Shown here piece after piece: positions 1-64,000 of a stretch of 64,000 nt of DNA. The notes beneath the pieces were generated by a model. The model was given only the letters and a program-made list of their open reading frames with translations, was not told the origin of the DNA and searched no databases. Each line of letters begins with the position of its first letter. Position 1 is the stretch's first letter. This DNA comes from Galbibacter sp. BG1 (GTDB lineage: Bacteria > Bacteroidota > Bacteroidia > Flavobacteriales > Flavobacteriaceae). Position numbers and translations under genes: made by a program. Location: positions 62,001 to 126,000 of the forward strand of contig NZ_CP058364.1 in NCBI RefSeq assembly GCF_013391805.1, read 5' to 3'.

Positions 1-28
1 AAATATCGACAATAAACATTTAAATATA

Positions 29-2635
29 ATGAACTTAAATAATTTTACCATAAAATCTCAAGAAGCCATACAACAGGCGCAACAAATTGCCCAAGGATAT
101 GGACATCAGCAAATAGAAAATGAGCACATTTTTAAAGCATTATTCGATGTGGACGAAAATGTACTCCCCTTTCTTTTGAAAAAACTGAATGTGAATGTAA
201 CGCTTTTAAAACAAGTGTTGGAAAGCACCCTTAACAGTTTTTCTAAGGTAGAAGGCGGCGAGCTCATGCTTTCTAGGGAGGCTGGAAAGACATTGAACGA
301 AGCAAGCATCATCGCTAAAAAAATGAATGATGAATTTGTTTCCGTAGAACATTTAATACTTGCCATCTTTAAATCTAAAAGTAAAATTGCTCAAATTTTA
401 AAAGATCAAGGGGTTACCGAAAAAGGTTTAAATGCGGCAATTGAAGAATTGCGAAAAGGGGATCGGGTTACTTCAGCCAGTGCCGAAGAAACCTATAACT
501 CTTTAAATAAATATGCCAAAAATCTCAACCAACTAGCCAATGATGGGAAATTAGATCCCGTAATTGGAAGGGATGAAGAAATACGGCGCGTACTCCAAAT
601 CCTCTCCCGAAGAACAAAAAACAATCCTATGCTCGTTGGGGAGCCTGGAGTTGGTAAAACTGCCATTGCCGAAGGTTTAGCGCATAGAATTGTGCAGGGG
701 GATGTTCCAGAAAACTTAAAAGAAAAGCAGATTTTCTCTTTAGATATGGGAGCCCTTATAGCCGGTGCAAAGTACAAAGGGGAATTTGAGGAGCGTTTAA
801 AAGCTGTGATTAAAGAAGTAACCACTTCTGATGGTGACATTGTGTTATTCATTGACGAAATTCATACCCTTGTTGGTGCTGGAGGTGGCCAAGGAGCCAT
901 GGATGCCGCAAATATTTTAAAGCCTGCCTTGGCAAGAGGTGAGCTAAGGGCTATTGGCGCCACTACTTTAGACGAATACCAAAAATATTTTGAAAAAGAC
1001 AAAGCTTTAGAGCGTAGGTTCCAAAAAGTATTGGTAGACGAACCTGATACCGAAAGTGCAATTTCTATTTTACGTGGAATCAAAGAAAAATATGAGACGC
1101 ACCATAAGGTTCGAATAAAAGATGAAGCTATTATTGCTGCGGTAGAACTATCGCAACGCTATATCACCAATCGTTTTTTACCAGATAAAGCCATCGATTT
1201 AATGGATGAGGCGGCTTCTAAAATCCGTATGGAAATCAACTCCAAACCGGAAGAATTGGATGTATACGATAGAAAAATCATGCAATTGGAGATTGAAATT
1301 GCTGCCATTAAACGGGAAAACGATGAAAGCAAACTTAAATCCTTAAATGCCGATTTGGCAAACCTTAAGGAAGAGCGTAATGAAATATATGCCAAATGGA
1401 AAAGCGAAAAAGATGTGGTAGACGATATTCAAACCACTAAGGAAAATATCGAAAACTACAAATTGGAAGCAGAACGTGCTGAAAGAGATGGTGATTACGG
1501 AAAAGTTGCTGAAATACGCTACGGGAAAATCAAGGAGTCGCAGGAAAAACTGGAGGCTCTTCAGAAAAAGCTTCAAGAGGAACAGGCTTCTGGAAAAAGC
1601 TTGATAAAAGAAGAAGTCACCAACGATGATATTGCTGAAGTGGTTGCCAAGTGGACGGGTATTCCCGTGACTAAAATGCTGCAAAGCGAACGTGAAAAAC
1701 TATTAAACCTCGAAGATGAATTGCACCGTCGTGTGGTTGGGCAAGAAGAGGCCATTGAATCGGTTTCAGATGCCATTCGTAGAAGCAGAGCTGGTTTGCA
1801 AGACGCCAATAGACCCATTGGTTCGTTTCTTTTCTTAGGGACTACAGGGGTTGGTAAAACAGAGCTTGCCAAAGCGTTGGCCGAATATTTGTTCGATGAT
1901 GAGAGAGCAATGACACGTATTGATATGAGCGAATATCAAGAACGCCATTCGGTGAGTAGATTGGTGGGCGCACCTCCGGGGTATGTTGGGTATGATGAAG
2001 GTGGACAACTTACGGAAGCAGTAAGAAGAAGACCCTATTCTGTAGTACTTTTAGATGAAATAGAAAAAGCGCATCCCGATACTTTTAATATTCTGCTTCA
2101 AGTTTTAGATGAAGGAAGACTTACCGATAACAAAGGACGTCTTGCTGACTTTAAAAACACCATTATAATAATGACCAGTAATATTGGAAGTCATATAATT
2201 CAAGAGAAATTTGAAGCTACCAAAGATATCGATAGCGCCACCGAAGCAGCAAAAGTAGAAGTACTTGGCCTTTTGAAACAAAGCGTTCGTCCAGAATTCA
2301 TCAACCGTATAGACGATATTGTAATGTTTACGCCTTTAACCGCAGACAATATAAAAGATATTGTACGCTTACAACTTAAAGGAATCACTAAAATGGTGGC
2401 CAAACAAAACATTACACTCGACGCAACGGAAGAAGCTATAGCGCATCTTGCTAAAGTAGGTTACGACCCACAGTACGGTGCAAGACCTGTAAAAAGAGTA
2501 CTTCAGAAAGAAGTATTGAACAATCTTTCTAAAGAAATATTAAGTGGAAAAATAACTGCGGATAGCATTATTTTAATTGATGAATTTGATGGAGAGTTGG
2601 TTTTTAGAAATCAGAATGATTTAATAGAAAATTAA
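29..2635 (+). CDS. clpB: ATP-dependent disaggregase ClpB
   Basis: AAA+ chaperone of 868 residues that extracts polypeptides from aggregates together with DnaK/DnaJ/GrpE in the cytoplasm. The domain order is complete: N-terminal Clp repeats (about 1-145), first AAA+ domain with Walker A GEPGVGKT near residue 204, a long charged coiled-coil middle domain (about 400-530) that separates ClpB from ClpA/ClpC, and a second AAA+ domain with GTTGVGKT near residue 604. The C-terminal D2-small domain is also present. Length is normal for the family. Monocistronic, with a strong terminator at 2761-2793. The start lies 29 bases into the window, so the promoter is not visible. Confidence 0.98.
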   Translation: MNLNNFTIKSQEAIQQAQQIAQGYGHQQIENEHIFKALFDVDENVLPFLLKKLNVNVTLLKQVLESTLNSFSKVEGGELMLSREAGKTLNEASIIAKKMNDEFVSVEHLILAIFKSKSKIAQILKDQGVTEKGLNAAIEELRKGDRVTSASAEETYNSLNKYAKNLNQLANDGKLDPVIGRDEEIRRVLQILSRRTKNNPMLVGEPGVGKTAIAEGLAHRIVQGDVPENLKEKQIFSLDMGALIAGAKYKGEFEERLKAVIKEVTTSDGDIVLFIDEIHTLVGAGGGQGAMDAANILKPALARGELRAIGATTLDEYQKYFEKDKALERRFQKVLVDEPDTESAISILRGIKEKYETHHKVRIKDEAIIAAVELSQRYITNRFLPDKAIDLMDEAASKIRMEINSKPEELDVYDRKIMQLEIEIAAIKRENDESKLKSLNADLANLKEERNEIYAKWKSEKDVVDDIQTTKENIENYKLEAERAERDGDYGKVAEIRYGKIKESQEKLEALQKKLQEEQASGKSLIKEEVTNDDIAEVVAKWTGIPVTKMLQSEREKLLNLEDELHRRVVGQEEAIESVSDAIRRSRAGLQDANRPIGSFLFLGTTGVGKTELAKALAEYLFDDERAMTRIDMSEYQERHSVSRLVGAPPGYVGYDEGGQLTEAVRRRPYSVVLLDEIEKAHPDTFNILLQVLDEGRLTDNKGRLADFKNTIIIMTSNIGSHIIQEKFEATKDIDSATEAAKVEVLGLLKQSVRPEFINRIDDIVMFTPLTADNIKDIVRLQLKGITKMVAKQNITLDATEEAIAHLAKVGYDPQYGARPVKRVLQKEVLNNLSKEILSGKITADSIILIDEFDGELVFRNQNDLIEN

Positions 2636-2760
2636 CATTTAAGAGCTGTAAGGCACAAACCTTTTAGACGACTGATTCAATGTTAGTTATATTAAAATAT
2701 AAAGATTAAGGTTAGATAATTCTATTGAATTATTTAGTTTTAAGTTGGTTGGTTAGTTGA

Positions 2761-2793
2761 GCACCCGTAGCGTTAGTTGCGGGTGCTTTTTTT
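2761..2793 (+). terminator. Rho-independent terminator after clpB
   Basis: A perfect seven-base GC-rich stem (GCACCCG with CGGGTGC) closes a 12-base loop and is followed by seven T. It ends the clpB transcript. The rest of the 281-base gap between clpB and the next gene holds only AT-rich sequence and the promoter of the TetR gene. Confidence 0.93.
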
Positions 2794-2890
2794 ATCGACT
2801 CATAAAATCCACCAATACTTGTGTTTGGAGCTGCAATTCGATTTTCAAATCATCTCATATGTAAAAAACATACCTTTCAGTATTATTTTA

Positions 2891-2898
2891 TATATTTG
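2891..2898 (+). promoter_or_regulatory. Bacteroidota -7 element of the TetR gene
   Basis: TATATTTG matches the Bacteroidota -7 consensus TAnnTTTG and lies 19 bases before the ATG at 2917. No clear -33 TTG is seen at the usual distance. Confidence 0.5.
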
Positions 2899-2916
2899 GA
2901 AAGATTCAAATAAGAA

Positions 2917-3510
2917 ATGACAACCAAAGCAGAAAAAACGACCCAGTTTATAATTAAAACGGTGGCACCCATTTTTAATAAAAAAGGATATTCCGCTACG
3001 AGTTTGAGCGACATCACCAAAGCAACGGGTCTCACCAAAGGTGCCATCTATGGTAATTTTAAAAACAAAGAAGAGTTAGCATTGCACGTTTTTGAGTACA
3101 ATTCGAATGTTATCACTTCAAGAATAGAGCAATATATGGATAAAGGAAGTACTCCTTTGGAACGCCTTTTATACTTAGTACGTTTCTACAAAAACTATTA
3201 CGACTTTACAAGTAATTTTGGTGGTTGCCCCATTGTAAACACCGGAGTGGATGCTTATAATATGTTCCCAGAACTATTAGTAAAAGTCCAAGAGACTATT
3301 CATAAAATTGAAGGATATATGAGCGCTGAGATTGAAGAAGGCAAACGTATTGGGGAAATAAGAAACACCATAAACGGCGATGTTTACAGCAAACGTTTTT
3401 TCAGTTTAATTAACGGCGCTATTTTTATGAGCCAGACTACTCACAACAAGTCTTATACCACCGATTGTGTAAATGTAATTATAGACACCATTAATCAGCG
3501 GTTTAAGTAA
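2917..3510 (+). CDS. TetR/AcrR family transcriptional regulator
   Basis: A 197-residue regulator. The N-terminal helix-turn-helix (about residues 25-50, containing TGLTKGAIYGNFKNKEEL) is typical of the TetR family. The C-terminal part has the GGCPIVNTG segment common in flavobacterial members that control transporters or oxidoreductases. It converges with, and overlaps by eight bases, the MFS carrier gene on the opposite strand, so it is not cotranscribed with it. The ligand and target are unknown; the nearest candidate target is that carrier. Confidence 0.9.
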   Translation: MTTKAEKTTQFIIKTVAPIFNKKGYSATSLSDITKATGLTKGAIYGNFKNKEELALHVFEYNSNVITSRIEQYMDKGSTPLERLLYLVRFYKNYYDFTSNFGGCPIVNTGVDAYNMFPELLVKVQETIHKIEGYMSAEIEEGKRIGEIRNTINGDVYSKRFFSLINGAIFMSQTTHNKSYTTDCVNVIIDTINQRFK

Positions 3511-4810
3511 TTCTATCTTTTGGTACTTTCAGCAGAAGAAAAACACCGATTAAAAATATCAACCCTAATATTAATATAGAGGTACGCATACTTCCTGTAA
3601 TTTGTGCCATAAATCCGTATAAGAACATTCCAATAACGATCCCAATCTTTTCAGCCACATCATAAAAACTAAAAAACGAAGCCGTATCTTTTGTTTCTGG
3701 CAAAAATTTAGAATAGGTAGAACGGGAAAGGGCTTGAATCCCGCCCATGACCAAACCAACCACGGCTGCAGTAAAATAAAATTGTTCTGGAGTTATTACA
3801 AAATAAGCATAGCAACAAATTACCACCCAGATAATGTTGATAGCTATTAGGGTTTTAATATTTCCAAATCTTTCCGATGCCCTTGAGGTTAACAAAGCTC
3901 CCAAAACAGCCACCAACTGAATTAAAAGTATACTTATAATGAGCCCAGTTGTACGCTGACTGTCGCTTTCCCACGCCAATTCTTCCTCTGCAAAGTATGA
4001 AGCCACCAACATAACGGTTTGCACGCCCATACTGTAAACAAAAAATGCGATTAAATATCTCTTCAGTCGGATGTTTTCCCCGAGCTTATGCCATACTTTT
4101 TTCAATTCCCGGAAACCGTTCAGCAATAACTTTTTACTAAATTTCCCAGTATTGTTGTTTCCTTTGGGCAAATAGTAAAATGAATATTGACTAAAACCAG
4201 CCCACCATATACCAACTAGAATAAAGGATATCTTGGTAGGTTCCCCTGCTCCACTAAAACCAAACCACTCATACTTCATAATCATGGCAAGGTTTAAGAG
4301 CAAAAGTAAAACACTGCCTATATAACCAAGCGAATATCCTTTTGCGCTTATTCTGTCCTGTTGCTCTGGAAAAGCCACATCGGGCAAATAAGAATTGTAG
4401 AACACCAAACTTCCCCAAAAACCAATAAGTCCAAAGAAATAAGTCGTTAAACTTAAATAAATGTTATCCAGACTGAACCAGTATAAACCAACACTAGAGA
4501 TGGCTCCCAAATAGCAGAAAAATTTAAGGAACACTTTCTTATTCCCAACAAAATCGGCTATACCAGAAAGTAATGGGGTAAGAAAAGAAACAACTAAAAA
4601 CGCAAACGAAGTTACGTAGGTAATTAATGGCCCCCGAGCAATTTCACCCCCAAACACTTCAATTTTTTCAATTCCCGCTTCCCGAAACAAGGCGCCATAA
4701 AATAAAGGGAAAATAGCAGATGCAATGGTTAAACTATAAACAGAGTTGGCCCAGTCGTAAAAAGCCCATGCGTTGAGTAGTTTTTTACTTCCTTTTTGTA
4801 GTGTTTTCAT
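3503..4810 (-). CDS. MFS transporter, UMF1 (Atg22-like) family
   Basis: An integral membrane protein of 435 residues with about 12 hydrophobic helices. The N-terminal motif LLNAWAFYDWANSVYSL is characteristic of the UMF1/Atg22-like branch of the major facilitator superfamily, which is often annotated as a peptide or amino-acid exporter in Bacteroidota. The substrate cannot be told from sequence. It lies downstream of the M48 protease gene on the same strand but is separated by a hairpin terminator and its own -7 element (4857-4864), so it probably has its own promoter. Confidence 0.88.
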   Translation of the reverse strand: MKTLQKGSKKLLNAWAFYDWANSVYSLTIASAIFPLFYGALFREAGIEKIEVFGGEIARGPLITYVTSFAFLVVSFLTPLLSGIADFVGNKKVFLKFFCYLGAISSVGLYWFSLDNIYLSLTTYFFGLIGFWGSLVFYNSYLPDVAFPEQQDRISAKGYSLGYIGSVLLLLLNLAMIMKYEWFGFSGAGEPTKISFILVGIWWAGFSQYSFYYLPKGNNNTGKFSKKLLLNGFRELKKVWHKLGENIRLKRYLIAFFVYSMGVQTVMLVASYFAEEELAWESDSQRTTGLIISILLIQLVAVLGALLTSRASERFGNIKTLIAINIIWVVICCYAYFVITPEQFYFTAAVVGLVMGGIQALSRSTYSKFLPETKDTASFFSFYDVAEKIGIVIGMFLYGFMAQITGSMRTSILILGLIFLIGVFLLLKVPKDRIT

Positions 4811-4824
4811 TGGTAAGTATTAAA

Positions 4825-4856
4825 AAAGCAAGACATCATTTTGGATATCTTGCTTT
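4825..4856 (-). terminator. Hairpin with U-tract between M48 gene and MFS gene
   Basis: Two 13-base arms (4825-4837 and 4844-4856) pair with a single wobble around a six-base loop. Read on the minus strand a run of T follows. It is placed to terminate the M48 transcript. The -7 element TATATTTG at 4864-4857 sits directly upstream, so the same hairpin could also fall at the very 5' end of the MFS transcript. Confidence 0.75.
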
Positions 4857-4864
4857 CAAATATA
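4857..4864 (-). promoter_or_regulatory. Possible -7 element for the MFS gene
   Basis: On the minus strand this reads TATATTTG, a full match to TAnnTTTG, 47 bases upstream of the MFS start codon and abutting the terminator hairpin. No good -33 element is visible. Confidence 0.45.
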
Positions 4865-4897
4865 TATAATTAATATACTATCGAGGTTAAAAAAAGA

Positions 4898-5719
4898 TTA
4901 CTTAAAAGTAGTTACCCCAAATTTAGCGGCCTCCTGTTTAGCTTGAGGGGCCAATGCTTTTAAATTTTGTATCCTTGTTTGGTTGGAAGGGTGTGTACTC
5001 ATAATTTCTGGTGGTGCTTCACCTCCGGTTGCACTCATACGCCTCCATAGTTCTGCTGCCTCATCTGGGTTATACCCAGCAATGGCCATTAAACGCAACC
5101 CAATGGCATCGGCTTCATTCTCGTGGCTTCTGCTAAAAGGGAGCATCGCCCCATAATGGGTTCCTACACCATATGCTTGATTAAAAAGTTCTACAGTCTG
5201 AGAACTGCTTCCACCCAAACCAAGCGCTAAATTTCCCGCTAAAGCTCCATATTGCTGCAATTGAGAAGCACTCATACGCTGTGCCCCGTGGTTTGCCAAT
5301 GCATGAGCCACCTCGTGCCCCATTACGACAGCAATTCCCGTTTCATCTTGACATATGGGTAAAATACCGGTATAAAATACAATCTTTCCTCCTGGCATAC
5401 ACCAAGCATTCATGGTTTCATCTTCCACCAAATTGTATTCCCAACGGTAGTCGTTCAAATACCCTTCGTAACCATTGGCATTAAACCAACGCTCGGCGGC
5501 TTTTGCTATACGCTGCCCTACCCTTTTTATGGATTCTGATTGCTCTGTACCCGTTACTACTTTATTTTCTTTTAAAAATTGATCGTATTCAGCGAATGCC
5601 GTAGGAAAAATTTGATCGTTCGAGGTAAAATTTAACGTGCTCTTACCGGTAAATGGATTGGTAGAACACGAAAAAATTAACAGAACAAATATTCCAACTG
5701 AACAAAATTTCTTCATCAT
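4898..5719 (-). CDS. M48 family metalloprotease, lipoprotein
   Basis: A 273-residue zinc protease of the M48 (Ste24/HtpX/BepA-like) family, with the zinc motif HEVAH at about residues 135-139 and the third ligand in ENEAD near residue 202. The N-terminus is a lipoprotein signal (VLLIFSC, lipidated Cys at 18), so the enzyme is anchored in the envelope and faces the periplasm. The family includes periplasmic quality-control proteases that process outer-membrane proteins. Start could be either of two adjacent Met codons. It follows the GH31 gene on the same strand after 54 bases, which may mean cotranscription. Confidence 0.93.
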   Translation of the reverse strand: MMKKFCSVGIFVLLIFSCSTNPFTGKSTLNFTSNDQIFPTAFAEYDQFLKENKVVTGTEQSESIKRVGQRIAKAAERWFNANGYEGYLNDYRWEYNLVEDETMNAWCMPGGKIVFYTGILPICQDETGIAVVMGHEVAHALANHGAQRMSASQLQQYGALAGNLALGLGGSSSQTVELFNQAYGVGTHYGAMLPFSRSHENEADAIGLRLMAIAGYNPDEAAELWRRMSATGGEAPPEIMSTHPSNQTRIQNLKALAPQAKQEAAKFGVTTFK

Positions 5720-5773
5720 AATTATTTTTTAGCTGTTAAGCGTTTTATCTATATTACTAAAATAAAGAAAATA

Positions 5774-8173
5774 TTACAATCCGATTATATGCAATTCTGT
5801 AAAATCTTTCTTAATGGTCATATGGGTATCCCCGTTTAAAATAATTTCCTCTAGAGGTATTTCCACATTATCCAATTGAACACTTTTAACCCGAAAAGGG
5901 AGTCCGATTAAATTAATATGGAATTTAGAATACGGAGTTTCATATTTTCCCTCTTTAAACTGCTGAATGATAAGTTCGTTTTCTTTCCCGGTCAATCGGA
6001 AAGTACGTAGACTGTACCTTCCCTTTTTATGGTCGAAGCCATCCCCTTTGTCTTCAAAAACCTGAGATTCTTCCTTGCCAAGTTTGTAATAAACATCTAA
6101 AGTTAATTCTTCAATTTCTTTTTCCCCCACATATTGTTGTACCGGGTATTTAGGAATTATAGCACCTTCCCTTATAAACAGGGGTATTTTATCGATATCG
6201 GCCTCAACCCAACCTTCTTTACCTCCTTTTACCAATTCCCCATCCCAGTAATTATACCAATTACCGCGAGGAATGTACATACGACGTCCTTTGGAATTGG
6301 GTTCTAAAATGGGACACACCAATATTTGATTTCCGAAGATAAACTCATCGTTTCTATAATGAGTGTGCAAATCGTCTTGATCGAAATACACCAAAGACTT
6401 TATCATAGGGGTGCCAAATTCGGTATATTCATAAAACATGGTATACAAATAAGGCAATAATCGATAACGCAATTCTATAAATTTCTTGGTGATTTCGGTT
6501 ACCTCATCATCGAAAGACCATGGTTCCTGATGCCCATGATCTCCACTGGAGTGAACCCTACAAAACGGATGGAAAACACCCATTTGTATCCATCTGGCGA
6601 ATAACTCTCCAGATGGTTGCTCTGCAAATCCGCCAATATCACTTCCTGTAAACGACATTCCGCTCATGGACATTCTCTGAACCTGTACATTCGCTACCCA
6701 TAAATGTTCCCATGTTGCCACATTATCCCCTGTCCAAGAAGAAGTATATCTTTGGGCTCCCGAGTATGCCGCACGCGTTATTACAAAAGGTCTTTTAGGG
6801 AAAGAAAACCGCTTCACCCCTTCATAAGTGGCACGAGCCATTTGCATTCCGTAGATATTATGTGCTTTTCTATGGCTACAAGGATGTCCGTCGTAATTAT
6901 GCCTTACGTCATCTGGGAACGTTTTTCCGGGCACTTCCATAACGGCGGGTTCGTTCATATCGTTCCAAATACCTTTAATCCCTATATCGGCAATGAGTTC
7001 TTTGTAGAGTCCAGCCCACCATTCCCGTACTTCGGGATTTGTGAAATCTGGAAAATTACACTCTCCAGGCCATACCTTCCCTTTCATATAAGGGCCATCT
7101 GCCCTTTTACAGAAATAATCGTTTTCTACGGCCTCTTCATACACCCAATAATCTTTATCTATCTTAATTCCTGGATCTATGATGGCAACGGTTTTAAATC
7201 CCGCTTCCGAAAGCTCGCTAACCATCTGTTTAGGATCTGGAAAATATTGATTGTTCCAGGTAAAACATCTAAAGCCATCCATATAATCGATATCCAGATA
7301 AATAGCATCACAGGGGATCTGCAGCTCCCTAAATTTATAGGCAATTTCTTTGACCTTGCTTTCTGGATAATAACTCCATTTACATTGGTGAAACCCTAAA
7401 ACCCATAAAGGCGGTAAATCGGGTTTCCCAGTTAGATCGGTATACCCAGAAACCACTTCGGGTACTGAAGGACCATAAATAAAATAGTAATTCATTTCGC
7501 CCCCATCGGCCCAAAAACTTGTTATGTTCCGTCGTTCGTGACAAAAGTCGAAATGAGATTTAAAAGTATTATCAAAAAAAATACCGTAGGCGGTATTGTG
7601 GTGTAAACCAATGTAAAAAGGAACACTTTTGTACAGCGGATCGAGATCTTTGCCAAAGGCGTATTGATCGGTCACCCAATTTGTGATACGTTTTCCCCGC
7701 AGATTCAACTGCGATGGTTTATCGCCCATCCCAAAAAAGCTTTCAGACTCTTGGGAAAACTTACTCATTTTTACAATATTCCCTCCAAAATCATAGCTTT
7801 CCTCCCAATGAAAGCCCAATTCGTCTTCATTCAAAATATTACCATCGAGATCTAAAATAGCCAAACGCATATCCATTTTGGAAACACGAACCTCCAATTT
7901 AGAGGTTTTCATATAAAAATGATCTTCCTTTTCTTCTACCTCTAGATAATTGTACCCGTAAGTTGCATCTTCTGCGATGGCGTAAGAAAAGTCATCTTCA
8001 AAATCTTGTCCTGCCGCATAACGAAATCGCAACACGCTATCCCTTAGAAACGAGATTTGCAGTGCAACATCGTTTTTAGACCGAAACGTAATTTTATCTA
8101 CTTCTTTTTTATGCGAAACTATTTGAGTAGGAAACAAATTTCCTTTGTATTCAAGCTCTGTATTTGTAATCAT
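5774..8173 (-). CDS. GH31 family alpha-glucosidase
   Basis: A glycoside hydrolase family 31 enzyme of 799 residues, predicted to release glucose from the non-reducing ends of alpha-glucans or oligosaccharides. The catalytic nucleophile is the Asp in WNDMNEP (about D405), and the segment HSSGDHGHQEPW near residue 545 carries the acid/base region. An N-terminal galactose-mutarotase-like domain precedes the barrel and a C-terminal beta-sandwich follows it. No signal peptide is visible, so it is probably cytoplasmic. It lies 46 bases downstream of the branching enzyme gene, which suggests an operon for glycogen or maltodextrin turnover. Confidence 0.95.
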   Translation of the reverse strand: MITNTELEYKGNLFPTQIVSHKKEVDKITFRSKNDVALQISFLRDSVLRFRYAAGQDFEDDFSYAIAEDATYGYNYLEVEEKEDHFYMKTSKLEVRVSKMDMRLAILDLDGNILNEDELGFHWEESYDFGGNIVKMSKFSQESESFFGMGDKPSQLNLRGKRITNWVTDQYAFGKDLDPLYKSVPFYIGLHHNTAYGIFFDNTFKSHFDFCHERRNITSFWADGGEMNYYFIYGPSVPEVVSGYTDLTGKPDLPPLWVLGFHQCKWSYYPESKVKEIAYKFRELQIPCDAIYLDIDYMDGFRCFTWNNQYFPDPKQMVSELSEAGFKTVAIIDPGIKIDKDYWVYEEAVENDYFCKRADGPYMKGKVWPGECNFPDFTNPEVREWWAGLYKELIADIGIKGIWNDMNEPAVMEVPGKTFPDDVRHNYDGHPCSHRKAHNIYGMQMARATYEGVKRFSFPKRPFVITRAAYSGAQRYTSSWTGDNVATWEHLWVANVQVQRMSMSGMSFTGSDIGGFAEQPSGELFARWIQMGVFHPFCRVHSSGDHGHQEPWSFDDEVTEITKKFIELRYRLLPYLYTMFYEYTEFGTPMIKSLVYFDQDDLHTHYRNDEFIFGNQILVCPILEPNSKGRRMYIPRGNWYNYWDGELVKGGKEGWVEADIDKIPLFIREGAIIPKYPVQQYVGEKEIEELTLDVYYKLGKEESQVFEDKGDGFDHKKGRYSLRTFRLTGKENELIIQQFKEGKYETPYSKFHINLIGLPFRVKSVQLDNVEIPLEEIILNGDTHMTIKKDFTELHIIGL

Positions 8174-8219
8174 AGTATTTTCTTATCTATCTGTCCGTAA
8201 AAATGTAGACTGAATATCC

Positions 8220-10139
8220 CTACTTCGTCCCTTCAAATTTAAAAACAAGCACAGCTAAAGGCGGTAAGGTAATTGCTGCTGAATAATCCTTGCCGTTATA
8301 TTTTATTTCTTCGGAATTGATTTCCGATTTGTTATGCAATCCGCTTCCATAATATTTTTTGTCGTCACTATTGAAAAGTTCCAGTAAAATACCCGAACGT
8401 GAAATTCCAATTCTATAATTCTCACGAACTACGGGCGTAAAATTACAAACTACAATTAAATCGTTTTCCACAAAATGACCTTTTCTCAAATAAGATAATA
8501 CCGAGTTATCGGCATCTCCATAATTAATCCATTCGAAACCTTCACTACTGAATTGTTTTTCGTGTAAGGCCGGTTGTGTTCGGTATAAATTATTAACATC
8601 AGCGACAAAACTTTGCACGCCTTTATGCCCTTCGTATTGCAATAAATGCCAATCTAAACTATTTTGAAAATTCCATTCGTGAGACTGTCCAAATTCATTC
8701 CCCATAAACAATAAGTTAGTCCCAGGGTGGGTAAACATATACCCGTAAAGTAGCCTCATGTTGGCAAATCGTTGCCATTCGTCGCCCGGCATTCTTCCAA
8801 AAATGGAACTTTTTCCATGCACTACTTCATCATGACTCAAGGGGAGCATAAAATTTTCAGAAAAGGCATAAGTAAGACTAAAGGTAATATCGTTTTGATG
8901 ATATTTACGGTGGATGGCTCCTTTTTTAAAGTACTCCAGCGTATCGTGCATCCAACCCATCATCCATTTCATCCCAAAACCCAGCCCACCTAAATACACT
9001 GGTTTGGAAACCCCGGTGTAAGAAGTAGATTCCTCTGCGATGGTCTGTACCCCTTCAAAATTTGCGTATACGGCTTCATTCATTTCCTTTATAAGCGAAA
9101 TGGCCTCGAGATTTTCACGGCCTCCATATATATTTGGATCCCATTCCCCTTCTTCACGCGAATAATCTAAATAAAGCATGGATGCTACGGCATCTACCCG
9201 CAACCCATCCACATGGTATTTATCCAACCAAAAAATAGCGTTACTTATTAAAAATGCCCGTACCTCATTTCTTCCGTAATTAAAAATAAGGCTTTTCCAA
9301 TCGGGGTGATATCCTTTTTTTCTATCTGGATGTTCGTATAAATGAGAGCCATCAAAAAATCCCAATCCGTGTGCATCATCTGGGAAATGCGAAGGCACCC
9401 AATCCAAGATTACCCCAATTCCTGCTTGATGCAGTTTATCTACCAAAAGCTTAAAATCCTCTGGTGTTCCAAACCGGGAAGTTGGTGCAAAGTAACCCGT
9501 TAACTGGTAACCCCACGACGGATCGTAAGGATATTCCATAATTGGCATCAACTCAACATGCGTAAAATTCATTTTCTTTACGTAAGACACCAATTCTGTT
9601 GCCAGTTCTTTATAGTTAAGCGATCTTCCAGCATCTTCAATATTTCTTCTCCAAGAGCCCAAATGAACTTCGTAAACCGAATAGGGTTTATCCAAACCGT
9701 TTACTGCCGCCCTATTTTTCAACCATTTGCTATCTTTCCATTTATACGAAGCATCCCAAACCACAGATGCCGTATTTGGGGATTCTTCCGCATAAAAAGC
9801 AAAAGGATCAGCTTTCTCCGTTTCTATATCTTTATTATTGGAAACAATTTTGTATTTATATTTTGCCCCAGATTTCACTTCGGGTATAAAACCTTCCCAA
9901 ATTCCAGATTCATCCCATCTCACGAAGAGGGAATGCTCCCCTTGCTGCCAGAAATTAAAATCTCCCACCACCGAAACCTCTTTGGCTGTTGGAGCCCAAA
10001 CCGCAAAATAGCAACCTTTAACGCCATCTTTTTCAACAATATGCGCCCCCAATTTCTCATAAAGCCGGTAATGCTTTCCACTTTTAAAGAGATCAATATC
10101 AAAATCTGTAAATAAACTATGTGGTAGAACCTTGCTCAT
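8220..10139 (-). CDS. glgB: 1,4-alpha-glucan branching enzyme
   Basis: GH13 enzyme that makes alpha-1,6 branches in glycogen. The 639 residues hold a CBM48 domain (about 25-120), the (beta/alpha)8 barrel and a C-terminal beta domain. Catalytic residues are visible as D316 in GLRVDAVAS and E369 in IAEEST, with LPLSHDEVVHGK marking the conserved His-Asp pair. It is shorter than the E. coli enzyme (about 728 residues) because it lacks the extra N-terminal N1 domain, as is common in this phylum. It is the first gene of the pair with GH31; no other glycogen genes are in the window. Confidence 0.97.
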   Translation of the reverse strand: MSKVLPHSLFTDFDIDLFKSGKHYRLYEKLGAHIVEKDGVKGCYFAVWAPTAKEVSVVGDFNFWQQGEHSLFVRWDESGIWEGFIPEVKSGAKYKYKIVSNNKDIETEKADPFAFYAEESPNTASVVWDASYKWKDSKWLKNRAAVNGLDKPYSVYEVHLGSWRRNIEDAGRSLNYKELATELVSYVKKMNFTHVELMPIMEYPYDPSWGYQLTGYFAPTSRFGTPEDFKLLVDKLHQAGIGVILDWVPSHFPDDAHGLGFFDGSHLYEHPDRKKGYHPDWKSLIFNYGRNEVRAFLISNAIFWLDKYHVDGLRVDAVASMLYLDYSREEGEWDPNIYGGRENLEAISLIKEMNEAVYANFEGVQTIAEESTSYTGVSKPVYLGGLGFGMKWMMGWMHDTLEYFKKGAIHRKYHQNDITFSLTYAFSENFMLPLSHDEVVHGKSSIFGRMPGDEWQRFANMRLLYGYMFTHPGTNLLFMGNEFGQSHEWNFQNSLDWHLLQYEGHKGVQSFVADVNNLYRTQPALHEKQFSSEGFEWINYGDADNSVLSYLRKGHFVENDLIVVCNFTPVVRENYRIGISRSGILLELFNSDDKKYYGSGLHNKSEINSEEIKYNGKDYSAAITLPPLAVLVFKFEGTK

Positions 10140-10244
10140 AATAAACTTGGGGTATTAAAAATATTGCTAGTGTTTTTAAGGTTTGGTTTAATCATCTGTA
10201 TGGGATTATATTTATATGCTTACTAAATGTATAAAAAAAGGAAT

Positions 10245-10252
10245 TAAATTTG
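10245..10252 (+). promoter_or_regulatory. -7 element for the alpha/beta hydrolase gene
   Basis: TAAATTTG matches TAnnTTTG and lies 31 bases upstream of the ATG at 10284. The -33 region is not convincing. Confidence 0.4.
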
Positions 10253-10283
10253 ATACATTGCACTCTCAAATTCATTTAAATTA

Positions 10284-11153
10284 ATGACAAAAAGGAAAGA
10301 AAACTATCAGCAAACCATTGATATCCCGAAACCCATTACGCTTTCGGCCAAGGCGCTAGAGTTTGTATCTCCTAAATTGGCGAGCAAGTTTGTAGCCAAA
10401 CTCTTTGCTACCCCCATAAAACATAAAATCCCGAAGCGGGAGCACAAAATGGAAAAAGAAACGCTTCAGGAACGTTTACAGGTGCCTTCCATTAATAAAG
10501 AAATAGTTGTTTACAGCTACGGAGAAAGCACCCAAAAAATACTGCTAGTACACGGCTGGAGCGGTCGTGGCACACAATTGGCCAAAATTGCGGAAGCACT
10601 GTTGGAAAAAGGATATAGCACCATAAGTTTCGACGGCCCTTCCCACGGAAAGTCCCCAGGAAATACCACCAATATGCTAGAATTTGTAGATGCCGTGATG
10701 GCGGTAAACAAAAAATACGGGCCTTTTGAAGCTGCCGTTGGGCACTCCTTGGGAAGCATGACGCTTTTGAATGCCGTAAAAATCGGACTCCCATTAAAAA
10801 CGATGGTATTGGTAGGAAGTGGTGATAAAATAAATGATATTATTTATGATTTCACCAGTAAACTGGGGCTTAAAGATGCCATTGGCGACCGGGTAAAAGA
10901 AAAATTCGATCGGTTGGCAAATGAAGATGTAAACAATTTTTCGGCCAGTTTTGCGGCAAAAGATGTAACCATTCCAGTTTTATTGATTCATGATAAAGAC
11001 GATATGGACTCTCCCCTTACTTCCTCCGAAAACATCCGCGCCAATTTAGAAAATGCAAAACTTATTGTAACAGAAGGACTTGGACACCGAAAAATACTTG
11101 GAGATGAAAAAGTTATAGAAACTCTTATAGCTTATATACAAGAACATTCATAA
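10284..11153 (+). CDS. Alpha/beta fold hydrolase
   Basis: A 289-residue hydrolase of the Abhydrolase superfamily. The oxyanion-hole motif LLVHGWSGRG is followed by the nucleophile elbow GHSLGS (S155), then an Asp in IHDKDD (strand 7) and a His in GLGHRKI that complete a plausible Ser-Asp-His triad. There is no signal peptide, so it is probably cytoplasmic. The substrate cannot be inferred; esterase or lipase activity is likely. It stands alone between divergent glgB and a downstream lipoprotein gene. Confidence 0.88.
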   Translation: MTKRKENYQQTIDIPKPITLSAKALEFVSPKLASKFVAKLFATPIKHKIPKREHKMEKETLQERLQVPSINKEIVVYSYGESTQKILLVHGWSGRGTQLAKIAEALLEKGYSTISFDGPSHGKSPGNTTNMLEFVDAVMAVNKKYGPFEAAVGHSLGSMTLLNAVKIGLPLKTMVLVGSGDKINDIIYDFTSKLGLKDAIGDRVKEKFDRLANEDVNNFSASFAAKDVTIPVLLIHDKDDMDSPLTSSENIRANLENAKLIVTEGLGHRKILGDEKVIETLIAYIQEHS

Positions 11154-11248
11154 AAAAATGTAATTTTAAATTATAATTAGCAGCAGGTGCTTCTGTTCTA
11201 AAAAATATTGGCATAGCATTTGCGTTTAACTATTAAAACAACACTATT

Positions 11249-11740
11249 ATGAAAAAAATAATCACACTTTTATTTGTAGCCACATTTTTATTTACTGCTT
11301 GTGAAGGACCAGAGGGACCCCAAGGACCTCCAGGAACAAATATTGTTGGAGAAACTTTTGAATATACAACCAGCTTTTCTGCTCAAGCAGATTTTTTTGA
11401 AGCTTCCTTCAATCCACCATTGGTAGAAGGCGATGCAATGCTCGTTTATCGATTGGAAGATGTTGTGAATGGTGCAGATGTGTGGGAACCTTTGCCTACC
11501 GTTACCATTGTAAACAATGATACTGGAGACACTTTGCAGTATAGATTTAATTATACATTAAATGACGTGCAAATAATAGCAGAATGCTCAAACTTCGCAG
11601 CATTCGGACCCGAATTATTACAAAATCAAACATTTAGAGCAGTTATCGTACCTTCTGATCTTATTAATGGTATTGATACTTCAAATATTCATGAAGTTAT
11701 GGAGGCTGCCAACATAAAATCCATTCAAAAGCTGAATTAG
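11249..11740 (+). CDS. Lipoprotein with short collagen-like motif
   Basis: A 163-residue hypothetical lipoprotein. The signal peptide ends in FTAC, giving a lipidated Cys at residue 18. Gly-X-Y triplets (Gly at 20, 23, 26 and 29) follow immediately. The remaining roughly 130 residues are acidic and look like a beta-rich domain; no named domain is recognised. Proteins of this layout are common and uncharacterised in Bacteroidota. It has its own terminator at 11762-11793. Confidence 0.75.
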   Translation: MKKIITLLFVATFLFTACEGPEGPQGPPGTNIVGETFEYTTSFSAQADFFEASFNPPLVEGDAMLVYRLEDVVNGADVWEPLPTVTIVNNDTGDTLQYRFNYTLNDVQIIAECSNFAAFGPELLQNQTFRAVIVPSDLINGIDTSNIHEVMEAANIKSIQKLN

Positions 11741-11761
11741 ATTTAGAGAAAAATATTTTAC

Positions 11762-11793
11762 AGCCCGAAACCAATAGTTTCGGGCTTTTTTTT
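11762..11793 (+). terminator. Rho-independent terminator after collagen-motif lipoprotein
   Basis: A perfect ten-base stem (AGCCCGAAAC with GTTTCGGGCT) around a five-base loop, followed by a run of eight T. It separates this gene from msrB. Confidence 0.93.
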
Positions 11794-11848
11794 GCAAGGA
11801 TTTTAAAACTAATACGTCCAATTATACGTAAGTAAATCAAAAAAAATT

Positions 11849-12349
11849 ATGAAGACTCTATTTTTATCTTTTCTATGTATATTTTTCTTGAGCTGTAATT
11901 CTAAAGCCCAAGAGAAGTCCAATAACAATACAACATCCGATTCCAATAAATTTCCAATCTCTAAAACAGAGGCGGAATGGAAGGCAGAACTTACTGACGC
12001 CGAATATTACGTTTTACGAAAAGCCGGTACAGAAAGACCTTTTACAAGTGATTTATTGGATAACAAGAAAAAAGGCACTTATGTTTGTGCCGCTTGCGGG
12101 ACTCCGTTATTTAAAAGTGAACACAAGTTTAAATCGGGAACTGGATGGCCTAGTTTCGATCGTGCCATTGAAGGGAACGTAGCCTACGGGGTAGATAATA
12201 AAATTGGAGTGCCTCGGGATGAAGAACATTGCGCTAAATGTGGCGGACATTTAGGACATGTTTTTGATGATGGACCAAGTGAAACTACCGGAAAAAGACA
12301 CTGCATTAACGGAGTTGCCTTGGATTTCATTCCGGATGAGGAAGGATAA
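11849..12349 (+). CDS. msrB: Peptide-methionine (R)-S-oxide reductase, lipoprotein form
   Basis: MsrB repairs the R-epimer of methionine sulfoxide in proteins. The SelR domain spans about residues 38-160 of 166. Two CxxC pairs that bind zinc are present (CAAC and CAKC), as are GTGWPSF and the catalytic Cys in RHCINGVALDF (C152). Unlike cytosolic MsrB, the N-terminus is a lipoprotein signal (FFLSC, Cys at about 16) plus a low-complexity Asn/Ser linker, so this copy probably repairs envelope proteins. No msrA neighbour is seen. Confidence 0.95.
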   Translation: MKTLFLSFLCIFFLSCNSKAQEKSNNNTTSDSNKFPISKTEAEWKAELTDAEYYVLRKAGTERPFTSDLLDNKKKGTYVCAACGTPLFKSEHKFKSGTGWPSFDRAIEGNVAYGVDNKIGVPRDEEHCAKCGGHLGHVFDDGPSETTGKRHCINGVALDFIPDEEG

Positions 12350-12390
12350 ATTTAAAATACAATCTAGAATTCGCTAATTCAGTAAAAGAT

Positions 12391-12972
12391 TTAATTCATT
12401 TGTCTATTTCTATAAACAAATTTTATTGCAAACAGGTAGAGTTTGGAAAACAACCATCCCAGTAGCATTCCAATAGATATTCCTGTAATCACATCTAAGG
12501 GAAAGTGTACACCAATATATATCCTGCTATAAGCTACAGTAAGTCCCCAGATAACCAATAAAAATGGCAACCACTTATAATTTTTATAAAGTAAAATTGA
12601 AAAAAAAGTAACGGTTGCCAGCGAGTTGGAAGCGTGTGCCGAGAAATAGCCGAATTTGCCCCCGCAATATGATTTTACCAAACGCATAAAAGGCTCCACA
12701 GTTTCATCGTGGCATGGCCGTAAACGCTCGAAACCATATTTAAAGGCATTTGCAAGTTGATCGGTAACGCCAATCATAGCCGCTACACATAAAAGCAAAA
12801 TAAGGGTGTTTTTCCACTTTAAGGTTCGCAAACAAAGTATCAGTAACAAAGCATAAAGGGGAATCGACGACCATTTATCTGTCATGAACATCCAGAAGGC
12901 ATCGTAGGGTTCCCTTCCGAGTCCGTTTAAATATAGAAATAGTTCCTTATCTAGCTGAATAAGTTTTTCCAT
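12391..12972 (-). CDS. PAP2 family phosphatase
   Basis: A 193-residue integral membrane protein with about five transmembrane helices. The three PAP2 phosphatase motifs are recognisable: K78 to R85-P86 (KYGFERLRP), SAHASNS with H113, and SRIYIGVHFPLD with R150, H156 and D160. The middle motif reads FSAHA instead of the usual PSGH. Likely substrates are lipid phosphates such as undecaprenyl pyrophosphate or phosphatidic acid, handled on the periplasmic side. It starts three bases after the upstream 76-residue gene ends, so the two are probably cotranscribed. Confidence 0.92.
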   Translation of the reverse strand: MEKLIQLDKELFLYLNGLGREPYDAFWMFMTDKWSSIPLYALLLILCLRTLKWKNTLILLLCVAAMIGVTDQLANAFKYGFERLRPCHDETVEPFMRLVKSYCGGKFGYFSAHASNSLATVTFFSILLYKNYKWLPFLLVIWGLTVAYSRIYIGVHFPLDVITGISIGMLLGWLFSKLYLFAIKFVYRNRQMN

Positions 12973-12975
12973 GCC

Positions 12976-13206
12976 TTAGTCTTCATCGTATCTACTCACT
13001 TCACGATCGTAGAAATCGTTGGCCTGTTGAATCAAGTTTTCAGCTTCCGAAGCTAGCTCCTTCTCATCCTCTGGAGAAAAATCTTCCAACCATTCCACCT
13101 CATCATTCTCTAAATTGATGATAAACCGTGGATAATCGGTATGAATTATAAAAATTGAATCCGGATAATCTGTATTGTCACCCAATAAAAATTTTGGTAA
13201 TTCCAT
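12976..13206 (-). CDS. Small acidic conserved hypothetical protein
   Basis: A 76-residue, strongly acidic soluble protein with no recognised domain. The N-terminal half (GDNTDYPDSIFIIHTDYPRF) looks like a beta-structured core and the C-terminal half is a charged helix. It is immediately upstream of the PAP2 gene on the same strand. I recall similar short proteins in other flavobacteria but no function. Confidence 0.7.
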   Translation of the reverse strand: MELPKFLLGDNTDYPDSIFIIHTDYPRFIINLENDEVEWLEDFSPEDEKELASEAENLIQQANDFYDREVSRYDED

Positions 13207-13304
13207 TATTGTTGCTTGTTTTTGGTTTCACTTTTTAAAATTGTTCAAAGTTAAAAGTCGCTTAGAACAATTGCGTTTAGGTTTCTCAATTTATGCTTTT
13301 CTCC

Positions 13305-14681
13305 TTAAGCTTCAGAATTAATTAACTTTTGGGTTAAAGAATTAAATCGAAAATACAAAAATATTGCAGCAATGGTTAATCCAAAGAGCAAACCTATCCA
13401 AATCCCCATATTTCCCAAAGATGTTTTTAGTCCTAAATAATAAGAAACAGGAAAACCAATGACCCAATAGGCCACAAAAGTGATAAATGTAGGTATTTTA
13501 ACATCCTGTAAGCCTCTTAATGCCCCTAAAAAAGTTACCTGTAATCCATCTGATATTTGGAAAAAGGCAGCTATTAGCAATAGTTGTGAGGCTATGGTGA
13601 TTACCTCTGTATTATCCGCTAAGTTCAACATATCGTTCTGGTCCAAGTAGATTGTGGGCAACCAGTGTCTGCACAGTATGAAAAACAACGCAAAAACCAC
13701 TTCCAACAAAAAGGTTAAAAAGAAAACAGAAATAGCGATACGTCGCAGCTCTTTAAAGTTTTGCAACCCTTTTTGATTTCCAACACGCACCATAGCGGCA
13801 ACACTTAAACCAACTCCAACCATATACGTCATACTCGATAAATTAAGTGCAATTTGATTGGCAGCCTGCGGGTTTTTACCCAAAACCCCACTTAACCAAA
13901 CAGCAGAAGTAAAAATGGCGACTTCGAAAAACATCTGCAAAGCAGAAGGTAATCCAAGATCTACAATCTTTTTCATCATCTGTTTCTCGATGCTTTTCCA
14001 TTTAAAATTGGTGACATATTTATTTATTTTAACGTTGCTCTTAAACAGCCACCAAAGAAAAACAACCATCATAAACCGGGAAACCAAAGTTCCTATAGCC
14101 GCTCCTATAATCCCCAGCTCTGGAAAACCAAATTTCCCAAAAATGAACAGGTAATTGAGGAGTATGTTTACAATATTGGCAACCACGGTTGCATACATCG
14201 GGTATTTTGTTTGCGAGAGTCCGTCGGAAAACTGTTTCAATGCTTGGAACATAATTAACGGAACCAAGGAAAAAGCAACCAAATCTAAATATGGCAGTGC
14301 GAGCTCGACCACCTCTGCCGGTTGATCCATAAGGTACATCAACGGCTTTGCAAAAAGCAAGGCAATAAATAACAGCAACCCAATTCCTGTACTTAAATAC
14401 ACGCCATGTTTTAAAGATGAACGCCCTCTCTCAATATCCCCAGCTCCGTCGGCCTCTGCAACCAACGGTGTAATAGCGGTGGAAAAGCCTATCCCCAGAG
14501 ACATTGCAATAAATATAAAGCTATTGCCCAAAGAAACTGCAGCTAATTCTGCCGTACCCAACTGCCCAACCATTACATTATCTGCAAAGGCTACAAAAGT
14601 ATGGCCCAACATCCCCAAAATAACTGGAAAAGAGAGTTTTAAATTGTATGCAAATTCTTTCGTGTATTGTTCTAAAACCAT
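13305..14681 (-). CDS. MATE family efflux transporter
   Basis: A multidrug and toxin extrusion carrier of about 458 residues with 12 predicted membrane helices in two six-helix halves; features such as LGHTFVAFADNVMVGQLG and GLPSALQMFFEVAIF are typical. It probably exports cationic compounds in exchange for Na+ or H+. An in-frame TTG at 14702 would add seven residues, but that codon overlaps the -7 element TATCTTTG (14707-14700), so the ATG at 14681 is the better start. Confidence 0.93.
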   Translation of the reverse strand: MVLEQYTKEFAYNLKLSFPVILGMLGHTFVAFADNVMVGQLGTAELAAVSLGNSFIFIAMSLGIGFSTAITPLVAEADGAGDIERGRSSLKHGVYLSTGIGLLLFIALLFAKPLMYLMDQPAEVVELALPYLDLVAFSLVPLIMFQALKQFSDGLSQTKYPMYATVVANIVNILLNYLFIFGKFGFPELGIIGAAIGTLVSRFMMVVFLWWLFKSNVKINKYVTNFKWKSIEKQMMKKIVDLGLPSALQMFFEVAIFTSAVWLSGVLGKNPQAANQIALNLSSMTYMVGVGLSVAAMVRVGNQKGLQNFKELRRIAISVFFLTFLLEVVFALFFILCRHWLPTIYLDQNDMLNLADNTEVITIASQLLLIAAFFQISDGLQVTFLGALRGLQDVKIPTFITFVAYWVIGFPVSYYLGLKTSLGNMGIWIGLLFGLTIAAIFLYFRFNSLTQKLINSEA

Positions 14682-14699
14682 GAAGTATTTTTGAAGGCG

Positions 14700-14707
14700 C
14701 AAAGATA
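14700..14707 (-). promoter_or_regulatory. -7 element of the MATE gene
   Basis: On the minus strand this reads TATCTTTG, a match to TAnnTTTG, 18 bases before the ATG at 14681. Its position rules out the longer TTG start. Confidence 0.6.
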
Positions 14708-14833
14708 CATTTTACCCTTTTCTTGTCCTAATTTTTAAGAATTGCAATGTCAACCATTGATGCTTTAAAAGAATCTTCCTAATATTTTCAATTAGCTTTT
14801 TACTGCTGACAAACAGTTGTCATACCCCACTTG

Positions 14834-14841
14834 TAAATTTG
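14834..14841 (+). promoter_or_regulatory. -7 element of the first DinB-like gene
   Basis: TAAATTTG matches TAnnTTTG and lies 33 bases before the ATG at 14875. It overlaps an upstream in-frame TTG at 14839, which argues against that longer start. Confidence 0.55.
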
Positions 14842-14874
14842 ACTTCAGAAACATTAATCAATAACAATAGAATC

Positions 14875-15375
14875 ATGGAAAATTCTGAAAACACATTACA
14901 AACCCAAAAAACTATGGTATTCACCTCTGAAGAATTGCTGAAACACTGGCAAGGGCATCGCGCTTTAACACGTAGGATAATTGAAGCCTTTCCCGAAGAA
15001 GCCTTTTTTAATTATAGTATTGGCGGCATGCGTACTTTTGCTGAAATGACTATGGAATTATTGGGTATTGCCGCACCTGGAATGAAGGAAATAGTTTTGG
15101 AAAATACCGAAAAATTAAAAGAACATTTCGATCACGGCAACAAAAAAGAAGCTATTTTATCCCTCTGGGACGAATCCACTAACGAAATCAATTCTTATTG
15201 GAAACAATTAAATGATGAAGATTTCCCTAAAAAAATCAAACTTTTCGGGGAATATGAGGGTACGGTGATAAGTTCTATACTGTATTTTATTGATAATGAA
15301 ATACACCACCGCGGCCAAGCATACGTTTACTTAAGAAGTCTTGGGATAGAACCTCCATTCTTCTGGGAACGCTAA
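14875..15375 (+). CDS. DinB family protein
   Basis: A 166-residue four-helix-bundle protein of the DinB/YfiT superfamily, whose members bind a metal through three His residues and often act in thiol-dependent transferase or stress reactions. His candidates are in WQGHRALTRR near the N-terminus and in DNEIHHRGQAYVYLRSLG near residue 145. The actual reaction is unknown. It ends at a strong terminator shared with the convergent DUF5996 gene. Confidence 0.85.
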   Translation: MENSENTLQTQKTMVFTSEELLKHWQGHRALTRRIIEAFPEEAFFNYSIGGMRTFAEMTMELLGIAAPGMKEIVLENTEKLKEHFDHGNKKEAILSLWDESTNEINSYWKQLNDEDFPKKIKLFGEYEGTVISSILYFIDNEIHHRGQAYVYLRSLGIEPPFFWER

Positions 15376-15382
15376 AAAATTC

Positions 15383-15425
15383 CTGGTATTTAATAGTCTT
15401 TCTCCATTAAATACCAGTTTTTTTT
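15383..15425 (+). terminator. Terminator between DinB-like and DUF5996 genes
   Basis: A perfect 11-base stem (15383-15393 with 15407-15417) followed by eight T. It lies between convergent genes and mainly serves the plus-strand gene. Confidence 0.88.
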
Positions 15426-15434
15426 ATTAATCTG

Positions 15435-16343
15435 TTATTTCTCAAGCTTCTTCCTATCCCAATTGGCCGTATTGGCGCCAGCTACATACGTACTTTTTAA
15501 GAAAGTATATAATTTATCTTCTGGATTTTCTGCCTTCTGTACCGTTTCATATTTAAGAAGAAATTCTCCCAAGTCTTCGCTATAAAAAGCTTCGCGGGGC
15601 TCTATTTTTTGTTTGCTGAAATTATCGTTGGTGGGATAGATGTAGGAATAAAACGCTGGTTCTGGAAAATCGTCTGAGCCCAACCAGAAGCCGGCACTAC
15701 TTACCTCTTCACTATAGGCTTCTTGCATTACCTCTAAAGGCATGTTGGGAACCCCTCCAGGATGTTTCGGTGCGGGTCTACCAGAAAAACGGGTTACTGC
15801 CAAATCGAAAGCACCCCAGAATAAATGAACCGGACTGCATTTTCCGGTAAATTCACCCCTGAACTTAGTGAAAACGGCATTTGTTTTTAACATCGCTTTC
15901 CAAATGTTGAAGGCGTGAGAAGGATTGTAAGTTTTGTTTACCGTATTTTCGACAAAGGGAATTGCGGGTTCCATTTCATTCGGACTCCCATGGATGTCTA
16001 CATCAATACCAAGTGATGAAAGCTTTTCAAATAAAACGTTGTAAAAATCGGCCACCGTTCTAGAATACAAATCCACATCCGCCGTCTCATCCTCTGAAGT
16101 CTTAATGATTAGTTGGTGCTTTTTAAAATCGAACTCCAACTCAAAAGTTTTATTGTCGTATGGAATAGCCTGTGTTGTAAATCCGCAGGTGGAAATATAA
16201 AGTGTTACGTGCCATGATTGATTTTGCCAAGGCATTTCCCTCAGTCTTATTTTTCCGACAATCTGAATCCATTGATGAAGGGTAGCAATGGTTTCCTTCA
16301 TTTCATTGAAATTGAGAACCGGCCAATGTTTTTTATTTTCCAT
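15435..16343 (-). CDS. DUF5996 family protein
   Basis: A 302-residue soluble protein matching the DUF5996 family (W-P-x-L near the N-terminus, then HLFWGAFDLAVTRFSGRPAP and a C-terminal GFWLGSDDFPEPAFYSYIYP segment). No biochemical function is known to me. It is the last of three minus-strand genes (SDR, TetR, DUF5996), 97 bases after the TetR gene, and so may share its regulation. Confidence 0.85.
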   Translation of the reverse strand: MENKKHWPVLNFNEMKETIATLHQWIQIVGKIRLREMPWQNQSWHVTLYISTCGFTTQAIPYDNKTFELEFDFKKHQLIIKTSEDETADVDLYSRTVADFYNVLFEKLSSLGIDVDIHGSPNEMEPAIPFVENTVNKTYNPSHAFNIWKAMLKTNAVFTKFRGEFTGKCSPVHLFWGAFDLAVTRFSGRPAPKHPGGVPNMPLEVMQEAYSEEVSSAGFWLGSDDFPEPAFYSYIYPTNDNFSKQKIEPREAFYSEDLGEFLLKYETVQKAENPEDKLYTFLKSTYVAGANTANWDRKKLEK

Positions 16344-16440
16344 GGTATGATCTTTAATCTTTTAAAACTCCATTTCCTAAACAAAATCCATACATATTTA
16401 CAAACGAAGTTCTTTAAAGATAATCATTATCCACCAAAAT

Positions 16441-17034
16441 CTAATCTGTTGTTGTAATTATACTTCGAAGCGCGATTTTTAAAGTATCGTCGTAACTTTT
16501 TTGGTCTTTCACAACTTTTCCTTCTACCCTAAGACCATTTATTAGCGTGTAAAAGTAATTGGCCAATGCTTCAGGATCGTTTTTTTCTGAAAGTTCTTTA
16601 ACATCTATTCCTTTTTGAATGGCTTTAGAAATTGCAGCAATGATATTTTTTCGGTTTTGCTGAACAATGGTTAGAATTTCTTCATCATGAGGCGCCAATT
16701 CAATCGCTGTATTTACCATAAAGCAACCTTTACTTTCGGCATCGCACATATTTTCTTTAACCAATTGTTGTAAAATTCCGTGAATGGTTTGCTGAAAAGA
16801 ATTGTTTTCATTTAAAATGGCAATCATTTTTTCTGAAGTATTGTGGGTATAATGTTTAAGTGCAAGCTTAAATAGGCTTTTTTTATCTTTAAAGGCACCA
16901 TACATACTCGATTTACTAATCCCAAAGGCATCAATTAAATCTTGGGTAGAAACCGCATTATAACCTTTTTTCCAGAATAAATTTTTAGCGGTTTCCAAAA
17001 CCACTTCTTCATCAAATTCTCTTTTACGTGCCAT
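16441..17034 (-). CDS. TetR/AcrR family transcriptional regulator
   Basis: A 197-residue regulator with a TetR helix-turn-helix at about residues 26-50 (FGISKSSMYGAFKDKKSLF). The ligand domain has CDAESKGCFMVNTAIE with two Cys, a segment frequent in TetR proteins that regulate adjacent oxidoreductases. It lies between the SDR gene and DUF5996 on one strand. Palindromes overlap both its own promoter (17070-17108) and that of the SDR gene (17939-17954), as expected of an autoregulated local repressor. Confidence 0.92.
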   Translation of the reverse strand: MARKREFDEEVVLETAKNLFWKKGYNAVSTQDLIDAFGISKSSMYGAFKDKKSLFKLALKHYTHNTSEKMIAILNENNSFQQTIHGILQQLVKENMCDAESKGCFMVNTAIELAPHDEEILTIVQQNRKNIIAAISKAIQKGIDVKELSEKNDPEALANYFYTLINGLRVEGKVVKDQKSYDDTLKIALRSIITTTD

Positions 17035-17068
17035 AATTTTTAAACCAATTCTTAAAAAATATCAATAA

Positions 17069-17109
17069 TAAATTTGTGGGACACTAGTAATAAATGCCCC
17101 ACAAATTTA
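17069..17109 (-). promoter_or_regulatory. Inverted repeat overlapping the TetR gene promoter
   Basis: Two perfect 11-base arms (17070-17080 and 17098-17108, AAATTTGTGGG and its complement) are 17 bases apart. Each arm contains a TAAATTTG -7 element, one per strand; the one on the minus strand (17109-17102) could drive the TetR gene. It may be an operator for the TetR protein or a hairpin ending the SDR transcript. No poly-T run follows closely, which favours the operator. Confidence 0.55.
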
Positions 17110-17128
17110 GTTATAATTTATTCTGTGT

Positions 17129-17878
17129 TTAGAACTGCACCATTCCCCCGTCAATATAAATCTCGGTACCGTGAATGTAAGAAGCATTTTCGGAAGCAAG
17201 AAACAACACAGCATCTGCGATTTCTTTAGACTTACCAAATCTTCCCATAGGTACTTTTCCCAAAACGGTTTCTGCAAAACCTTGTTGCTCTTCATCATTC
17301 ATACCTGTTTTATTGAAAAAGTCGGTTTCTATAGGCCCTGGACTCACAGCGTTCACTCTAATTTTCTTCTCTGATAATTCCGCAGCAAAAGTTTTAAGTA
17401 ACGACTGTACAGCAGCTTTAGCCGCAGAGTAAACAGAAGCTCCAGGCATTCCTTGCTCGGTAACCACAGATGTATTTAAAATGATGGAACTTCCTTCTTT
17501 CATTAAAGGCAAAATAGATTGAACCGTGAAAATCGTTCCTTTAACCAATACATCAAATTGCTTACTATAATGTTCTTCATCGATCTCATTGATGGGAGCA
17601 AATTTACCATACCCGGCATTCACAAAAAGTATATCAACGTTTCCCACCTTATCTTTTACTTTAGTGGCTAAACTTTTTAAATCTGTTATAGAACTGGAAT
17701 CCGCTACAATTCCATGCCCTTTCTCTCCTAATTCCTTTGCAGTTTCATCAATAGTGTCTTGATGTCTTCCCGTAACAATTACAGTGGCACCTTTGTTAAT
17801 GAATTCTTGTGCCGTGGCTTTCCCTATTCCACTGGTTCCCCCAGTAATTAAAACTACTTTGTCTTTAAAATTTTCCAT
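17129..17878 (-). CDS. SDR family NAD(P)-dependent oxidoreductase
   Basis: A classical short-chain dehydrogenase/reductase of 249 residues. The cofactor motif GGTSGIGK is at residues 13-20, NAG at 87-89, and the catalytic S137, Y150, K154 triad is intact. Substrate unknown; family members reduce carbonyls on many small molecules. It lies upstream of a TetR gene on the same strand, and its promoter region carries repeated TAGTCCA/TGGACT half-sites, so it is probably the main target of that repressor. Confidence 0.94.
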   Translation of the reverse strand: MENFKDKVVLITGGTSGIGKATAQEFINKGATVIVTGRHQDTIDETAKELGEKGHGIVADSSSITDLKSLATKVKDKVGNVDILFVNAGYGKFAPINEIDEEHYSKQFDVLVKGTIFTVQSILPLMKEGSSIILNTSVVTEQGMPGASVYSAAKAAVQSLLKTFAAELSEKKIRVNAVSPGPIETDFFNKTGMNDEEQQGFAETVLGKVPMGRFGKSKEIADAVLFLASENASYIHGTEIYIDGGMVQF

Positions 17879-17915
17879 TTCTGATTTTTTTTGATTTAAT
17901 TTATTTTGAACTGTT

Positions 17916-17954
17916 TAGTCCACAAAGATATATCATAATGGACTGATTAGTCCA
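17916..17954 (-). promoter_or_regulatory. SDR gene promoter with TetR-type operator half-sites
   Basis: The minus strand carries the -7 element TATCTTTG (17930-17923). A perfect 16-base palindrome, TGGACT-GATT-AGTCCA, lies at 17939-17954 and a further TAGTCCA half-site at 17916-17922, so half-sites bracket the -7 element. This layout is typical of a TetR-family operator and fits the regulator encoded just downstream. Confidence 0.65.
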
Positions 17955-18016
17955 AATAAAATCATAAAGTTTTCCAAGAAAACTATTAAAACCAAAAAAT
18001 GTCTAAAATTTAAATA

Positions 18017-19033
18017 CTAGTATAAAATATTATCCTTCGGAGCTACAGGGTCTGGAAGGTTTTTTTCATCGAGCATATCCCTTAGGTCAATTTCTATCGT
18101 ACGGCATAAGGCCGTCATGGGAACATCGTTTATCCTTCCTTCAAAAGGGTCTTCACTATTGTCTCCTATCATTTCCATGGTGGTGAATATCCAAGCAATC
18201 AATACCGAAAAGGGAATCATAAGAAATATGTACCAATCACTTATTTCTGCTGCTACCGTTGCGGCATCGTCCTCAAAAACATCTAAAAGACCAAAAGGCA
18301 AAAGCAATACAAAGATCCATGTGAAAACTTTAGAGAAATATCCATATTGTCGAGGAAAAGGTGTGTTTTTAATACGCTCGCACATTCCCTGTAAATTGTA
18401 GAATTCCTCTAAAACCGATTGCATTTGATCTTCCTGAAAACCATCCAATATCCCTTTTTCCTTTAAAAGACGCACATCCATAGCTTGGTTTTTAACCAAA
18501 TGAGTTGCGGGATTTACTCTTTTTCTTAAATCGCTAAACTCTCTCATGTTCACATAATTATAAGCTTCATTGCAGGATATATTTCGTTCCTGGTGTTTAT
18601 CAAAAACCTTCTCTACCATAGAATTTTCCTTTAAACTCCAAGATTTAGGTTGCCTTAATTGCACCCGCAATGCATTAATCCACCCAATATGTCGATGTAT
18701 CATTTGGGTATGCATTGCTTTGTCATACTCCGGATCATCAGATTTTACGAAACTGAGAACCTGTATGGCCCATGTACGGCTATAGTTTACAATCCCACCC
18801 CAAATTTTACGACCTTCCCAAAACCGATCGTAACTTTGGCTATTTTTAAAACCTATATAAAAGGCTACAGCAATGCCTATAACACTTAAGGGTTGAAATG
18901 GAATATCAATAAACTTCCACTCCAACAAATGGTAAATTGAAAAAATTAAGGTGGAATAAAATGTGAAAAAGATAATATTTTTCCATCCATAGCGAAGGAT
19001 CATCCCCCAACCAATGTTTCTTTTTATATACAT
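18017..19033 (-). CDS. Bestrophin family ion channel
   Basis: A 338-residue bacterial bestrophin/UPF0187 protein with four membrane helices, two near the N-terminus and two at about 225-275 (YGYFSKVFTWIFVLLLPFGLLD and a following helix). RFWEGRKIWGGIVNYSR and the C-terminal DPFEGRINDVPMTALCRTIEIDL are conserved family segments. Bacterial homologues form pentameric cation or anion channels in the inner membrane. It is transcribed divergently from the UBP zinc finger gene. Confidence 0.93.
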   Translation of the reverse strand: MYIKRNIGWGMILRYGWKNIIFFTFYSTLIFSIYHLLEWKFIDIPFQPLSVIGIAVAFYIGFKNSQSYDRFWEGRKIWGGIVNYSRTWAIQVLSFVKSDDPEYDKAMHTQMIHRHIGWINALRVQLRQPKSWSLKENSMVEKVFDKHQERNISCNEAYNYVNMREFSDLRKRVNPATHLVKNQAMDVRLLKEKGILDGFQEDQMQSVLEEFYNLQGMCERIKNTPFPRQYGYFSKVFTWIFVLLLPFGLLDVFEDDAATVAAEISDWYIFLMIPFSVLIAWIFTTMEMIGDNSEDPFEGRINDVPMTALCRTIEIDLRDMLDEKNLPDPVAPKDNILY

Positions 19034-19095
19034 CTAGCAATTTTTATTAAGAAGTTTAATTCTACTAAAATTACTGAATTCTAAATTAATCACGG

Positions 19096-19128
19096 TTGAA
19101 GTAAATTATTAAACTTTTATTACCTTTA
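19096..19128 (+). promoter_or_regulatory. Possible promoter of the UBP zinc finger gene
   Basis: TTG at 19096-19098 and TACCTTTA at 19121-19128 (one mismatch to TAnnTTTG) are 22 bases apart. The -7 element is only three bases before the ATG at 19132, which would give a leaderless or very short 5' end. Confidence 0.35.
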
Positions 19129-19131
19129 AAC

Positions 19132-19407
19132 ATGGCTTTTAAGGTGAAAAAATGTACGCATCTCGATGCAGTAGAAACGGTTAAAAAACCCATTGCCAAT
19201 GAATGCGAGGAATGTGTAAAAATGGGATCTCAGTGGGTTCATTTAAGGACGTGCCAAACCTGTGGAGTGACTCTTTGTTGTGACAGCTCCCCAAATAAAC
19301 ATGCCAGCAAACATGCTGTCCTGAAAAAACATCCAGTTATTAGTTCTGCAGAACCCAATGAAAACTGGCTTTGGTGCTATGTCGATGAAGTATATACAAA
19401 ATATTAA
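19132..19407 (+). CDS. UBP-type zinc finger protein
   Basis: A 91-residue stand-alone zinc finger of the ZnF-UBP type, the domain that in eukaryotes binds the free C-terminus of ubiquitin. Potential ligands are C8 and H10 (CTHLD), the CEEC pair at about 24-27, the CQTC pair at about 41-44, a Cys pair at about 49-50, and the spaced His of NKHASKHAVLKKH. No ubiquitin-like gene is in the window. It converges with the cNMP/TrxR-like fusion gene 24 bases away; from memory this pairing recurs in other bacteria. Confidence 0.85.
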   Translation: MAFKVKKCTHLDAVETVKKPIANECEECVKMGSQWVHLRTCQTCGVTLCCDSSPNKHASKHAVLKKHPVISSAEPNENWLWCYVDEVYTKY

Positions 19408-19431
19408 ATATAATTACTTTCGTTGATATTA

Positions 19432-21069
19432 TTATTTTGAAAGATATTGATGTACGGAAGAAATCACCACGGAACCTTCCCCTACAGCAGAAGCAACCCT
19501 TTTAACCGATCCACTTCTAATATCCCCCACCGCATACACGCCAGCCACGGAAGTCTCGAAAGCGGAGGCATTGGAATCTGCCTTTTTATCCGTATAAATA
19601 AATCCTTTATCATCTAAGCAGATTTTATCACTCAACCAACTGGTATTCGGTACAGCGCCGATCATAATAAACAATGCCTTGGTTTGAATCTCTTGGTATT
19701 CCCCCGTTTTATTATTGACTAGTTTTATGCTTTCCAGACTATCATTCCCATTTAAGGCACAAATTTCTGAATGTGTCAATAAATCGATACGATCGTCTTT
19801 TTCAATTCTATCCGTTAAATAAGAAGACATTGTAGCGCTTAAACCATCCCCTCGCACCACCACATAGACATGATTTGCAAATCCGCATAAAAACATGGCT
19901 GCTTGTCCGGCAGAATTACCGCCTCCTACTACTACTACTACGTTGCTATCGATACAATATTTTGCTTCCAGATCTGTTGCTGCATAATAAATTCCACGAT
20001 TCTCGAAATATTCCAAACGATCTATGGGCAAACGTCTATACTGAACTCCATTGGCAAGAATAACGGATTTTCCACGTACACAGCGTTCATCATTTAGGCC
20101 TAAATGAAAGATTTCTTCCTCTTTTGTTAAACTGATGGCTCTTCGCGGAGTTGTTATGCGCGCTCCAAACTTTATAGCTTGTATTTCCCCTTTATAGGCC
20201 AATTCTCCTCCAGAAACACCAGTAGGAAACCCAAAATAATTTTCAATTTTAGAGGAGGTTCCTGCTTGGCCTCCAATGGCGGTATCTTCCACTACCAATA
20301 CCTTTAAACCTTCACTTGCCCCATAAATGGAAGCTGCCAGACCCGCAGGGCCAGCACCCACTATGAGCACATCGAAAAGAGTGTCGGTATCAGAAACTAA
20401 ATCTAAGCCCAGCGCCCCGGCAAGGTCTAATGGATTGGGATCGCAAAGTACTGTGCTATGGCCGATAACAACTACTGTTTCCGCCTTAGGAACATTACAT
20501 TGCTGTTTGAGTTCACTCAGACTTTCAGAGTCACTCTCGTCGATAAATCGGAATGGAATTTTACTTCGACTTACAAATTCTATGAGTTGTGTTGTTCCTT
20601 TTCGGTTTTCCTTCCCTATAATAACCACCCCTCCTTCGCCCCATTGCATAAGCAAACGGCGTCTTGCCGCAAAAGCATTTACAACAGCATCGCCGATTTC
20701 GGGATTTATCCTAACTAGATTTGTTATTTTATCTTGAGGTATTTTTAGAAGTACGGCATCTTCCGCAGCAATACCGGCAAGAAAAGTTTTCTGCCCCATT
20801 AGCATTCCTATTTCCCCTAAAAAATGACCTTCCTTAATTTGCACGACCGTTTTATCGTTGGAGCGATCTACAATATTTACCGCTCCTTTTTTTACATAGG
20901 CAAAATCATAACAATCTTGACCAACATCAAACAAAATGTCGTCTTTGGAAAGACTTACTTCTTCGCTATGTTTTTCTATAAGCCGTAAAAAAGACTCAGA
21001 AAGTTCAGGATATGCTTCCCTGCTTAAAGGGTTTTGGTCTCGCGAAGTGCGGAGTTCAGGATTTTTCAC
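19432..21069 (-). CDS. cNMP-binding / glutaredoxin-like / thioredoxin-reductase-like fusion
   Basis: A 545-residue fusion. Residues about 25-140 form a cyclic-nucleotide-binding (CRP-like) domain, with GHFLGEIGMLMG in place of the phosphate-binding cassette. Residues 147-222 form a glutaredoxin-like domain without a CxxC. Residues 232-545 are a pyridine-nucleotide oxidoreductase with FAD motif GAGPAG (238-243), NADPH motif GGGNSAG (382-388) and the C-terminal GDIRSG FAD segment. Where thioredoxin reductases have CATC, this reads AATD (363-366), so it cannot reduce thioredoxin by the usual route. It may pass electrons to another partner under nucleotide control. Confidence 0.9.
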   Translation of the reverse strand: MKNPELRTSRDQNPLSREAYPELSESFLRLIEKHSEEVSLSKDDILFDVGQDCYDFAYVKKGAVNIVDRSNDKTVVQIKEGHFLGEIGMLMGQKTFLAGIAAEDAVLLKIPQDKITNLVRINPEIGDAVVNAFAARRRLLMQWGEGGVVIIGKENRKGTTQLIEFVSRSKIPFRFIDESDSESLSELKQQCNVPKAETVVVIGHSTVLCDPNPLDLAGALGLDLVSDTDTLFDVLIVGAGPAGLAASIYGASEGLKVLVVEDTAIGGQAGTSSKIENYFGFPTGVSGGELAYKGEIQAIKFGARITTPRRAISLTKEEEIFHLGLNDERCVRGKSVILANGVQYRRLPIDRLEYFENRGIYYAATDLEAKYCIDSNVVVVVGGGNSAGQAAMFLCGFANHVYVVVRGDGLSATMSSYLTDRIEKDDRIDLLTHSEICALNGNDSLESIKLVNNKTGEYQEIQTKALFIMIGAVPNTSWLSDKICLDDKGFIYTDKKADSNASAFETSVAGVYAVGDIRSGSVKRVASAVGEGSVVISSVHQYLSK

Positions 21070-21145
21070 AGGTTCTTCAGTTTAAATAAGTGATTTTAAA
21101 TACATCAACCTATTGACTAAAGATACTGAATTTAAAGGGACAGAA

Positions 21146-22516
21146 CTAGCGTACTTTTTCACTCATTTCAAGAAAACTTACCTCTTCTTGTTCTCCAGAA
21201 ATCATGTTTTTAAGTGTATAGGTTTCTTCTTCCATTTCTTTAGTTCCAGCAAGAACCACAAATGGTATTTTTCGCTTATTGGCGTAATTCATTTGTTTTT
21301 TCATCTTGGCATCATCCGGATACAATTCTGCTTTGATACCATTTTGCCTCAGCTTTTTAACAGCCTTCATACCATACATGGCTTCTTTCGTACCGAAGTT
21401 TATAAATAGAACTTTGGTGTTTTCAGTAATTTCAGCGGGGAATAAGTTGAGTTCCTCCAAAACCAAATAAATTCTATCCAAACCAAAGGAAATCCCTACT
21501 CCACTTACATTTTTAAGTCCGAAAATCCCCGTAAGATCATCATAGCGGCCACCACCGCCGATGGATCCCATTTTAACTTCTTTGGGCGCCGCTACTTCGA
21601 AAATAGCCCCTGTATAGTAATTGAGTCCGCGCGCCAAAGTAACATCGATATCCAGCACAGCCTGTTCGAGGCCTAAATCGGCAATGGCATCGATAATAAA
21701 ATTTAGTTCTTCCACTCCTTTCATTCCCTCTTCAGAGGAAGCTAAAAGAGCCGACAAACTCTCTAATTTATCTTTATTACTCCCTTGAAAAGAAAATAGT
21801 GGTTGTACCTTTTCAATGGCTGTTTCACTAATTCCTTTCTCCAGCATTTCATTTTTTACCCCTTCTTCTCCAATCTTATCCAGCTTATCTAAGGCCACAG
21901 TAAAATCTATAAGCTTATCCTTAGCTCCAATAACTTCGGCTATTCCTGAAAGGATTTTACGATTGTTCATTTTAATGGTAATACCTTTCAGACCCAATTC
22001 ATTAAAAACAGCGTCGTATAATTGCACAAATTCCACTTCCTGCCATAAAGATGTAGAACCCACCACATCTGCATCACATTGAAAAAACTCTCTAAATCTT
22101 CCCTTCTGCGGACGATCTGCACGCCATACCGGCTGAATTTGGTAGCGTTTAAAAGGCAATTCAATTTCATTTTGATGCATGACTACATAACGGGCAAATG
22201 GAACGGTAAGATCGTAACGTAGCGCTTTTTCTGAAATTTTGCTAGTTAAGGCCAGCGCATCTTTCTTAGTGTACAGATCATCACTAACTTTCGACAAAAA
22301 GTCGCCAGAATTCAATATTTTAAATATCAACCGATCACCTTCATCACCATATTTACCCATTAAGGTTTCTGAATTTTCAAAACTAGGAGTTTCTATAGGT
22401 AGAAAACCAAAGACTTCAAAATGCCTTTTAATAGCATCCATAATATAATTTCTTTTGGTCACCTCTACGGAAGTGAAATCCCTGGTTCCTTTTGGTATAC
22501 TCGGTTTTTGCGCCAT
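21146..22516 (-). CDS. hisS: Histidine--tRNA ligase
   Basis: Class II aminoacyl-tRNA synthetase of 456 residues that charges tRNA-His. Motif 2 lies in [19 protein letters not shown], the histidine-specific [15 protein letters not shown] and motif 3 [14 protein letters not shown] with [11 protein letters not shown] are present, and a C-terminal anticodon-binding domain (about 360-450) follows. The start fits the family beginning (IPKGTRDF). Upstream on the same strand is DUF6495; the gap contains a heptad array and a hairpin. Confidence 0.97.
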
Positions 22517-22522
22517 TTTTAT

Positions 22523-22564
22523 TTTCTGGGTTTTGGGTTTCTGGTTTTGTTTTTCAGTTTCAGC
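22523..22564. repeat. Degenerate heptanucleotide array upstream of hisS
   Basis: Six consecutive seven-base blocks of related sequence (TTTCTGG, GTTTTGG, GTTTCTG, GTTTTGT, TTTTCAG, TTTCAGC) occupy the hisS 5' leader. The period is seven, as in the other arrays of this window, but the unit differs. Confidence 0.55.
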
Positions 22565-22595
22565 TTATTAATGAGGGCAATACAAAGCTCCATTG

Positions 22596-22629
22596 CGGGC
22601 TTCGATTCCCGAAGCTTCGGAACAGCCCG
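22596..22629. repeat. Hairpin-forming sequence between DUF6495 and hisS
   Basis: Outer arms CGGGCT and AGCCCG enclose the 12-base perfect palindrome CCGAAGCTTCGG (22609-22620). No T-run follows on either strand, so it is not a standard terminator. It may be a dispersed intergenic repeat or a processed hairpin. Confidence 0.45.
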
Positions 22630-22680
22630 ACACTAAATAAGAACTAATTAAAACAACTATTAATAACTTTGAATTTTCAA

Positions 22681-23157
22681 TTATTCTATTTCAATAATAT
22701 CATCAAAGTAGCGAAATAATTCACCTTTGGTTATTACGGCTCCTTTTTCGATGAGTTGAAACTTATCTTTATTCTTATCTTCTGAATAGGCCTTTTTGGC
22801 CGTCATCATATCCACGGCGTCGGTAAGGAAATTTTTTTTAAACCACTCAAAACCGGGCTCTGTAGTTAAATCTACCCCCGGTTGATGAACCCTAACCGCA
22901 ATAAGCGACATTTCTTTTTCAGCTAAATGAAACAAATGCATCTCCGTGGCGGTAATATTTTCTAAATAAGCTACCTTCCCAAGCACTCCTTCCCATACTA
23001 AATCGCTAAAAACATCTATCTCGTCTTCAGCAACATTCGGCTTTTCTTTTTTAATAGTTTCCCATTCATCTGCAGTTATGGATTGTGCTGCCAGAAAGTT
23101 TATAAACTCTGGGTGCATTTCTTCCAACTGCTCTTTTGTAAGTCTTCTATACTTCAC
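22681..23157 (-). CDS. DUF6495 family protein
   Basis: A 158-residue soluble acidic protein beginning MKYRRLTKEQLEEMHPEF, which I recognise as a flavobacterial conserved family (DUF6495). It appears alpha-helical at the start with a mixed core; no catalytic motif is visible and no function is known. It lies between the TonB receptor gene and hisS on the same strand, separated from the former by a terminator. Confidence 0.75.
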   Translation of the reverse strand: MKYRRLTKEQLEEMHPEFINFLAAQSITADEWETIKKEKPNVAEDEIDVFSDLVWEGVLGKVAYLENITATEMHLFHLAEKEMSLIAVRVHQPGVDLTTEPGFEWFKKNFLTDAVDMMTAKKAYSEDKNKDKFQLIEKGAVITKGELFRYFDDIIEIE

Positions 23158-23191
23158 CTAACAAATTTTTCCTTTTGAATTTTAATTTTGC

Positions 23192-23230
23192 AAAAATAAC
23201 AAAGGCTATGCGGAGTGCATAGCCTTTTGT
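23192..23230 (-). terminator. Terminator of the TonB receptor gene
   Basis: A perfect 11-base stem (23201-23211 with 23217-23227, AAAGGCTATGC arms) with a five-base loop. On the minus strand it is followed by GTTATTTTTG. It ends the long receptor transcript before DUF6495. Confidence 0.85.
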
Positions 23231-23264
23231 AATAAATTTATGTTTTAGGCTAAAACCTAATAAC

Positions 23265-26200
23265 TTAGTTGAAAATGTAACGCAATCCTACTTGTGCTTG
23301 CCATCTGGAGTTAATATCTGAAGATGGAATAAAAGTTTCTGTCAAACTAGGATCGAAACTATAAGTTGGAACATTATTAGCATCTATCTCAGTAACAGCG
23401 ATTGGGTTAACGTTTCTAGGGGTCTCAACAACACCCCAGTTTGAATTTAGCATGTTACCAAAGTTTAATACATCGATACTAAACTGAATGGTATTGGTTT
23501 TGTCCCCAGCCACCTTAAAATTGAAATCTTGTAGGATTTTAAGATCGATACGGCTTCTCCATGGAGACAATGCACCATATCTTTCCATATAACCCCCTCT
23601 ATTCTCGCTAAGGTATTCATCTTGTTGAATATAACCTTCGTAAGCGGCCGCTTGGGCTTCTGGAGCTATAGGCCCTTGATCATCGAACCTCATTTGTTGT
23701 ACTTCTTCAGACGTTGGAATATAAATAAGGTCGTTATTCTGGAAAGAACTATCGTTATTTATGTTACCAGCGTAGGTGTAATTAAATCTTCCTCCTTGAG
23801 CAAATTCTCCAAAAGCAGAGATCGTGGTAGCCCATTTATCTTTACCATAAGAGAATCTTTTGGAAACAACCCCAATAAATCTATGAGTATCTCCATATCT
23901 GGAATTAGAAAGAACTGCACGGTTTGCATCACCCACAACAGGATTGAAATCGAAAGCATCTCCCGTAATTTCCGCTTCAATAGAGTTTACATCTTTAGCA
24001 TCTAAATAGTTATAAGCTAAACTCGCGAAGAACCCACTATTGAAGAATTTTTGTGCCTTAAATGTTGCGTTCCATACTCTACCCTCATCATTATTTGTTA
24101 ACACATATGCATTATTTCCTTTATCGGAATTAGCATAATATTCGCGGTTATCCCCTGGGGCATTTAAATTCTCGCTTGGGTCCATTAACCCCCAGTTCTG
24201 TACGTGGATTCCATTTACATCTTTTGTATAAGAAACATCAGTCGTTAAAACCAATCCATTTTCAAATTTATAGTCAGCTCCTAAACTATTTCTCCATACT
24301 TGTGGCCATTTAAAATCGGGGTCTACTACTTGATAGAAGAAAAAGTCTACCCCTTGCACTTGGTTTCCTAACCATACAAATGGAAATCTACCCGTGAATA
24401 TACCTGATCCTCCACGGATTTTAAAGGAATTATCCCCTTTAACATCCCAGTTAAAACCTAATCTTGGTGAAATTAAGAAATCATTATTTGGTAATTCTAA
24501 GGAATTAAGTGTAGTCTCCTGTTTAGTTTCCGGATCGAAATAAACGATCTCTGGCATATAAGTCCCCTTACGGTCAATATTTTCTTGAATTTTATCTTTT
24601 GTATCGAAATACAATGGTTTATCAAATCTAACTCCGTAGGTAAGCTTGAAATCGTCTGTAATATTCCACTCATCCTGTGCATAGAAAGAAAGTTGACCAA
24701 CATTCGTTTCAGCTAGAGACCATCCATCAGAAGCGTTTAAAGCATCAAAAGTTCCTTGTGCACCTTGAATTAGGTTATCAATTAAACCTCCTGGTTGTGC
24801 GTTATCCAAAAACTCTTGTACGTTATTAAAGTTTCTAACCTCTCCATTAATATCAAACCCAAATGTTCCTCCGTAATAACCTAAATTAAAACTATTGTCA
24901 AACTCAAATTTCTCCATCGAAAAACCAACTGTTAGGTTATGGTCCCCCAAAAAGATATTGGTATTGTTGGTTATTTGATAAACTTTTTGATCTAGAGTAT
25001 TATTAATTGAAAAAGGTTCGTGACCAGCAACAATGTAATTTGCACCATTTTGCTCAATTAAAATACTAGGAGCTGGCGTGGATAAAGGATCTCTAAAATC
25101 ATCGAAATGAGTATACCCCGACTGTAATTTATTCACAACTTTATCAGAAATTGTAGAGTTTAACTCCAGTTGGAATGATTGGATATTATTATTGATTCTG
25201 TATCCCGAATTCTCAAATTGTAAAGTAGAAGCGCTTGGCCCTCTTATACCCAATGCTGTTGGATGCGCAGGCTTCTCTTTGTAGGCATCTAAAAAGTTAT
25301 AAATAAAAGCCAAACGGTTACTATCATTAATATTCCAATCTAACTTTAAAATCCCTTTTGTAGATTCCGCTCCAAAAGTAAAACCTTCATATCTACCTGT
25401 ATCATAACCAAGACCCGCCAAAGCGTCTTGTACCATAATTAAATCATTTTCACTAACTCGGGATTCATTTACAGCACCAGAACCTGTATTTGGAATAAAA
25501 CCAAAGGTACCTAAGTCTGTTCTTTCATCTTTTTCGAAGTTTGCAAAAAAGAATAATTTGTCTTTTACTATTGGCCCTCCAATACTAATTCCGTATTGAT
25601 TTTGTTCCAATTTAGGTTTGATAACATCCTCACCATTAACTTTTCCTCCTGTAAGGTCTTCATTTCTAAAGAAACCGTAAACGGTACCGTAGAATTCGTT
25701 AGTACCACTTTTAGTTACGGCGTTTACAGAAGCTCCTGTAAAACCAGATTGAGTAACATCGTAAGGAGCAATAGAAACTTGAATTTGTTCAATAGCATCC
25801 AATGAAATTGGCTGAGAATCAGTTTGACCACCTGGAGTAGCTGCATCCAAACCAAATGGATTATTGAATATAGCACCATCTAAAGAGAAGTTGTTAAATT
25901 GATCATTTCGTCCACCAAAAGAACCATCACTAGCAGCCGAAGGCTCTAAACGTGTAAAGTCTTGAGCAGATCTAGAAATTGTTGGCAATCTAGTTAATTC
26001 CCTACGACCAACACTTGTTTCTGCACCGGTGCGATCGCCATCGAAAGTACCACTGCTATCTCCAGTAACAACCACTTCGTCTAATTGCTGACTATCGTCT
26101 GCCATCACTACGTCTAATTCTGTAGTCTGACCTAAGTCTAAGTAAACATCTGTAATTTCCTGTGTTTGAAAACCTATGTAAGAAATGGTTACCGTATAAG

Positions 26201-26423
26201 GCCCACCAATTCTAAGGTTTAATAAGTTAAAACGTCCATCGAAATTGGTTGCGCCACCATACTTCGTCCCTGTAGGTGTGTGTATGGCAACCACACTCGC
26301 CCCCGGTAAAGGTTCATTTTGAGTATCGACAACGATACCCTTGATGTTGGCCGTAGTAACTTGTGCAAGTCCTGCGTTTGCGGCAATTACGACAAACAAT
26401 GTAAATAGAAGTAGTTTCTTCAT
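23265..26423 (-). CDS. TonB-dependent receptor, Oar-like, with carboxypeptidase-regulatory-like domain
   Basis: Outer-membrane receptor of about 1052 residues. A signal peptide (MKKLLLFTLFVVIAANAGLAQ) is followed by a CarboxypepD-regulatory-like beta domain (about 25-110), a plug (about 120-240) and a long beta-barrel ending in the aromatic signature GLRYIFN. The layout resembles the OmpA-related/Oar receptors of Bacteroidota and myxobacteria. No SusD partner is adjacent, so the substrate is not a predicted glycan; peptide or siderophore uptake is possible. The open reading frame extends upstream to 26498, but that part overlaps the rplI terminator and the promoter at 26467-26498, so the ATG at 26423 is the start. 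Confidence 0.93.
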   Translation of the reverse strand: MKKLLLFTLFVVIAANAGLAQVTTANIKGIVVDTQNEPLPGASVVAIHTPTGTKYGGATNFDGRFNLLNLRIGGPYTVTISYIGFQTQEITDVYLDLGQTTELDVVMADDSQQLDEVVVTGDSSGTFDGDRTGAETSVGRRELTRLPTISRSAQDFTRLEPSAASDGSFGGRNDQFNNFSLDGAIFNNPFGLDAATPGGQTDSQPISLDAIEQIQVSIAPYDVTQSGFTGASVNAVTKSGTNEFYGTVYGFFRNEDLTGGKVNGEDVIKPKLEQNQYGISIGGPIVKDKLFFFANFEKDERTDLGTFGFIPNTGSGAVNESRVSENDLIMVQDALAGLGYDTGRYEGFTFGAESTKGILKLDWNINDSNRLAFIYNFLDAYKEKPAHPTALGIRGPSASTLQFENSGYRINNNIQSFQLELNSTISDKVVNKLQSGYTHFDDFRDPLSTPAPSILIEQNGANYIVAGHEPFSINNTLDQKVYQITNNTNIFLGDHNLTVGFSMEKFEFDNSFNLGYYGGTFGFDINGEVRNFNNVQEFLDNAQPGGLIDNLIQGAQGTFDALNASDGWSLAETNVGQLSFYAQDEWNITDDFKLTYGVRFDKPLYFDTKDKIQENIDRKGTYMPEIVYFDPETKQETTLNSLELPNNDFLISPRLGFNWDVKGDNSFKIRGGSGIFTGRFPFVWLGNQVQGVDFFFYQVVDPDFKWPQVWRNSLGADYKFENGLVLTTDVSYTKDVNGIHVQNWGLMDPSENLNAPGDNREYYANSDKGNNAYVLTNNDEGRVWNATFKAQKFFNSGFFASLAYNYLDAKDVNSIEAEITGDAFDFNPVVGDANRAVLSNSRYGDTHRFIGVVSKRFSYGKDKWATTISAFGEFAQGGRFNYTYAGNINNDSSFQNNDLIYIPTSEEVQQMRFDDQGPIAPEAQAAAYEGYIQQDEYLSENRGGYMERYGALSPWRSRIDLKILQDFNFKVAGDKTNTIQFSIDVLNFGNMLNSNWGVVETPRNVNPIAVTEIDANNVPTYSFDPSLTETFIPSSDINSRWQAQVGLRYIFN

Positions 26424-26466
26424 TGTTAATAAGTTAATTGTTGTAAGATTAAATTTGCGTTCGCGG

Positions 26467-26498
26467 CAAAAATACAAACAAAAAGGTCGCTTTTTCAA
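26467..26498 (-). promoter_or_regulatory. Promoter of the TonB receptor gene, inside the rplI terminator
   Basis: On the minus strand TTG (26498-26496) and TATTTTTG (26474-26467) are 21 bases apart, a full match to the Bacteroidota promoter. The TTG falls in the loop-proximal part of the rplI terminator hairpin. The ATG at 26423 follows after 43 bases. Confidence 0.65.
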
Positions 26499-26507
26499 GC
26501 GACCTTT
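26475..26507 (-). terminator. Terminator of the rpsF-rpsR-rplI operon
   Basis: A perfect ten-base stem (26482-26491 with 26498-26507, AAAGGTCGCT arms) around a six-base loop, followed on the minus strand by a T-rich stretch. Confidence 0.9.
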
Positions 26508-26534
26508 AACAATTTATTAACGAAGAAATGTTAA

Positions 26535-26990
26535 TTACTTAGCTTCTGCAATTACTTCAAAAGGGAAATTAACGATTACTTCTCTGTGTAATCTTATAGT
26601 AGCCTCGTAAGGACCTGCAACTTTTACATTTCCTCCTAAAATACTAATATACTTTTTATTAATACTTAAATTCGCTTCCTTCTGGATAGCTTCAGAAAGA
26701 TCTGCGTTACTTACAGAACCAAATAATTTATTACCTGAACCTGCTTTTGCACTTATCTTAATTTCAACATCCTTAAGTTGATCTGCAACTTTTTGAGCAT
26801 CATCAATAATCTTTTTCTCTTTGTATGCTCTTTGCTTTAAATTCTCTGCCAATACTTTTTTAGCAGAAATGGTAGCCAGAATTGCATGACCTTGTGGTAT
26901 TAGGAAATTACGTCCGTAACCGTTCCTAACAGTTACCACATCGTCTTTAAATCCTAAATTCTCTACGTCTTTCTTTAATATTAATTCCAT
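26535..26990 (-). CDS. rplI: 50S ribosomal protein L9
   Basis: A 151-residue L9 with the N-terminal RNA-binding motif (LGFKDDVVTVRNGYGRNFLIPQG), the long connecting helix and a C-terminal domain ending in the usual hydrophobic strand. It binds 23S rRNA near the L1 stalk. Last gene of the rpsF-rpsR-rplI operon, 12 bases after rpsR. Confidence 0.98.
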   Translation of the reverse strand: MELILKKDVENLGFKDDVVTVRNGYGRNFLIPQGHAILATISAKKVLAENLKQRAYKEKKIIDDAQKVADQLKDVEIKISAKAGSGNKLFGSVSNADLSEAIQKEANLSINKKYISILGGNVKVAGPYEATIRLHREVIVNFPFEVIAEAK

Positions 26991-27002
26991 GGTTACCTTC
27001 TT

Positions 27003-27299
27003 TTATTTTAATAAATCTGCTACGTAAGGCATTAAAGCTAAGTGACGAGATCTTTTAATAGCTACAGACACTTTTCTTTGATACTTTAATGAGGTTCCGG
27101 TTAACCTTCTTGGTAAAATTTTTCCTTGCTCATTTACCAACTTCAATAAAAAATCTGGATCTTTATAATCGATATACTTGATACCAGACTTTTTGAAACG
27201 ACAATATTTCTTTGTCTTATTGGTCTCTATGTTAAGTGGGGTAAGATATCTAATCTCACCGTCTTTTTTTCCTTTTGCTTGTTGCTCTATAGATGACAT
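27003..27299 (-). CDS. rpsR: 30S ribosomal protein S18
   Basis: A 98-residue S18 with the conserved [17 protein letters not shown] segment and C-terminal [29 protein letters not shown]. It forms a heterodimer with S6 on the 30S platform. Middle gene of the operon, five bases after rpsF. The gene ssb, often found between rpsF and rpsR in other phyla, is absent here. Confidence 0.98.
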
Positions 27300-27304
27300 A
27301 ATTA

Positions 27305-27643
27305 CTAAGCTTTTTCGTTAAGTTTTTTTCTTCTTTTCTCCGCCCAAGCAATTGCATGTTTATCCAACTTCACAGTTAGGTAACGCATGATACGCTCGTC
27401 ACGTCTAAATTCTAATTCGAATGGCTCAATTGCTTCTCCGGCAACTTTAAATTCAAAAAGGTGGTAAAATCCACTTTTTTTGTTTTGGATTGGATACGCT
27501 AATTTTTTTAGCCCCCAATCTTCTTTTGATACAAACTCCGCCCCTTTAGCGGTTAAGAAATCTTCAAACTTCTTAACTGTTTCCTTTATCTGGGTGTCAG
27601 ATAAAACGGGATTAAGAATGAAAACAGTTTCGTAATGATTCAT
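27305..27643 (-). CDS. rpsF: 30S ribosomal protein S6
   Basis: A 112-residue S6 with the starting segment [14 protein letters not shown] and central [22 protein letters not shown]. It pairs with S18 in the small subunit. First gene of the operon, driven by a near-consensus promoter at 27677-27708 with a leader of about 30 bases. Confidence 0.98.
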
Positions 27644-27676
27644 AATCTGAATATTATTATTAAATTTTTAAGGGTG

Positions 27677-27708
27677 CAAAAGTAGAATTAAATATTGAAA
27701 TTACAAAA
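27677..27708 (-). promoter_or_regulatory. Promoter of the rpsF operon
   Basis: On the minus strand TTTTG (27708-27704), a 19-base spacer and TACTTTTG (27684-27677) form a full match to the Bacteroidota TTTG/TAnnTTTG consensus, as expected for a ribosomal operon. Confidence 0.8.
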
Positions 27709-27815
27709 CCCCTTATTAAAATTTCGATGAAGGTAGGAGAAAAACACCCTTTATTCCACATTTTTTCCCTATTTCACAACATTTTCTTTGCTTCACCTTC
27801 CTTTTTTCACTAAAA

Positions 27816-27828
27816 TTGTACAGTACAA
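27816..27828 (+). promoter_or_regulatory. Palindrome upstream of the LytTR regulator gene
   Basis: TTGTAC-A-GTACAA is a perfect 13-base palindrome 28 bases upstream of the start codon. No TAnnTTTG element is clear nearby. It may be a binding site for an unknown regulator, or chance. Confidence 0.35.
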
Positions 27829-27856
27829 ATTTCCAACCAGTTAGCTACTATAAAAA

Positions 27857-28555
27857 ATGAAGATGAATTGTATTATTGTTGACGACTCTAGCATACAGCG
27901 AATGTCTGTAGCAAGATTGATAAAGAACCACCCGATGTTAAACTTGGTTGCGGAATACAGTAACGCAATCGAAGCCCGTAACGGACTCAAAAATCAGAAA
28001 ATAGATCTTATATTTTTAGATATAGAAATGCCGGTTATTAATGGTTTTGATCTCTTGGAAGCCTTAGAGGAGCCACCACAGGTAATACTTATTACTGGTA
28101 GTGCCCAATACGCCCTTAAAGCGTTTGATTATGACGTAACAGATTACCTCCATAAACCAATAACCCAAGAAAGATTTGAAGCTTCGGTTAAAAGAGCACA
28201 AGACAATTTTAAACTGAAAGTAGCCTCCAAAGAGGACGACGAGCATATCTTCGTGAAAAGTAATTTAAAAAAGCGTAAAGTATTTTTAAATGAAATTAAC
28301 TGGGTGGAAGCCTTGGGAGACTATATTAAATTGGTGACGGAAGAAGCCAATATTGTAATTCTTTCCACCATGAAATCTTTTGAAAAAGAATTGCCCGCCG
28401 ATCGTTTTCTTAGAATACACAAGTCTTACATTGTTAACCTCGATAAAGTTGAAAAATTTAACAGTAAGAATGTGGAAGTTAATGGGAAGCAAATACCTTT
28501 GAGCAGGAACAAAAAACAGGAATTGTCTGAAGCGCTTAGCAGCAGCAACTCCTAA
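27857..28555 (+). CDS. LytTR family response regulator
   Basis: A 232-residue two-domain regulator. The receiver domain (1-120) has D9-D10, the phosphoacceptor D55 in LIFLDIEMP, T80 and K100 in LHKP. The LytTR DNA-binding domain follows at about 140-228 (FVKSNLKKRKVFLNEINWVEALGDYIKL, then FLRIHKSYIVNLDKV). In Bacteroidota such regulators are usually paired with a LytS-type histidine kinase; none is next to this one, so it is an orphan. An alternative Met lies two codons downstream. Confidence 0.95.
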   Translation: MKMNCIIVDDSSIQRMSVARLIKNHPMLNLVAEYSNAIEARNGLKNQKIDLIFLDIEMPVINGFDLLEALEEPPQVILITGSAQYALKAFDYDVTDYLHKPITQERFEASVKRAQDNFKLKVASKEDDEHIFVKSNLKKRKVFLNEINWVEALGDYIKLVTEEANIVILSTMKSFEKELPADRFLRIHKSYIVNLDKVEKFNSKNVEVNGKQIPLSRNKKQELSEALSSSNS

Positions 28556-28648
28556 CTAAAAATTTCCTAACTTTTTTGCAGTAGCGATATTTTATATTGC
28601 ATACAATCTACTTCAATGCACCTTCGGTTTTTATAATTTTGGGCTTCA

Positions 28649-31114
28649 CTAATATGCATCAACGTTATAAATCACCCTTACACTTCTATAGCTTGAAATA
28701 GCATTAAAGCTTTTATCTATTTTTTTAATTGCATCTTTTGTCTGCTTAACGGATTGATTGTACGGAATTTTCACCACAATATTTTTTAAATATTCATTCC
28801 TTATCCTGGATACCGGAGGAAACTCCGGACCTAAAATTTCGGTTTTTGTGGCTTTATCGAATACCGTATGGAGTGCCTTTGCAAACCAAGCACTCGCTTC
28901 ATTCACTTTATTATAGTCTTTGTGTTTAAAAACTATTTTAATGATTCTCATAAAAGGAGGATATCGAAATTGCTTGCGTTCGTTTATTTGATCCACAAAC
29001 ATTTCTTCATACCTATTTAAAGAAGCTTGCTGCAATATTTGATGATAGGGATTGTAAGTCTGTATAATCACTTTCCCTCGTTTACTGGTGCGTCCTGCCC
29101 TTCCCGCAACTTGTTGAATTAATTGAAAACTTCTTTCATGAGCCCTAAAATCAGGAAAGTTAAGAAGGGAGTCGGCGTTCATAACCCCCACCAAACTCAC
29201 ATTTCTAAAATCCAAGCCTTTGGTAAGCATTTGCGTTCCGATTAAAATATCTATTTCCAATTGCTCAAAAGCAGTTATAATTTTTTCATATCCGTATTTA
29301 CCACGGGTAGTATCAGAGTCCATTCTTCCTAATTTCGCATTTGGGAATATCTCTTTTAACTCCGCCTCTACTTGCTCCGTTCCAAAGCCTTTGGTATCCA
29401 ATTCGCTACTTCCGCAAGCCAAACAGGCCTGCTGCATGGCCATGGCGTAACCACAATAGTGACAACGGAGTTGATTTCTATATTGATGATAGGTTAAACT
29501 TACATCACAATTGGGACATTGAGGCGAATGTCCACATGTGTTGCATTCTAAAATAGGTGCAAAACCTCGACGGTTTTGAAAAATAATCACCTGTTCGCCT
29601 TCGGCTAAAGCATCTTGAATCGCCTCTACAAGGCGATCGGAAAAATGACCAGTCATTCGTTTCTTTCGGTGTTTTTCCTTTATATCGGTAAGCTCCATAT
29701 CGGGCATCAACACATTTCCATACCTCCTATCGATGGTCACCAGCTTATACTTGCCTACTTTAGTGTTATAAAAACTTTCAATACTGGGCGTAGCCGTCCC
29801 GAGTAGCGTTTTTGCGCCGTGCATCGTAGCCAAAACGATTGCTGCATCCCTGGCATGGTATCGCGGCGCAGGATCAAATTGCTTAAAGGAAGTTTCATGC
29901 TCTTCATCCACAATTATTAACCCCAAATTATTAAAAGGTAAAAGAACGGCGGACCTGGCCCCTATGACTATTTGTGCTTTTGGATTTTCATTTAAAATAT
30001 GATTCCAAACTTCAACCCTTTCATTTACTGAATATTTCGAATGGTAAACACTTACTTTTTTTCCGAAGTAATCCTGCAAGCGTTTAATCAATTGCGTGGT
30101 AAGGGCTATTTCCGGCAATAAATACAACACCTGCTTCCCTTTGGCAATCATCTTTTCGATTAACTTAACGTAGACCTCTGTTTTCCCAGATGACGTCACC
30201 CCGTGTAATAAAACCACATCATTGGTTTTAAAATGAGTGCTGATTTCCTCCAAAGCCGTTGCTTGGTATTCATTGAGCCCTTTGGAAGGCGCAACCTCTT
30301 TTCCATCGTATTGAACCCGGTCCTGCTGAATAAAATATTCTTCTAAAATACCCTTGTCTATAAGTGCTTTTACCACCGCTGTAGAGGCATTGCTTTTCGC
30401 CTCCAATTCCTTTACTTTAACCGGCTTCTTAGTCGTTGCTTCCATCGAGAACAGCGTTAGAACAACTTCCCGTTGCTTATGCGCCCTATTTAAGGATTCT
30501 AAGAGTTCGTTTAATTGCGCATCCGAGGTATAGTTCGGCCCTAACCTTACATACCTGATTAATTTTGGCTTGTACTGCTCGTATACTTCTTCCTTAAGCT
30601 GAATAACGTTTTTTTCCAACAGTCGTTTTAAAACCGGCAAAATATTCTTTCGATCCACAATACTGCTCACTTCGTGAACTTTCAGCATCGACTGATGCTG
30701 CAAGGTTTCAAAAACCAGCCACTCATCATCTTTTAGTGTTTGCTCTTTATCCAAATCGAAATTTTCATTTTTCAAGATAAGGGTTTCACTCTCCAACAAA
30801 AATGCAGATGGTACCGCTGCTTTAAAAACTTCCCCTAAACTGCACATGTAATAAGAGGCAATCCATTCCCAGTGCTTTAGTTGTTTTAAAGAAATTATGG
30901 GCTTTTCATCTAAAATTTGATCTATTTCCTTAGCCTCATAAGTTTCTGGGGCTTTTTTATGAACCCCGTAAACCAATCCTGTATAAATTTTGGATTTCCC
31001 AAAAGGTACCGCCACCCGCATCCCTACTTGCAGAAAAGAAGCCTCCCGCATGGACACGGCGTAAGTAAATGCCTTATCTAATGGAATTGGTAAAACTACA
31101 TCTATAAAGTACAT
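28649..31114 (-). CDS. priA: Primosomal replication restart helicase PriA
   Basis: An 821-residue 3'-5' helicase that reloads the replisome at stalled forks. N-terminal DNA-binding domain (MYFIDVVLPIPLDKAFTYAV), Walker A GVTSSGKT near residue 303, DEEH box, and an internal zinc-binding region with four Cys pairs (CNTCGHSPQCPNC, CHYC, CLAC). Length is slightly above the E. coli enzyme. An IS30 element lies in its upstream region on the other strand. Confidence 0.97.
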   Translation of the reverse strand: MYFIDVVLPIPLDKAFTYAVSMREASFLQVGMRVAVPFGKSKIYTGLVYGVHKKAPETYEAKEIDQILDEKPIISLKQLKHWEWIASYYMCSLGEVFKAAVPSAFLLESETLILKNENFDLDKEQTLKDDEWLVFETLQHQSMLKVHEVSSIVDRKNILPVLKRLLEKNVIQLKEEVYEQYKPKLIRYVRLGPNYTSDAQLNELLESLNRAHKQREVVLTLFSMEATTKKPVKVKELEAKSNASTAVVKALIDKGILEEYFIQQDRVQYDGKEVAPSKGLNEYQATALEEISTHFKTNDVVLLHGVTSSGKTEVYVKLIEKMIAKGKQVLYLLPEIALTTQLIKRLQDYFGKKVSVYHSKYSVNERVEVWNHILNENPKAQIVIGARSAVLLPFNNLGLIIVDEEHETSFKQFDPAPRYHARDAAIVLATMHGAKTLLGTATPSIESFYNTKVGKYKLVTIDRRYGNVLMPDMELTDIKEKHRKKRMTGHFSDRLVEAIQDALAEGEQVIIFQNRRGFAPILECNTCGHSPQCPNCDVSLTYHQYRNQLRCHYCGYAMAMQQACLACGSSELDTKGFGTEQVEAELKEIFPNAKLGRMDSDTTRGKYGYEKIITAFEQLEIDILIGTQMLTKGLDFRNVSLVGVMNADSLLNFPDFRAHERSFQLIQQVAGRAGRTSKRGKVIIQTYNPYHQILQQASLNRYEEMFVDQINERKQFRYPPFMRIIKIVFKHKDYNKVNEASAWFAKALHTVFDKATKTEILGPEFPPVSRIRNEYLKNIVVKIPYNQSVKQTKDAIKKIDKSFNAISSYRSVRVIYNVDAY

Positions 31115-31216
31115 GCTTTTGGTCTCTTATTTTGATTTTTTCTTTTGAAAGTAACAGATGGGATTAACAATGGTACGCCGACATTTAAAGTTTTATTTTA
31201 TCTTGAATAATTTCTA

Positions 31217-31238
31217 AGTTCAAGGAATAAGTGCAAAA
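31217..31238 (+). repeat. Left terminal inverted repeat of the IS30 element
   Basis: AGTTCAA, three unmatched bases, then ATAAGTGCAAAA; the complement of the right end at 32293-32314. Confidence 0.75.
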
Positions 31239-31246
31239 TTAATATT

Positions 31247-31278
31247 TAAAACTCTTGGGGCTAGCCCCAAGAGTTTTA
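31247..31278 (+). terminator. Perfect palindrome in the IS30 leader
   Basis: A 32-base perfect palindrome centred on CTAG, with arms TAAAACTCTTGGGG and its complement. It lies between the left inverted repeat and the transposase ATG. It could act as a bidirectional terminator or translation block that keeps external transcription from entering the transposase gene. Confidence 0.6.
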
Positions 31279-31303
31279 GGACCAATTGTTATATTAATCT
31301 TGC

Positions 31304-32311
31304 ATGAAAAAATACAAACAATTGACCATCCACCAAAGGTATCAAATTGAAGCCTTATTGGAAACAGAAATCAGTAAAAGTGAAATAGCTATAATTATCG
31401 GGGTCGACCCCTGTACCGTTTACAGGGAGTTATCTAGGAACATTGCCAAACGGGGAAAGACCGCTGGCAGCTATATAGCCAAAAATGCACAGCGAAGAGC
31501 AGATAACAGGCATAAAATGAAGCCCAAGAAATTACAGCTCACGGAACAGTTGAAAGAGCGTATCGCGGGTTTGCTCCGTTATGAAAAGTGGAGTCCAGAA
31601 CTTATAAGCAAACGCTTAGCTATTGAAGAGGAAACCTGTGTGAGCCACGAGACAATATACCAGTGGATATGGAGCGTTAAGAAGAGCAAGAAAAAGGCAG
31701 ATGCTAAATACGCTAAACTCTACAAAGATCTCAAGCATGGTAGCAGGAGGCAAAAGAGAGGGAACGCCAAGGATAAGCGGGGAGCCATTAAAAACCGTGT
31801 AGGAATTGACCAGCGCCCAGATGTGCTGGACCACCGTGAGCGTATAGGCGATATTGAAGTAGACCTGATGATGGGAAGCAATCACAGATCGGCTCTTTTG
31901 GTAATGACAGACAGGGCCACATTGGTAACGATGATGGAAAAACTAAGTGGGAAAGAAGCTGGGGAGGTATATGAAAAAATGGAGAAGAGGCTCACCAACT
32001 TCAGTTCATCTTGGGTGAAGACCTTGACCTTCGATAACGGAAAGGAGTTTGCACAGCATCAAAAAATAGGAAGGCTCCTCAACGCAAAAACATACTTTAC
32101 CAGACCTTATACATCACAGGATAAAGGAACCGTAGAGAATAGAATAGGTGTGATAAGAAGATTTTTTCCGAAGAAAACAGACCTGAGAAAAGTCTCAGAA
32201 AAAAGAATAAAAGAAGTTGAAAGATTACTAAATTACAGACCGATTAGAAAATTTAATTACCAAAACCCAATTGAAGTCCTAAGAAACAAATGTTTTGCAC
32301 TTATGGGTTGA
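31304..32311 (+). CDS. IS30 family transposase
   Basis: A 335-residue DDE transposase. N-terminal helix-turn-helix (about 8-50, LTIHQRYQIEALLE and VDPCTVYRELSRN) matches the IS30 family. The catalytic core includes D187 in GDIEVDLMMG, D244 in LTFDNGKEF and E278 in SQDKGTVENRIG. The reading frame is intact, so the element may be active. The stop codon lies within the right inverted repeat. Confidence 0.95.
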   Translation: MKKYKQLTIHQRYQIEALLETEISKSEIAIIIGVDPCTVYRELSRNIAKRGKTAGSYIAKNAQRRADNRHKMKPKKLQLTEQLKERIAGLLRYEKWSPELISKRLAIEEETCVSHETIYQWIWSVKKSKKKADAKYAKLYKDLKHGSRRQKRGNAKDKRGAIKNRVGIDQRPDVLDHRERIGDIEVDLMMGSNHRSALLVMTDRATLVTMMEKLSGKEAGEVYEKMEKRLTNFSSSWVKTLTFDNGKEFAQHQKIGRLLNAKTYFTRPYTSQDKGTVENRIGVIRRFFPKKTDLRKVSEKRIKEVERLLNYRPIRKFNYQNPIEVLRNKCFALMG

Positions 32312-32314
32312 ACT
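32293..32314 (+). repeat. Right terminal inverted repeat of the IS30 element
   Basis: TTTTGCACTTAT, three unmatched bases and TTGAACT; the complement of the left end at 31217-31238. It overlaps the last codons of the transposase gene. Confidence 0.75.
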
Positions 32315-32382
32315 CAGCATTGAAATTGTAGGTAATTCATCAAATTTTTCGCGATGGCTACGCCCCTCTCCTACTGATAAAA

Positions 32383-33159
32383 TTAAGGCAACTTTTTAGC
32401 TTCTTCCCAAAAAACGTCCATTTCCCCAAGCGTCATATCTTTCAATGCCTTCCCTTGTTCTTTTGATTTGTTTTCTAAGTACTGAAATCTTTTTATAAAC
32501 TTCTTATTGGTACGCTCCAAAGCGTCTTCAAGATTTACTTTGAGAAAACGCGCGTAGTTGATCATGGAAAAAAGGACGTCCCCAAATTCAGCTTCTATTT
32601 TATCGTGATCGTTTTTAAATACTTCGTCTTGCAGTTCCCCCAATTCCTCCTGTAACTTTTCGAATACTTGCTGTGGTTCTTCCCAGTCAAAACCAACACC
32701 GGCCACCTTATCTTGAATACGGCTCGCCTTTACCAATGCGGGTAAACTTTTTGGAACACCTTCCAGTACACTCTTTTTACCTTCTTTAAGTTTAAGGTTT
32801 TCCCAGTTTCGTTTTACATCTTCTTCATTTTCAACCTCAACATCACTGTAAATATGAGGATGTCTGGAAATTAGTTTCTCACAAATCCCATTAGCCACAT
32901 CGGCTAAATCAAAATCCTGCGTTTCACTCCCAATTTTGGCATAAAAAACGATATGCAAAAGCAAGTCACCCAATTCTTTACGCACTTCCTCCAAATCATT
33001 GTCCAAAATTGCATCTCCCAATTCATAGGTTTCTTCGATGGTAAGATGCCGCAAACTCTGTAATGTCTGCTTTTTATCCCACGGACATTGTTCCCGGAGT
33101 TCGTCCATGATAGTAAGTAATCGATCTATTGCCTGTAACTGTTCTTTTCTGGAATTCAT
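32383..33159 (-). CDS. mazG: Nucleoside triphosphate pyrophosphohydrolase MazG
   Basis: A 258-residue all-helical NTP pyrophosphatase with two MazG domains. The first has CPWDKKQTLQSLRHLTIEETYELGDAI and ELGDLLLHIVFYAKI; the second has EELGELQDEV and EAEFGDVLFSMINYAR. The ExxE...ExxD metal sites are kept in both. It probably removes damaged or non-canonical nucleotides. The open frame extends 16 hydrophobic codons upstream, but the Met at 33159 (MNSRKEQL) matches the family start. Last gene of a minus-strand run. Confidence 0.96.
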   Translation of the reverse strand: MNSRKEQLQAIDRLLTIMDELREQCPWDKKQTLQSLRHLTIEETYELGDAILDNDLEEVRKELGDLLLHIVFYAKIGSETQDFDLADVANGICEKLISRHPHIYSDVEVENEEDVKRNWENLKLKEGKKSVLEGVPKSLPALVKASRIQDKVAGVGFDWEEPQQVFEKLQEELGELQDEVFKNDHDKIEAEFGDVLFSMINYARFLKVNLEDALERTNKKFIKRFQYLENKSKEQGKALKDMTLGEMDVFWEEAKKLP

Positions 33160-33215
33160 TTCGAGTATTTGAAAAATTAAAATGCAAAATACATGGCAAA
33201 TATCCAATTATTTAT

Positions 33216-34250
33216 TTAAGTCAGGGATACTTTTTTATAGTTTTTGTATTGCAAATAACGTTGTTTGGCCTCAGAGAAAACAGGGAATTGCTCTCCTTTT
33301 TCTTTGTTGATCATTGCTATTTTATAAGCTACCCTCCACAGGAAGAGTGTTTCTTTCCACGCATTTATAAGTTTGTAACTAGGGTCGTAAATATGTGCTG
33401 GCTCTGCGCCCACTCCATTTACTTCCAATATTTTAAAGTTTTTTCCTTGCTTAAGGTCAGCAATGGATTTCGCTCGAATGTCGAACCTTCCATAATAAAA
33501 ACCGTCCATTTCACTGCTAAGTGCATCGAAAGTTTTAAGAAGCTGAGCATCTAAAAGATGGTTTGCATTTAAAAATTTTGTACCCCTGTTGTGATTGCCA
33601 ATACTTTCCAGTTTTACGACCTCTCCTTTCGGAATGATTTCATCCCAGCGATTATTAAATCTATTACGCAATTTTTTATAGTGAAGAAAAGCCCGCGGCT
33701 TTCCCCTTACCAGTTTTTCAAAAGTAGCGATGCCATCCCCAGTAATGGTTAAAAACTCTTTTAAGGTTATCGATGGGATATTACCCGACCTTTCATTTGG
33801 ATATCGATAATAAAAGACTCCAACCTCAATGGGTTCGTCTATGTATTCCTGAATGAGATAAGATGTTTTTAAGAAGTTTATTTGTTCCAAGTCATTTTCC
33901 GTTTCGCACCTGTAAACCAAAAATCCCCTAAAGCCAATATTAGGCTTTACAATTAACGGATAATCAAACTTCGCTTCTTCAATGGCAGAACTTACATCCG
34001 CTATTGAAGCCCCCTTTTCTATAAGTAAGGTAGACGGCCTGTAGATTTCCGGAACTAGTTGTAGAGAGCCATACTTTTCATCACTCAAAATAAATCCGTC
34101 TTTAATAACCGGGTTCACTTTCAGAAAAAAAAACAGGCTTCTTGCTTTAAATGCCAAATAAAAGTGTTGTATAAAAACAGGAACATACAATATCCACATA
34201 GGCCAATATTCCCAAGAAGATAATTTAATGTACCACTGCTTCCATTTCAT
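33216..34250 (-). CDS. ATP-grasp domain protein, D-Ala-D-Ala ligase-like
   Basis: A 344-residue protein whose central and C-terminal parts look like an ATP-grasp fold: IVKPNIGFRG as the nucleotide-binding strand and lysine, YLIQEYID as the hinge, and GRFDIRAK with FKILEVNGVGAEP as the metal-binding end. The N-terminus begins with an amphipathic/hydrophobic stretch (WPMWILYVPVFIQHFYLAF), suggesting membrane association. The ligase substrate is unknown; database labels of D-alanine ligase would be over-specific. It starts three bases after the NRDE gene. Confidence 0.75.
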   Translation of the reverse strand: MKWKQWYIKLSSWEYWPMWILYVPVFIQHFYLAFKARSLFFFLKVNPVIKDGFILSDEKYGSLQLVPEIYRPSTLLIEKGASIADVSSAIEEAKFDYPLIVKPNIGFRGFLVYRCETENDLEQINFLKTSYLIQEYIDEPIEVGVFYYRYPNERSGNIPSITLKEFLTITGDGIATFEKLVRGKPRAFLHYKKLRNRFNNRWDEIIPKGEVVKLESIGNHNRGTKFLNANHLLDAQLLKTFDALSSEMDGFYYGRFDIRAKSIADLKQGKNFKILEVNGVGAEPAHIYDPSYKLINAWKETLFLWRVAYKIAMINKEKGEQFPVFSEAKQRYLQYKNYKKVSLT

Positions 34251-34253
34251 GTG

Positions 34254-34937
34254 CTAGGAATTTATTTTTTCGCCAATAGAGTTTTCTTCTTTGGTATTGT
34301 AAGGATAATATTGGAGTGTTGTTTCCTGGGATGAGACACAAACTTGTGTGGTGCTAACGGTTTTTACGTAAGGTAAATTCAACATAAAATCTTGAGTGCC
34401 ATGAAGCTTTAATATAGAGGCCGCATTAACTTCATTATTATTTAGAAAATTATTAAAAAAAGCCAGTTTTGTTTTGTGTTGCAAATCGTTGTACAGCGTA
34501 GAAGACGACCACAAATGCGGAAGCTCTTTGCTTAGAAACTGCATGTGCTTTTTTACACCATCCCACACCAAAACCTGTAAATAGTTATCTATTAAAATAA
34601 GTGTAAAAGGCTCAATATTTTTTAATTCCACTTGCTCCATAAAATCTATGAACGATGGGTACTGAAATGCTTCCAAAACATAATGTCCCCGGCTTTTGGC
34701 GTACGGCAACTTACGTTCGTGAAGTTCGAAGGCCCCGTTTAGAATGCAAGCAACCTTTCCATTATTATCTGTAGCGATCCAGCTTCCTCCCTTTTCTTTG
34801 TCTATGGGAGCTGTTAATAAATTTTTTGAATCCAAAGGCACTTCTTGAGGTGGTAACGTTTCCCGTAGCGGATCTTCATCCCTATTGGATGTTAAATAAA
34901 ACCCTTGTGAGGTTGGAATATAACTTACTGTGCACAT
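34254..34937 (-). CDS. NRDE family protein (TANGO2-like)
   Basis: A 227-residue protein of the NRDE/TANGO2 family, named for the Asn-Arg-Asp-Glu motif seen here in LTSNRDEDPLRET. The N-terminus is Met-Cys-Thr, and the Cys at position 2 is the likely N-terminal nucleophile if the protein is processed as an Ntn hydrolase. The PHLWSSSTLYND segment is also conserved. The function in bacteria is unclear; eukaryotic TANGO2 is linked to heme and lipid handling. The gene overlaps the preceding DinB gene by 13 bases and is followed at three bases by the ATP-grasp gene. Confidence 0.88.
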   Translation of the reverse strand: MCTVSYIPTSQGFYLTSNRDEDPLRETLPPQEVPLDSKNLLTAPIDKEKGGSWIATDNNGKVACILNGAFELHERKLPYAKSRGHYVLEAFQYPSFIDFMEQVELKNIEPFTLILIDNYLQVLVWDGVKKHMQFLSKELPHLWSSSTLYNDLQHKTKLAFFNNFLNNNEVNAASILKLHGTQDFMLNLPYVKTVSTTQVCVSSQETTLQYYPYNTKEENSIGEKINS

Positions 34938-35434
34938 GCTCTTTTATTTCTTATAGTGGAAGCGGCTACTCCCATATTTTCATCGATACATATGGATGCA
35001 TCTAATGCTTTGATCCCAATTTTTATGATTGCCAAATGATGTACCGTATGCTCTATATTGTAAATAAGCTCTCTTTTTACGGTGGTTGCCACTTCTTCAT
35101 TTGGCAAAGAAGTATCTGCTGCGTAACTCAGCTGCAGTATTAATGCCTTTTCTTCATCCAACGTTTCAATTCTGTCTATTACGGAGTTCAATACCAAAAG
35201 GCAATAGTCAAGGTCAGACTCCAGTTTTTTCTCTCTTTTTCGGTTGTCGTAATTAAGTGTATCTTCTGAAATTGCCAACAATAAGCATTCATAAAATTCC
35301 AGCACATGCCTTACATGCATCCCGATGGAAGATTGATTTAGAATAGGAATGGGTTCTTTAAACTGATCGCGAGAAAGTTTTAGTAAAATTTCGTTTAAAA
35401 ATTGTAGGTTACGAATGGCAGTTTCACGAATCAT
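34925..35434 (-). CDS. DinB-like four-helix protein
   Basis: A 169-residue protein of the DinB superfamily. Metal-ligand His candidates are in GMHVRHVLEFYE and IEHTVHHLAIIKIG, spaced as in the family. It is first in a tight set with the NRDE (overlap 13 bases) and ATP-grasp genes. The function is unknown; the overlap points to translational coupling with the NRDE protein. Confidence 0.8.
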   Translation of the reverse strand: MIRETAIRNLQFLNEILLKLSRDQFKEPIPILNQSSIGMHVRHVLEFYECLLLAISEDTLNYDNRKREKKLESDLDYCLLVLNSVIDRIETLDEEKALILQLSYAADTSLPNEEVATTVKRELIYNIEHTVHHLAIIKIGIKALDASICIDENMGVAASTIRNKRACAQ

Positions 35435-35500
35435 CTTAAAGAATAGTTTTTAACCGAGAAACAAGCTCTCAGGTTTCCTTACTCGTTAAATTTACTAAAA

Positions 35501-35533
35501 AAAGGAAGCCTGCTCGTATGGGCAGGCCTCCTT
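35501..35533 (-). terminator. Terminator after def-DUF5606
   Basis: Thirteen-base arms with one mismatch (AAAGGAAGCCTGC with GCAGGCCTCCTTT) around a seven-base loop, followed by a T-run on the minus strand. It separates DUF5606 from the DinB-NRDE-ATP-grasp set. Confidence 0.85.
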
Positions 35534-35559
35534 TTTATCAACATGAGTTGTGAATAATG

Positions 35560-35994
35560 CTATTCTGACTCTTCTTCTTTTGTGTTTTCTTCTTTTTCCT
35601 CAGGGGCTTCGAAATCTGTAATACCTTTTTCCAACAGCAAATTATACCATTGAATCACTTTTTTAATATCACTTAGGTACACTTTATCTTCATCGTAATC
35701 TGGAAGAACTTCAAAGAAATATTCTTCCAATTTAATTTTAGACTCTTTGTGACTTACAGAAGTTTTACCTCCATTTTCTTTCTCCTTAATCTTTTTAAAA
35801 ACCTCACGAAGCGGCACCTCTTCCGTCAACGTATAAATGGCAATTTCTGAAAGCAAGCTTACATTATTACGTAAACCCACACTAATTTTTTTCCCATCTA
35901 TTAAAGATTCTGCTACAAATCCAGATCTGGTTTGTGCTTTTAATTCATAAAGTCCCGGTTTACCCGAAATGGCTAATATTTTATCTAAGCCCAT
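35560..35994 (-). CDS. DUF5606 family protein
   Basis: A 144-residue protein beginning MGLDKILAISGKPGLYEL, the signature of DUF5606, a small family of Bacteroidota. The core is predicted mixed alpha/beta and the C-terminus is a Glu-rich tail. Function unknown. It follows def on the same strand, and I recall the order ruvX-def-DUF5606-mazG in other flavobacteria; here other genes intervene before mazG. Confidence 0.85.
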   Translation of the reverse strand: MGLDKILAISGKPGLYELKAQTRSGFVAESLIDGKKISVGLRNNVSLLSEIAIYTLTEEVPLREVFKKIKEKENGGKTSVSHKESKIKLEEYFFEVLPDYDEDKVYLSDIKKVIQWYNLLLEKGITDFEAPEEKEENTKEEESE

Positions 35995-36053
35995 AAACTA
36001 TTATTTTTTTTGAGATCGCAAATATCATTGCTTTGGTTCTACTATCAAAACGT

Positions 36054-36644
36054 TTAACGTGCTTTTTTAGCATCTGGAAAACGCATTTTATAATCTACTC
36101 GTATTTTTCCTTTGGAAATATTGGCAAGCTTACCTTTAAGTAGTCGCTTTTTTAAACTGGAAAGCTTGTCGGTAAATAAGACACCTTCAATATGGTCGTA
36201 TTCATGCTGAATTACCCGTGCCGCCAAACCACTAAAAGTTTCGGTGTGCTTTTTTAAATCGGCATCCAGGTATTCAATTTTTATATCGGCATTTCTGGTA
36301 ATATCCTCACGGATGTCTGGAATACTCAAGCACCCTTCGTTGAAGGCCCATTCCTTTCCAGTTTCTTCCAATATAGTTGGGTTAATAAAAACTTTTTTGA
36401 AGCCTTTTAGCATCTCTCTTTCCTCGTTAGAAAGGTCTTCGTCTTCTGCGAAGGCAGAAGCATCGATAACAAAAAGACGCAATGGCAAGCCTACTTGCGG
36501 AGCGGCTAAACCCACTCCATAAGCATGATACATAGTCTCAAACATATTCGCGACAAGCTCATCCAATTTTGGATAATCTTCCGGAATATCCTTGGCTACT
36601 TTTCTCAAAACCGGATCACCGTAGGCTACAATTGGTAATATCAT
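36054..36644 (-). CDS. def: Peptide deformylase
   Basis: Removes the formyl group from nascent proteins. All three motifs are present: GVGLAAPQVG (43-52), EGCLS with metal ligand C105, and HEYDH (H147, E148, H151). An upstream in-frame Met at 36671 would add nine residues, but it lies inside the -7 element at 36669-36676; the Met at 36644 (MILPIVAYGDPVLRK) matches the family and gives 196 residues. Confidence 0.97.
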   Translation of the reverse strand: MILPIVAYGDPVLRKVAKDIPEDYPKLDELVANMFETMYHAYGVGLAAPQVGLPLRLFVIDASAFAEDEDLSNEEREMLKGFKKVFINPTILEETGKEWAFNEGCLSIPDIREDITRNADIKIEYLDADLKKHTETFSGLAARVIQHEYDHIEGVLFTDKLSSLKKRLLKGKLANISKGKIRVDYKMRFPDAKKAR

Positions 36645-36668
36645 AATAATTATTAAAAATTGAGGTTG

Positions 36669-36676
36669 CAAAAATA
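36669..36676 (-). promoter_or_regulatory. -7 element of def
   Basis: On the minus strand TATTTTTG matches TAnnTTTG and lies 24 bases before the start at 36644. The -33 region is not clear. Confidence 0.5.
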
Positions 36677-36748
36677 CAAACTAATTCTAATAATACTATG
36701 GAAAGTAGCAAAAGAAAATTTTAGGGATTACAAAACCAAAACCCGGCC

Positions 36749-37165
36749 CTACTTCACGATTACCTTCTTTGTTGTTTGAAAATTAGGGGCACTGACGTTT
36801 AAAATATACACACCAGTTCCCAAATCTTGCACACTAAAAGAGAAAGATGTACGTTCTGTTTCTATAACCTTTACCATTTTACCTGTAATATCGTAAAATG
36901 CCAAACGCTTTTTACCGATTTCGGTCATAGACACATTTAAATTGTCTCGCCTGTTTACAGGGTTAGGGTACACTTTTAAAGAATCGTCTGAAATGACATC
37001 GGGGGTATAGAGCATTAACATACGCTCCAAACTCCAAGAAGAATTTTCTGGACTGAAATGGTTCGTGGTCATAGATTTTGTGTGGGGCACAAAAGATTTT
37101 GAGTTGTCTCCCGTTGCCGAGTAAACAAACTGCATTAATAAGCATAAGATTAGGGTAATTCTCAT
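36749..37165 (-). CDS. Small protein with T9SS type A sorting domain
   Basis: A protein of about 138 residues. A signal peptide (MRITLILCLLMQFVYS) is followed by roughly 45 residues of low-complexity sequence and then a type IX secretion sorting domain (about 62-138): LKVYPNPVNRRDNLNVS, YDITGKMVKVIE, LGTGVYILNVS and the terminal KKVIVK. It should be exported to the periplasm and recognised by the Por secretion system, yet it has almost no cargo. A GTG nine bases upstream is a less likely start. Confidence 0.85.
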   Translation of the reverse strand: MRITLILCLLMQFVYSATGDNSKSFVPHTKSMTTNHFSPENSSWSLERMLMLYTPDVISDDSLKVYPNPVNRRDNLNVSMTEIGKKRLAFYDITGKMVKVIETERTSFSFSVQDLGTGVYILNVSAPNFQTTKKVIVK

Positions 37166-37326
37166 TTCATTCACTTTAAGTTTTATGTTTATAAAAAAGT
37201 TCGTTAGCGTTTTAACTAACTATTAAACACAAAGTTAAAAAAAAATCTATACCAATCCCTTTTTCTTTGAGAATTTAATAAGGCTTTTAAAATTTTATTG
37301 AATAAATTTCGTTGGAAAGGGATAAC

Positions 37327-37740
37327 TTATTGCTTTCCGTATAAATAAGATTGTAAGATTACCGTGGCACTCACTTCATCGAGCAACTCTTTATTTCTTC
37401 GTTGCTTTTTCTTTACCCCACTATCAATCATACTTTGAAAAGCAATTTTAGAAGTAAACCGCTCGTCTACCCTTTTTATGGGTATGGTTGGGATTTCAGC
37501 CGAAATTTTGTCGATAAATTTTAAAATTACGGTTTCTACGTCAGAGAATTCGTTGTTCATTCTTTTCGGCTGCCCGATAAGAATTAGTTCTACTTTTTCC
37601 TTGGCTGTATACTCTTTCAAAAAAGAAATAAGATCTCCTGTAGCCACCGTCGTTAAACCAGATGCTATTATTTGAAGCTCATCCGTTACCGCAATTCCTG
37701 TTCTTTTTTCACCAAAATCTATAGCTAGAATCCTACTCAT
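37327..37740 (-). CDS. ruvX: Holliday junction resolvase RuvX / YqgF
   Basis: A 137-residue RNase H-fold nuclease. The catalytic Asp is in ILAIDFGEKRTGIAV, with a Glu in LILIGQPKRMNNEFSDVE and Asp in VDERFTSK. The family resolves Holliday junctions or processes 16S rRNA 5' ends; both roles have been proposed. A -7 element lies at 37755-37762. The length is normal. Confidence 0.96.
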   Translation of the reverse strand: MSRILAIDFGEKRTGIAVTDELQIIASGLTTVATGDLISFLKEYTAKEKVELILIGQPKRMNNEFSDVETVILKFIDKISAEIPTIPIKRVDERFTSKIAFQSMIDSGVKKKQRRNKELLDEVSATVILQSYLYGKQ

Positions 37741-37754
37741 ACCCCTTTTTTTTA

Positions 37755-37762
37755 CAAAAGTA
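37755..37762 (-). promoter_or_regulatory. -7 element of ruvX
   Basis: On the minus strand TACTTTTG matches TAnnTTTG, 14 bases before the ATG at 37740. The nearest TTG upstream is 25 bases away, somewhat long for a -33 element. Confidence 0.5.
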
Positions 37763-37884
37763 ACCTTTTTATACTCATACAGGGCTTCAATCTATTTTTC
37801 CTAACGAGAAGAAAAAAAATTTAAAACAAAATGTTATAAAATGTTATAGTTGTAAATATGATAGGCTGTTAAGTGCAACAATTT

Positions 37885-37892
37885 TATATTTG
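37885..37892 (+). promoter_or_regulatory. -7 element of dapD
   Basis: TATATTTG, full match to TAnnTTTG, 19 bases before the ATG at 37912. The -33 element is not clear. Confidence 0.55.
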
Positions 37893-37911
37893 TAACAAAA
37901 TATATTTTTAG

Positions 37912-38727
37912 ATGAACGAGATACGTACAATCATAGAAAATGCCTGGGATAACAGGGAGTTACTAAAAGAAGAAAAAACGGTAAATACCATTAGGGAAGT
38001 AGTTGCTCTATTAGATGAAGGAAAACTGCGCGTTGCAGAACCAACGGCTGATGGTTGGCAAGTGAACGAATGGGTGAAAAAAGCGGTTGTTTTATACTTT
38101 CCCATCCAAAAAATGGAAACTATTGAAGCAGGTCCATTAGAATTCCATGATAAAATTCCATTGAAGAAAAACTACGCCGAAAAAGGGATTCGAGTGGTTC
38201 CCCATGCCGTGGCAAGACATGGTGCTTACATCTCTGCCGGGACTATTTTAATGCCTAGTTATGTTAATATTGGTGCTTATGTAGACGAAGGAACCATGGT
38301 AGATACGTGGGCGACCGTTGGAAGCTGTGCGCAAATAGGAAAAAATGTTCACTTGAGCGGCGGTGTTGGTATTGGTGGCGTTCTAGAGCCATTGCAGGCT
38401 GCACCAGTTATTATAGAAGATAATGCTTTTATAGGTTCCCGATGCATTGTTGTAGAAGGAATAAGAGTAGAAAAAGAAGCCGTTTTAGGTGCCAATGTGG
38501 TTCTTACGGGTTCAACAAAAATTATAGATGTTACCGGAGATGAACCGGTAGAAATGAAAGGATACGTACCTGCTAGATCGGTAGTTATACCTGGAAGTTA
38601 CACCAAAAAATTTCCAGCAGGGGAATTTAACGTTCCATGTGCTTTAATAATTGGTAAAAGAAAGGAAAGCACCAATAAAAAGACTTCTCTAAACGATGCC
38701 CTACGTGAATACGATGTGGCCGTTTAA
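37912..38727 (+). CDS. dapD: 2,3,4,5-tetrahydropyridine-2,6-dicarboxylate N-succinyltransferase
   Basis: Left-handed beta-helix acyltransferase of 271 residues in the succinylase branch of lysine and diaminopimelate synthesis. The hexapeptide repeat region spans about 100-220, with GAYVDEGTMVDTWATVGSCAQIG and HLSGGVGIGGVLEPLQA, and the C-terminal PCALIIGKR is conserved. Cytoplasmic and trimeric by family. Divergent from ruvX; a stem-loop after the gene may terminate it. Confidence 0.97.
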   Translation: MNEIRTIIENAWDNRELLKEEKTVNTIREVVALLDEGKLRVAEPTADGWQVNEWVKKAVVLYFPIQKMETIEAGPLEFHDKIPLKKNYAEKGIRVVPHAVARHGAYISAGTILMPSYVNIGAYVDEGTMVDTWATVGSCAQIGKNVHLSGGVGIGGVLEPLQAAPVIIEDNAFIGSRCIVVEGIRVEKEAVLGANVVLTGSTKIIDVTGDEPVEMKGYVPARSVVIPGSYTKKFPAGEFNVPCALIIGKRKESTNKKTSLNDALREYDVAV

Positions 38728-38745
38728 ATTTTACTAAAATAGCGT

Positions 38746-38810
38746 TTATCCAAAGCCTGTTACAATAGCCTTATTAAAACAAGCTTTGGATAACGTTTTA
38801 AATTCCCTTT
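38746..38810 (+). terminator. Possible terminator after dapD
   Basis: Perfect 11-base arms (38746-38756 with 38783-38793, TTATCCAAAGC and its complement) with a long 26-base loop, followed by a moderately T-rich stretch. The long loop makes it a weaker candidate. Confidence 0.5.
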
Positions 38811-38879
38811 AGTTTTTTCCCATCCCTTTTTTTATTCTCTCGGAAGGCAATATCTTTACCAAAATTCTCAGATAAAGAC

Positions 38880-39641
38880 ATGCCGGAAAAGTTATCAGTA
38901 GTTATAATTACCTATAACGAAAAAGAGTATATTGAAGATTGTATCGAAAGTGCACTTTTTGCCGATGAAATTATTGTAGTGGATTCTTACAGTACAGACG
39001 GAACATGGGAATTTTTAAAAAACCATTCGAAGGTTACGGCTTTTCAGCATGCTTTTGAAAACTTCACAAAACAAAAATCCTATGCACTAAGTCTCGCCAA
39101 CCATGATTGGGTTTACTTTTTTGATGCTGATGAACGCATAACCCCTTCCCTTCAAAAAGAAATAATAGATACCATTAACAACCCGAAGGCTTTTGACGCT
39201 TATTGGAACTACAGAACCTTTATGTTTAAAGAAGAAAGACTTTATTTTAGCGGTTGGCAAACAGACAAGGTATATAGATTGTTCAAAAAAAGTAAATGTG
39301 AATTTACCGATGAACGGATTGTACATGAGACATTAAAGGTTCATGGTTCTGAGGGTAAGCTGAAAGAAAAACTTATTCATTACTGCTATAAAAACTTTGA
39401 AGATTACAAGGGCAAGATGCTTAAATACGGGCGATTAAAAGCAAAAGAAGCGTTTTTAAAGGGCAAAAAATGGAATCTATTACAGCAATACTTACGCCCT
39501 TCCTGGAAGTTTTTTAATCACTACATCGTACGGTTGGGCATTCTCGACGGAAAAAAAGGTATCATTATCTGCTATTTGAATGCACTAGGGGTTTTTGAAA
39601 GGTTTCGAGAGCAGAAAAGACTTGAAAAGGGAGATTTGTAG
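38880..39641 (+). CDS. Glycosyltransferase family 2, LPS core type
   Basis: A 253-residue GT-A fold glycosyltransferase. It starts LSVVIITYNEKEYIEDCIES, with DSYSTDGTWEF and the metal-binding DADERI (about residues 82-87). The resemblance is to the WaaE/KdtX-like branch that adds a sugar to lipopolysaccharide inner core. Cytoplasmic face of the inner membrane. It opens the surface-glycan gene cluster and is convergent with the epimerase gene. Confidence 0.93.
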   Translation: MPEKLSVVIITYNEKEYIEDCIESALFADEIIVVDSYSTDGTWEFLKNHSKVTAFQHAFENFTKQKSYALSLANHDWVYFFDADERITPSLQKEIIDTINNPKAFDAYWNYRTFMFKEERLYFSGWQTDKVYRLFKKSKCEFTDERIVHETLKVHGSEGKLKEKLIHYCYKNFEDYKGKMLKYGRLKAKEAFLKGKKWNLLQQYLRPSWKFFNHYIVRLGILDGKKGIIICYLNALGVFERFREQKRLEKGDL

Positions 39642-39733
39642 AGCGGTAAATGCACATTATGTGTAAAAAAGAAGCTTTTTTAAATACGCTTTTTTGAGGT
39701 CTGAACACAAAAATTCATCAAGCTTCTGGCAAG

Positions 39734-40678
39734 CTAACTCAAAAACTTTTTACGGTACCATTCCACCTGTTTCTCCAAGCCGTCCCGAAAGGAGGTTTCT
39801 GGCTGGTAACCCAATAATTTTTTTGCTTTTTTAATCAAGGCTGTAGTTCGGAATTGATCCCCTGGCCTTGGCGGTGTTATTTCAAGCTTAGCTTTAAGTC
39901 CGATTATATTTTCTATTAACTCTATCCCTTGCTTCGTGGTATATTCTACGTCGGAACCAATATTTATAATTTCCCCATTGATCTTATTTTCTTTACCAAT
40001 GACCGCAGCCATTGCTTTTACGATATCGCCCACGTAGGTAAAACTACGGGAATGTTTTTCGCTTCCCTCAAAAAGCGGAAATGCAGTTTGATCGTAAATG
40101 GATTTTATGAGTTTGGTGTATAATTTTTCGGGACGTTCACGCGGACCGTAAACCGAGTAAAGACGTAACGAACAAGCATTGATTTTACCAGCTCTTTGCT
40201 CCCCTAAAACCAACTGTTCTGCGGCTAACTTTGTAGTGCCGTAAAAAGAAACAGGTTTAGGAACTTCGGTTTCTGGTAACGTAGCTTCCTTCCCATAAAT
40301 AGAAGAGGTAGCAATATTTACAAAAAGCTTTAAGTTTGGAGAAGTTTCCTTAGCCCAATCCAATAAATTTTGAGTAGCAAAAATATTATTCTGAACATAT
40401 TCGTTTAAGGAAGTTGTTGCAGAAATTCCAGGTTGGGCAGCAAAGTGAAAAATATAATCGAATTCAGAAGGAAGTTTTTCCGATAAGTCTTCCGTAAGAT
40501 CTGCTTCTACCAAATGAACGCCTACTCTTTTTAAATCATCAGCATTCATTTTTTTTAATTCCGGACTGTAATAGGTTGAGAAATTATCAATTCCATAAAC
40601 GCTATAACCTTCTTTGGCAAAATATTCTGCCGTATGAGAACCAATAAATCCGGCAGCACCGGTAATTAATATTTTCAT
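39734..40678 (-). CDS. NAD-dependent epimerase/dehydratase
   Basis: An extended SDR enzyme of 314 residues acting on nucleotide sugars. The NAD motif GAAGFIGSHTAEYF (7-20) and catalytic YGTTK (near residue 145) are intact, with LRLYSVYGPRERP in the substrate domain. The sequence is closest in feel to UDP-glucuronate or UDP-glucose 4-epimerases; the exact substrate is uncertain. Six bases downstream of the DUF4254 gene, so the two form an operon in the glycan cluster. Confidence 0.92.
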   Translation of the reverse strand: MKILITGAAGFIGSHTAEYFAKEGYSVYGIDNFSTYYSPELKKMNADDLKRVGVHLVEADLTEDLSEKLPSEFDYIFHFAAQPGISATTSLNEYVQNNIFATQNLLDWAKETSPNLKLFVNIATSSIYGKEATLPETEVPKPVSFYGTTKLAAEQLVLGEQRAGKINACSLRLYSVYGPRERPEKLYTKLIKSIYDQTAFPLFEGSEKHSRSFTYVGDIVKAMAAVIGKENKINGEIINIGSDVEYTTKQGIELIENIIGLKAKLEITPPRPGDQFRTTALIKKAKKLLGYQPETSFRDGLEKQVEWYRKKFLS

Positions 40679-40684
40679 TCCTCC

Positions 40685-41305
40685 TTATTTATGCTTTTCA
40701 GAGTTGTAAAGAATTGGATTCAAACTTTCGTCGTTGTACATTTTCATTTGCCTATACACTTTCATGTATTTATCCCCATTTTCAATATCCGTAAGCAATT
40801 CATCTATTGCAGTTCCCAAGTCTTTCTTTTGTTCTAAAAGTATATCCAGTTTTTGCTGGCATTTTTCAATATGCTCTTTCCCTACATCGTTTCGATTCAC
40901 TTCCTCCTGCATATGGTAAATCTTAAGTGCCAAAATGGAGAAACGATCTATGGCCCATGCGGGACTCTCAGAATTAATACTAGCTTCTGCTTTAGGGGAG
41001 ATATGAGCATACTTTTCCAGAAAATAGCTATCAATATACTCAACCACATCCGTCCTGTGTTGGTTGGAAGCGTCTATCTTTCTTTTTAATTCCAAAGCCG
41101 CAACTGGGTCTATATTCGGATCACGAATAATATCCTCATAATGCCATTGAACGGTATCTATCCAATTTTTTAAATACAAAAGGTGCTCTATTTCATCTTT
41201 GGGATAGGGATTATTAAGAGGCTGACTTACGTCGTCCTTCACATGATAATCTTCTATACATTCTTGAAAAATTCTAAAGGCTAAATTGCTAAACACACTC
41301 TTCAT
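40685..41305 (-). CDS. DUF4254 family protein
   Basis: A 206-residue helical protein of DUF4254, common in Bacteroidota next to lipopolysaccharide and glycan genes. Features include the N-terminal SNLAFRIFQECIEDYH and a central SPAWAIDRFSILALKIYHM segment. Function unknown. It is first of a two-gene operon with the epimerase and has a -7 element at 41315-41322. Confidence 0.85.
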   Translation of the reverse strand: MKSVFSNLAFRIFQECIEDYHVKDDVSQPLNNPYPKDEIEHLLYLKNWIDTVQWHYEDIIRDPNIDPVAALELKRKIDASNQHRTDVVEYIDSYFLEKYAHISPKAEASINSESPAWAIDRFSILALKIYHMQEEVNRNDVGKEHIEKCQQKLDILLEQKKDLGTAIDELLTDIENGDKYMKVYRQMKMYNDESLNPILYNSEKHK

Positions 41306-41314
41306 TTAAATAGG

Positions 41315-41322
41315 CAAATATA
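41315..41322 (-). promoter_or_regulatory. -7 element of the DUF4254-epimerase operon
   Basis: On the minus strand TATATTTG, a full match to TAnnTTTG, nine bases before the start codon at 41305. No clear -33 element. Confidence 0.5.
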
Positions 41323-41436
41323 AAATTTTATACTGCGGTTTCTCTTTAAAAACGATAACATTTTGCAAATGGAAACGTTTTTCGCTTATATCTTTTCAAC
41401 TAAACGAACACTTTAAAGATGGTATTGTAATACGTG

Positions 41437-42258
41437 CTATTCTTTTTTTATCCCATAATCCGTCCACACACATTTACTTTTTCTCGTATGCTTTCTAATG
41501 GCATTATTTCTGGCTATGCTTTCTTCATTTTTATAGCCTCTAGCATGATCCAAATGAATACAGGTAGTACTATAACGAATTTGTTTTGGTCTTATTCCAA
41601 GATTTACAAGGCGCTCCCCCAATTCGCAATCCTGCCCCCCGTACTGCATTCGCTCATCCAAACCGTTGACGGCTACAATATCTTTTTTCCATCCAGAAGA
41701 ATTATTACCATTCCAAGTAGCTTTAGTGGGGGTTATAAAATTTAATAATGAAGCCTTGGACTTTCTTTTGGTGAGCTTATTTAACTTAAAAGAACTGGAC
41801 ACTCCATTTTCCTTCAACCATTTAACACTGAAGCAACGCTCACTTAAAATATCATTCTTATCAATTTTTTTAGAAGTTTCCATAGGAAGCTTAAAATACC
41901 CCCCAGAAAGATAATATCCTTCTTCTTTCAGTTCATTATGCACTTCCAAAAAATCGGGTCTAGGTATGCAATCACCATCACTCATTACGATGTAAGGAGC
42001 TGTGCACTCCACTATAGCCTTATTTAAAATTTTAGATTTTTGAAACCCATCATCTTCCTGCCACACATGTTTAATAGGGTAAAACACTTTAGTTCGCATT
42101 TCTTCCAAAAGTGCTTTTGTTTTCGGTCCCGAGCCGTCATCTGCTATAACTATTTCGAAATCCTTGAAATATTGATTTTGATATCCCCAAAGCACTTTTT
42201 TAAGCCATTCATTGGCGTTATAAGTACTTATAATTACAGATATTGTTACAGTGTTCAT
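41437..42258 (-). CDS. Glycosyltransferase family 2 with galactosyltransferase-type C-terminus
   Basis: A 273-residue GT-A enzyme. N-terminal ISVIISTYNANEWLKKVL, nucleotide-binding EIVIADDGSGPKT, metal-binding SDGDCIPR near residue 94, and a C-terminal GLDERMQYGGQDCELGERLVNLG segment typical of the galactosyltransferase C-terminal family. It probably adds a hexose to a surface polysaccharide. It begins 19 bases after the GT4 gene, likely one operon. Confidence 0.92.
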   Translation of the reverse strand: MNTVTISVIISTYNANEWLKKVLWGYQNQYFKDFEIVIADDGSGPKTKALLEEMRTKVFYPIKHVWQEDDGFQKSKILNKAIVECTAPYIVMSDGDCIPRPDFLEVHNELKEEGYYLSGGYFKLPMETSKKIDKNDILSERCFSVKWLKENGVSSSFKLNKLTKRKSKASLLNFITPTKATWNGNNSSGWKKDIVAVNGLDERMQYGGQDCELGERLVNLGIRPKQIRYSTTCIHLDHARGYKNEESIARNNAIRKHTRKSKCVWTDYGIKKE

Positions 42259-42277
42259 TCGTTCTAATTCAAAAATT

Positions 42278-43432
42278 TCAATTCAACTCGAAAAATAAGT
42301 GTTCCGTATTATCTATCATCTTTTCAATAGAAAAATTTTCTTCAATCCTAGCTTTAAGTTTATTCGGTTCGAAGACCACCGTCTGATCTGAAATAGCAAT
42401 TATCCCCTCTGCCATTGCTTTGGCATCGCCAATTTCAGTTAATATGCCATATTCACCATTATTCAATAATTCTTCGCTACCAGGAACTTTAGTAGAAACA
42501 ACGGGTTTCCCAAAACTCATTGCTTCGTTAAGCACATTAGCCATTCCTTCTGATCTTGATGGTAACAAAAATATATCTATTGAATTAAAAAATAACTTAA
42601 CATCTTCAAAAAAACCTAAAAAATGAATTCTATCCCTATAATCACTTTCCATAATCAAGGTTTTTATTTCTTTTTCTAATTCCCCTTTTCCAATATGGAT
42701 CACATGATAATTTTCTGGCAGGTAAGATAGTATTTGTGGCAGATAGTCAAACCCTTTAATGTAGCTAAATCTTCCTGCGCATCCTAAAATTACTGTATCT
42801 TTTTTTAAATTTAATTTCGACTTAAAATCTATTTTATAATCACTTTCACCAGGAACACTAAAACCATTGTAAACACAAACCACATTAGAATCGTTGAATA
42901 AATTAGTGTTTTTAAGAAGGTGATTTTTTAGTGAATTACTATTTACTAAAACTTTGTTTTTCAGATTTTTAAATATAAACTTATATTTTAAATTGTCTTT
43001 AATTTCCCTTAAAATCCCCAAGTACAAAATTGTTTTAGGAACTTTGGCCAATCGTGCGGCCAGACTTACTAAAAACCAATCTTTTTTTAGCGCAGCGAAT
43101 ACGGTGTAAGGCTTAATTTCTCGAAATATTTTCACATAATTCAAAAGGACAAAAATGTTCAAATCGCCACCGCGGGAGGAGATATTAATTACTTTAATTT
43201 CAGGATCGTTTTTAAATTTTTCTTCAAATTGACCATTCAATAAAATAACATAAACTTCATACCCTCTTCTTCTTAACTCCTTGGCTCTTAATAAAACATT
43301 TTTTTCAATTCCTCCCCAGACTTTGGAAGGGCAAACTAAAACACACTTTTTATGCACTATCGATTTATGGTTATTTGTGGATATTAAAACCTCAAAATTA
43401 AACTTTTTGTTCTTTACAGAATATAAATCCAT
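42278..43432 (-). CDS. Glycosyltransferase family 4
   Basis: A retaining GT-B glycosyltransferase of about 385 residues. The N-terminal Rossmann domain starts near KKCVLVCPSKVWGGIEKNVL, and the donor-binding domain includes LGCAGRFSYIKGFDYLP, FLLPSRSEGMANVLNEAMSFGKPVV and the E-x7-E motif. The open frame extends to 43546, but this would overlap the divergent glycosyltransferase gene; the Met at 43432 leaves a 49-base gap for promoters and keeps the family core. First of a two-gene operon. Confidence 0.9.
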   Translation of the reverse strand: MDLYSVKNKKFNFEVLISTNNHKSIVHKKCVLVCPSKVWGGIEKNVLLRAKELRRRGYEVYVILLNGQFEEKFKNDPEIKVINISSRGGDLNIFVLLNYVKIFREIKPYTVFAALKKDWFLVSLAARLAKVPKTILYLGILREIKDNLKYKFIFKNLKNKVLVNSNSLKNHLLKNTNLFNDSNVVCVYNGFSVPGESDYKIDFKSKLNLKKDTVILGCAGRFSYIKGFDYLPQILSYLPENYHVIHIGKGELEKEIKTLIMESDYRDRIHFLGFFEDVKLFFNSIDIFLLPSRSEGMANVLNEAMSFGKPVVSTKVPGSEELLNNGEYGILTEIGDAKAMAEGIIAISDQTVVFEPNKLKARIEENFSIEKMIDNTEHLFFELN

Positions 43433-43481
43433 GTCAAATTGTAGTAAATTTGAAAATTCAAAATTCATTAATCTGAAACAA

Positions 43482-44291
43482 ATGAAGTTAAAAGAACTAC
43501 CGCTTTCCATATTTAAAACTTTAGCCTTAAAAAATAAGCAGACCACAGCTTTGAAGGAGGGAAAAAATAAAACCGTTCCCGTTATAGTTTCTTTGACTTC
43601 TATTCCTTATAGATTGAAAAAAGTACACATTACCATACGAAGTATCTTAAATCAATCTGTTTCACCTGAAAAAATTATTCTTTGGTTGCACGAAGATTTA
43701 AAAAATAAGATTCCTAAATCACTAAAAATTCTTGAGGGGAATATTTTTGAAATAAGGTATACTCATCTCCATTGCTCCCACAAAAAATTAATACACACCC
43801 TAAAGTTATATCCGGAAAACGTTATTGTAACCTGTGATGATGATTTTATTTACGATGAAGAATGGTTGGAAAAACTTTATAACGAACATTTAATTAACCA
43901 AAAGGATATTGTTGGAAATCAAACAAGACAAATTAAGTATGATTCGCATGGTGAACTTTTACCTTATAAGGAATGGATTTCTACAAGCAATCCAAATCCT
44001 AAAACAATATTACCTATTGGAGCCGCTGGAATTTTATATCCGCCCAATTCTTTGGATAAAAGGGTATTTAGTGAAGACTTATTTTTAAAATTATGCCCAA
44101 AGGCAGATGATTTATGGTTTAAAGCAATGGCAATTTTACAAAATACCAATGCAAGACAGACTAAAAATCCACCACGCTTAATACCTATTGCAGGAACTCA
44201 ATCGGTATCATTAAAGAATGAAAATATTAAAAAGGATTACAATAAAGTCCAATGGCAACAATTAGTCAATTATTTTAATTTACAATATTAA
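43482..44291 (+). CDS. Glycosyltransferase, GT2-like
   Basis: About 269 residues. VPVIVSLTSIPYRLKKVHITIRS and the metal-binding CDDDFIYDEEWL indicate a GT-A fold glycosyltransferase of a poorly described group found in capsule and LPS clusters. The frame is open back to 43281 but that would overlap the divergent GT4 gene; the Met at 43482 (MKLKELPLS) or 43431 are plausible starts. It ends two bases before the Sua5-family gene, so the two are cotranscribed. Confidence 0.82.
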   Translation: MKLKELPLSIFKTLALKNKQTTALKEGKNKTVPVIVSLTSIPYRLKKVHITIRSILNQSVSPEKIILWLHEDLKNKIPKSLKILEGNIFEIRYTHLHCSHKKLIHTLKLYPENVIVTCDDDFIYDEEWLEKLYNEHLINQKDIVGNQTRQIKYDSHGELLPYKEWISTSNPNPKTILPIGAAGILYPPNSLDKRVFSEDLFLKLCPKADDLWFKAMAILQNTNARQTKNPPRLIPIAGTQSVSLKNENIKKDYNKVQWQQLVNYFNLQY

Positions 44292-44293
44292 CC

Positions 44294-44854
44294 ATGCACG
44301 AAGAGATACAAAATACAATTGAAACACTTAATAGCGGCGGACTCATACTTTACCCAACCGATACAGTGTGGGGAATTGGTTGCGATGCTACCAATCCTGA
44401 GGCCATAAAAAAAGTTTATGAACTTAAAAAAAGAGACGACAGCAAAGCACTTATTTGCTTAGTATCAGATCTTAGGATGCTTCAAAAGTATGTGTATGAG
44501 ATCCCAGATGCCGCTTACGACATCATCGAATTAGCCAGTAAACCTACGACCATAATATACGATCGCCCTATAAATGTGGCTAAAAATCTGGTCGCAGCAG
44601 ATGATACCTTGGCAATTCGGGTAGCTTCTGATGAATTTTGCCAAAAACTTATTCGTCAATTTAAAAGACCAATTGTTTCAACTTCTGCCAATATCAGTGG
44701 GTTACCAACGCCACAGCACTTTTCACAAATATCCGATGAAATTTTAAAAGGTGTCGATTATGTGGTAAATTTGCATCGCGAAAAAACAAATTCAAAACCT
44801 TCTTCCATCATAAAAATTGGAAACGATGCTGTGGTGAAGGTTATTAGAAAGTAA
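44294..44854 (+). CDS. L-threonylcarbamoyladenylate synthase (Sua5/YciO/YrdC family)
   Basis: A 186-residue YrdC-fold protein. GLILYPTDTVWGIGCDA, KKRDDSKAL (ATP/threonine-binding basic residues) and STSANISG are the family motifs. It probably makes threonylcarbamoyl-AMP for the t6A modification of tRNA, though a YciO-type role cannot be excluded from sequence. It follows the glycosyltransferase gene after two bases. A heptad array lies just downstream. Confidence 0.92.
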   Translation: MHEEIQNTIETLNSGGLILYPTDTVWGIGCDATNPEAIKKVYELKKRDDSKALICLVSDLRMLQKYVYEIPDAAYDIIELASKPTTIIYDRPINVAKNLVAADDTLAIRVASDEFCQKLIRQFKRPIVSTSANISGLPTPQHFSQISDEILKGVDYVVNLHREKTNSKPSSIIKIGNDAVVKVIRK

Positions 44855-44858
44855 TTTA

Positions 44859-44900
44859 CAGTTATCAGTAGGCAGTAGGCAGTAGGCAGTAGGCAAAAAT
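44859..44900. repeat. Heptanucleotide tandem array (CAGTAGG)4
   Basis: Six blocks in register: CAGTTAT, four perfect CAGTAGG copies (44866-44893), then CAAAAAT. It lies between the Sua5-family gene and the first four-helix-bundle gene, ending 19 bases before its ATG. Confidence 0.9.
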
Positions 44901-44919
44901 CATATTAAAAATTAAGCGA

Positions 44920-45297
44920 ATGAATTTTAAAGATTTAATTGTGTATCAAAAAGCGTTTTCTCTATCGATGCAAATTTTTGAAATTTCTAAAAAATTCCCC
45001 AAGGAAGAAACCTATTCGCTAACAGACCAAATTAGAAGAAGTTCCAGAAGTGTTTCGGCAAATATTGCAGAAGCTTATAGAAAAAGAGCGTACCCTAAAC
45101 ATTTCTATAGCAAGTTAACCGATTGCGACGCCGAAAACTCCGAAACGCAAGTTTGGTTACAATTTGCATTTGAATGTAAATATCTCACTAAAAAAAGTTT
45201 CGAGGAACTCACCTGCCAAAGCGAAGAAGTTGGTAAACTTTTAAATTATATGCTTTTGAACCCTAAAAAGTTTGGTGTAAAAAGCACTGAACACTGA
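44920..45297 (+). CDS. Four helix bundle protein (23S rRNA-IVP / Avd-like)
   Basis: A 125-residue helical protein of the family originally found in intervening sequences of 23S rRNA and structurally related to the Avd accessory protein of diversity-generating retroelements. Family features are FKDLIVYQKAFSLSMQIFEI, DQIRRSSRSVSANIAEAYRK and a helical C-terminal half. It likely forms a barrel-like pentamer that binds nucleic acid; its role in free-standing form is unknown. The last codons and stop are part of the (CACTGAA)7 array, and a (CAGTAGG)4 array precedes the gene. Confidence 0.9.
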   Translation: MNFKDLIVYQKAFSLSMQIFEISKKFPKEETYSLTDQIRRSSRSVSANIAEAYRKRAYPKHFYSKLTDCDAENSETQVWLQFAFECKYLTKKSFEELTCQSEEVGKLLNYMLLNPKKFGVKSTEH

Positions 45298-45340
45298 ACA
45301 CTGAACACTGAACACTGAACACTGAACACTGAACACTGCA
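45285..45340. repeat. Heptanucleotide tandem array (CACTGAA)7
   Basis: Seven perfect copies of CACTGAA (45285-45333) and one variant CACTGCA (45334-45340). The array starts inside the four-helix-bundle gene, supplying its last codons and stop, and ends 14 bases before the CCA-adding enzyme start. Confidence 0.95.
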
Positions 45341-45354
45341 TAGTAAGATTTTAA

Positions 45355-46788
45355 ATGTCTAAAAAAAACTATCATAAAGCAATTCAAAATCCGATTTTCG
45401 AGGTCATCGCCAAAGCTTCGAAGGATCTACAGGTTAAAAGCTATGTAATAGGCGGTTTTGTGCGCGATTATTTATTGAAAAGAGGAACCCCAAAAGATAT
45501 TGATGTGGTAGCCTTGGGAAGCGGGATCGAACTTGCAAAAAAGGTTGCAGAGGTGTTGCCTAAAAAAACAAAAGTGTCCGTTTTTAAAAATTTTGGCACG
45601 GCTATGCTTCGTTATGAAGACCTTGAAGTGGAATTTGTGGGTGCCAGAAAGGAAAGTTATCATTTTGACAGCAGAAAACCTGTGGTGGAAAATGGGACCT
45701 TGGAAGACGACCAAAACCGAAGGGATTTTACCATCAATGCATTGGCAATTTCCCTGAATGAGAAAAACTACGGGGAATTGCTCGACCCCTTTAATGGAGT
45801 TTCAGATCTTGAGAAAAAGATAATTCGTACCCCTCTCGATCCAGACATCACCTATTCCGATGATCCGTTGAGGATGATGCGTGCCATTCGTTTTGCTTCA
45901 CAATTGAACTTTAGAATTGAAGAGAAATCCCTCGAAGCAATCAAAAAGAACAAAAATCGTATCAAAATCATTTCCAATGAACGAATTGTAGATGAGCTAA
46001 ATAAAATACTGCTGAGTAAAAAACCATCCATTGGTTTTAGTTTGCTTTTTAAAACGGGACTTCTTGAAATTATAATGCCAGAACTTACCAATTTACAAGG
46101 GATTGAGGAAAAGGAAGGGCAAAAACACAAAGATAACTTTTGGCATACCTTAGAAGTAGTCGATAACATCTCCAAAAACACCGATGATCTTTGGTTGCGC
46201 TGGGCTGCGTTATTGCACGATATAGGAAAAGCACCTACCAAAAGGTTTGATGATAAAATTGGATGGACCTTTCACGGACACGAATTTGTAGGCTCCAAAA
46301 TGGTTTATAAACTGTTCAAAAGGCTTCATATGCCCCTTAATGATAAAATGAAATTGGTTCAGAAACTCGTATTAATGAGCTCCCGCCCTATTGTTTTGGC
46401 ACAAGAAATTGTGACAGACTCTGCAGTAAGAAGGCTTATTTTCGATGCTGGGGAGCATGTGGAAGATTTAATGACCTTATGCGAGGCCGACATTACAACC
46501 AAGAACCCAAAACGTTATAAAAAATATAGCAATAATTTTAAGATTGTAAGACAGAAAATAACAGAAGTAGAGGAAAGGGATCAGGTGCGTAATTTTCAAC
46601 CGCCAGTAGATGGCGCAGAAATAATGGAAGTTTTCAATCTCAAGCCTTCAAGGGAAATTGGAGTCATAAAAGAAGCTATTAAAGAAGCCATTCTGGAAGG
46701 GGAAATACCAAATGAACATGATGCCGCTTTCGAGTTTATGCTTAAAAGAGGTAAGAAACTCGGGTTAACACCGGTAAATGAAAAGTAG
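45355..46788 (+). CDS. CCA-adding tRNA nucleotidyltransferase with HD domain
   Basis: A 477-residue class II nucleotidyltransferase that adds or repairs the 3' CCA of tRNA. N-terminal palm with [11 protein letters not shown] and DIDVV metal site, [27 protein letters not shown] neck, and an HD phosphohydrolase domain with [13 protein letters not shown] and the FHGHEFVGS continuation. Length and layout are normal. It follows the four-helix-bundle gene and its array on the same strand. Confidence 0.95.
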
Positions 46789-46807
46789 ACTGGAGGCTGG
46801 ATGTTTA
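46787..46807. repeat. Short heptad pair after the CCA-adding enzyme gene
   Basis: AGACTGG and AGGCTGG, then ATGTTTA, in seven-base register directly at the stop codon of the CCA enzyme gene. Weak alone; listed because the same period occurs at other loci. Confidence 0.4.
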
Positions 46808-46831
46808 AAAAATATAATCGAACTTGAATAA

Positions 46832-47878
46832 GTGAAAAAGAACTTTAGAAAACTCGCAAAAGTAACCTTGATTTTGGTCTACTTGGTTATTTTAGCCGGT
46901 GCAGTGGTACGAATGACAGGAAGCGGTATGGGATGCCCCGACTGGCCCAAATGTTTTGGTTACTATATTCCTCCAACCGAGGTTTCCCAATTGGAATGGC
47001 AGCCAAATAGGGAGTTTAAAAAAGGGCAGGTTATAATAGTTAATGAGTCTTTAAAAGTAGCTAAAGAAAACTTTACCACGGGGAAAAGCTATGATAATTC
47101 CCATTGGAACGATTATACCAAGCACGACTACGCGATTTTTAATCCAACACACACTTGGGTGGAATATATAAATAGGTTATTTGGAGCATTGGCGGGTCTT
47201 GCTACCTTATTATTGGCCTTCACTTCCTTTAAATTCCGTAAAGAAAATATTTGGATTCCCATACTCGCATGGCTAACCGTACTCGGTATGGGTTTTCAAG
47301 CCTGGTTGGGAGCAACAGTGGTTTATTCTGTACTGGCGCCGGTGCGAATTACCTTGCACATGGTCATGGCGTTGGTTATAGTAGCTTTTCTTTTAATTAT
47401 TCTATTTCAAACCCGTGACAAAAAGGTGATCCGAAAAAAAAACAAACTGTTTTCCAATGTTTTAATAGCTGCTTTAATACTTACCCTTATACAAATTGTT
47501 TTCGGGACACAGGTTCGCCAATTTATAGACGAACAAAAAAATATTTTTGGGGAATTTGCTAAAAATAAATGGCTATCGAATCCCGAAATAGATTTCTACC
47601 TACACCGCAGCCTTTCCATTTTGGTGTTTTTGGTGAATTTATTTATAGTTTTTCGCAATAAAAAATTATCGTTGGGATACACTAAGGTGAATTGGATCCT
47701 GGCTTTTATTGTTTTGGAAATTATTACGGGGATTGCGATGTATTATTTTCACTTTCCTTTTAGCACACAAGCATTGCATTTAGTTTTTGCTTCTATACTT
47801 TTTGGAGTTCAATTTTACGTATTACTGGAAGCGCTTCAATCGAAACTTATTGATAAAAGTTTTGTCAGTCACCTATAA
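46832..47878 (+). CDS. Heme A synthase, CtaA/COX15 family
   Basis: A 348-residue membrane protein with about eight helices that oxidises heme O to heme A for cytochrome c oxidase. The N-terminal VILAGAVVRMTGSGMGCPDWPKCFG and heme-ligand His in FNPTHTWVEYINRLFG, THMVMALV-like ITLHMVMALV and the later YLHRSLSILVF and ALHLVFASI are family features. The start codon is GTG at 46832. Presence implies an aerobic aa3- or ba3-type oxidase. Confidence 0.94.
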   Translation: MKKNFRKLAKVTLILVYLVILAGAVVRMTGSGMGCPDWPKCFGYYIPPTEVSQLEWQPNREFKKGQVIIVNESLKVAKENFTTGKSYDNSHWNDYTKHDYAIFNPTHTWVEYINRLFGALAGLATLLLAFTSFKFRKENIWIPILAWLTVLGMGFQAWLGATVVYSVLAPVRITLHMVMALVIVAFLLIILFQTRDKKVIRKKNKLFSNVLIAALILTLIQIVFGTQVRQFIDEQKNIFGEFAKNKWLSNPEIDFYLHRSLSILVFLVNLFIVFRNKKLSLGYTKVNWILAFIVLEIITGIAMYYFHFPFSTQALHLVFASILFGVQFYVLLEALQSKLIDKSFVSHL

Positions 47879-48009
47879 ATTTGAAGTGAATCTGCATTTG
47901 GCAGCCAAATAACTCAGCCTAAGCAAACAAGAAAAAGGCCTCAGCCCTGGTTAGGTTTTGACTTAAAAAAACGGTTCAGAAAAAAATATCTGTAGCGAAA
48001 TTCCGTTGA

Positions 48010-48017
48010 AATCTTTG
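48010..48017 (+). promoter_or_regulatory. Possible -7 element of the pRiA4b ORF-3-like gene
   Basis: AATCTTTG differs by one base from TAnnTTTG and lies 30 bases before the ATG at 48048. Confidence 0.35.
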
Positions 48018-48047
48018 TAACTTGCACCCCTCGGAAAATAAATTGAA

Positions 48048-48557
48048 ATGATCTATAAATTTAGAGTAATACTAGACGCAGAAGAAGACGTATTTAGGGA
48101 TATTGAAGTAGAAGGCAATAGCTCTTTGGAAGACTTTCACAACGCCGTATCTCAAGCTTTTGGCTTCGACGGTACCGAAATGGCGTCTTTTTATGTAAGT
48201 GACGAAGAATGGAACCAAGGGGAAGAAATTGCCCTGTTCGATATGAGCGAAACCGGCAGCGATGTAAAACTTATGGCGGAAACTTATGTAGAAGACCTTT
48301 TAGATGAAGATAATAGAAATCTAATTTACGTGTATGACTTTTTTAGCATGTGGACGTTCTTTGTGGAATTGGCCGATATTGCCGAAAAAGAAGACGGCAA
48401 CACTTATCCCAATTTACTTTATGTGCACGGACAGTTACCGGATGCGCCACCAGTGAAAAAATTTGAAGCGGAAGATCTATCGGGAGACGAAGATGAGAGC
48501 GACGATTTCGATGTAGATAGCTATGACGATTTCGATTTCGACGAGCACTGGAATTAA
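48048..48557 (+). CDS. Plasmid pRiA4b ORF-3-like protein
   Basis: A 169-residue, strongly acidic protein of the pRiA4b ORF-3/IS1096 TnpR passenger family. It opens MIYKFRVILDAEEDVFRDIEV, with SSLEDFHNAVSQAFGFDGTEMASF, and ends in a long Asp/Glu-rich tail. The family name comes from plasmid and IS contexts but most members are chromosomal with no known function. It precedes the nucleoid-associated protein gene on the same strand after a heptad-rich gap. Confidence 0.85.
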   Translation: MIYKFRVILDAEEDVFRDIEVEGNSSLEDFHNAVSQAFGFDGTEMASFYVSDEEWNQGEEIALFDMSETGSDVKLMAETYVEDLLDEDNRNLIYVYDFFSMWTFFVELADIAEKEDGNTYPNLLYVHGQLPDAPPVKKFEAEDLSGDEDESDDFDVDSYDDFDFDEHWN

Positions 48558-48602
48558 CGAAGTACAATTTTTGAAATACAAAGTAAGGAGTAGTCTAACA
48601 TT

Positions 48603-48637
48603 ACTTTTAACTTTTAACCTTTAACTTTCAATCTTAA
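48603..48637. repeat. Degenerate heptanucleotide array before the nucleoid-associated protein gene
   Basis: Five blocks in seven-base register: ACTTTTA, ACTTTTA, ACCTTTA, ACTTTCA, ATCTTAA, ending two bases before the ATG at 48639. Confidence 0.6.
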
Positions 48638-48638
48638 A

Positions 48639-49697
48639 ATGATCAATTTATATCCTACACAAATAGAGAGCCTTTCCATCCACAGAATTGGTAACAAAAG
48701 TAAAGAAGAAGGCACTTTTTTCTCGGAAGAACCATACCGTTTAAATGATGAGATTACCGGACTTTTAAAGGAGTATTTCTTTAAACCATTTCGGGAAAAG
48801 GAAGAAAATTATTACCGTTTTGATCATGAGGTAGATTTGGAATACAACGAGTTGTACACCATGGCTTCAGAAATTTTTGAAGACCCCACTAGCGTACATA
48901 AAATTTCCAAGAGCATTGCCACTTATCTATACGATCAATCGAACCACCCACACATTAAAAGTGGAGAGGTTTACGTTACTTACCTTTCTGATGTTAATCT
49001 GGATAATGAAAAAATTAATGCTATCGGTATTTTTAAATCGGAGTTGAAGCATGATTTTTTAGAGTTTGAAGAAAAAGGCACCAATCTCGAAATTCTTATT
49101 CGTCAAGGAATCAACATAAACAAATTAGACAAAGGATGCCTCATACTTAACACCAATAAAGAAGAAGGTTTTAAAATCCTTTCGGTAGACAGTAACCGTT
49201 ACGACACCAAATATTGGTTGGAAAATTTCTTGAGTGTAGACGCCCTTACGGACGATACTTACTTCACCAAAAAATACTTGAAATTCTGTCAAGATTTTGC
49301 CAAAGATGTGGTTTTACCTGCGGAAGACAAAAAAGAAGAGGTAATGTTTATGAACCGTGCTGTAAATCACTTTGCTAGCAACGACGATTTTGAGGAAACC
49401 AATTTTTTGAATGCTGTAATGGAAAACCCAGAGCTTATTCCAGAATTTAAAAATTACAAAACAGAAAAAGGGCCTAAATACAGTATTGAAGACGTATCTT
49501 CTTTCCCTATTGCCAACAAAGCAGTTTCTGATGCGCGTAAAAAGATTAAAAACGTCATCAATTTAGATACCAATATTCAAATAAAAATGGATTTTATCAA
49601 TCCGGAGTCAGCTGAAAAATTTGTTGAAAAAGGATGGGATGAAGAAAAACAAATGTATTATTACCTCGTATACTTCAACAAAGAACAAAAAAGCTAA
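48639..49697 (+). CDS. Nucleoid-associated protein (NdpA/YejK-like)
   Basis: A 352-residue protein resembling the 37-kDa nucleoid-associated family. The N-terminal part (IESLSIHRIGNKSKEEGTFFSEEP) and central HDFLEFEEKGTNLEILIRQGININKLDKGCLI match. It probably binds DNA or the nucleoid; the mechanism is unclear. Followed by an inverted-repeat element and a bidirectional terminator. Confidence 0.85.
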   Translation: MINLYPTQIESLSIHRIGNKSKEEGTFFSEEPYRLNDEITGLLKEYFFKPFREKEENYYRFDHEVDLEYNELYTMASEIFEDPTSVHKISKSIATYLYDQSNHPHIKSGEVYVTYLSDVNLDNEKINAIGIFKSELKHDFLEFEEKGTNLEILIRQGININKLDKGCLILNTNKEEGFKILSVDSNRYDTKYWLENFLSVDALTDDTYFTKKYLKFCQDFAKDVVLPAEDKKEEVMFMNRAVNHFASNDDFEETNFLNAVMENPELIPEFKNYKTEKGPKYSIEDVSSFPIANKAVSDARKKIKNVINLDTNIQIKMDFINPESAEKFVEKGWDEEKQMYYYLVYFNKEQKS

Positions 49698-49719
49698 GTG
49701 AATTTTAATTGAAAAGTCT

Positions 49720-49826
49720 TGGCGAGGAGTTGAAAAACGACGTGGCCATCTCCTCGCACTTGATCTAAATCATCAGGAGACTACCACGCTACCTCCTGTC
49801 GCTAGTAGAGACGTCTTGACGAAATA
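49720..49826. repeat. Composite inverted-repeat intergenic element
   Basis: Two hairpins lie head to head. The left one has perfect eight-base arms (GCGAGGAG at 49722-49729 with 49750-49757); the right one has six-base arms (CAGGAG at 49774-49779 with 49793-49798). The 15-base segment 49740-49754 matches the complement of 49775-49789 at 11 positions. The left half resembles the GTCATTGCGAGGAG-type repeats that I recall from many bacterial genomes. No reading frame is present, so it may be a decayed MITE or REP-like element. Confidence 0.55.
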
Positions 49827-49847
49827 CAGTTTAAAAGTTTAATATAA

Positions 49848-49879
49848 AAAGGGACTGCTCAATAAAGTACAGTCCCTTT
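49848..49879. terminator. Terminator between nucleoid-associated protein and cysteine desulfurase genes
   Basis: Ten-base arms (AAAGGGACTG with CAGTCCCTTT) around a 12-base loop, with T-rich sequence on both sides, between convergent genes. Confidence 0.85.
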
Positions 49880-49909
49880 GTTATTTTCATATGCATTTAA
49901 TCTTAAAGC

Positions 49910-51058
49910 CTAGCTTTCTGCAAATTCCTTTAAGCAATCCACTACATAATCCAACTCTTCTTTAGTGTTATAATGTGAAAAAGAGAACCGAACAGATGGT
50001 TTCTGCGAATCCTCTTCACTTAAAATCTCATTAAGCACATGAGAGCCGGCCGCGCTCCCACTTTGGCAGGCGCTACCACGGGAACATGCAATACCTTTAA
50101 TATCCAATTGAAACAACAACAAAGCTGCTTTTTCCGCCGAAAGCGGTAGGCACGCATTTACCAAAGTATAGGTGCTTTTATCGAGTTCCGCACAATTTCC
50201 ATTAAATTTCACACCTGGCATAGCGGCTTCCAATTGTTGCATGAAGTATTCCTTCAACTCAGTTACATATGCACGCTCCTGTTCTAAATTTTCATAGGCC
50301 TGCACAAAGGCTTCCTCTAGACCAACTATATTATGAAATGGCTCTGTTCCTGCCCTAAATCCACGTTCTTGTTCTCCCCCACAGATCATTTGCTTAATAG
50401 GGATATTTTTGCGAATAAAGGCAAAACCGATCCCTTTTGGTCCATGAAATTTGTGCGCAGCAGCAGTCAGAAAGTCTACCTTGGTCTTTTGTAAATCCCA
50501 CTCCCAATGGCCTATGGATTGCACGGTGTCCGAATGAAAAAGAGCATCATACTTCTTACAAACCTCTGTAAATGCCTCCATATCGATCATATTGCCAATC
50601 TCATTGTTTACATGCATCAAGCTTACCAAGGTTTTCCCTTTGTTTTCCTTCAGCAATGCTTCAAGGCTATCTAAACTAGCTGTTCCGCAGTCGTTTAATT
50701 CTACGTATGAAACCTCTATTCCGTATTCCTTCTGCAGTTGTTCTACTGTATGGAGTACCGCATGGTGTTCTATTTTAGAAGTAATTATATGCTCGACTCC
50801 TAAATCCCTAACAGCACACCTCAAAATCATATTATCTGCTTCGGTACCTCCAGAAGTAAATATAATTTCCGACGGACTCGCATTCAGTTGTTTTGCAATT
50901 GTTTTTCGTGCCTTTTCTATCTGTGTTTTAGCCGATCGCCCAAAGCTATGGGTAGACGACGGATTTCCATAAAAATTAGCTAAAGCATCTTGCATCTTAG
51001 CGATGACCCCTTCTCTTACCTGCGTTGTAGCAGCACTATCTAAATACACTTTTTGCAT
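49910..51058 (-). CDS. Cysteine desulfurase (NifS/IscS family)
   Basis: A 382-residue PLP enzyme that takes sulfur from cysteine for Fe-S clusters or tRNA thiolation. The PLP lysine is K203 in AHKFHGPKG, and the persulfide Cys is C331 in SRGSACQSGS. SGGTEADNMIL and the N-terminal VYLDSAATT are typical. The active loop is of the longer, IscS-like type. Promoter and start codon are so close that the transcript is probably leaderless (51063-51093). No isc or suf genes are adjacent. Confidence 0.96.
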   Translation of the reverse strand: MQKVYLDSAATTQVREGVIAKMQDALANFYGNPSSTHSFGRSAKTQIEKARKTIAKQLNASPSEIIFTSGGTEADNMILRCAVRDLGVEHIITSKIEHHAVLHTVEQLQKEYGIEVSYVELNDCGTASLDSLEALLKENKGKTLVSLMHVNNEIGNMIDMEAFTEVCKKYDALFHSDTVQSIGHWEWDLQKTKVDFLTAAAHKFHGPKGIGFAFIRKNIPIKQMICGGEQERGFRAGTEPFHNIVGLEEAFVQAYENLEQERAYVTELKEYFMQQLEAAMPGVKFNGNCAELDKSTYTLVNACLPLSAEKAALLLFQLDIKGIACSRGSACQSGSAAGSHVLNEILSEEDSQKPSVRFSFSHYNTKEELDYVVDCLKEFAES

Positions 51059-51062
51059 GCCG

Positions 51063-51093
51063 CAAAAGTACTTTTAATTAAAATTATTCACAA
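51063..51093 (-). promoter_or_regulatory. Promoter of the cysteine desulfurase gene, near-leaderless
   Basis: On the minus strand TTG (51093-51091), a 20-base spacer and TACTTTTG (51070-51063) match the consensus. Only four bases separate the -7 element from the ATG at 51058, so transcription would start at or within a few bases of the start codon. Confidence 0.65.
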
Positions 51094-51120
51094 TAAATTT
51101 CGTTATAACTTAGTATGTTT

Positions 51121-51128
51121 TACATTTG
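51121..51128 (+). promoter_or_regulatory. -7 element of the calcium-repeat lipoprotein gene
   Basis: TACATTTG matches TAnnTTTG and lies 22 bases before the ATG at 51151. It falls inside the longer reading frame that begins at 51115, which supports the shorter start. Confidence 0.55.
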
Positions 51129-51150
51129 TTTAAGATTTAAAATTCTAGGG

Positions 51151-52062
51151 ATGCAAAGAATATTCTTTTTTGGTTTTTTAATGCTGCTTATGGCTTGCGA
51201 TGATGGGGATTTTGTGATAGATCAACTAGACTTTGACGATACCGATGTTCAAGAACCTTGTTTGGATGGTACCGTAACACTGTTTAAAATTTCTGAAGCT
51301 AAAAATGAAGCGCTTATTATTCAACTAGAGCCCAATAGTGTAAATTTTAATAAAGTTGATACTTTAGAATTCACTATAAACAACAATACCAATAAAGTGC
51401 TTTATAGAATTTTTGATAATGAGGTGACTGCCTCATATTTCTGCCAAAGTGTGCCCCCAACCGCTCCATTAGTTACTGAAGAGTGGTATGCGCCCAGTGG
51501 AACCATTAGAATAACCACAACAGTTGAAGATGACGATTTGGATGGTGTCCCCACCGCAGAGGAAGGCGTTGTGTACAACGATGACGGAACGGTTAATAAA
51601 GCCGCTTCGAGGGATAGTGATGGTGATGGTATTCCAGATTACATCGATAATGACGATGATGATGACAGAGTTCTTACCAAAGATGAAATAGATAATAGTG
51701 ACCCTACAAATATTGTTTACACCAATACCGATGGTGATGAACTTCCCAATTATTTAGATAATGATGATGACAATGATGGGGTTTTAACTATAGATGAAGA
51801 CTTAAATGGGGATGGTAATCCTACCAACGATACTGTAACCATCGATGGGAAAAAAGTTCCTAACTATTTAACAGCTACAGCCGCTACCACCACCGATAAA
51901 AAATCTACCAGACGTAAAAATGTGTACCAATCTATTTACACGAGCGTTATTGAAATTGTAGACGGTTTTAAATTGGAAAACGAAAACGAGGAAATTAAAT
52001 TTGATGTCGATACTTATTTATTTGGAACCATTGAAAATCCAATTCAACAGGAAGAAAAGTAA
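51151..52062 (+). CDS. Lipoprotein with thrombospondin type 3-like calcium repeats
   Basis: About 303 residues. The lipoprotein signal ends in LLMAC (Cys near residue 15). Residues about 20-130 form a beta-type domain of unknown kind. From about 130 to 240 there are Asp-rich repeats (DSDGDGIPDYIDNDDDDD, NTDGDELPNYLDNDDDND, LNGDGNPTND) of the thrombospondin type 3/calcium-binding kind. The C-terminal 60 residues are charged and unassigned. A surface or periplasmic location is expected; function unknown. Confidence 0.85.
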   Translation: MQRIFFFGFLMLLMACDDGDFVIDQLDFDDTDVQEPCLDGTVTLFKISEAKNEALIIQLEPNSVNFNKVDTLEFTINNNTNKVLYRIFDNEVTASYFCQSVPPTAPLVTEEWYAPSGTIRITTTVEDDDLDGVPTAEEGVVYNDDGTVNKAASRDSDGDGIPDYIDNDDDDDRVLTKDEIDNSDPTNIVYTNTDGDELPNYLDNDDDNDGVLTIDEDLNGDGNPTNDTVTIDGKKVPNYLTATAATTTDKKSTRRKNVYQSIYTSVIEIVDGFKLENENEEIKFDVDTYLFGTIENPIQQEEK

Positions 52063-52066
52063 GTAA

Positions 52067-52630
52067 TCATGAATCCTGTACACCATTCTGATAAATATAG
52101 ACTTCCGTAGCTCCAAGTCCGTAGGTTCTATAATCAGCATCGTAATAAGTAGCATTGGAATAGCGACCAAATAGGTATTCCAACTCCGTTTTTAACACAC
52201 CTTCCCCTACCCCGTGGATAAAAACCACTTTTTGGATTCTATTTTTAATAGCAAATTCCAGTTTATGTTTAGCGGTATCCACTTGAAGGTTTAGCATGTC
52301 GAAATTGGTCATTCCCCGTGTAGATTCTGTAAGTTTATGAATGTGTAAATCTACTTCCATAGCTGGCACCACTTTCTCCATTTTTGGAGATTTACGCTTG
52401 GTTTTAATACCCTTTTGCTTTTCTTTTACCGCTTGGGCCACTTCAAAATTGGTAACTTCCAAATCGGTTTCTTTAGAAACTTTTACCAATTCGTTTTCAT
52501 AAAATTCCATTTCGAATCCATCTTCCGTAGCAACTAAATAACCATTACCGAGGAGTTTTATCACTTTACCCTTGATGGCGTCGTCCAGGACTTCTACAGT
52601 ATCTCCTATGTGAAGTTTTAATTTACTCAT
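52067..52630 (-). CDS. Smr domain protein with N-terminal DUF2027-like region
   Basis: A 187-residue protein. The N-terminal part (HIGDTVEVLDDAIKGKVIKLLGNGYLVATEDGFEMEF) is a KOW/Tudor-like fold as in DUF2027. The C-terminal Smr (MutS2-related) domain holds VDLHIHKLTES and VVFIHGVGEGVLKTEL, the latter being the HGxGxG motif of Smr nucleases. It may cleave nucleic acid or stalled ribosome complexes. Its start overlaps the end of the upstream small membrane protein gene by eight bases. Confidence 0.88.
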   Translation of the reverse strand: MSKLKLHIGDTVEVLDDAIKGKVIKLLGNGYLVATEDGFEMEFYENELVKVSKETDLEVTNFEVAQAVKEKQKGIKTKRKSPKMEKVVPAMEVDLHIHKLTESTRGMTNFDMLNLQVDTAKHKLEFAIKNRIQKVVFIHGVGEGVLKTELEYLFGRYSNATYYDADYRTYGLGATEVYIYQNGVQDS

Positions 52631-52838
52631 CCCTCAAATGATCTTCTAAGCTTTTGCTATCGTCTTTTTTGTCGTTTTTAGGATTTTCTTTAACCCATAA
52701 TTGAGTTGATTGATATAAACCGTACATCAACAAAACAAAACCTCCAATTTTTAAATATTTATCGTATTCTGACTGGTCGTTGAACATAAAAACGAGAATA
52801 GCGCCCAGCACAATACACAATAACGAAAACAACTTCAT
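52623..52838 (-). CDS. Small membrane protein
   Basis: About 71 residues. Two hydrophobic helices (FSLLCIVLGAILVFMF and IGGFVLLMYGLYQSTQLW) with a charged C-terminal tail (ENPKNDKKDDSKSLEDHLRDE). The frame is open to 52949, but the upstream part overlaps a divergent gene and has no start-site support; the Met at 52838 (MKLFSLLC) is preferred. Overlaps the Smr gene, so probably coupled with it. Function unknown. Confidence 0.65.
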   Translation of the reverse strand: MKLFSLLCIVLGAILVFMFNDQSEYDKYLKIGGFVLLMYGLYQSTQLWVKENPKNDKKDDSKSLEDHLRDE

Positions 52839-52976
52839 CCCAAATCTGCTTTTAAATTGACTACAAAAATAATACATTGAAACAAGACAGTTTAAGAACT
52901 TTTTAATAAGTTTACAAATATAAAAGAGCGCATATACCTTATGACCCACTTCATTCTCCTTAAAGCGGAAGATTAT

Positions 52977-53243
52977 ATGCTTCCTTGCCTCAACAAAAAA
53001 CTTTTCGGTTTCGAATGTTTTGGTTGTGGTTTGCAGCGGTCGGTGGCTTTATTGTTTCAAGGGGATTTTATAGGTGCGTTTAAAATGTATCCGGCGATTT
53101 ACACCTTAATAATTCTCTTTGTTTATCTCGCTTTCAATAACTTTATAAGAATAAAGAATGCTAACAGAATTTTAGTATTCTTACTTTTAACGAATGTATT
53201 TCTTATTTTAGGAAATTATATTTTAAAATTTTTTCACCACTAA
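52977..53243 (+). CDS. DUF2752 family membrane protein
   Basis: About 88 residues with two to three membrane helices. The motif CLNKKLFGFECFGCGLQRSVALLFQGDF is the DUF2752 signature (CxGCGxxR). The Met at 52977 fits the family better than the in-frame start at 52941. It ends 12 bases before the CCC-motif membrane protein gene; the pair is probably cotranscribed, and I recall the same pairing in other flavobacteria. Confidence 0.82.
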   Translation: MLPCLNKKLFGFECFGCGLQRSVALLFQGDFIGAFKMYPAIYTLIILFVYLAFNNFIRIKNANRILVFLLLTNVFLILGNYILKFFHH

Positions 53244-53255
53244 TCAATTTCAATT

Positions 53256-53591
53256 ATGGAACAACAAAAGTTACCTAACGTTACTATTTCTTTGGTTTTA
53301 GGAATCATTTCATTTATTGCCTGCTGCTGCACCAGTGGCTTGGGAGGTTTGTTATTTTCTGGTATAGCTTTCTATTTAGCTAAAAAAGATGAAAAAACGT
53401 ACATGATGAACCCTGAAGAATATTCCAATTATAAACAATTAAAAACAGCAAAAACAGTTGCCATTGTAGGCCTGGTTTTATCTGTAATTGCTTTAATAAG
53501 TTCAATTGTTTATATAATTTCATTGGGAGGCTGGACAGCATATATGGAGCAACAGCAAGAAGTATTTGAGCAATGGGGTATTGAACAATAA
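53256..53591 (+). CDS. CCC-motif membrane protein
   Basis: A 111-residue membrane protein with two hydrophobic helices (LGIISFIACCCTSGLGGLLFSGIAFYLA, residues about 14-40, and the AIVGLVLSVIALISSIVYII helix near 70-90). The Cys-Cys-Cys run in the first helix names the family; DUF4190-like. Function unknown. Second gene of the pair with DUF2752, ending at a strong terminator. Confidence 0.8.
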   Translation: MEQQKLPNVTISLVLGIISFIACCCTSGLGGLLFSGIAFYLAKKDEKTYMMNPEEYSNYKQLKTAKTVAIVGLVLSVIALISSIVYIISLGGWTAYMEQQQEVFEQWGIEQ

Positions 53592-53612
53592 AAGCCCTTT
53601 ATATAAACTAAA

Positions 53613-53640
53613 AATCCCCGCTTCCGCGGGGATTTTTTTT
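53613..53640 (+). terminator. Terminator after the CCC-motif gene
   Basis: Nine-base GC-rich stem (AATCCCCGC with GCGGGGATT) with a four-base loop and a run of eight T. Convergent with rocD, so it may serve both. Confidence 0.95.
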
Positions 53641-53656
53641 CATCTAGTTTCAAAAA

Positions 53657-54901
53657 TTATTTTTCGAAATCCTTTAAAGTCGTTGTAATTATAGATACAC
53701 AGTCCAATAACTGATCTTCGGTCATTACCAATGGCGGTGCAAAACGGATAATGTTTCCATGTGTTGGTTTGGCCAACAAACCATTTTCCTTTAAGGCCAT
53801 ACAAATATCCCATGCTGTAGAACTATCTTCACTATCGTTGATTACGATAGCGTTCAACAATCCTTTTCCACGTACCAAACTCACAATATTGCTGTTATCA
53901 ATATATTTTTGTAGTTCACTACGGAAAAGTTGTCCCAGTTTTTCAGCGTTTTCTGCGAGTTTTTCGTCTTTTACAACCTCCAGAGCTTCTGTTGCTACTG
54001 CCGCAGCCACAGGGTTTCCTCCAAAAGTACTTCCGTGTTGACCGGGCTGGATAACGTCCATCACCTCGTTGTTTGCCAATACGGCACTTACAGGATAAAC
54101 CCCACCACTAATAGCTTTTCCAAGGATAAGCATATCTGGTTTTACATTTTCATGATCTATCGCCAACAATTTTCCGGTTCTTGCGATACCCGTTTGTATT
54201 TCATCTGCAATGAATAGAACTCCATGCTCTTTACAAAGTTCCCTTGCTTTCGTTAAATATCCTTCGGAAGGTACATAAACCCCAGCTTCCCCTTGAATTG
54301 GCTCCACTAAGAACCCAGCGATATTATCGTGCTCTTTTAAGATTTTCTCTAAAGCCTCTGTATCATCATAGGGTATTTTTAGAAATCCTGGTGTATACGG
54401 ACCGAAGTTTTTCCGTGCGCCCTCATCATTCGAAAAAGATATAATGGTGGTGGTACGCCCATGGAAATTGTTTTCGCAAACAACTATTTGAGCATCCTGT
54501 TCTTTTATTCCTTTACGCTCGTAAGCCCATTTTCTACAAATTTTAATCGCGGTTTCTACGGCTTCCGCCCCTGTATTCATGGGTAAAAGCTTATCAAAAC
54601 CGAAATAAGAGGTAGCATATTGCTCAAACTTACCAAGCATATCGTTGTGAAATGCCCTTGAAGTTAAGGTTAATGTTTTTGCCTGTTCTACCATTGCATT
54701 TACAATACGTGGATTGCAATGTCCTTGGTTTACAGCAGAATAAGCCGATAAAAAATCATAATACTTTTTACCTTCTACATCCCACATATAAACACCTTCC
54801 CCGCGACTTAAAACCACAGGAAGTGGGTGATAATTGTGTGCACCGTACTTGTCTTCTAATGCAATTGCATCTTGTGAAGTTAATCTTTCCAAAACTGCCA
54901 T
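53657..54901 (-). CDS. rocD: Ornithine--oxo-acid transaminase
   Basis: A class III PLP aminotransferase of 414 residues that converts ornithine to glutamate semialdehyde. [28 protein letters not shown] at the start, [29 protein letters not shown], the PLP-binding [13 protein letters not shown] and Lys in [16 protein letters not shown] are diagnostic for RocD. It links arginine and proline metabolism. Monocistronic here. Confidence 0.96.
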
Positions 54902-55025
54902 TCTGAAATTGAAATTTAAATTGTGATACTTTACAATTCCTTCTTACGGAGAGAAATCATCCATGCAGTGATGCGAAAATACAAAATATTTAAATCAACT
55001 TCAAGAATATCAAGACCCTATTTCC

Positions 55026-55826
55026 CTAAAACCTATTGTCACCATCCAGTAAATCACCTAAGCCGCCAAGAATGCTTCCCTCGCCTTTATCCTTCCCTCC
55101 TTGTTGAGGGGCGGCTGCAAAAACCCTGCTGGCCAAACGACTGAAAGGCAACGATTGTATATAGACAACCCCAGGACCGCGCAGGGAGGCAAAAAACAAT
55201 CCTTCCCCACCAAAAACGGTATTCTTAATGCCGCCTACAAATTCAATGTCATAATCAATATCTTGGGTAAAACCAACAATACAGCCGGTATCTACCCTCA
55301 AAACTTCACCTGCAGCCAATTCCCTTCTGGCTAAAGTTCCTCCAGCATGTACAAATGCCATACCGTCGCCTTCGAGCTTTTGCATAATAAAACCTTCGCC
55401 TCCAAAAAATCCCCTACCGAGTCTTCTGGAAAATTCAATTCCAATGGAAACACCTTGGGCAGCACATAAAAATGCATCTTTCTGGCAAATAAATTTTCCG
55501 CGGTATTTGGTAAGGTCAATCGGAATTATTTTTCCGGGATAGGGCGAGGCAAAGCTTACCTTACGTTTTCCCATATCGGTATTTAAAAAAGCCGTCATAA
55601 ACAAGCTTTCTCCAGTTAGCAAACGCTTCCCTGCGGAAAAAAGTTTTCCCAGAACCCCCTTTTGTTGATTGGAACCGTCTCCAAAAATGGTATCCATTTG
55701 AAGTCCTTGATCCATCATCATAAAACTTCCGGCTTCTGCCACTACGGCTTCCTGTGGATCTAGTTCTATCTCCACATATTGCATTTCCTCACCGTATATT
55801 TGATAATCTATTTCGTGTGATGTCAT
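55026..55826 (-). CDS. TIGR00266/AIM24 family protein
   Basis: About 266 residues, beta-rich, matching the AIM24/TIGR00266 family: [32 protein letters not shown] at the start, [16 protein letters not shown] and [17 protein letters not shown]. The Gly-rich C-terminal tail ([12 protein letters not shown]) is also typical. Bacterial function unknown. The Met at 55826 (MTSHEIDYQ) is preferred to one eight codons upstream. Confidence 0.9.
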
Positions 55827-56056
55827 AATAAATCTTAATAATTGGTTCATTTATTAGACTAAAATTACATAAAAATGTTACAGGTTGAGGAAATGAAAGG
55901 TGTGAGAGATCAGGATAAAAAATGGGTGAATAAAGAAGATAAAGAAATGTACTTCTCATTCAGCATAAAAATAAAACCCAGCCTACTAACAGTAGCATAT
56001 AAATTGATGAAGCTAAAGCATAACTTGTTAAATTGTAGGCGGTTTAATTTCTAAGA

Positions 56057-56794
56057 TTACTTTAAAAGCACTGCCTCCGTAATTTCGGTAAGAGTAGGAT
56101 TCATTTCATAATAAACAGAAAAAACCCCGTCTACCCGATCGGCATCAGTTATGTCTGGAAACTTTTGATAAGACTTTCCTTTACCAGGAGGCCATGCGAC
56201 AGATGCCGCTTGGAACGCCAACTTACCTTCTTTGAAACCGATTTTTTTCACATTGAATCCGTTGGTTTTTCCATCATTTTTGCGGGCAGTGATAAAACTT
56301 GCTTTTTCAATTTTACCGGTATTGGGGTTCAGTTTGGCAATAATGGACACTTTTGGTCCGCCTCCATTTCCATATCCGCCTTGATAAACGCCGTTAAAAG
56401 CACCCCCTTCGACAGCCCTTTTGGTAAGATAGTCTTCACTATAACTCCCTCCTACCAGGGAAAAAACTACCCATGGCACATTGTTATTGTCTACCAATAT
56501 CATGGTTGCGCGGCCATCTACTTCCGATTTTTCATGCTCTACATACCAAATGCTTTCCCCGGAAGATAATCTTTTACGCACAAAAGGGTCTTGATTGATA
56601 TTACTTACTTGATTGAATCCTACTTCGTAAGTATTCCCATCGTTGTCTGTAACCGAAGTAGCAGCAGAAAGTTCCACGTCTTCGAGCGGATTGTTTCCAA
56701 CTTCTGTAGTGTCTTCTACAGATTCGTCTTTAGAACAGGAGAAAAATAATAGGGTGCAGCAAACCCATAAAGCAGAATAAATAAACTTTTTCAT
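56057..56794 (-). CDS. Hypothetical lipoprotein
   Basis: A 245-residue lipoprotein with signal MKKFIYSALWVCCTLLFFSC (lipidated Cys at 20). The mature part has an acidic linker and a beta-rich domain with VTDNDGNTYEVGFNQV and a Gly-rich GVYQGGYGNGGGPKVSIIAKL segment. No named domain recognised. Monocistronic, envelope-located. Confidence 0.75.
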   Translation of the reverse strand: MKKFIYSALWVCCTLLFFSCSKDESVEDTTEVGNNPLEDVELSAATSVTDNDGNTYEVGFNQVSNINQDPFVRKRLSSGESIWYVEHEKSEVDGRATMILVDNNNVPWVVFSLVGGSYSEDYLTKRAVEGGAFNGVYQGGYGNGGGPKVSIIAKLNPNTGKIEKASFITARKNDGKTNGFNVKKIGFKEGKLAFQAASVAWPPGKGKSYQKFPDITDADRVDGVFSVYYEMNPTLTEITEAVLLK

Positions 56795-56892
56795 AGCGAT
56801 GTTATTTTGAGGCTTCCCAAAAATAACTATAAGAGCCCATATTTATTGCATACCGCACTAAATATTCTTGAAATATTTTATGCTAAGAGATT

Positions 56893-57135
56893 CTAATTGG
56901 ATTTCTTCTTGGGCATCGGGCCGCGAAGGTGTATAATAAGTCCGTTTAAGAAATTACGCAGTATTTGGTCACCACATTCCATATATTTTGGATGGTCTTC
57001 ACTTCTAAAAAAAGCACCCAATTCACTTTTACTTATTCTAAAATCCACTAATTCCAGGATTTTCACAATGTCTTCGTCGCGAAGCTTGTGCGCTACCCGT
57101 AGTTTTTTAAAAATATCGTTGTTAGATAATGCCAT
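56893..57135 (-). CDS. DUF1456 family protein, single repeat
   Basis: An 80-residue protein with one DUF1456 unit (LSNNDIFKKLRVAHKLRDEDIVKILEL...SELGAFFR). The better known YehS proteins of about 150 residues carry two copies, so this is half length. The C-terminus is basic (PMPKKKSN). It may act as a dimer to make up the two-copy unit. Function unknown. Confidence 0.8.
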   Translation of the reverse strand: MALSNNDIFKKLRVAHKLRDEDIVKILELVDFRISKSELGAFFRSEDHPKYMECGDQILRNFLNGLIIHLRGPMPKKKSN

Positions 57136-57157
57136 AGTGCAAAGGTAGGGATAGATT

Positions 57158-57586
57158 TTATATTTTCTTCTGAAAGTGATATCCTATTATCTCAAAACCT
57201 TGATTAAAATAAAACTTATGCGATCTTCCATTTCCAACATATGTATTAAGCTCCATGGTCTTAAATTCATTATTTTTTGCCCATAGACTTATTTCATCTA
57301 TAAATAACTTTCCTAAACCTTGAGACTGCTTGGTTTTATCGATGATTACATTATCGAGCTCCAACTGTTTCCCGGAGTATAACTTAACCGTTATCCAGCC
57401 ACTACATATACCCACCAGAACGGAGTTTTCAAAGAAACCAAAACAACGGTAGCCATTAAAAGAAAACATCTGTTTATGCATTTCCACTAGCGTTTCCTTA
57501 GATTTATCTGGATTGAGCTGTTGCGTTAAGAAAGCTATTTTTTCCACATCGCTTTTGGAAAGAAGCTGTACGTAAAACTGAGACAT
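57158..57586 (-). CDS. GNAT family N-acetyltransferase
   Basis: A 142-residue acetyltransferase. The acetyl-CoA-binding loop is in VIIDKTKQSQGLGKLFIDEI and the C-terminal strand in KFYFNQGFEIIGYHF. Substrate unknown. It begins two bases after the upstream DUF218 gene, suggesting an operon. Confidence 0.9.
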   Translation of the reverse strand: MSQFYVQLLSKSDVEKIAFLTQQLNPDKSKETLVEMHKQMFSFNGYRCFGFFENSVLVGICSGWITVKLYSGKQLELDNVIIDKTKQSQGLGKLFIDEISLWAKNNEFKTMELNTYVGNGRSHKFYFNQGFEIIGYHFQKKI

Positions 57587-57588
57587 CT

Positions 57589-58242
57589 TTATTCTATTAC
57601 AATTTTATCCCCTAAATACTTAGGCTCTACTTGAAATAGCAAATCTACAAAAACCTTTGTTCTGGCTAAATATTCGCGTAATTTTGTCTGTAGTCCACCA
57701 CTCCCTTTTACATCCTTTGCGTTAAATCCAATTGCATTTACACCGAATTCTTCAGCCAGATAAATGGCGCGTTCATTATGGAATTGTTGGGAAATAATAG
57801 TAATACTTTCTTGACCAAAAATCTTTTTTGCCCGCACTACGGAGTCTAAAGTTCGAAAACCGGCAAAATCCAGAAATATTTTATTTTCAGGAATCCCTTC
57901 GGCTATAAGTGCTTTCTTAAAATCGTTTGGTTCATTGTAACCTGTAGACCCGTTATCGCCAATTATTAGCAAAAACTCCACCTTCCCAGCCTTAAATAAA
58001 GAGACTGCAGCATTAATTCGGTATTGAAAATACGGATTTACACCACCGTCATTTAGTTTTTTGGCCGTACCTAATACTAAGCCGACTTTGTTGTGCGGGA
58101 TATCTTCCAGCTTAAAATAAGTTTTTCCTTTTACTGCGCTTTCTACGGAATAATTGGACACTGATACCAAAATAATAATCAAGAAAATACCAAAAAGGAA
58201 CAGCTTGATTAAAGATCGGATACGGTTTCTTTTACTTTTCAC
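57589..58242 (-). CDS. SanA/YdcF family membrane protein (DUF218)
   Basis: A 217-residue protein with one N-terminal membrane helix (LIKLFLFGIFLIIILVSVSNY) and a periplasmic DUF218 domain: GLVLGTAKKLNDGG, INAAVSLFKAGKVEFLLIIGDNG and ITIISQQFHNERAIYLAEEFG. E. coli SanA and ElyC of this family affect envelope permeability and peptidoglycan. First gene of a pair with the GNAT gene. Confidence 0.9.
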   Translation of the reverse strand: MKSKRNRIRSLIKLFLFGIFLIIILVSVSNYSVESAVKGKTYFKLEDIPHNKVGLVLGTAKKLNDGGVNPYFQYRINAAVSLFKAGKVEFLLIIGDNGSTGYNEPNDFKKALIAEGIPENKIFLDFAGFRTLDSVVRAKKIFGQESITIISQQFHNERAIYLAEEFGVNAIGFNAKDVKGSGGLQTKLREYLARTKVFVDLLFQVEPKYLGDKIVIE

Positions 58243-58329
58243 ATAGATAAAGGTAAGGTATTATTGGTTTTGATTGAATTGTAAAAATTTACTTTTCGAT
58301 TTTTCATAAAAAAGAAGCCAATAAAATCA

Positions 58330-58360
58330 AAAAACGCCCCGATGCCTACGGAGCGTTTTT
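58330..58360 (-). terminator. Terminator of the beta-oxidation operon
   Basis: Eight-base arms (AAAAACGC with GCGTTTTT) around a GC-rich centre, followed by T on the minus strand. Confidence 0.85.
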
Positions 58361-58408
58361 CAACAAACAACTAAATTCTAAAACCTTTCGATTCTAGTTT
58401 TATACTGT

Positions 58409-60211
58409 CTAGTAACAGTATTTATTTTCAGCAATTGCTTTATCGGCAATCGTGTTTCTTAATTCAATAACGTTAGGAAGGTTTGCGTATTTAGTGAAAC
58501 GCTTTAATCCCATTAACATCATACGTTGTTCATCGCCTTCAGCAAAAGAAGAAATACCTTCTTTACCTCTGGTTTGAACTTTCTCTACCGCATGGAATAG
58601 GTTTAATTTAGCCATGGCGATTTGCTCTTTCTGACTCTCTTCCCCAAAACGTTTTGCATTTTTTTCAGTTCTAAGAATAGCGGATTCTGCCATATAGATT
58701 TCTATAAGAATATCTGCAGCTGCCATTAACAATTGTTGGTGCTGCTCTAGTTCTGCTCCATATTTTTGAACCCCAGAACCGGCTACCATTAAGAAGGCTT
58801 TTTTCAATTTACCGATCATCTCTTTTTCTTCAGCAAACAATTCTGAATAATCTGGCGTATCGAAAGAAGGAATTCCCATAAGTTCGTCTTTAACCGCAGT
58901 AGCAGGACCTAAAAGGTCTACCTGACCTTTCATCGCTTTTTTAATAAGCATTCCTACCGAAAGCATACGGTTAATTTCGTTGGTACCTTCATAAATTCTA
59001 GAGATACGGGCATCCCTCCACGCAGATTCCATAGGAGTATCTGCCGAGAATCCCATTCCACCAAAAATCTGAATCCCTTCATCGGTTGTTTTCTGGCAAT
59101 GTTCTGAAACGGCCACTTTAAGAATAGAACATTCAATAGCGTATTCCTCTACACCTTTAAGCTCTGCTTCTTGATGCGAATTCCCTTCTTCTTGACGGAT
59201 GGCGATTCTATCTTCTATATCTTTTCCTGCTCTGTAACAAGCAGATTCGTCTACATACGTGGCAGTGGCTATTTCTGCAATTTTAGATTTTATAGCTCCA
59301 AACTGAGAAATTGGAGTTTTAAACTGAACACGGTCGTTCGCATATTTAACAGCTTCTGTAATAACACGTCTCTGTGCATCTAAACATGCTGCTGCCAATT
59401 TAATACGACCTACATTTAAGGCGTTCATTGCTATTTTGAATCCGTTTCCTCTTTCTGAAAGCATGTTCTCTACAGGAACTTTTGTTTCGTTAAAGAAAAC
59501 TTGTCTTGTAGAAGACGAATGAATTCCTAATTTTTTCTCTTCTTCACCAAAGGAAATTCCGTTTTCGGTATCGTTTTCTACGATAAATCCGGTAATGTTC
59601 TTATCGTCTTCAATCCTTGCAAAAACAATAAACACATTGGCAAAACCTGCATTGGAAATCCACATTTTTTGTCCGCTGATGGAATAGTATTTTCCATCAT
59701 CCGACAAAACAGCTTTTGTTTTCCCACTATTGGCATCCGATCCTGCTCCTGGCTCTGTTAAACAGTAAGCACCAAACCACTCGCCGGTAGCTAATTTAGG
59801 AACGTATTTTTTCTTCTGCTCTTCGGTACCATATAAAGTTATTGGCATGGTACCAATACCTGTATGCGCTCCAAAAGCGGTCGCTACAGACCCGGTAGCC
59901 CCAGAGATATAATCACAAACCAGCATGGTGGTTACAAACCCCATTCCCAGTCCGTCATATTCTTCTGGTACCGCTACTCCAAGAAGTCCGAGTTCTCCTG
60001 CTTTGCGCATTACTTCTTCGGTTAAAGCGTAGTCTTTCTTTTCAAAACGCTCTTTGTTTGGCCAAATTTCACGATCCACGAATTCTTTTACAGAATCGCG
60101 CATCATTTTTTGCTCTTCCGAAAAATCTTCCGGAGTGAATATGTCTTCTGCTTTGGTTTCCTTTACTAGAAACTGTCCGCCTCTTGTCATGTCTCGTTTA
60201 ATTGCTTCCAT
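58409..60211 (-). CDS. Acyl-CoA dehydrogenase, long form
   Basis: A 600-residue flavoenzyme for the first step of beta-oxidation. The catalytic dehydrogenase core spans about 25-420 (YCLTEPGAGSDANSGKT, KMWISNAGFANVFIVFA, QIFGGMGFSADTPMESAWRDARISRIYEGTNEINR, whose Glu acts as base), followed by a roughly 170-residue C-terminal extension as in the VLCAD/ACAD9 type. Last gene of the fad operon, with 210 bases between it and the thiolase gene. Confidence 0.96.
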   Translation of the reverse strand: MEAIKRDMTRGGQFLVKETKAEDIFTPEDFSEEQKMMRDSVKEFVDREIWPNKERFEKKDYALTEEVMRKAGELGLLGVAVPEEYDGLGMGFVTTMLVCDYISGATGSVATAFGAHTGIGTMPITLYGTEEQKKKYVPKLATGEWFGAYCLTEPGAGSDANSGKTKAVLSDDGKYYSISGQKMWISNAGFANVFIVFARIEDDKNITGFIVENDTENGISFGEEEKKLGIHSSSTRQVFFNETKVPVENMLSERGNGFKIAMNALNVGRIKLAAACLDAQRRVITEAVKYANDRVQFKTPISQFGAIKSKIAEIATATYVDESACYRAGKDIEDRIAIRQEEGNSHQEAELKGVEEYAIECSILKVAVSEHCQKTTDEGIQIFGGMGFSADTPMESAWRDARISRIYEGTNEINRMLSVGMLIKKAMKGQVDLLGPATAVKDELMGIPSFDTPDYSELFAEEKEMIGKLKKAFLMVAGSGVQKYGAELEQHQQLLMAAADILIEIYMAESAILRTEKNAKRFGEESQKEQIAMAKLNLFHAVEKVQTRGKEGISSFAEGDEQRMMLMGLKRFTKYANLPNVIELRNTIADKAIAENKYCY

Positions 60212-60421
60212 ATTTTTTTATTTTAACTTAATTCGATTACTGCAAGGTCGAACAGTTGAGACCTTACCGTTTATTCTTAAAGTGCGTGGCATTCCTACAT
60301 TTAGATAAAATTTGAAACATATCAAAATCAAACTTTACTAATGTCAGGTTCTTTATAGCACTCCATCTTTTAATTTTCAATACATTAAAAGTCTCCCCAT
60401 TGAGGAAATTTAGAGGGTCTT

Positions 60422-61606
60422 TTAATTTAAAAATTCGTAAACCCCTGCGGCTCCTTGTCCTGTTCCAACACACATGGTTACAATTCCATATTTGCTTTCC
60501 CTTCTTCTCATCTCGTCGAACAATTGAACCGAAAGTTTAGCTCCTGTACAACCCAATGGATGACCCAAAGCGATCGCACCACCGTTTACATTTACGATAT
60601 CTGGATTTAATCCTAATTTTCTTATAACAGCCAAAGATTGTGATGCGAATGCCTCGTTTAATTCTATTAAATCGATTTGATCTAATTTCATTCCTGCCTG
60701 ATCCAATGCTTTTGGAATTGCTTTAATAGGACCAATACCCATAATTCTGGGTGGAACACCGGCCGCTGCATAAGAAACCAATCTTGCTATAGGCTCCAAA
60801 TTAAGCTCTTTTACCATTTCTTCGCTCATCACCAATGTGAATGCTGCACCGTCACTCATTTGCGAAGAGTTACCAGCCGTTACGCTACCTCCTTCAGCAA
60901 AAACAGGTCTTAGCTTGCCCAATACTTCTTTGGAAGTATCAGCACGCGGACCTTCATCCGTATCTACGGTATAAGATTTTGTAGCTTTCTTACCATTGGA
61001 ATCTACATATGTTTCGTCAATTTTGATAGGTACAATTTGCTTATCAAATTTTCCTTCTTTAATCGCTTTAAGCGCCTTTTGATGAGAATTATAAGCAAAT
61101 TCATCTTGATCTTCACGGGAAACTTCGTATTCCTGTGCCACTGCCTCGGCAGTTAAACCCATTCCCCAATAGTAATCTTCATTACCATTTTTAGCCACTT
61201 TATAATCAGGTACCGGTTTATAACCTCCCATAGGAATGTAACTCATACTCTCTGCACCACCAGCAATAATACAATCTGCCATTCCCGATTGAATTTTTGC
61301 GGTTGCCATACCAATAGTTTCTATTCCAGAGGCACAATAACGGTTTACGGTAACTCCAGGTACATCTTCTATTTTAAGTCCCATTAATGAAATCAACCGT
61401 CCAACGTTTAAACCTTGTTCGGCTTCTGGCATGGCATTTCCTACCATGACATCATCGATTCTGGTTTTGTCGAATTGAGGGATTTCATCCAACATAAATT
61501 GAATGGTTTCCGCCGCCAATTCGTCTGGTCTTTTGAATCTGAATACACCACGGGGTGCTTTCCCCACGGCTGTTCTATATGCTTTTACTATATATGCTGT
61601 TCTCAT
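60422..61606 (-). CDS. Acetyl-CoA C-acyltransferase (3-ketoacyl-CoA thiolase)
   Basis: A 394-residue thiolase for the last step of beta-oxidation. The acyl-accepting Cys is C91 in NRYCASGIET; the His is in GGAIALGHPLGCTGAK, and the second Cys in MCVGTGQGAAG near the C-terminus. Its partner enzymes flank it. The gene is one position downstream of a four-helix-bundle gene in the operon. A FadA label would fit. Confidence 0.95.
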   Translation of the reverse strand: MRTAYIVKAYRTAVGKAPRGVFRFKRPDELAAETIQFMLDEIPQFDKTRIDDVMVGNAMPEAEQGLNVGRLISLMGLKIEDVPGVTVNRYCASGIETIGMATAKIQSGMADCIIAGGAESMSYIPMGGYKPVPDYKVAKNGNEDYYWGMGLTAEAVAQEYEVSREDQDEFAYNSHQKALKAIKEGKFDKQIVPIKIDETYVDSNGKKATKSYTVDTDEGPRADTSKEVLGKLRPVFAEGGSVTAGNSSQMSDGAAFTLVMSEEMVKELNLEPIARLVSYAAAGVPPRIMGIGPIKAIPKALDQAGMKLDQIDLIELNEAFASQSLAVIRKLGLNPDIVNVNGGAIALGHPLGCTGAKLSVQLFDEMRRRESKYGIVTMCVGTGQGAAGVYEFLN

Positions 61607-61615
61607 TTTTTATTA

Positions 61616-61657
61616 TTTAGAATTTAGAGTTAAGTACAAAGTATTAAGACTATTGAA
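61616..61657. repeat. Degenerate heptad array on the 3' side of the second four-helix-bundle gene
   Basis: Six blocks in seven-base register: TTTAGAA, TTTAGAG, TTAAGTA, CAAAGTA, TTAAGAC, TATTGAA. The last block reaches the stop codon of the gene (61650-61652). Confidence 0.6.
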
Positions 61658-62000
61658 GAGTTTTTTGAAGTGAATAATTCATTTTAGTGACTTCAACAAC
61701 TTCATCAATAATAGGCCGAACATTTCTTTCTGAAATTAGTTTTAATCTTTTCGACAGATATAATTGAGTCAACAATTCAAAAGACGACCCATTAGCAACT
61801 CCTAGGAACTGTCTAAATTCGCCATTGGTATTTCTTCCTGCACCTTCAGAAATATTTGAAGGAATGGCAACAGCACTTCTCCTTATTTGAGAAATGAGCC
61901 CATATTTTTCTTCAACAGGAAATTCGCTGGTTATAGCGTAACATTTCTCAGTTACAACCATCGCCTTTTGCCAAATTTTAAGTTCTTCAAATCTGTGCAT
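61650..62000 (-). CDS. Four helix bundle protein (23S rRNA-IVP / Avd-like)
   Basis: A 116-residue helical protein of the same family as the product of 44920-45297, but clearly divergent from it. Family features: FEELKIWQKAMVVTEKCYAI, SQIRRSAVAIPSNISEGAGR and a helical C-terminus. It sits between the FadB-like gene and the thiolase gene on the same strand, interrupting a beta-oxidation operon. Degenerate heptad arrays abut both ends. It probably is an inserted passenger and not a fatty-acid gene. Confidence 0.9.
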   Translation of the reverse strand: MHRFEELKIWQKAMVVTEKCYAITSEFPVEEKYGLISQIRRSAVAIPSNISEGAGRNTNGEFRQFLGVANGSSFELLTQLYLSKRLKLISERNVRPIIDEVVEVTKMNYSLQKTLQ

Positions 62001-62013
62001 ACCTATAATTTTT

Positions 62014-62048
62014 CTTTGTACTAGATACTTTTTACTTTCTACTGTTCG
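62014..62048. repeat. Degenerate heptad array on the 5' side of the second four-helix-bundle gene
   Basis: Five blocks in seven-base register: CTTTGTA, CTAGATA, CTTTTTA, CTTTCTA, CTGTTCG. It lies 13 bases before the gene's ATG and six bases from the end of the FadB-like gene. Confidence 0.65.
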
Positions 62049-62052
62049 TAAT

Positions 62053-64000
62053 TTAATTACGAAGAGGTTTCCCCGTTTTTAACATATGCTGAATACGCTC
62101 TAGCGTTTTACGTTCTGTACAAAGTGACAGGAATGCTTCCCGTTCCAAATCCAATAAATATTGTTCTGAAACTTGCGTAGCTTCCGATAAATCCCCACCA
62201 GCCATTACATAAGCTAGTTTATTCGCAATTTTCTTGTCATGATCGGAAATATAATTACCTGCATTCATCGAATCAGTCCCTACTAAGAACATCCCCAATG
62301 CCTGTTTACCCAGTACTTTTATATCTTTTCTCATTGGCGGCTGTGTATAACCGGCCTCGGCCATTAAAACTGCATGTTTTTTGGCTTCCGCTATTTGTCG
62401 GTCTTTGTTAATCACCACTATATCTTTTCCTTTCTGAAGAAGATTTAAGTCGAACGCCTCATGTGCAGATGTTGAAACCTTCGCCATCCCGATAGTTAAG
62501 AAATGTTCGCGAAGCACATTGGTTTCCACGTCATCTTTTCTAAATAGATCTGAAGCCCTCAACGTCATTTCCTTAGAACCACCTCCACCGGGGATTACTC
62601 CTACACCAAATTCTACAAGACCCATATAAGTCTCTGCAGCTGCAACCACTTTATCGGCATGCAACGAAAGTTCGCATCCACCACCTAAAGCCATTCCATG
62701 TGGAGCAGAAATAGTAGGGATTGCCGAGTAGCGCATACGCATCATTGTATCTTGGAACATCTTAATGGCCATATTCAATTCATCATACTCCTGCTCTACT
62801 GCCATCATAAAAATCATTCCAATATTGGCTCCAACAGAGAAATTCTGCGCTTGGTTACCAACCACTAAACCTTGAAAATCTTTTTCTGCTAAATCTATAG
62901 CTTTGTTAAGTCCGGCAAGGACATCTCCTCCAATGGTATTCATTTTGGATTGGAACTCCACATTTAAAATACCATCACCTAAATCTTCTATAACAACACC
63001 GCTATTTTTCCAAACTTCCTTGGATTTACGGATGTTGTCTAAAATGATAAACGCTTCCTGACCTGGTTTTTCAACCTGTTTTTTAGATGGAATGTCGTAA
63101 TAATAAGTCGCCCCATCTTTTACGGTGTAAAAAGATTTATTTCCGCTTTCCAGCATTTCAGTAACCCATTTAGCAGGTTCCTTGCCTTCCGCTTTCATCA
63201 ATTCGATTCCCTTTTCAACGCCAACAGCGTCCCAAATTTCAAACGGACCGTGTTGCCAACCGAAACCGGCTTTCATTGCATCATCGATTCTATACAATTC
63301 GTCAGAAATTTCAGGAATTCTGTGTTGTACATATGCAAATAAGGAAGCAAAGTTCTTACGGTAGAATTCTCCTGCTTTATCTTTACCATTCACCAAAACT
63401 GGAAATCTGTCTTCTACTTTATCAATAGATTTTGTTTCCTCTAATGTGGCAAATTTCGCTTTGTCTTTTTTTGTGTATTCCATGGTATCCAGATCCAATG
63501 AAAGAATTTCACTCTTTCCATCGTCTCCTTTTACCTTTTTATAAAAACCTTGTCCGCTTTTACTTCCCAACCATTTATTATCCATCATTGTTTGGATAAA
63601 GTCTGGAAGCTTGAATAAATCATGCGCTTCATCATCAGGACAGTTTTCATAGATTCCATTGGCCACATGCACCAAGGTATCAAGCCCTACAACATCTACA
63701 GTTCTAAAAGTGGCCGATTTTTGGCGACCAATTACAGGACCTGTAAGTTTATCTACTTCTTCAACCGTCATCCCGAGTTCTTTCACTTGATGGAAAAGAC
63801 TTTGAATTCCGAAGATACCAATACGGTTACCTATAAAAGCAGGCGTATCTTTTGCCAATACGGAAGTTTTACCTAAAAACTTCTCCCCGTACATCATTAA
63901 GAAGTCTACCACCTCTTGCTTACAATCGGGTCCTGGTACAACTTCAAAAAGTTTTAAATAACGTGGAGGATTGAAAAAGTGAGTTACCGCAAAATGCTCT
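62053..64000 (-). CDS. 3-hydroxyacyl-CoA dehydrogenase/enoyl-CoA hydratase, partial
   Basis: The C-terminal roughly 649 residues of a FadB-like bifunctional enzyme; the reading frame stays open through the window edge, so the NAD-binding start is missing. The visible part opens with HFAVTHFFNPPRYLKLFEVVPG of the dehydrogenase, continues with TPAFIGNRIGIFG and a second dehydrogenase repeat, and ends in a crotonase domain (about the last 300 residues) with MALGGGCELSLHADKV and GLVEFGVGVIPGGGG. The dehydrogenase precedes the hydratase, opposite to E. coli FadB. First visible gene of the beta-oxidation operon. Confidence 0.95.
   Translation of the reverse strand, partial: EHFAVTHFFNPPRYLKLFEVVPGPDCKQEVVDFLMMYGEKFLGKTSVLAKDTPAFIGNRIGIFGIQSLFHQVKELGMTVEEVDKLTGPVIGRQKSATFRTVDVVGLDTLVHVANGIYENCPDDEAHDLFKLPDFIQTMMDNKWLGSKSGQGFYKKVKGDDGKSEILSLDLDTMEYTKKDKAKFATLEETKSIDKVEDRFPVLVNGKDKAGEFYRKNFASLFAYVQHRIPEISDELYRIDDAMKAGFGWQHGPFEIWDAVGVEKGIELMKAEGKEPAKWVTEMLESGNKSFYTVKDGATYYYDIPSKKQVEKPGQEAFIILDNIRKSKEVWKNSGVVIEDLGDGILNVEFQSKMNTIGGDVLAGLNKAIDLAEKDFQGLVVGNQAQNFSVGANIGMIFMMAVEQEYDELNMAIKMFQDTMMRMRYSAIPTISAPHGMALGGGCELSLHADKVVAAAETYMGLVEFGVGVIPGGGGSKEMTLRASDLFRKDDVETNVLREHFLTIGMAKVSTSAHEAFDLNLLQKGKDIVVINKDRQIAEAKKHAVLMAEAGYTQPPMRKDIKVLGKQALGMFLVGTDSMNAGNYISDHDKKIANKLAYVMAGGDLSEATQVSEQYLLDLEREAFLSLCTERKTLERIQHMLKTGKPLRN

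Follow-up and report, generated by a model that had tools for sequence, protein, structure and literature searches.

The window, by which we mean the whole 64-kb stretch of DNA that was analysed, contains a small four-helix-bundle gene bracketed by tandem heptad arrays in the gap between two co-directional genes, tsaC and cca (Table 1). The element formed by the gene and its arrays (44859-45338) is about 480 bp long; its left array starts 4 bases after the tsaC stop codon and its right array ends 16 bases before the cca ATG. TRF reports CAGTAGG in 4.3 copies at 44866-44895 (100% match, score 60) and CACTGAA in 7.7 copies at 45285-45338 (100% match, score 108), and these are the two highest scores among the window's 26 rows. 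The fourth CAGTAGG is separated from the ATG by 26 bases, and the right array covers the last 12 bases of the ORF, providing its final codons and the TGA stop. The TRF and ORF analyses thereby confirm the positions of gene and arrays, the 26-base gap and the shared stop codon as given in a preliminary description of this DNA. The (CAGTAGG)4 of that description is also present as four perfect units, but the array has five, since CAGTTAT at 44859 comes first.

The two arrays had been taken for unrelated units. On the opposite strand, however, CACTGAA reads CAGTGTT, so that both arrays are of the type CAGTNNN, inverted and facing each other. The CAGT cores agree between the left and right arrays, the three variable bases mostly differ, and both arrays present an AG every 7 bases that points inward. 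The growth of the right array to eight units may be explained by slippage. The element thus has the inverted ends of a transposon or miniature element and the terminal inverted repeats of an intervening sequence (IVS). It is located between the TIGR00057 and CCA transferase genes, that is between protein genes, and not in 23S rRNA as the 23S rRNA IVSs are. No mobility enzyme is encoded inside it.

Table 1. Features of the two PF05635-family loci in the window, in window coordinates.
Feature	Position	Strand	Description
tsaC (left neighbour)	44294..44854	+	L-threonylcarbamoyladenylate synthase (TIGR00057)
Left end array	44859..44893	+	five CAGTNNN heptads: CAGTTAT (44859) and 4 x CAGTAGG; AG spacing 7, gene-facing
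Four-helix-bundle gene	44920..45297	+	125 aa; PF05635 / TIGR02436, 23S rRNA intervening-sequence protein family
Right end array	45286..45338	-	eight units, minus-strand CAGTGTT; AG spacing 7, gene-facing
cca (right neighbour)	45355..46788	+	CCA tRNA nucleotidyltransferase-like gene
Downstream array of second gene	61616..61653	+	five AG units, spacing 7, inverted relative to the upstream array
Second PF05635-family gene	61650..62000	-	116 aa
Upstream array of second gene	62008..62045	-	five AG units, spacing 7, imperfect repeats

The protein encoded at 44920-45297 scores 113.7 bits against PF05635 (cut-off 33.8) and 104.7 bits against TIGR02436 (cut-off 24), in agreement with its earlier designation as an IVP/Avd-like four-helix-bundle gene. 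PF05635 is labelled merely as a four-helix bundle protein, and the papers that we found assign it no established function. An AlphaFold2 model of the protein has a pLDDT of 96.1, and the folds nearest to this model are 2rld and 2gsc, followed by 4dwl, the Avd protein of diversity-generating retroelements (bAvd). The protein is therefore predicted to have a four-helix-bundle fold like 2rld and 2gsc. Both of these solved relatives have five chains, and the title of the 2gsc paper refers to five four-helix bundles.

Searching both strands of the window for chains of at least five AG dinucleotides at any spacing from 4 to 15 returned four chains, all at spacing 7, and these are exactly the arrays that flank its two PF05635 genes. 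The imperfect five-unit arrays of the second gene had been missed in the preliminary description. The genome from which the window is taken (3.7 Mb, one contig) has four PF05635 copies, and the AG units number 5+5 at L001, 5+4 at L004 and none at L003. By eye, the L003 copy (L033, at 1305392) lies between sufC and sufD. The subfamily whose proteins start KRFEDLEIW or TKFEDLEIW (L003/L033, L376, L378, L386) apparently has no AG arrays, or has units of a TTTAAA type.

The pattern CAGTNNNCAGTNNNCAGT has 24 matches in this genome, versus 0 for the reversed control pattern. A four-unit CAGT form was counted by hand in 54 of 149 sampled genomes of the bacterial family; the backward control pattern occurs in 24 of the 149, mostly in low numbers (strongest in G084, 163 vs 19), and is not a clean control because the complement of CAGTCAN contains TGAC. 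Several CAGTNNN arrays in the window's own genome are remote from family genes (L029, L030, L031 at 3191276-3191456 and L032 in the 3667600 region). In L032 two short arrays point at one another across some 20 bp without any gene, an arrangement that resembles a miniature copy. Two of these remote places are near IS-type transposase genes, as judged by eye.

The association of gene and arrays was analysed across the family, which is present in 113 of the 149 sampled genomes of the bacterial family and in 193 of 247 of the phylum. The family set comprised 114 PF05635 loci (4 from the own genome, 30 best-scoring and 80 among the matches listed), and the broad set 80 loci of other lineages among the matches listed, with lineage labels taken from record titles and many metagenome bins. 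Together these form a main set of 194 loci with 388 flanks, or 260 loci with the 66 of a held-out set described below. At the 114 genes, autocorrelation at lags 7, 14, 21 and 28 reached 1.48, 1.37, 1.23 and 1.17 times expectation in upstream noncoding flanks (81 segments) and 1.50, 1.46, 1.43 and 1.21 times in downstream ones (68 segments). The lag-7 value was 1.03 in far noncoding DNA of the family loci (27 segments) and 1.04 in noncoding DNA at 29 CCA-transferase loci, our own locus among them (58 segments). These values bear out the period-7 enrichment over other noncoding DNA that had been put forward as a check, and they strongly support the suggested tie between the protein family and local heptad repeats. 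The broad-set lag-7 values of 1.18-1.22 were obtained from fixed 120-base windows at other loci and are not comparable with 1.48-1.50. Perfect period-7 arrays in the 114 loci numbered 15 within 150 bp of the gene and 2 farther away; the latter, GCCTTTA and GTCATCC, both lie in L125, about 1 kb from the gene.

The flanks of these genes are mirror images of each other. Aligned to the reverse complement of the downstream flank, the upstream flank scored at least 24 at 66 of the 114 loci, whereas 8.2 were expected from mismatched pairs. In the broad set such flanks occurred at 41 of 54 Bacteroidota loci (3.1 expected) and at 19 of the 26 with labels of other phyla (1.7 expected), among them Deltaproteobacteria, SAR324, Firmicutes, Acidobacteria and Chloroflexi. 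Matches in direct orientation were weaker, yet above chance (17 vs 4.6, 114 loci). ParE toxin genes had inverted flanks at 0 of 23 usable loci (30 loci, of which 7 were clipped and left out); for autocorrelation, ParE offered 12 downstream and zero upstream flanks of sufficient length. At the 76 loci with clear arrays, the array edges lie a median of 1 base past the upstream stop codon and 6 bases ahead of the next start codon.

On the strand pointing inward, the words recurring at lag 7 included AGT, TAG, AAG and GTA, all far above their complements. Chains of 4, 5 and 6 AG units at spacing 7 or 8 numbered 13, 34 and 5 upstream and 13, 23 and 4 downstream in the family set, and 14, 20 and 10 upstream and 11, 29 and 4 downstream in the broad set, counts in which the two spacings may mix and which stand on a chance-chain background of 1-3 units. 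When the spacing was required to be uniform, chains of 3, 4, 5, 6 and 7 units were found in 52, 43, 100, 25 and 8 of the 388 flanks. A comparison of all 16 dinucleotides gave 42, 99 and 40 chains of 4, 5 and at least 6 units for AG, and 55, 33 and 24 for the runner-up, GT. Across the 260 loci, the counts for 4, 5 and 6 units were 46, 101 and 30 among spacing-7 flanks and 14, 38 and 9 among spacing-8 flanks. Since the peak is at five for both spacings, it is the unit count that is kept, and not the array length. Exactly 5+5 units were present at 26 of the 76 loci having both arrays of at least 4, and a clear chain (at least 4) was missing on at least one side at 118 of 194 loci.

The held-out set comprised 66 loci outside the window's bacterial family (29 and 40 loci gathered, 69 in all, minus 3 of the own family), and the criteria were fixed before counting. 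None of its proteins is identical to any of the 194, and there is one identical pair within the 66. Chains of 4, 5 and 6 AG units numbered 13, 19 and 8 upstream and 4, 20 and 6 downstream, with the opposite strand and the far flanks nearly empty. Counted as 4, 5 and at least 6 units, AG gave 17, 39 and 23 (exactly five units, 39 for AG vs 17 for the next dinucleotide), and mirror flanks were found at 44 of the 66 loci against 3.5 expected. The ends of this family are AG units at a spacing of 7, or 8 in other clades, inverted and pointing inward, mostly five per end.

Arrays of this kind might be thought to arise by ordinary polymerase slippage in intergenic DNA, independently of the gene. Each array of the copy at 44859-45338 is nearly homogeneous, as slippage would leave it, and CAGT arrays remote from the gene are common; the 30 with at least 4 units range from 4 to 16 units with no peak at five. 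At the 260 loci, however, position, orientation, core, count and spacing are all tied to the gene: the nearest 100 bp on its two sides contain 222 inward AG chains of at least five units and 15 outward ones, and the 770 kb of flank farther out contain 61. Chains of at least five units also turn up in the controls: the CCA loci have 4 over 122 kb, three of which lie past cca's 3' end in congeners (L098 and L100), the GxxExxY loci 1 over 100 kb, the Avd loci 2 over 42 kb and the ParE loci none over 92 kb. The flank controls refute slippage as a full explanation, and we consider it exceedingly improbable. The peak at five units, in place of free growth, also speaks against the earlier idea that the protein itself makes the repeats.

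The arrays vary together with the protein. Spacing was equal on both sides at 75 of 76 loci, and at 29 of 29 in the held-out set. Predicted from the nearest protein at a non-homologous site, the spacing came out right in 101 of 112 cases, where 66 were expected (0 of 5000 permutations); when the nearest neighbour was taken from another phylum the prediction held in only 12 of 16 cases, these being 16 of the 17 classified loci with other-phylum labels. Across 5698 non-syntenic pairs, array similarity grew with protein identity (Mantel r 0.19, 0 of 2000). Pairs with similar arrays made up 1-3% below 45% identity, 12% at 50-55% and 25% at 55-65%, and in the same alignment-based test control flanks were similar in 0% of pairs in the identity bins above 50%. 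The top bin (>65% identity) contains 7 pairs; 3 of these show likeness in the orientation tested, and 2 in the reverse orientation. A test based on 5-mers gave weak co-variation (r 0.056, 8 of 2000). In Flavobacterium (genus of G127), one orthologous site holds the element in many species, and by eye the units there have shifted together on both ends, reading CA[AG]AG in some species, CT[AG]AG in others, mixed in some and GAGTAGCT in two.

The tsaC-cca junction was compared by eye in seven sampled genomes of the genus. Gene and arrays are present in our own genome; in G150 the gene is decayed and its right array degenerate, and in G151 the gene tail alone is left, with degenerate heptads; in G030 the junction is 42 bp and element-free. 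The junction holds an intact GxxExxY-like gene in G152, with its own inverted flanks and an upstream CAGT remnant, a decayed one in G153, and an unrelated repeat in G149. Gene and arrays thus occur and decay together at this junction in the genus, as would be required of a unit that is present or absent as a whole. Octad arrays lie just past the cca 3' end in two congeners (L098, 1251-1332 and 1450-1491; L100, 1284-1325); those of L098 face each other about 118 bp apart, at a second insertion point beside cca.

Facing CAGT arrays 389-469 bp apart enclosed a family gene or fragments of one in 4 of 4 cases, and four further pairs, 1-44 bp apart, enclosed nothing. Reading by eye the 20 genomes without one full-length match at the Flavobacterium site, one of which ended at a contig end, we found other subfamilies, decayed copies, a nested pair and gene-less inverted repeats. 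In the nested pair (L393, G408), an intact gene with its right array comes first, and beyond it lie the tail of another family gene and one more right array. L374, L375, L388 and L391 have a different, gene-less inverted repeat of the CTCTCCAAAGGAGAGGG type in the gap. At L377, L380, L381, L384, L389 and L390 the gaps are gene-less and about 90-100 bp long, with AAG-type heptads (such as AAGAATCAAGAGCCAAGATTAAAGAC) against a partial complement by eye; it is possible that they are gene-less copies, or terminators derived from them.

Inverted ends, a hotspot used by different elements and facing arrays without a gene are what one would also expect of a non-autonomous DNA element whose terminal inverted repeats are served by a transposase encoded elsewhere, the gene being a passenger. 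No direct repeat is enriched outside the arrays, though: the search for a target-site duplication at 76 loci found no excess of shared words there, and the G030 junction, though empty, has diverged too far for an alignment. Nor is the gene a mere passenger, because array spacing and sequence track the protein. We regard this explanation as improbable.

A second possibility follows from the kinship of the protein with Avd, in fold and in sequence, namely that the protein acts like Avd and has its own RNA copied by a reverse transcriptase recruited in trans. The genome of the window carries four copies of the family and zero matches to PF00078 on its single contig; a reverse transcriptase in the same genome is not needed. 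By hand count, 31 of the 38 genomes that have a PF00078 match and 82 of the 111 that have none contain the family, which is no clear enrichment. Two hallmarks of a diversity-generating retroelement are also absent at 44920-45297, where no reverse transcriptase adjoins the gene and the Avd equivalog score of the protein, 42.6 bits, is below the 80-bit cut-off. Conversely, the Avd genes of retroelements, at 13 usable loci of 14 (L470 was not usable), have neither inward arrays nor inverted flanks, the longest inward AG chain being 3 and the top mirror score 21. Dependence on a reverse transcriptase was rejected on the lack of a PF00078 match in this genome and of a clear enrichment; the retroelement link of the preliminary description is not supported, and we judge a role as retroelement helper to be very improbable. 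Immediately before the Avd gene, two of the retroelement loci carry AG chains that point outward, L464 (1422-1455) with 5 units at spacing 8 and L476 (1836-1921) with 13 CAGTTGT units at spacing 7.

With moderate confidence, we propose that gene and arrays make up a selfish element of the IVS type, presumably mobile, the ends of which are about five AG units, probably one for each subunit of a pentamer that would bind them. The earlier suggestion of a minimal mobile or repeat-generating element survives in its first half, mobility being the best reading of the data, and is not supported in its second. The element is best explained as a relative of the 23S rRNA IVSs that stands on its own. At the family loci, seven short 23S words detected no 23S rRNA context except for one word in L343.

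The proposed mechanism starts from the protein, which would form a ring of five four-helix bundles, like its solved relatives. A single strand, either RNA or single-stranded DNA, would then wrap round the ring with one AG unit on each subunit, and the count may be five at a unit of 7 or 8 nt because there is one AG unit per ring subunit. A ring with a single site on every subunit predicts just such a match of unit and subunit numbers, whatever the unit length. A single strand is the more plausible ligand, since binding sites spaced by 7-8 bp would face different ways round a double helix. As the arrays are inverted, each strand would start with one binding array and the protein could mark both ends. 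Such marking may help enzymes of the host or of other origin to copy or transfer the element, which, lying in sense orientation in operons, would need no promoter for its transcription. This reading of the AG units by a ring can be likened to TRAP, the trp RNA-binding attenuation protein, in which 11 subunits bind 11 (G/U)AG units. The likeness concerns the proposed mechanism only: a ring, one NAG unit of single strand per subunit and a variable spacer. TRAP differs in its unit spacing of about 5 nt, in being regulatory and not a mobile element, and in its fold, which is unrelated to PF05635.

The gene points the same way as co-directional neighbours in 219 cases against 6 (109:1 in the family set, 62:0 in the broad set and, a weaker bias, 48:5 in the held-out set), with neighbours other or undetermined at 4 of 114, 18 of 80 and 13 of 66 loci. 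This sense orientation would equally suit regulation or processing at the RNA level, in which the inverted arrays pair to a stem round the gene that RNase III cuts, and the protein, bound to the array on the ATG side, regulates its own translation; the downstream array would be merely the pairing partner of the upstream one. The pentamer reading is in this respect not unique, as RNA-level self-regulation would also use the ATG-adjacent array. In the predicted RNA fold of the 44859-45338 element, CAGU pairs with ACUG steps, and according to the accessible part of PMC4990558 the Coxiella IVS has a 28-bp terminal stem that is cut by RNase III, with heptamers before the ATG. The z-score of the fold is just -1.54, however, and 4 of 100 shuffles fold equally well. 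Differences between arrays that are compatible with G-U pairing are not favoured either (196 compatible vs 270 incompatible), a result that is confounded by the A-rich sense strand and is partly a composition effect. The kinds of broken unit are much alike on the two sides of the gene, and AG is conserved about as well on the strand left out of the gene's transcript. Selection on a sense-RNA stem was rejected on the outcome of the wobble test, opposite to expectation with the caveat of the A-rich strand, and on the likeness of the broken units. We consider the RNA-level explanation as a whole unlikely, if far from negligible.

The closest known systems are the 23S rRNA IVSs with an S23p ORF in Coxiella and Leptospira, which have the same protein family and terminal inverted repeats (PMC4990558, as far as its available text goes). 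The Coxiella IVS has tandem heptamers, GACAGAT and one GACAGAA, directly before the S23p ATG, in a copy number that varies among strains; the available portion of that description mentions neither a five-unit AG rule nor an inverted second array nor a coupling to the protein (PMC4990558). TAACTGA heptamers have been described from Beggiatoaceae, Cyanobacteria and some Bacteroidetes as tandem repeats just before start codons, for which translational regulation was suggested (MacGregor 2015, PMC4679880, in its accessible text). Because TAACTGA contains ACTG, it is of the CAGTNNN type, and those arrays, like the right array here, stand just ahead of a start codon. The accessible text of MacGregor 2015 (PMC4679880) contains none of the terms 'four helix', 'intervening' and '23s', and the heptamers are described there without a PF05635 gene. 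We infer that the TAACTGA heptamers are the same arrays as those found here. Inverted arrays, the number five and the AG core at PF05635 genes are not reported in the titles and abstract openings of the listed papers from the open PMC literature, with subscription papers outside that search; within this scope, we found the end structure of this IVS-type element nowhere described.

More tentatively, and with a little less than even confidence in the reading as a whole, PF05635 may represent a selfish family, spread over many phyla, that encodes its ends by count, with five AG units per strand spaced 7 or 8 nt and read by its own five-membered ring. The heptamers of Bacteroidota, Cyanobacteria and giant sulfur bacteria would then be ends, remnants and gene-less copies of such elements, the IVSs would be members that landed in rRNA genes, and Avd would be a relative that traded inward arrays for a reverse transcriptase. 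A unit number equal to the subunit number would give the PF05635 family a concrete, testable predicted binding site. The finding also offers a candidate origin for several unexplained families of heptamer repeats, a new view of the 23S rRNA intervening sequences and a clue to the role of the Avd fold before its use in retroelements.

GxxExxY genes (PF13366) are likewise flanked by inverted short-unit repeats, at 17 of 30 loci versus 2.6 expected; they are co-directional with their neighbours 25:1 and share the tsaC-cca junction. Their flanks are unlike those of PF05635 genes, with no period 7 (z7>3 in 0 of 33) and no AG chain longer than 4 within 200 bases. At L098, L102 (tsaC-cca) and L204-L233 the units appear by eye to be about 8-10 nt long, which suggests a parallel class of elements.
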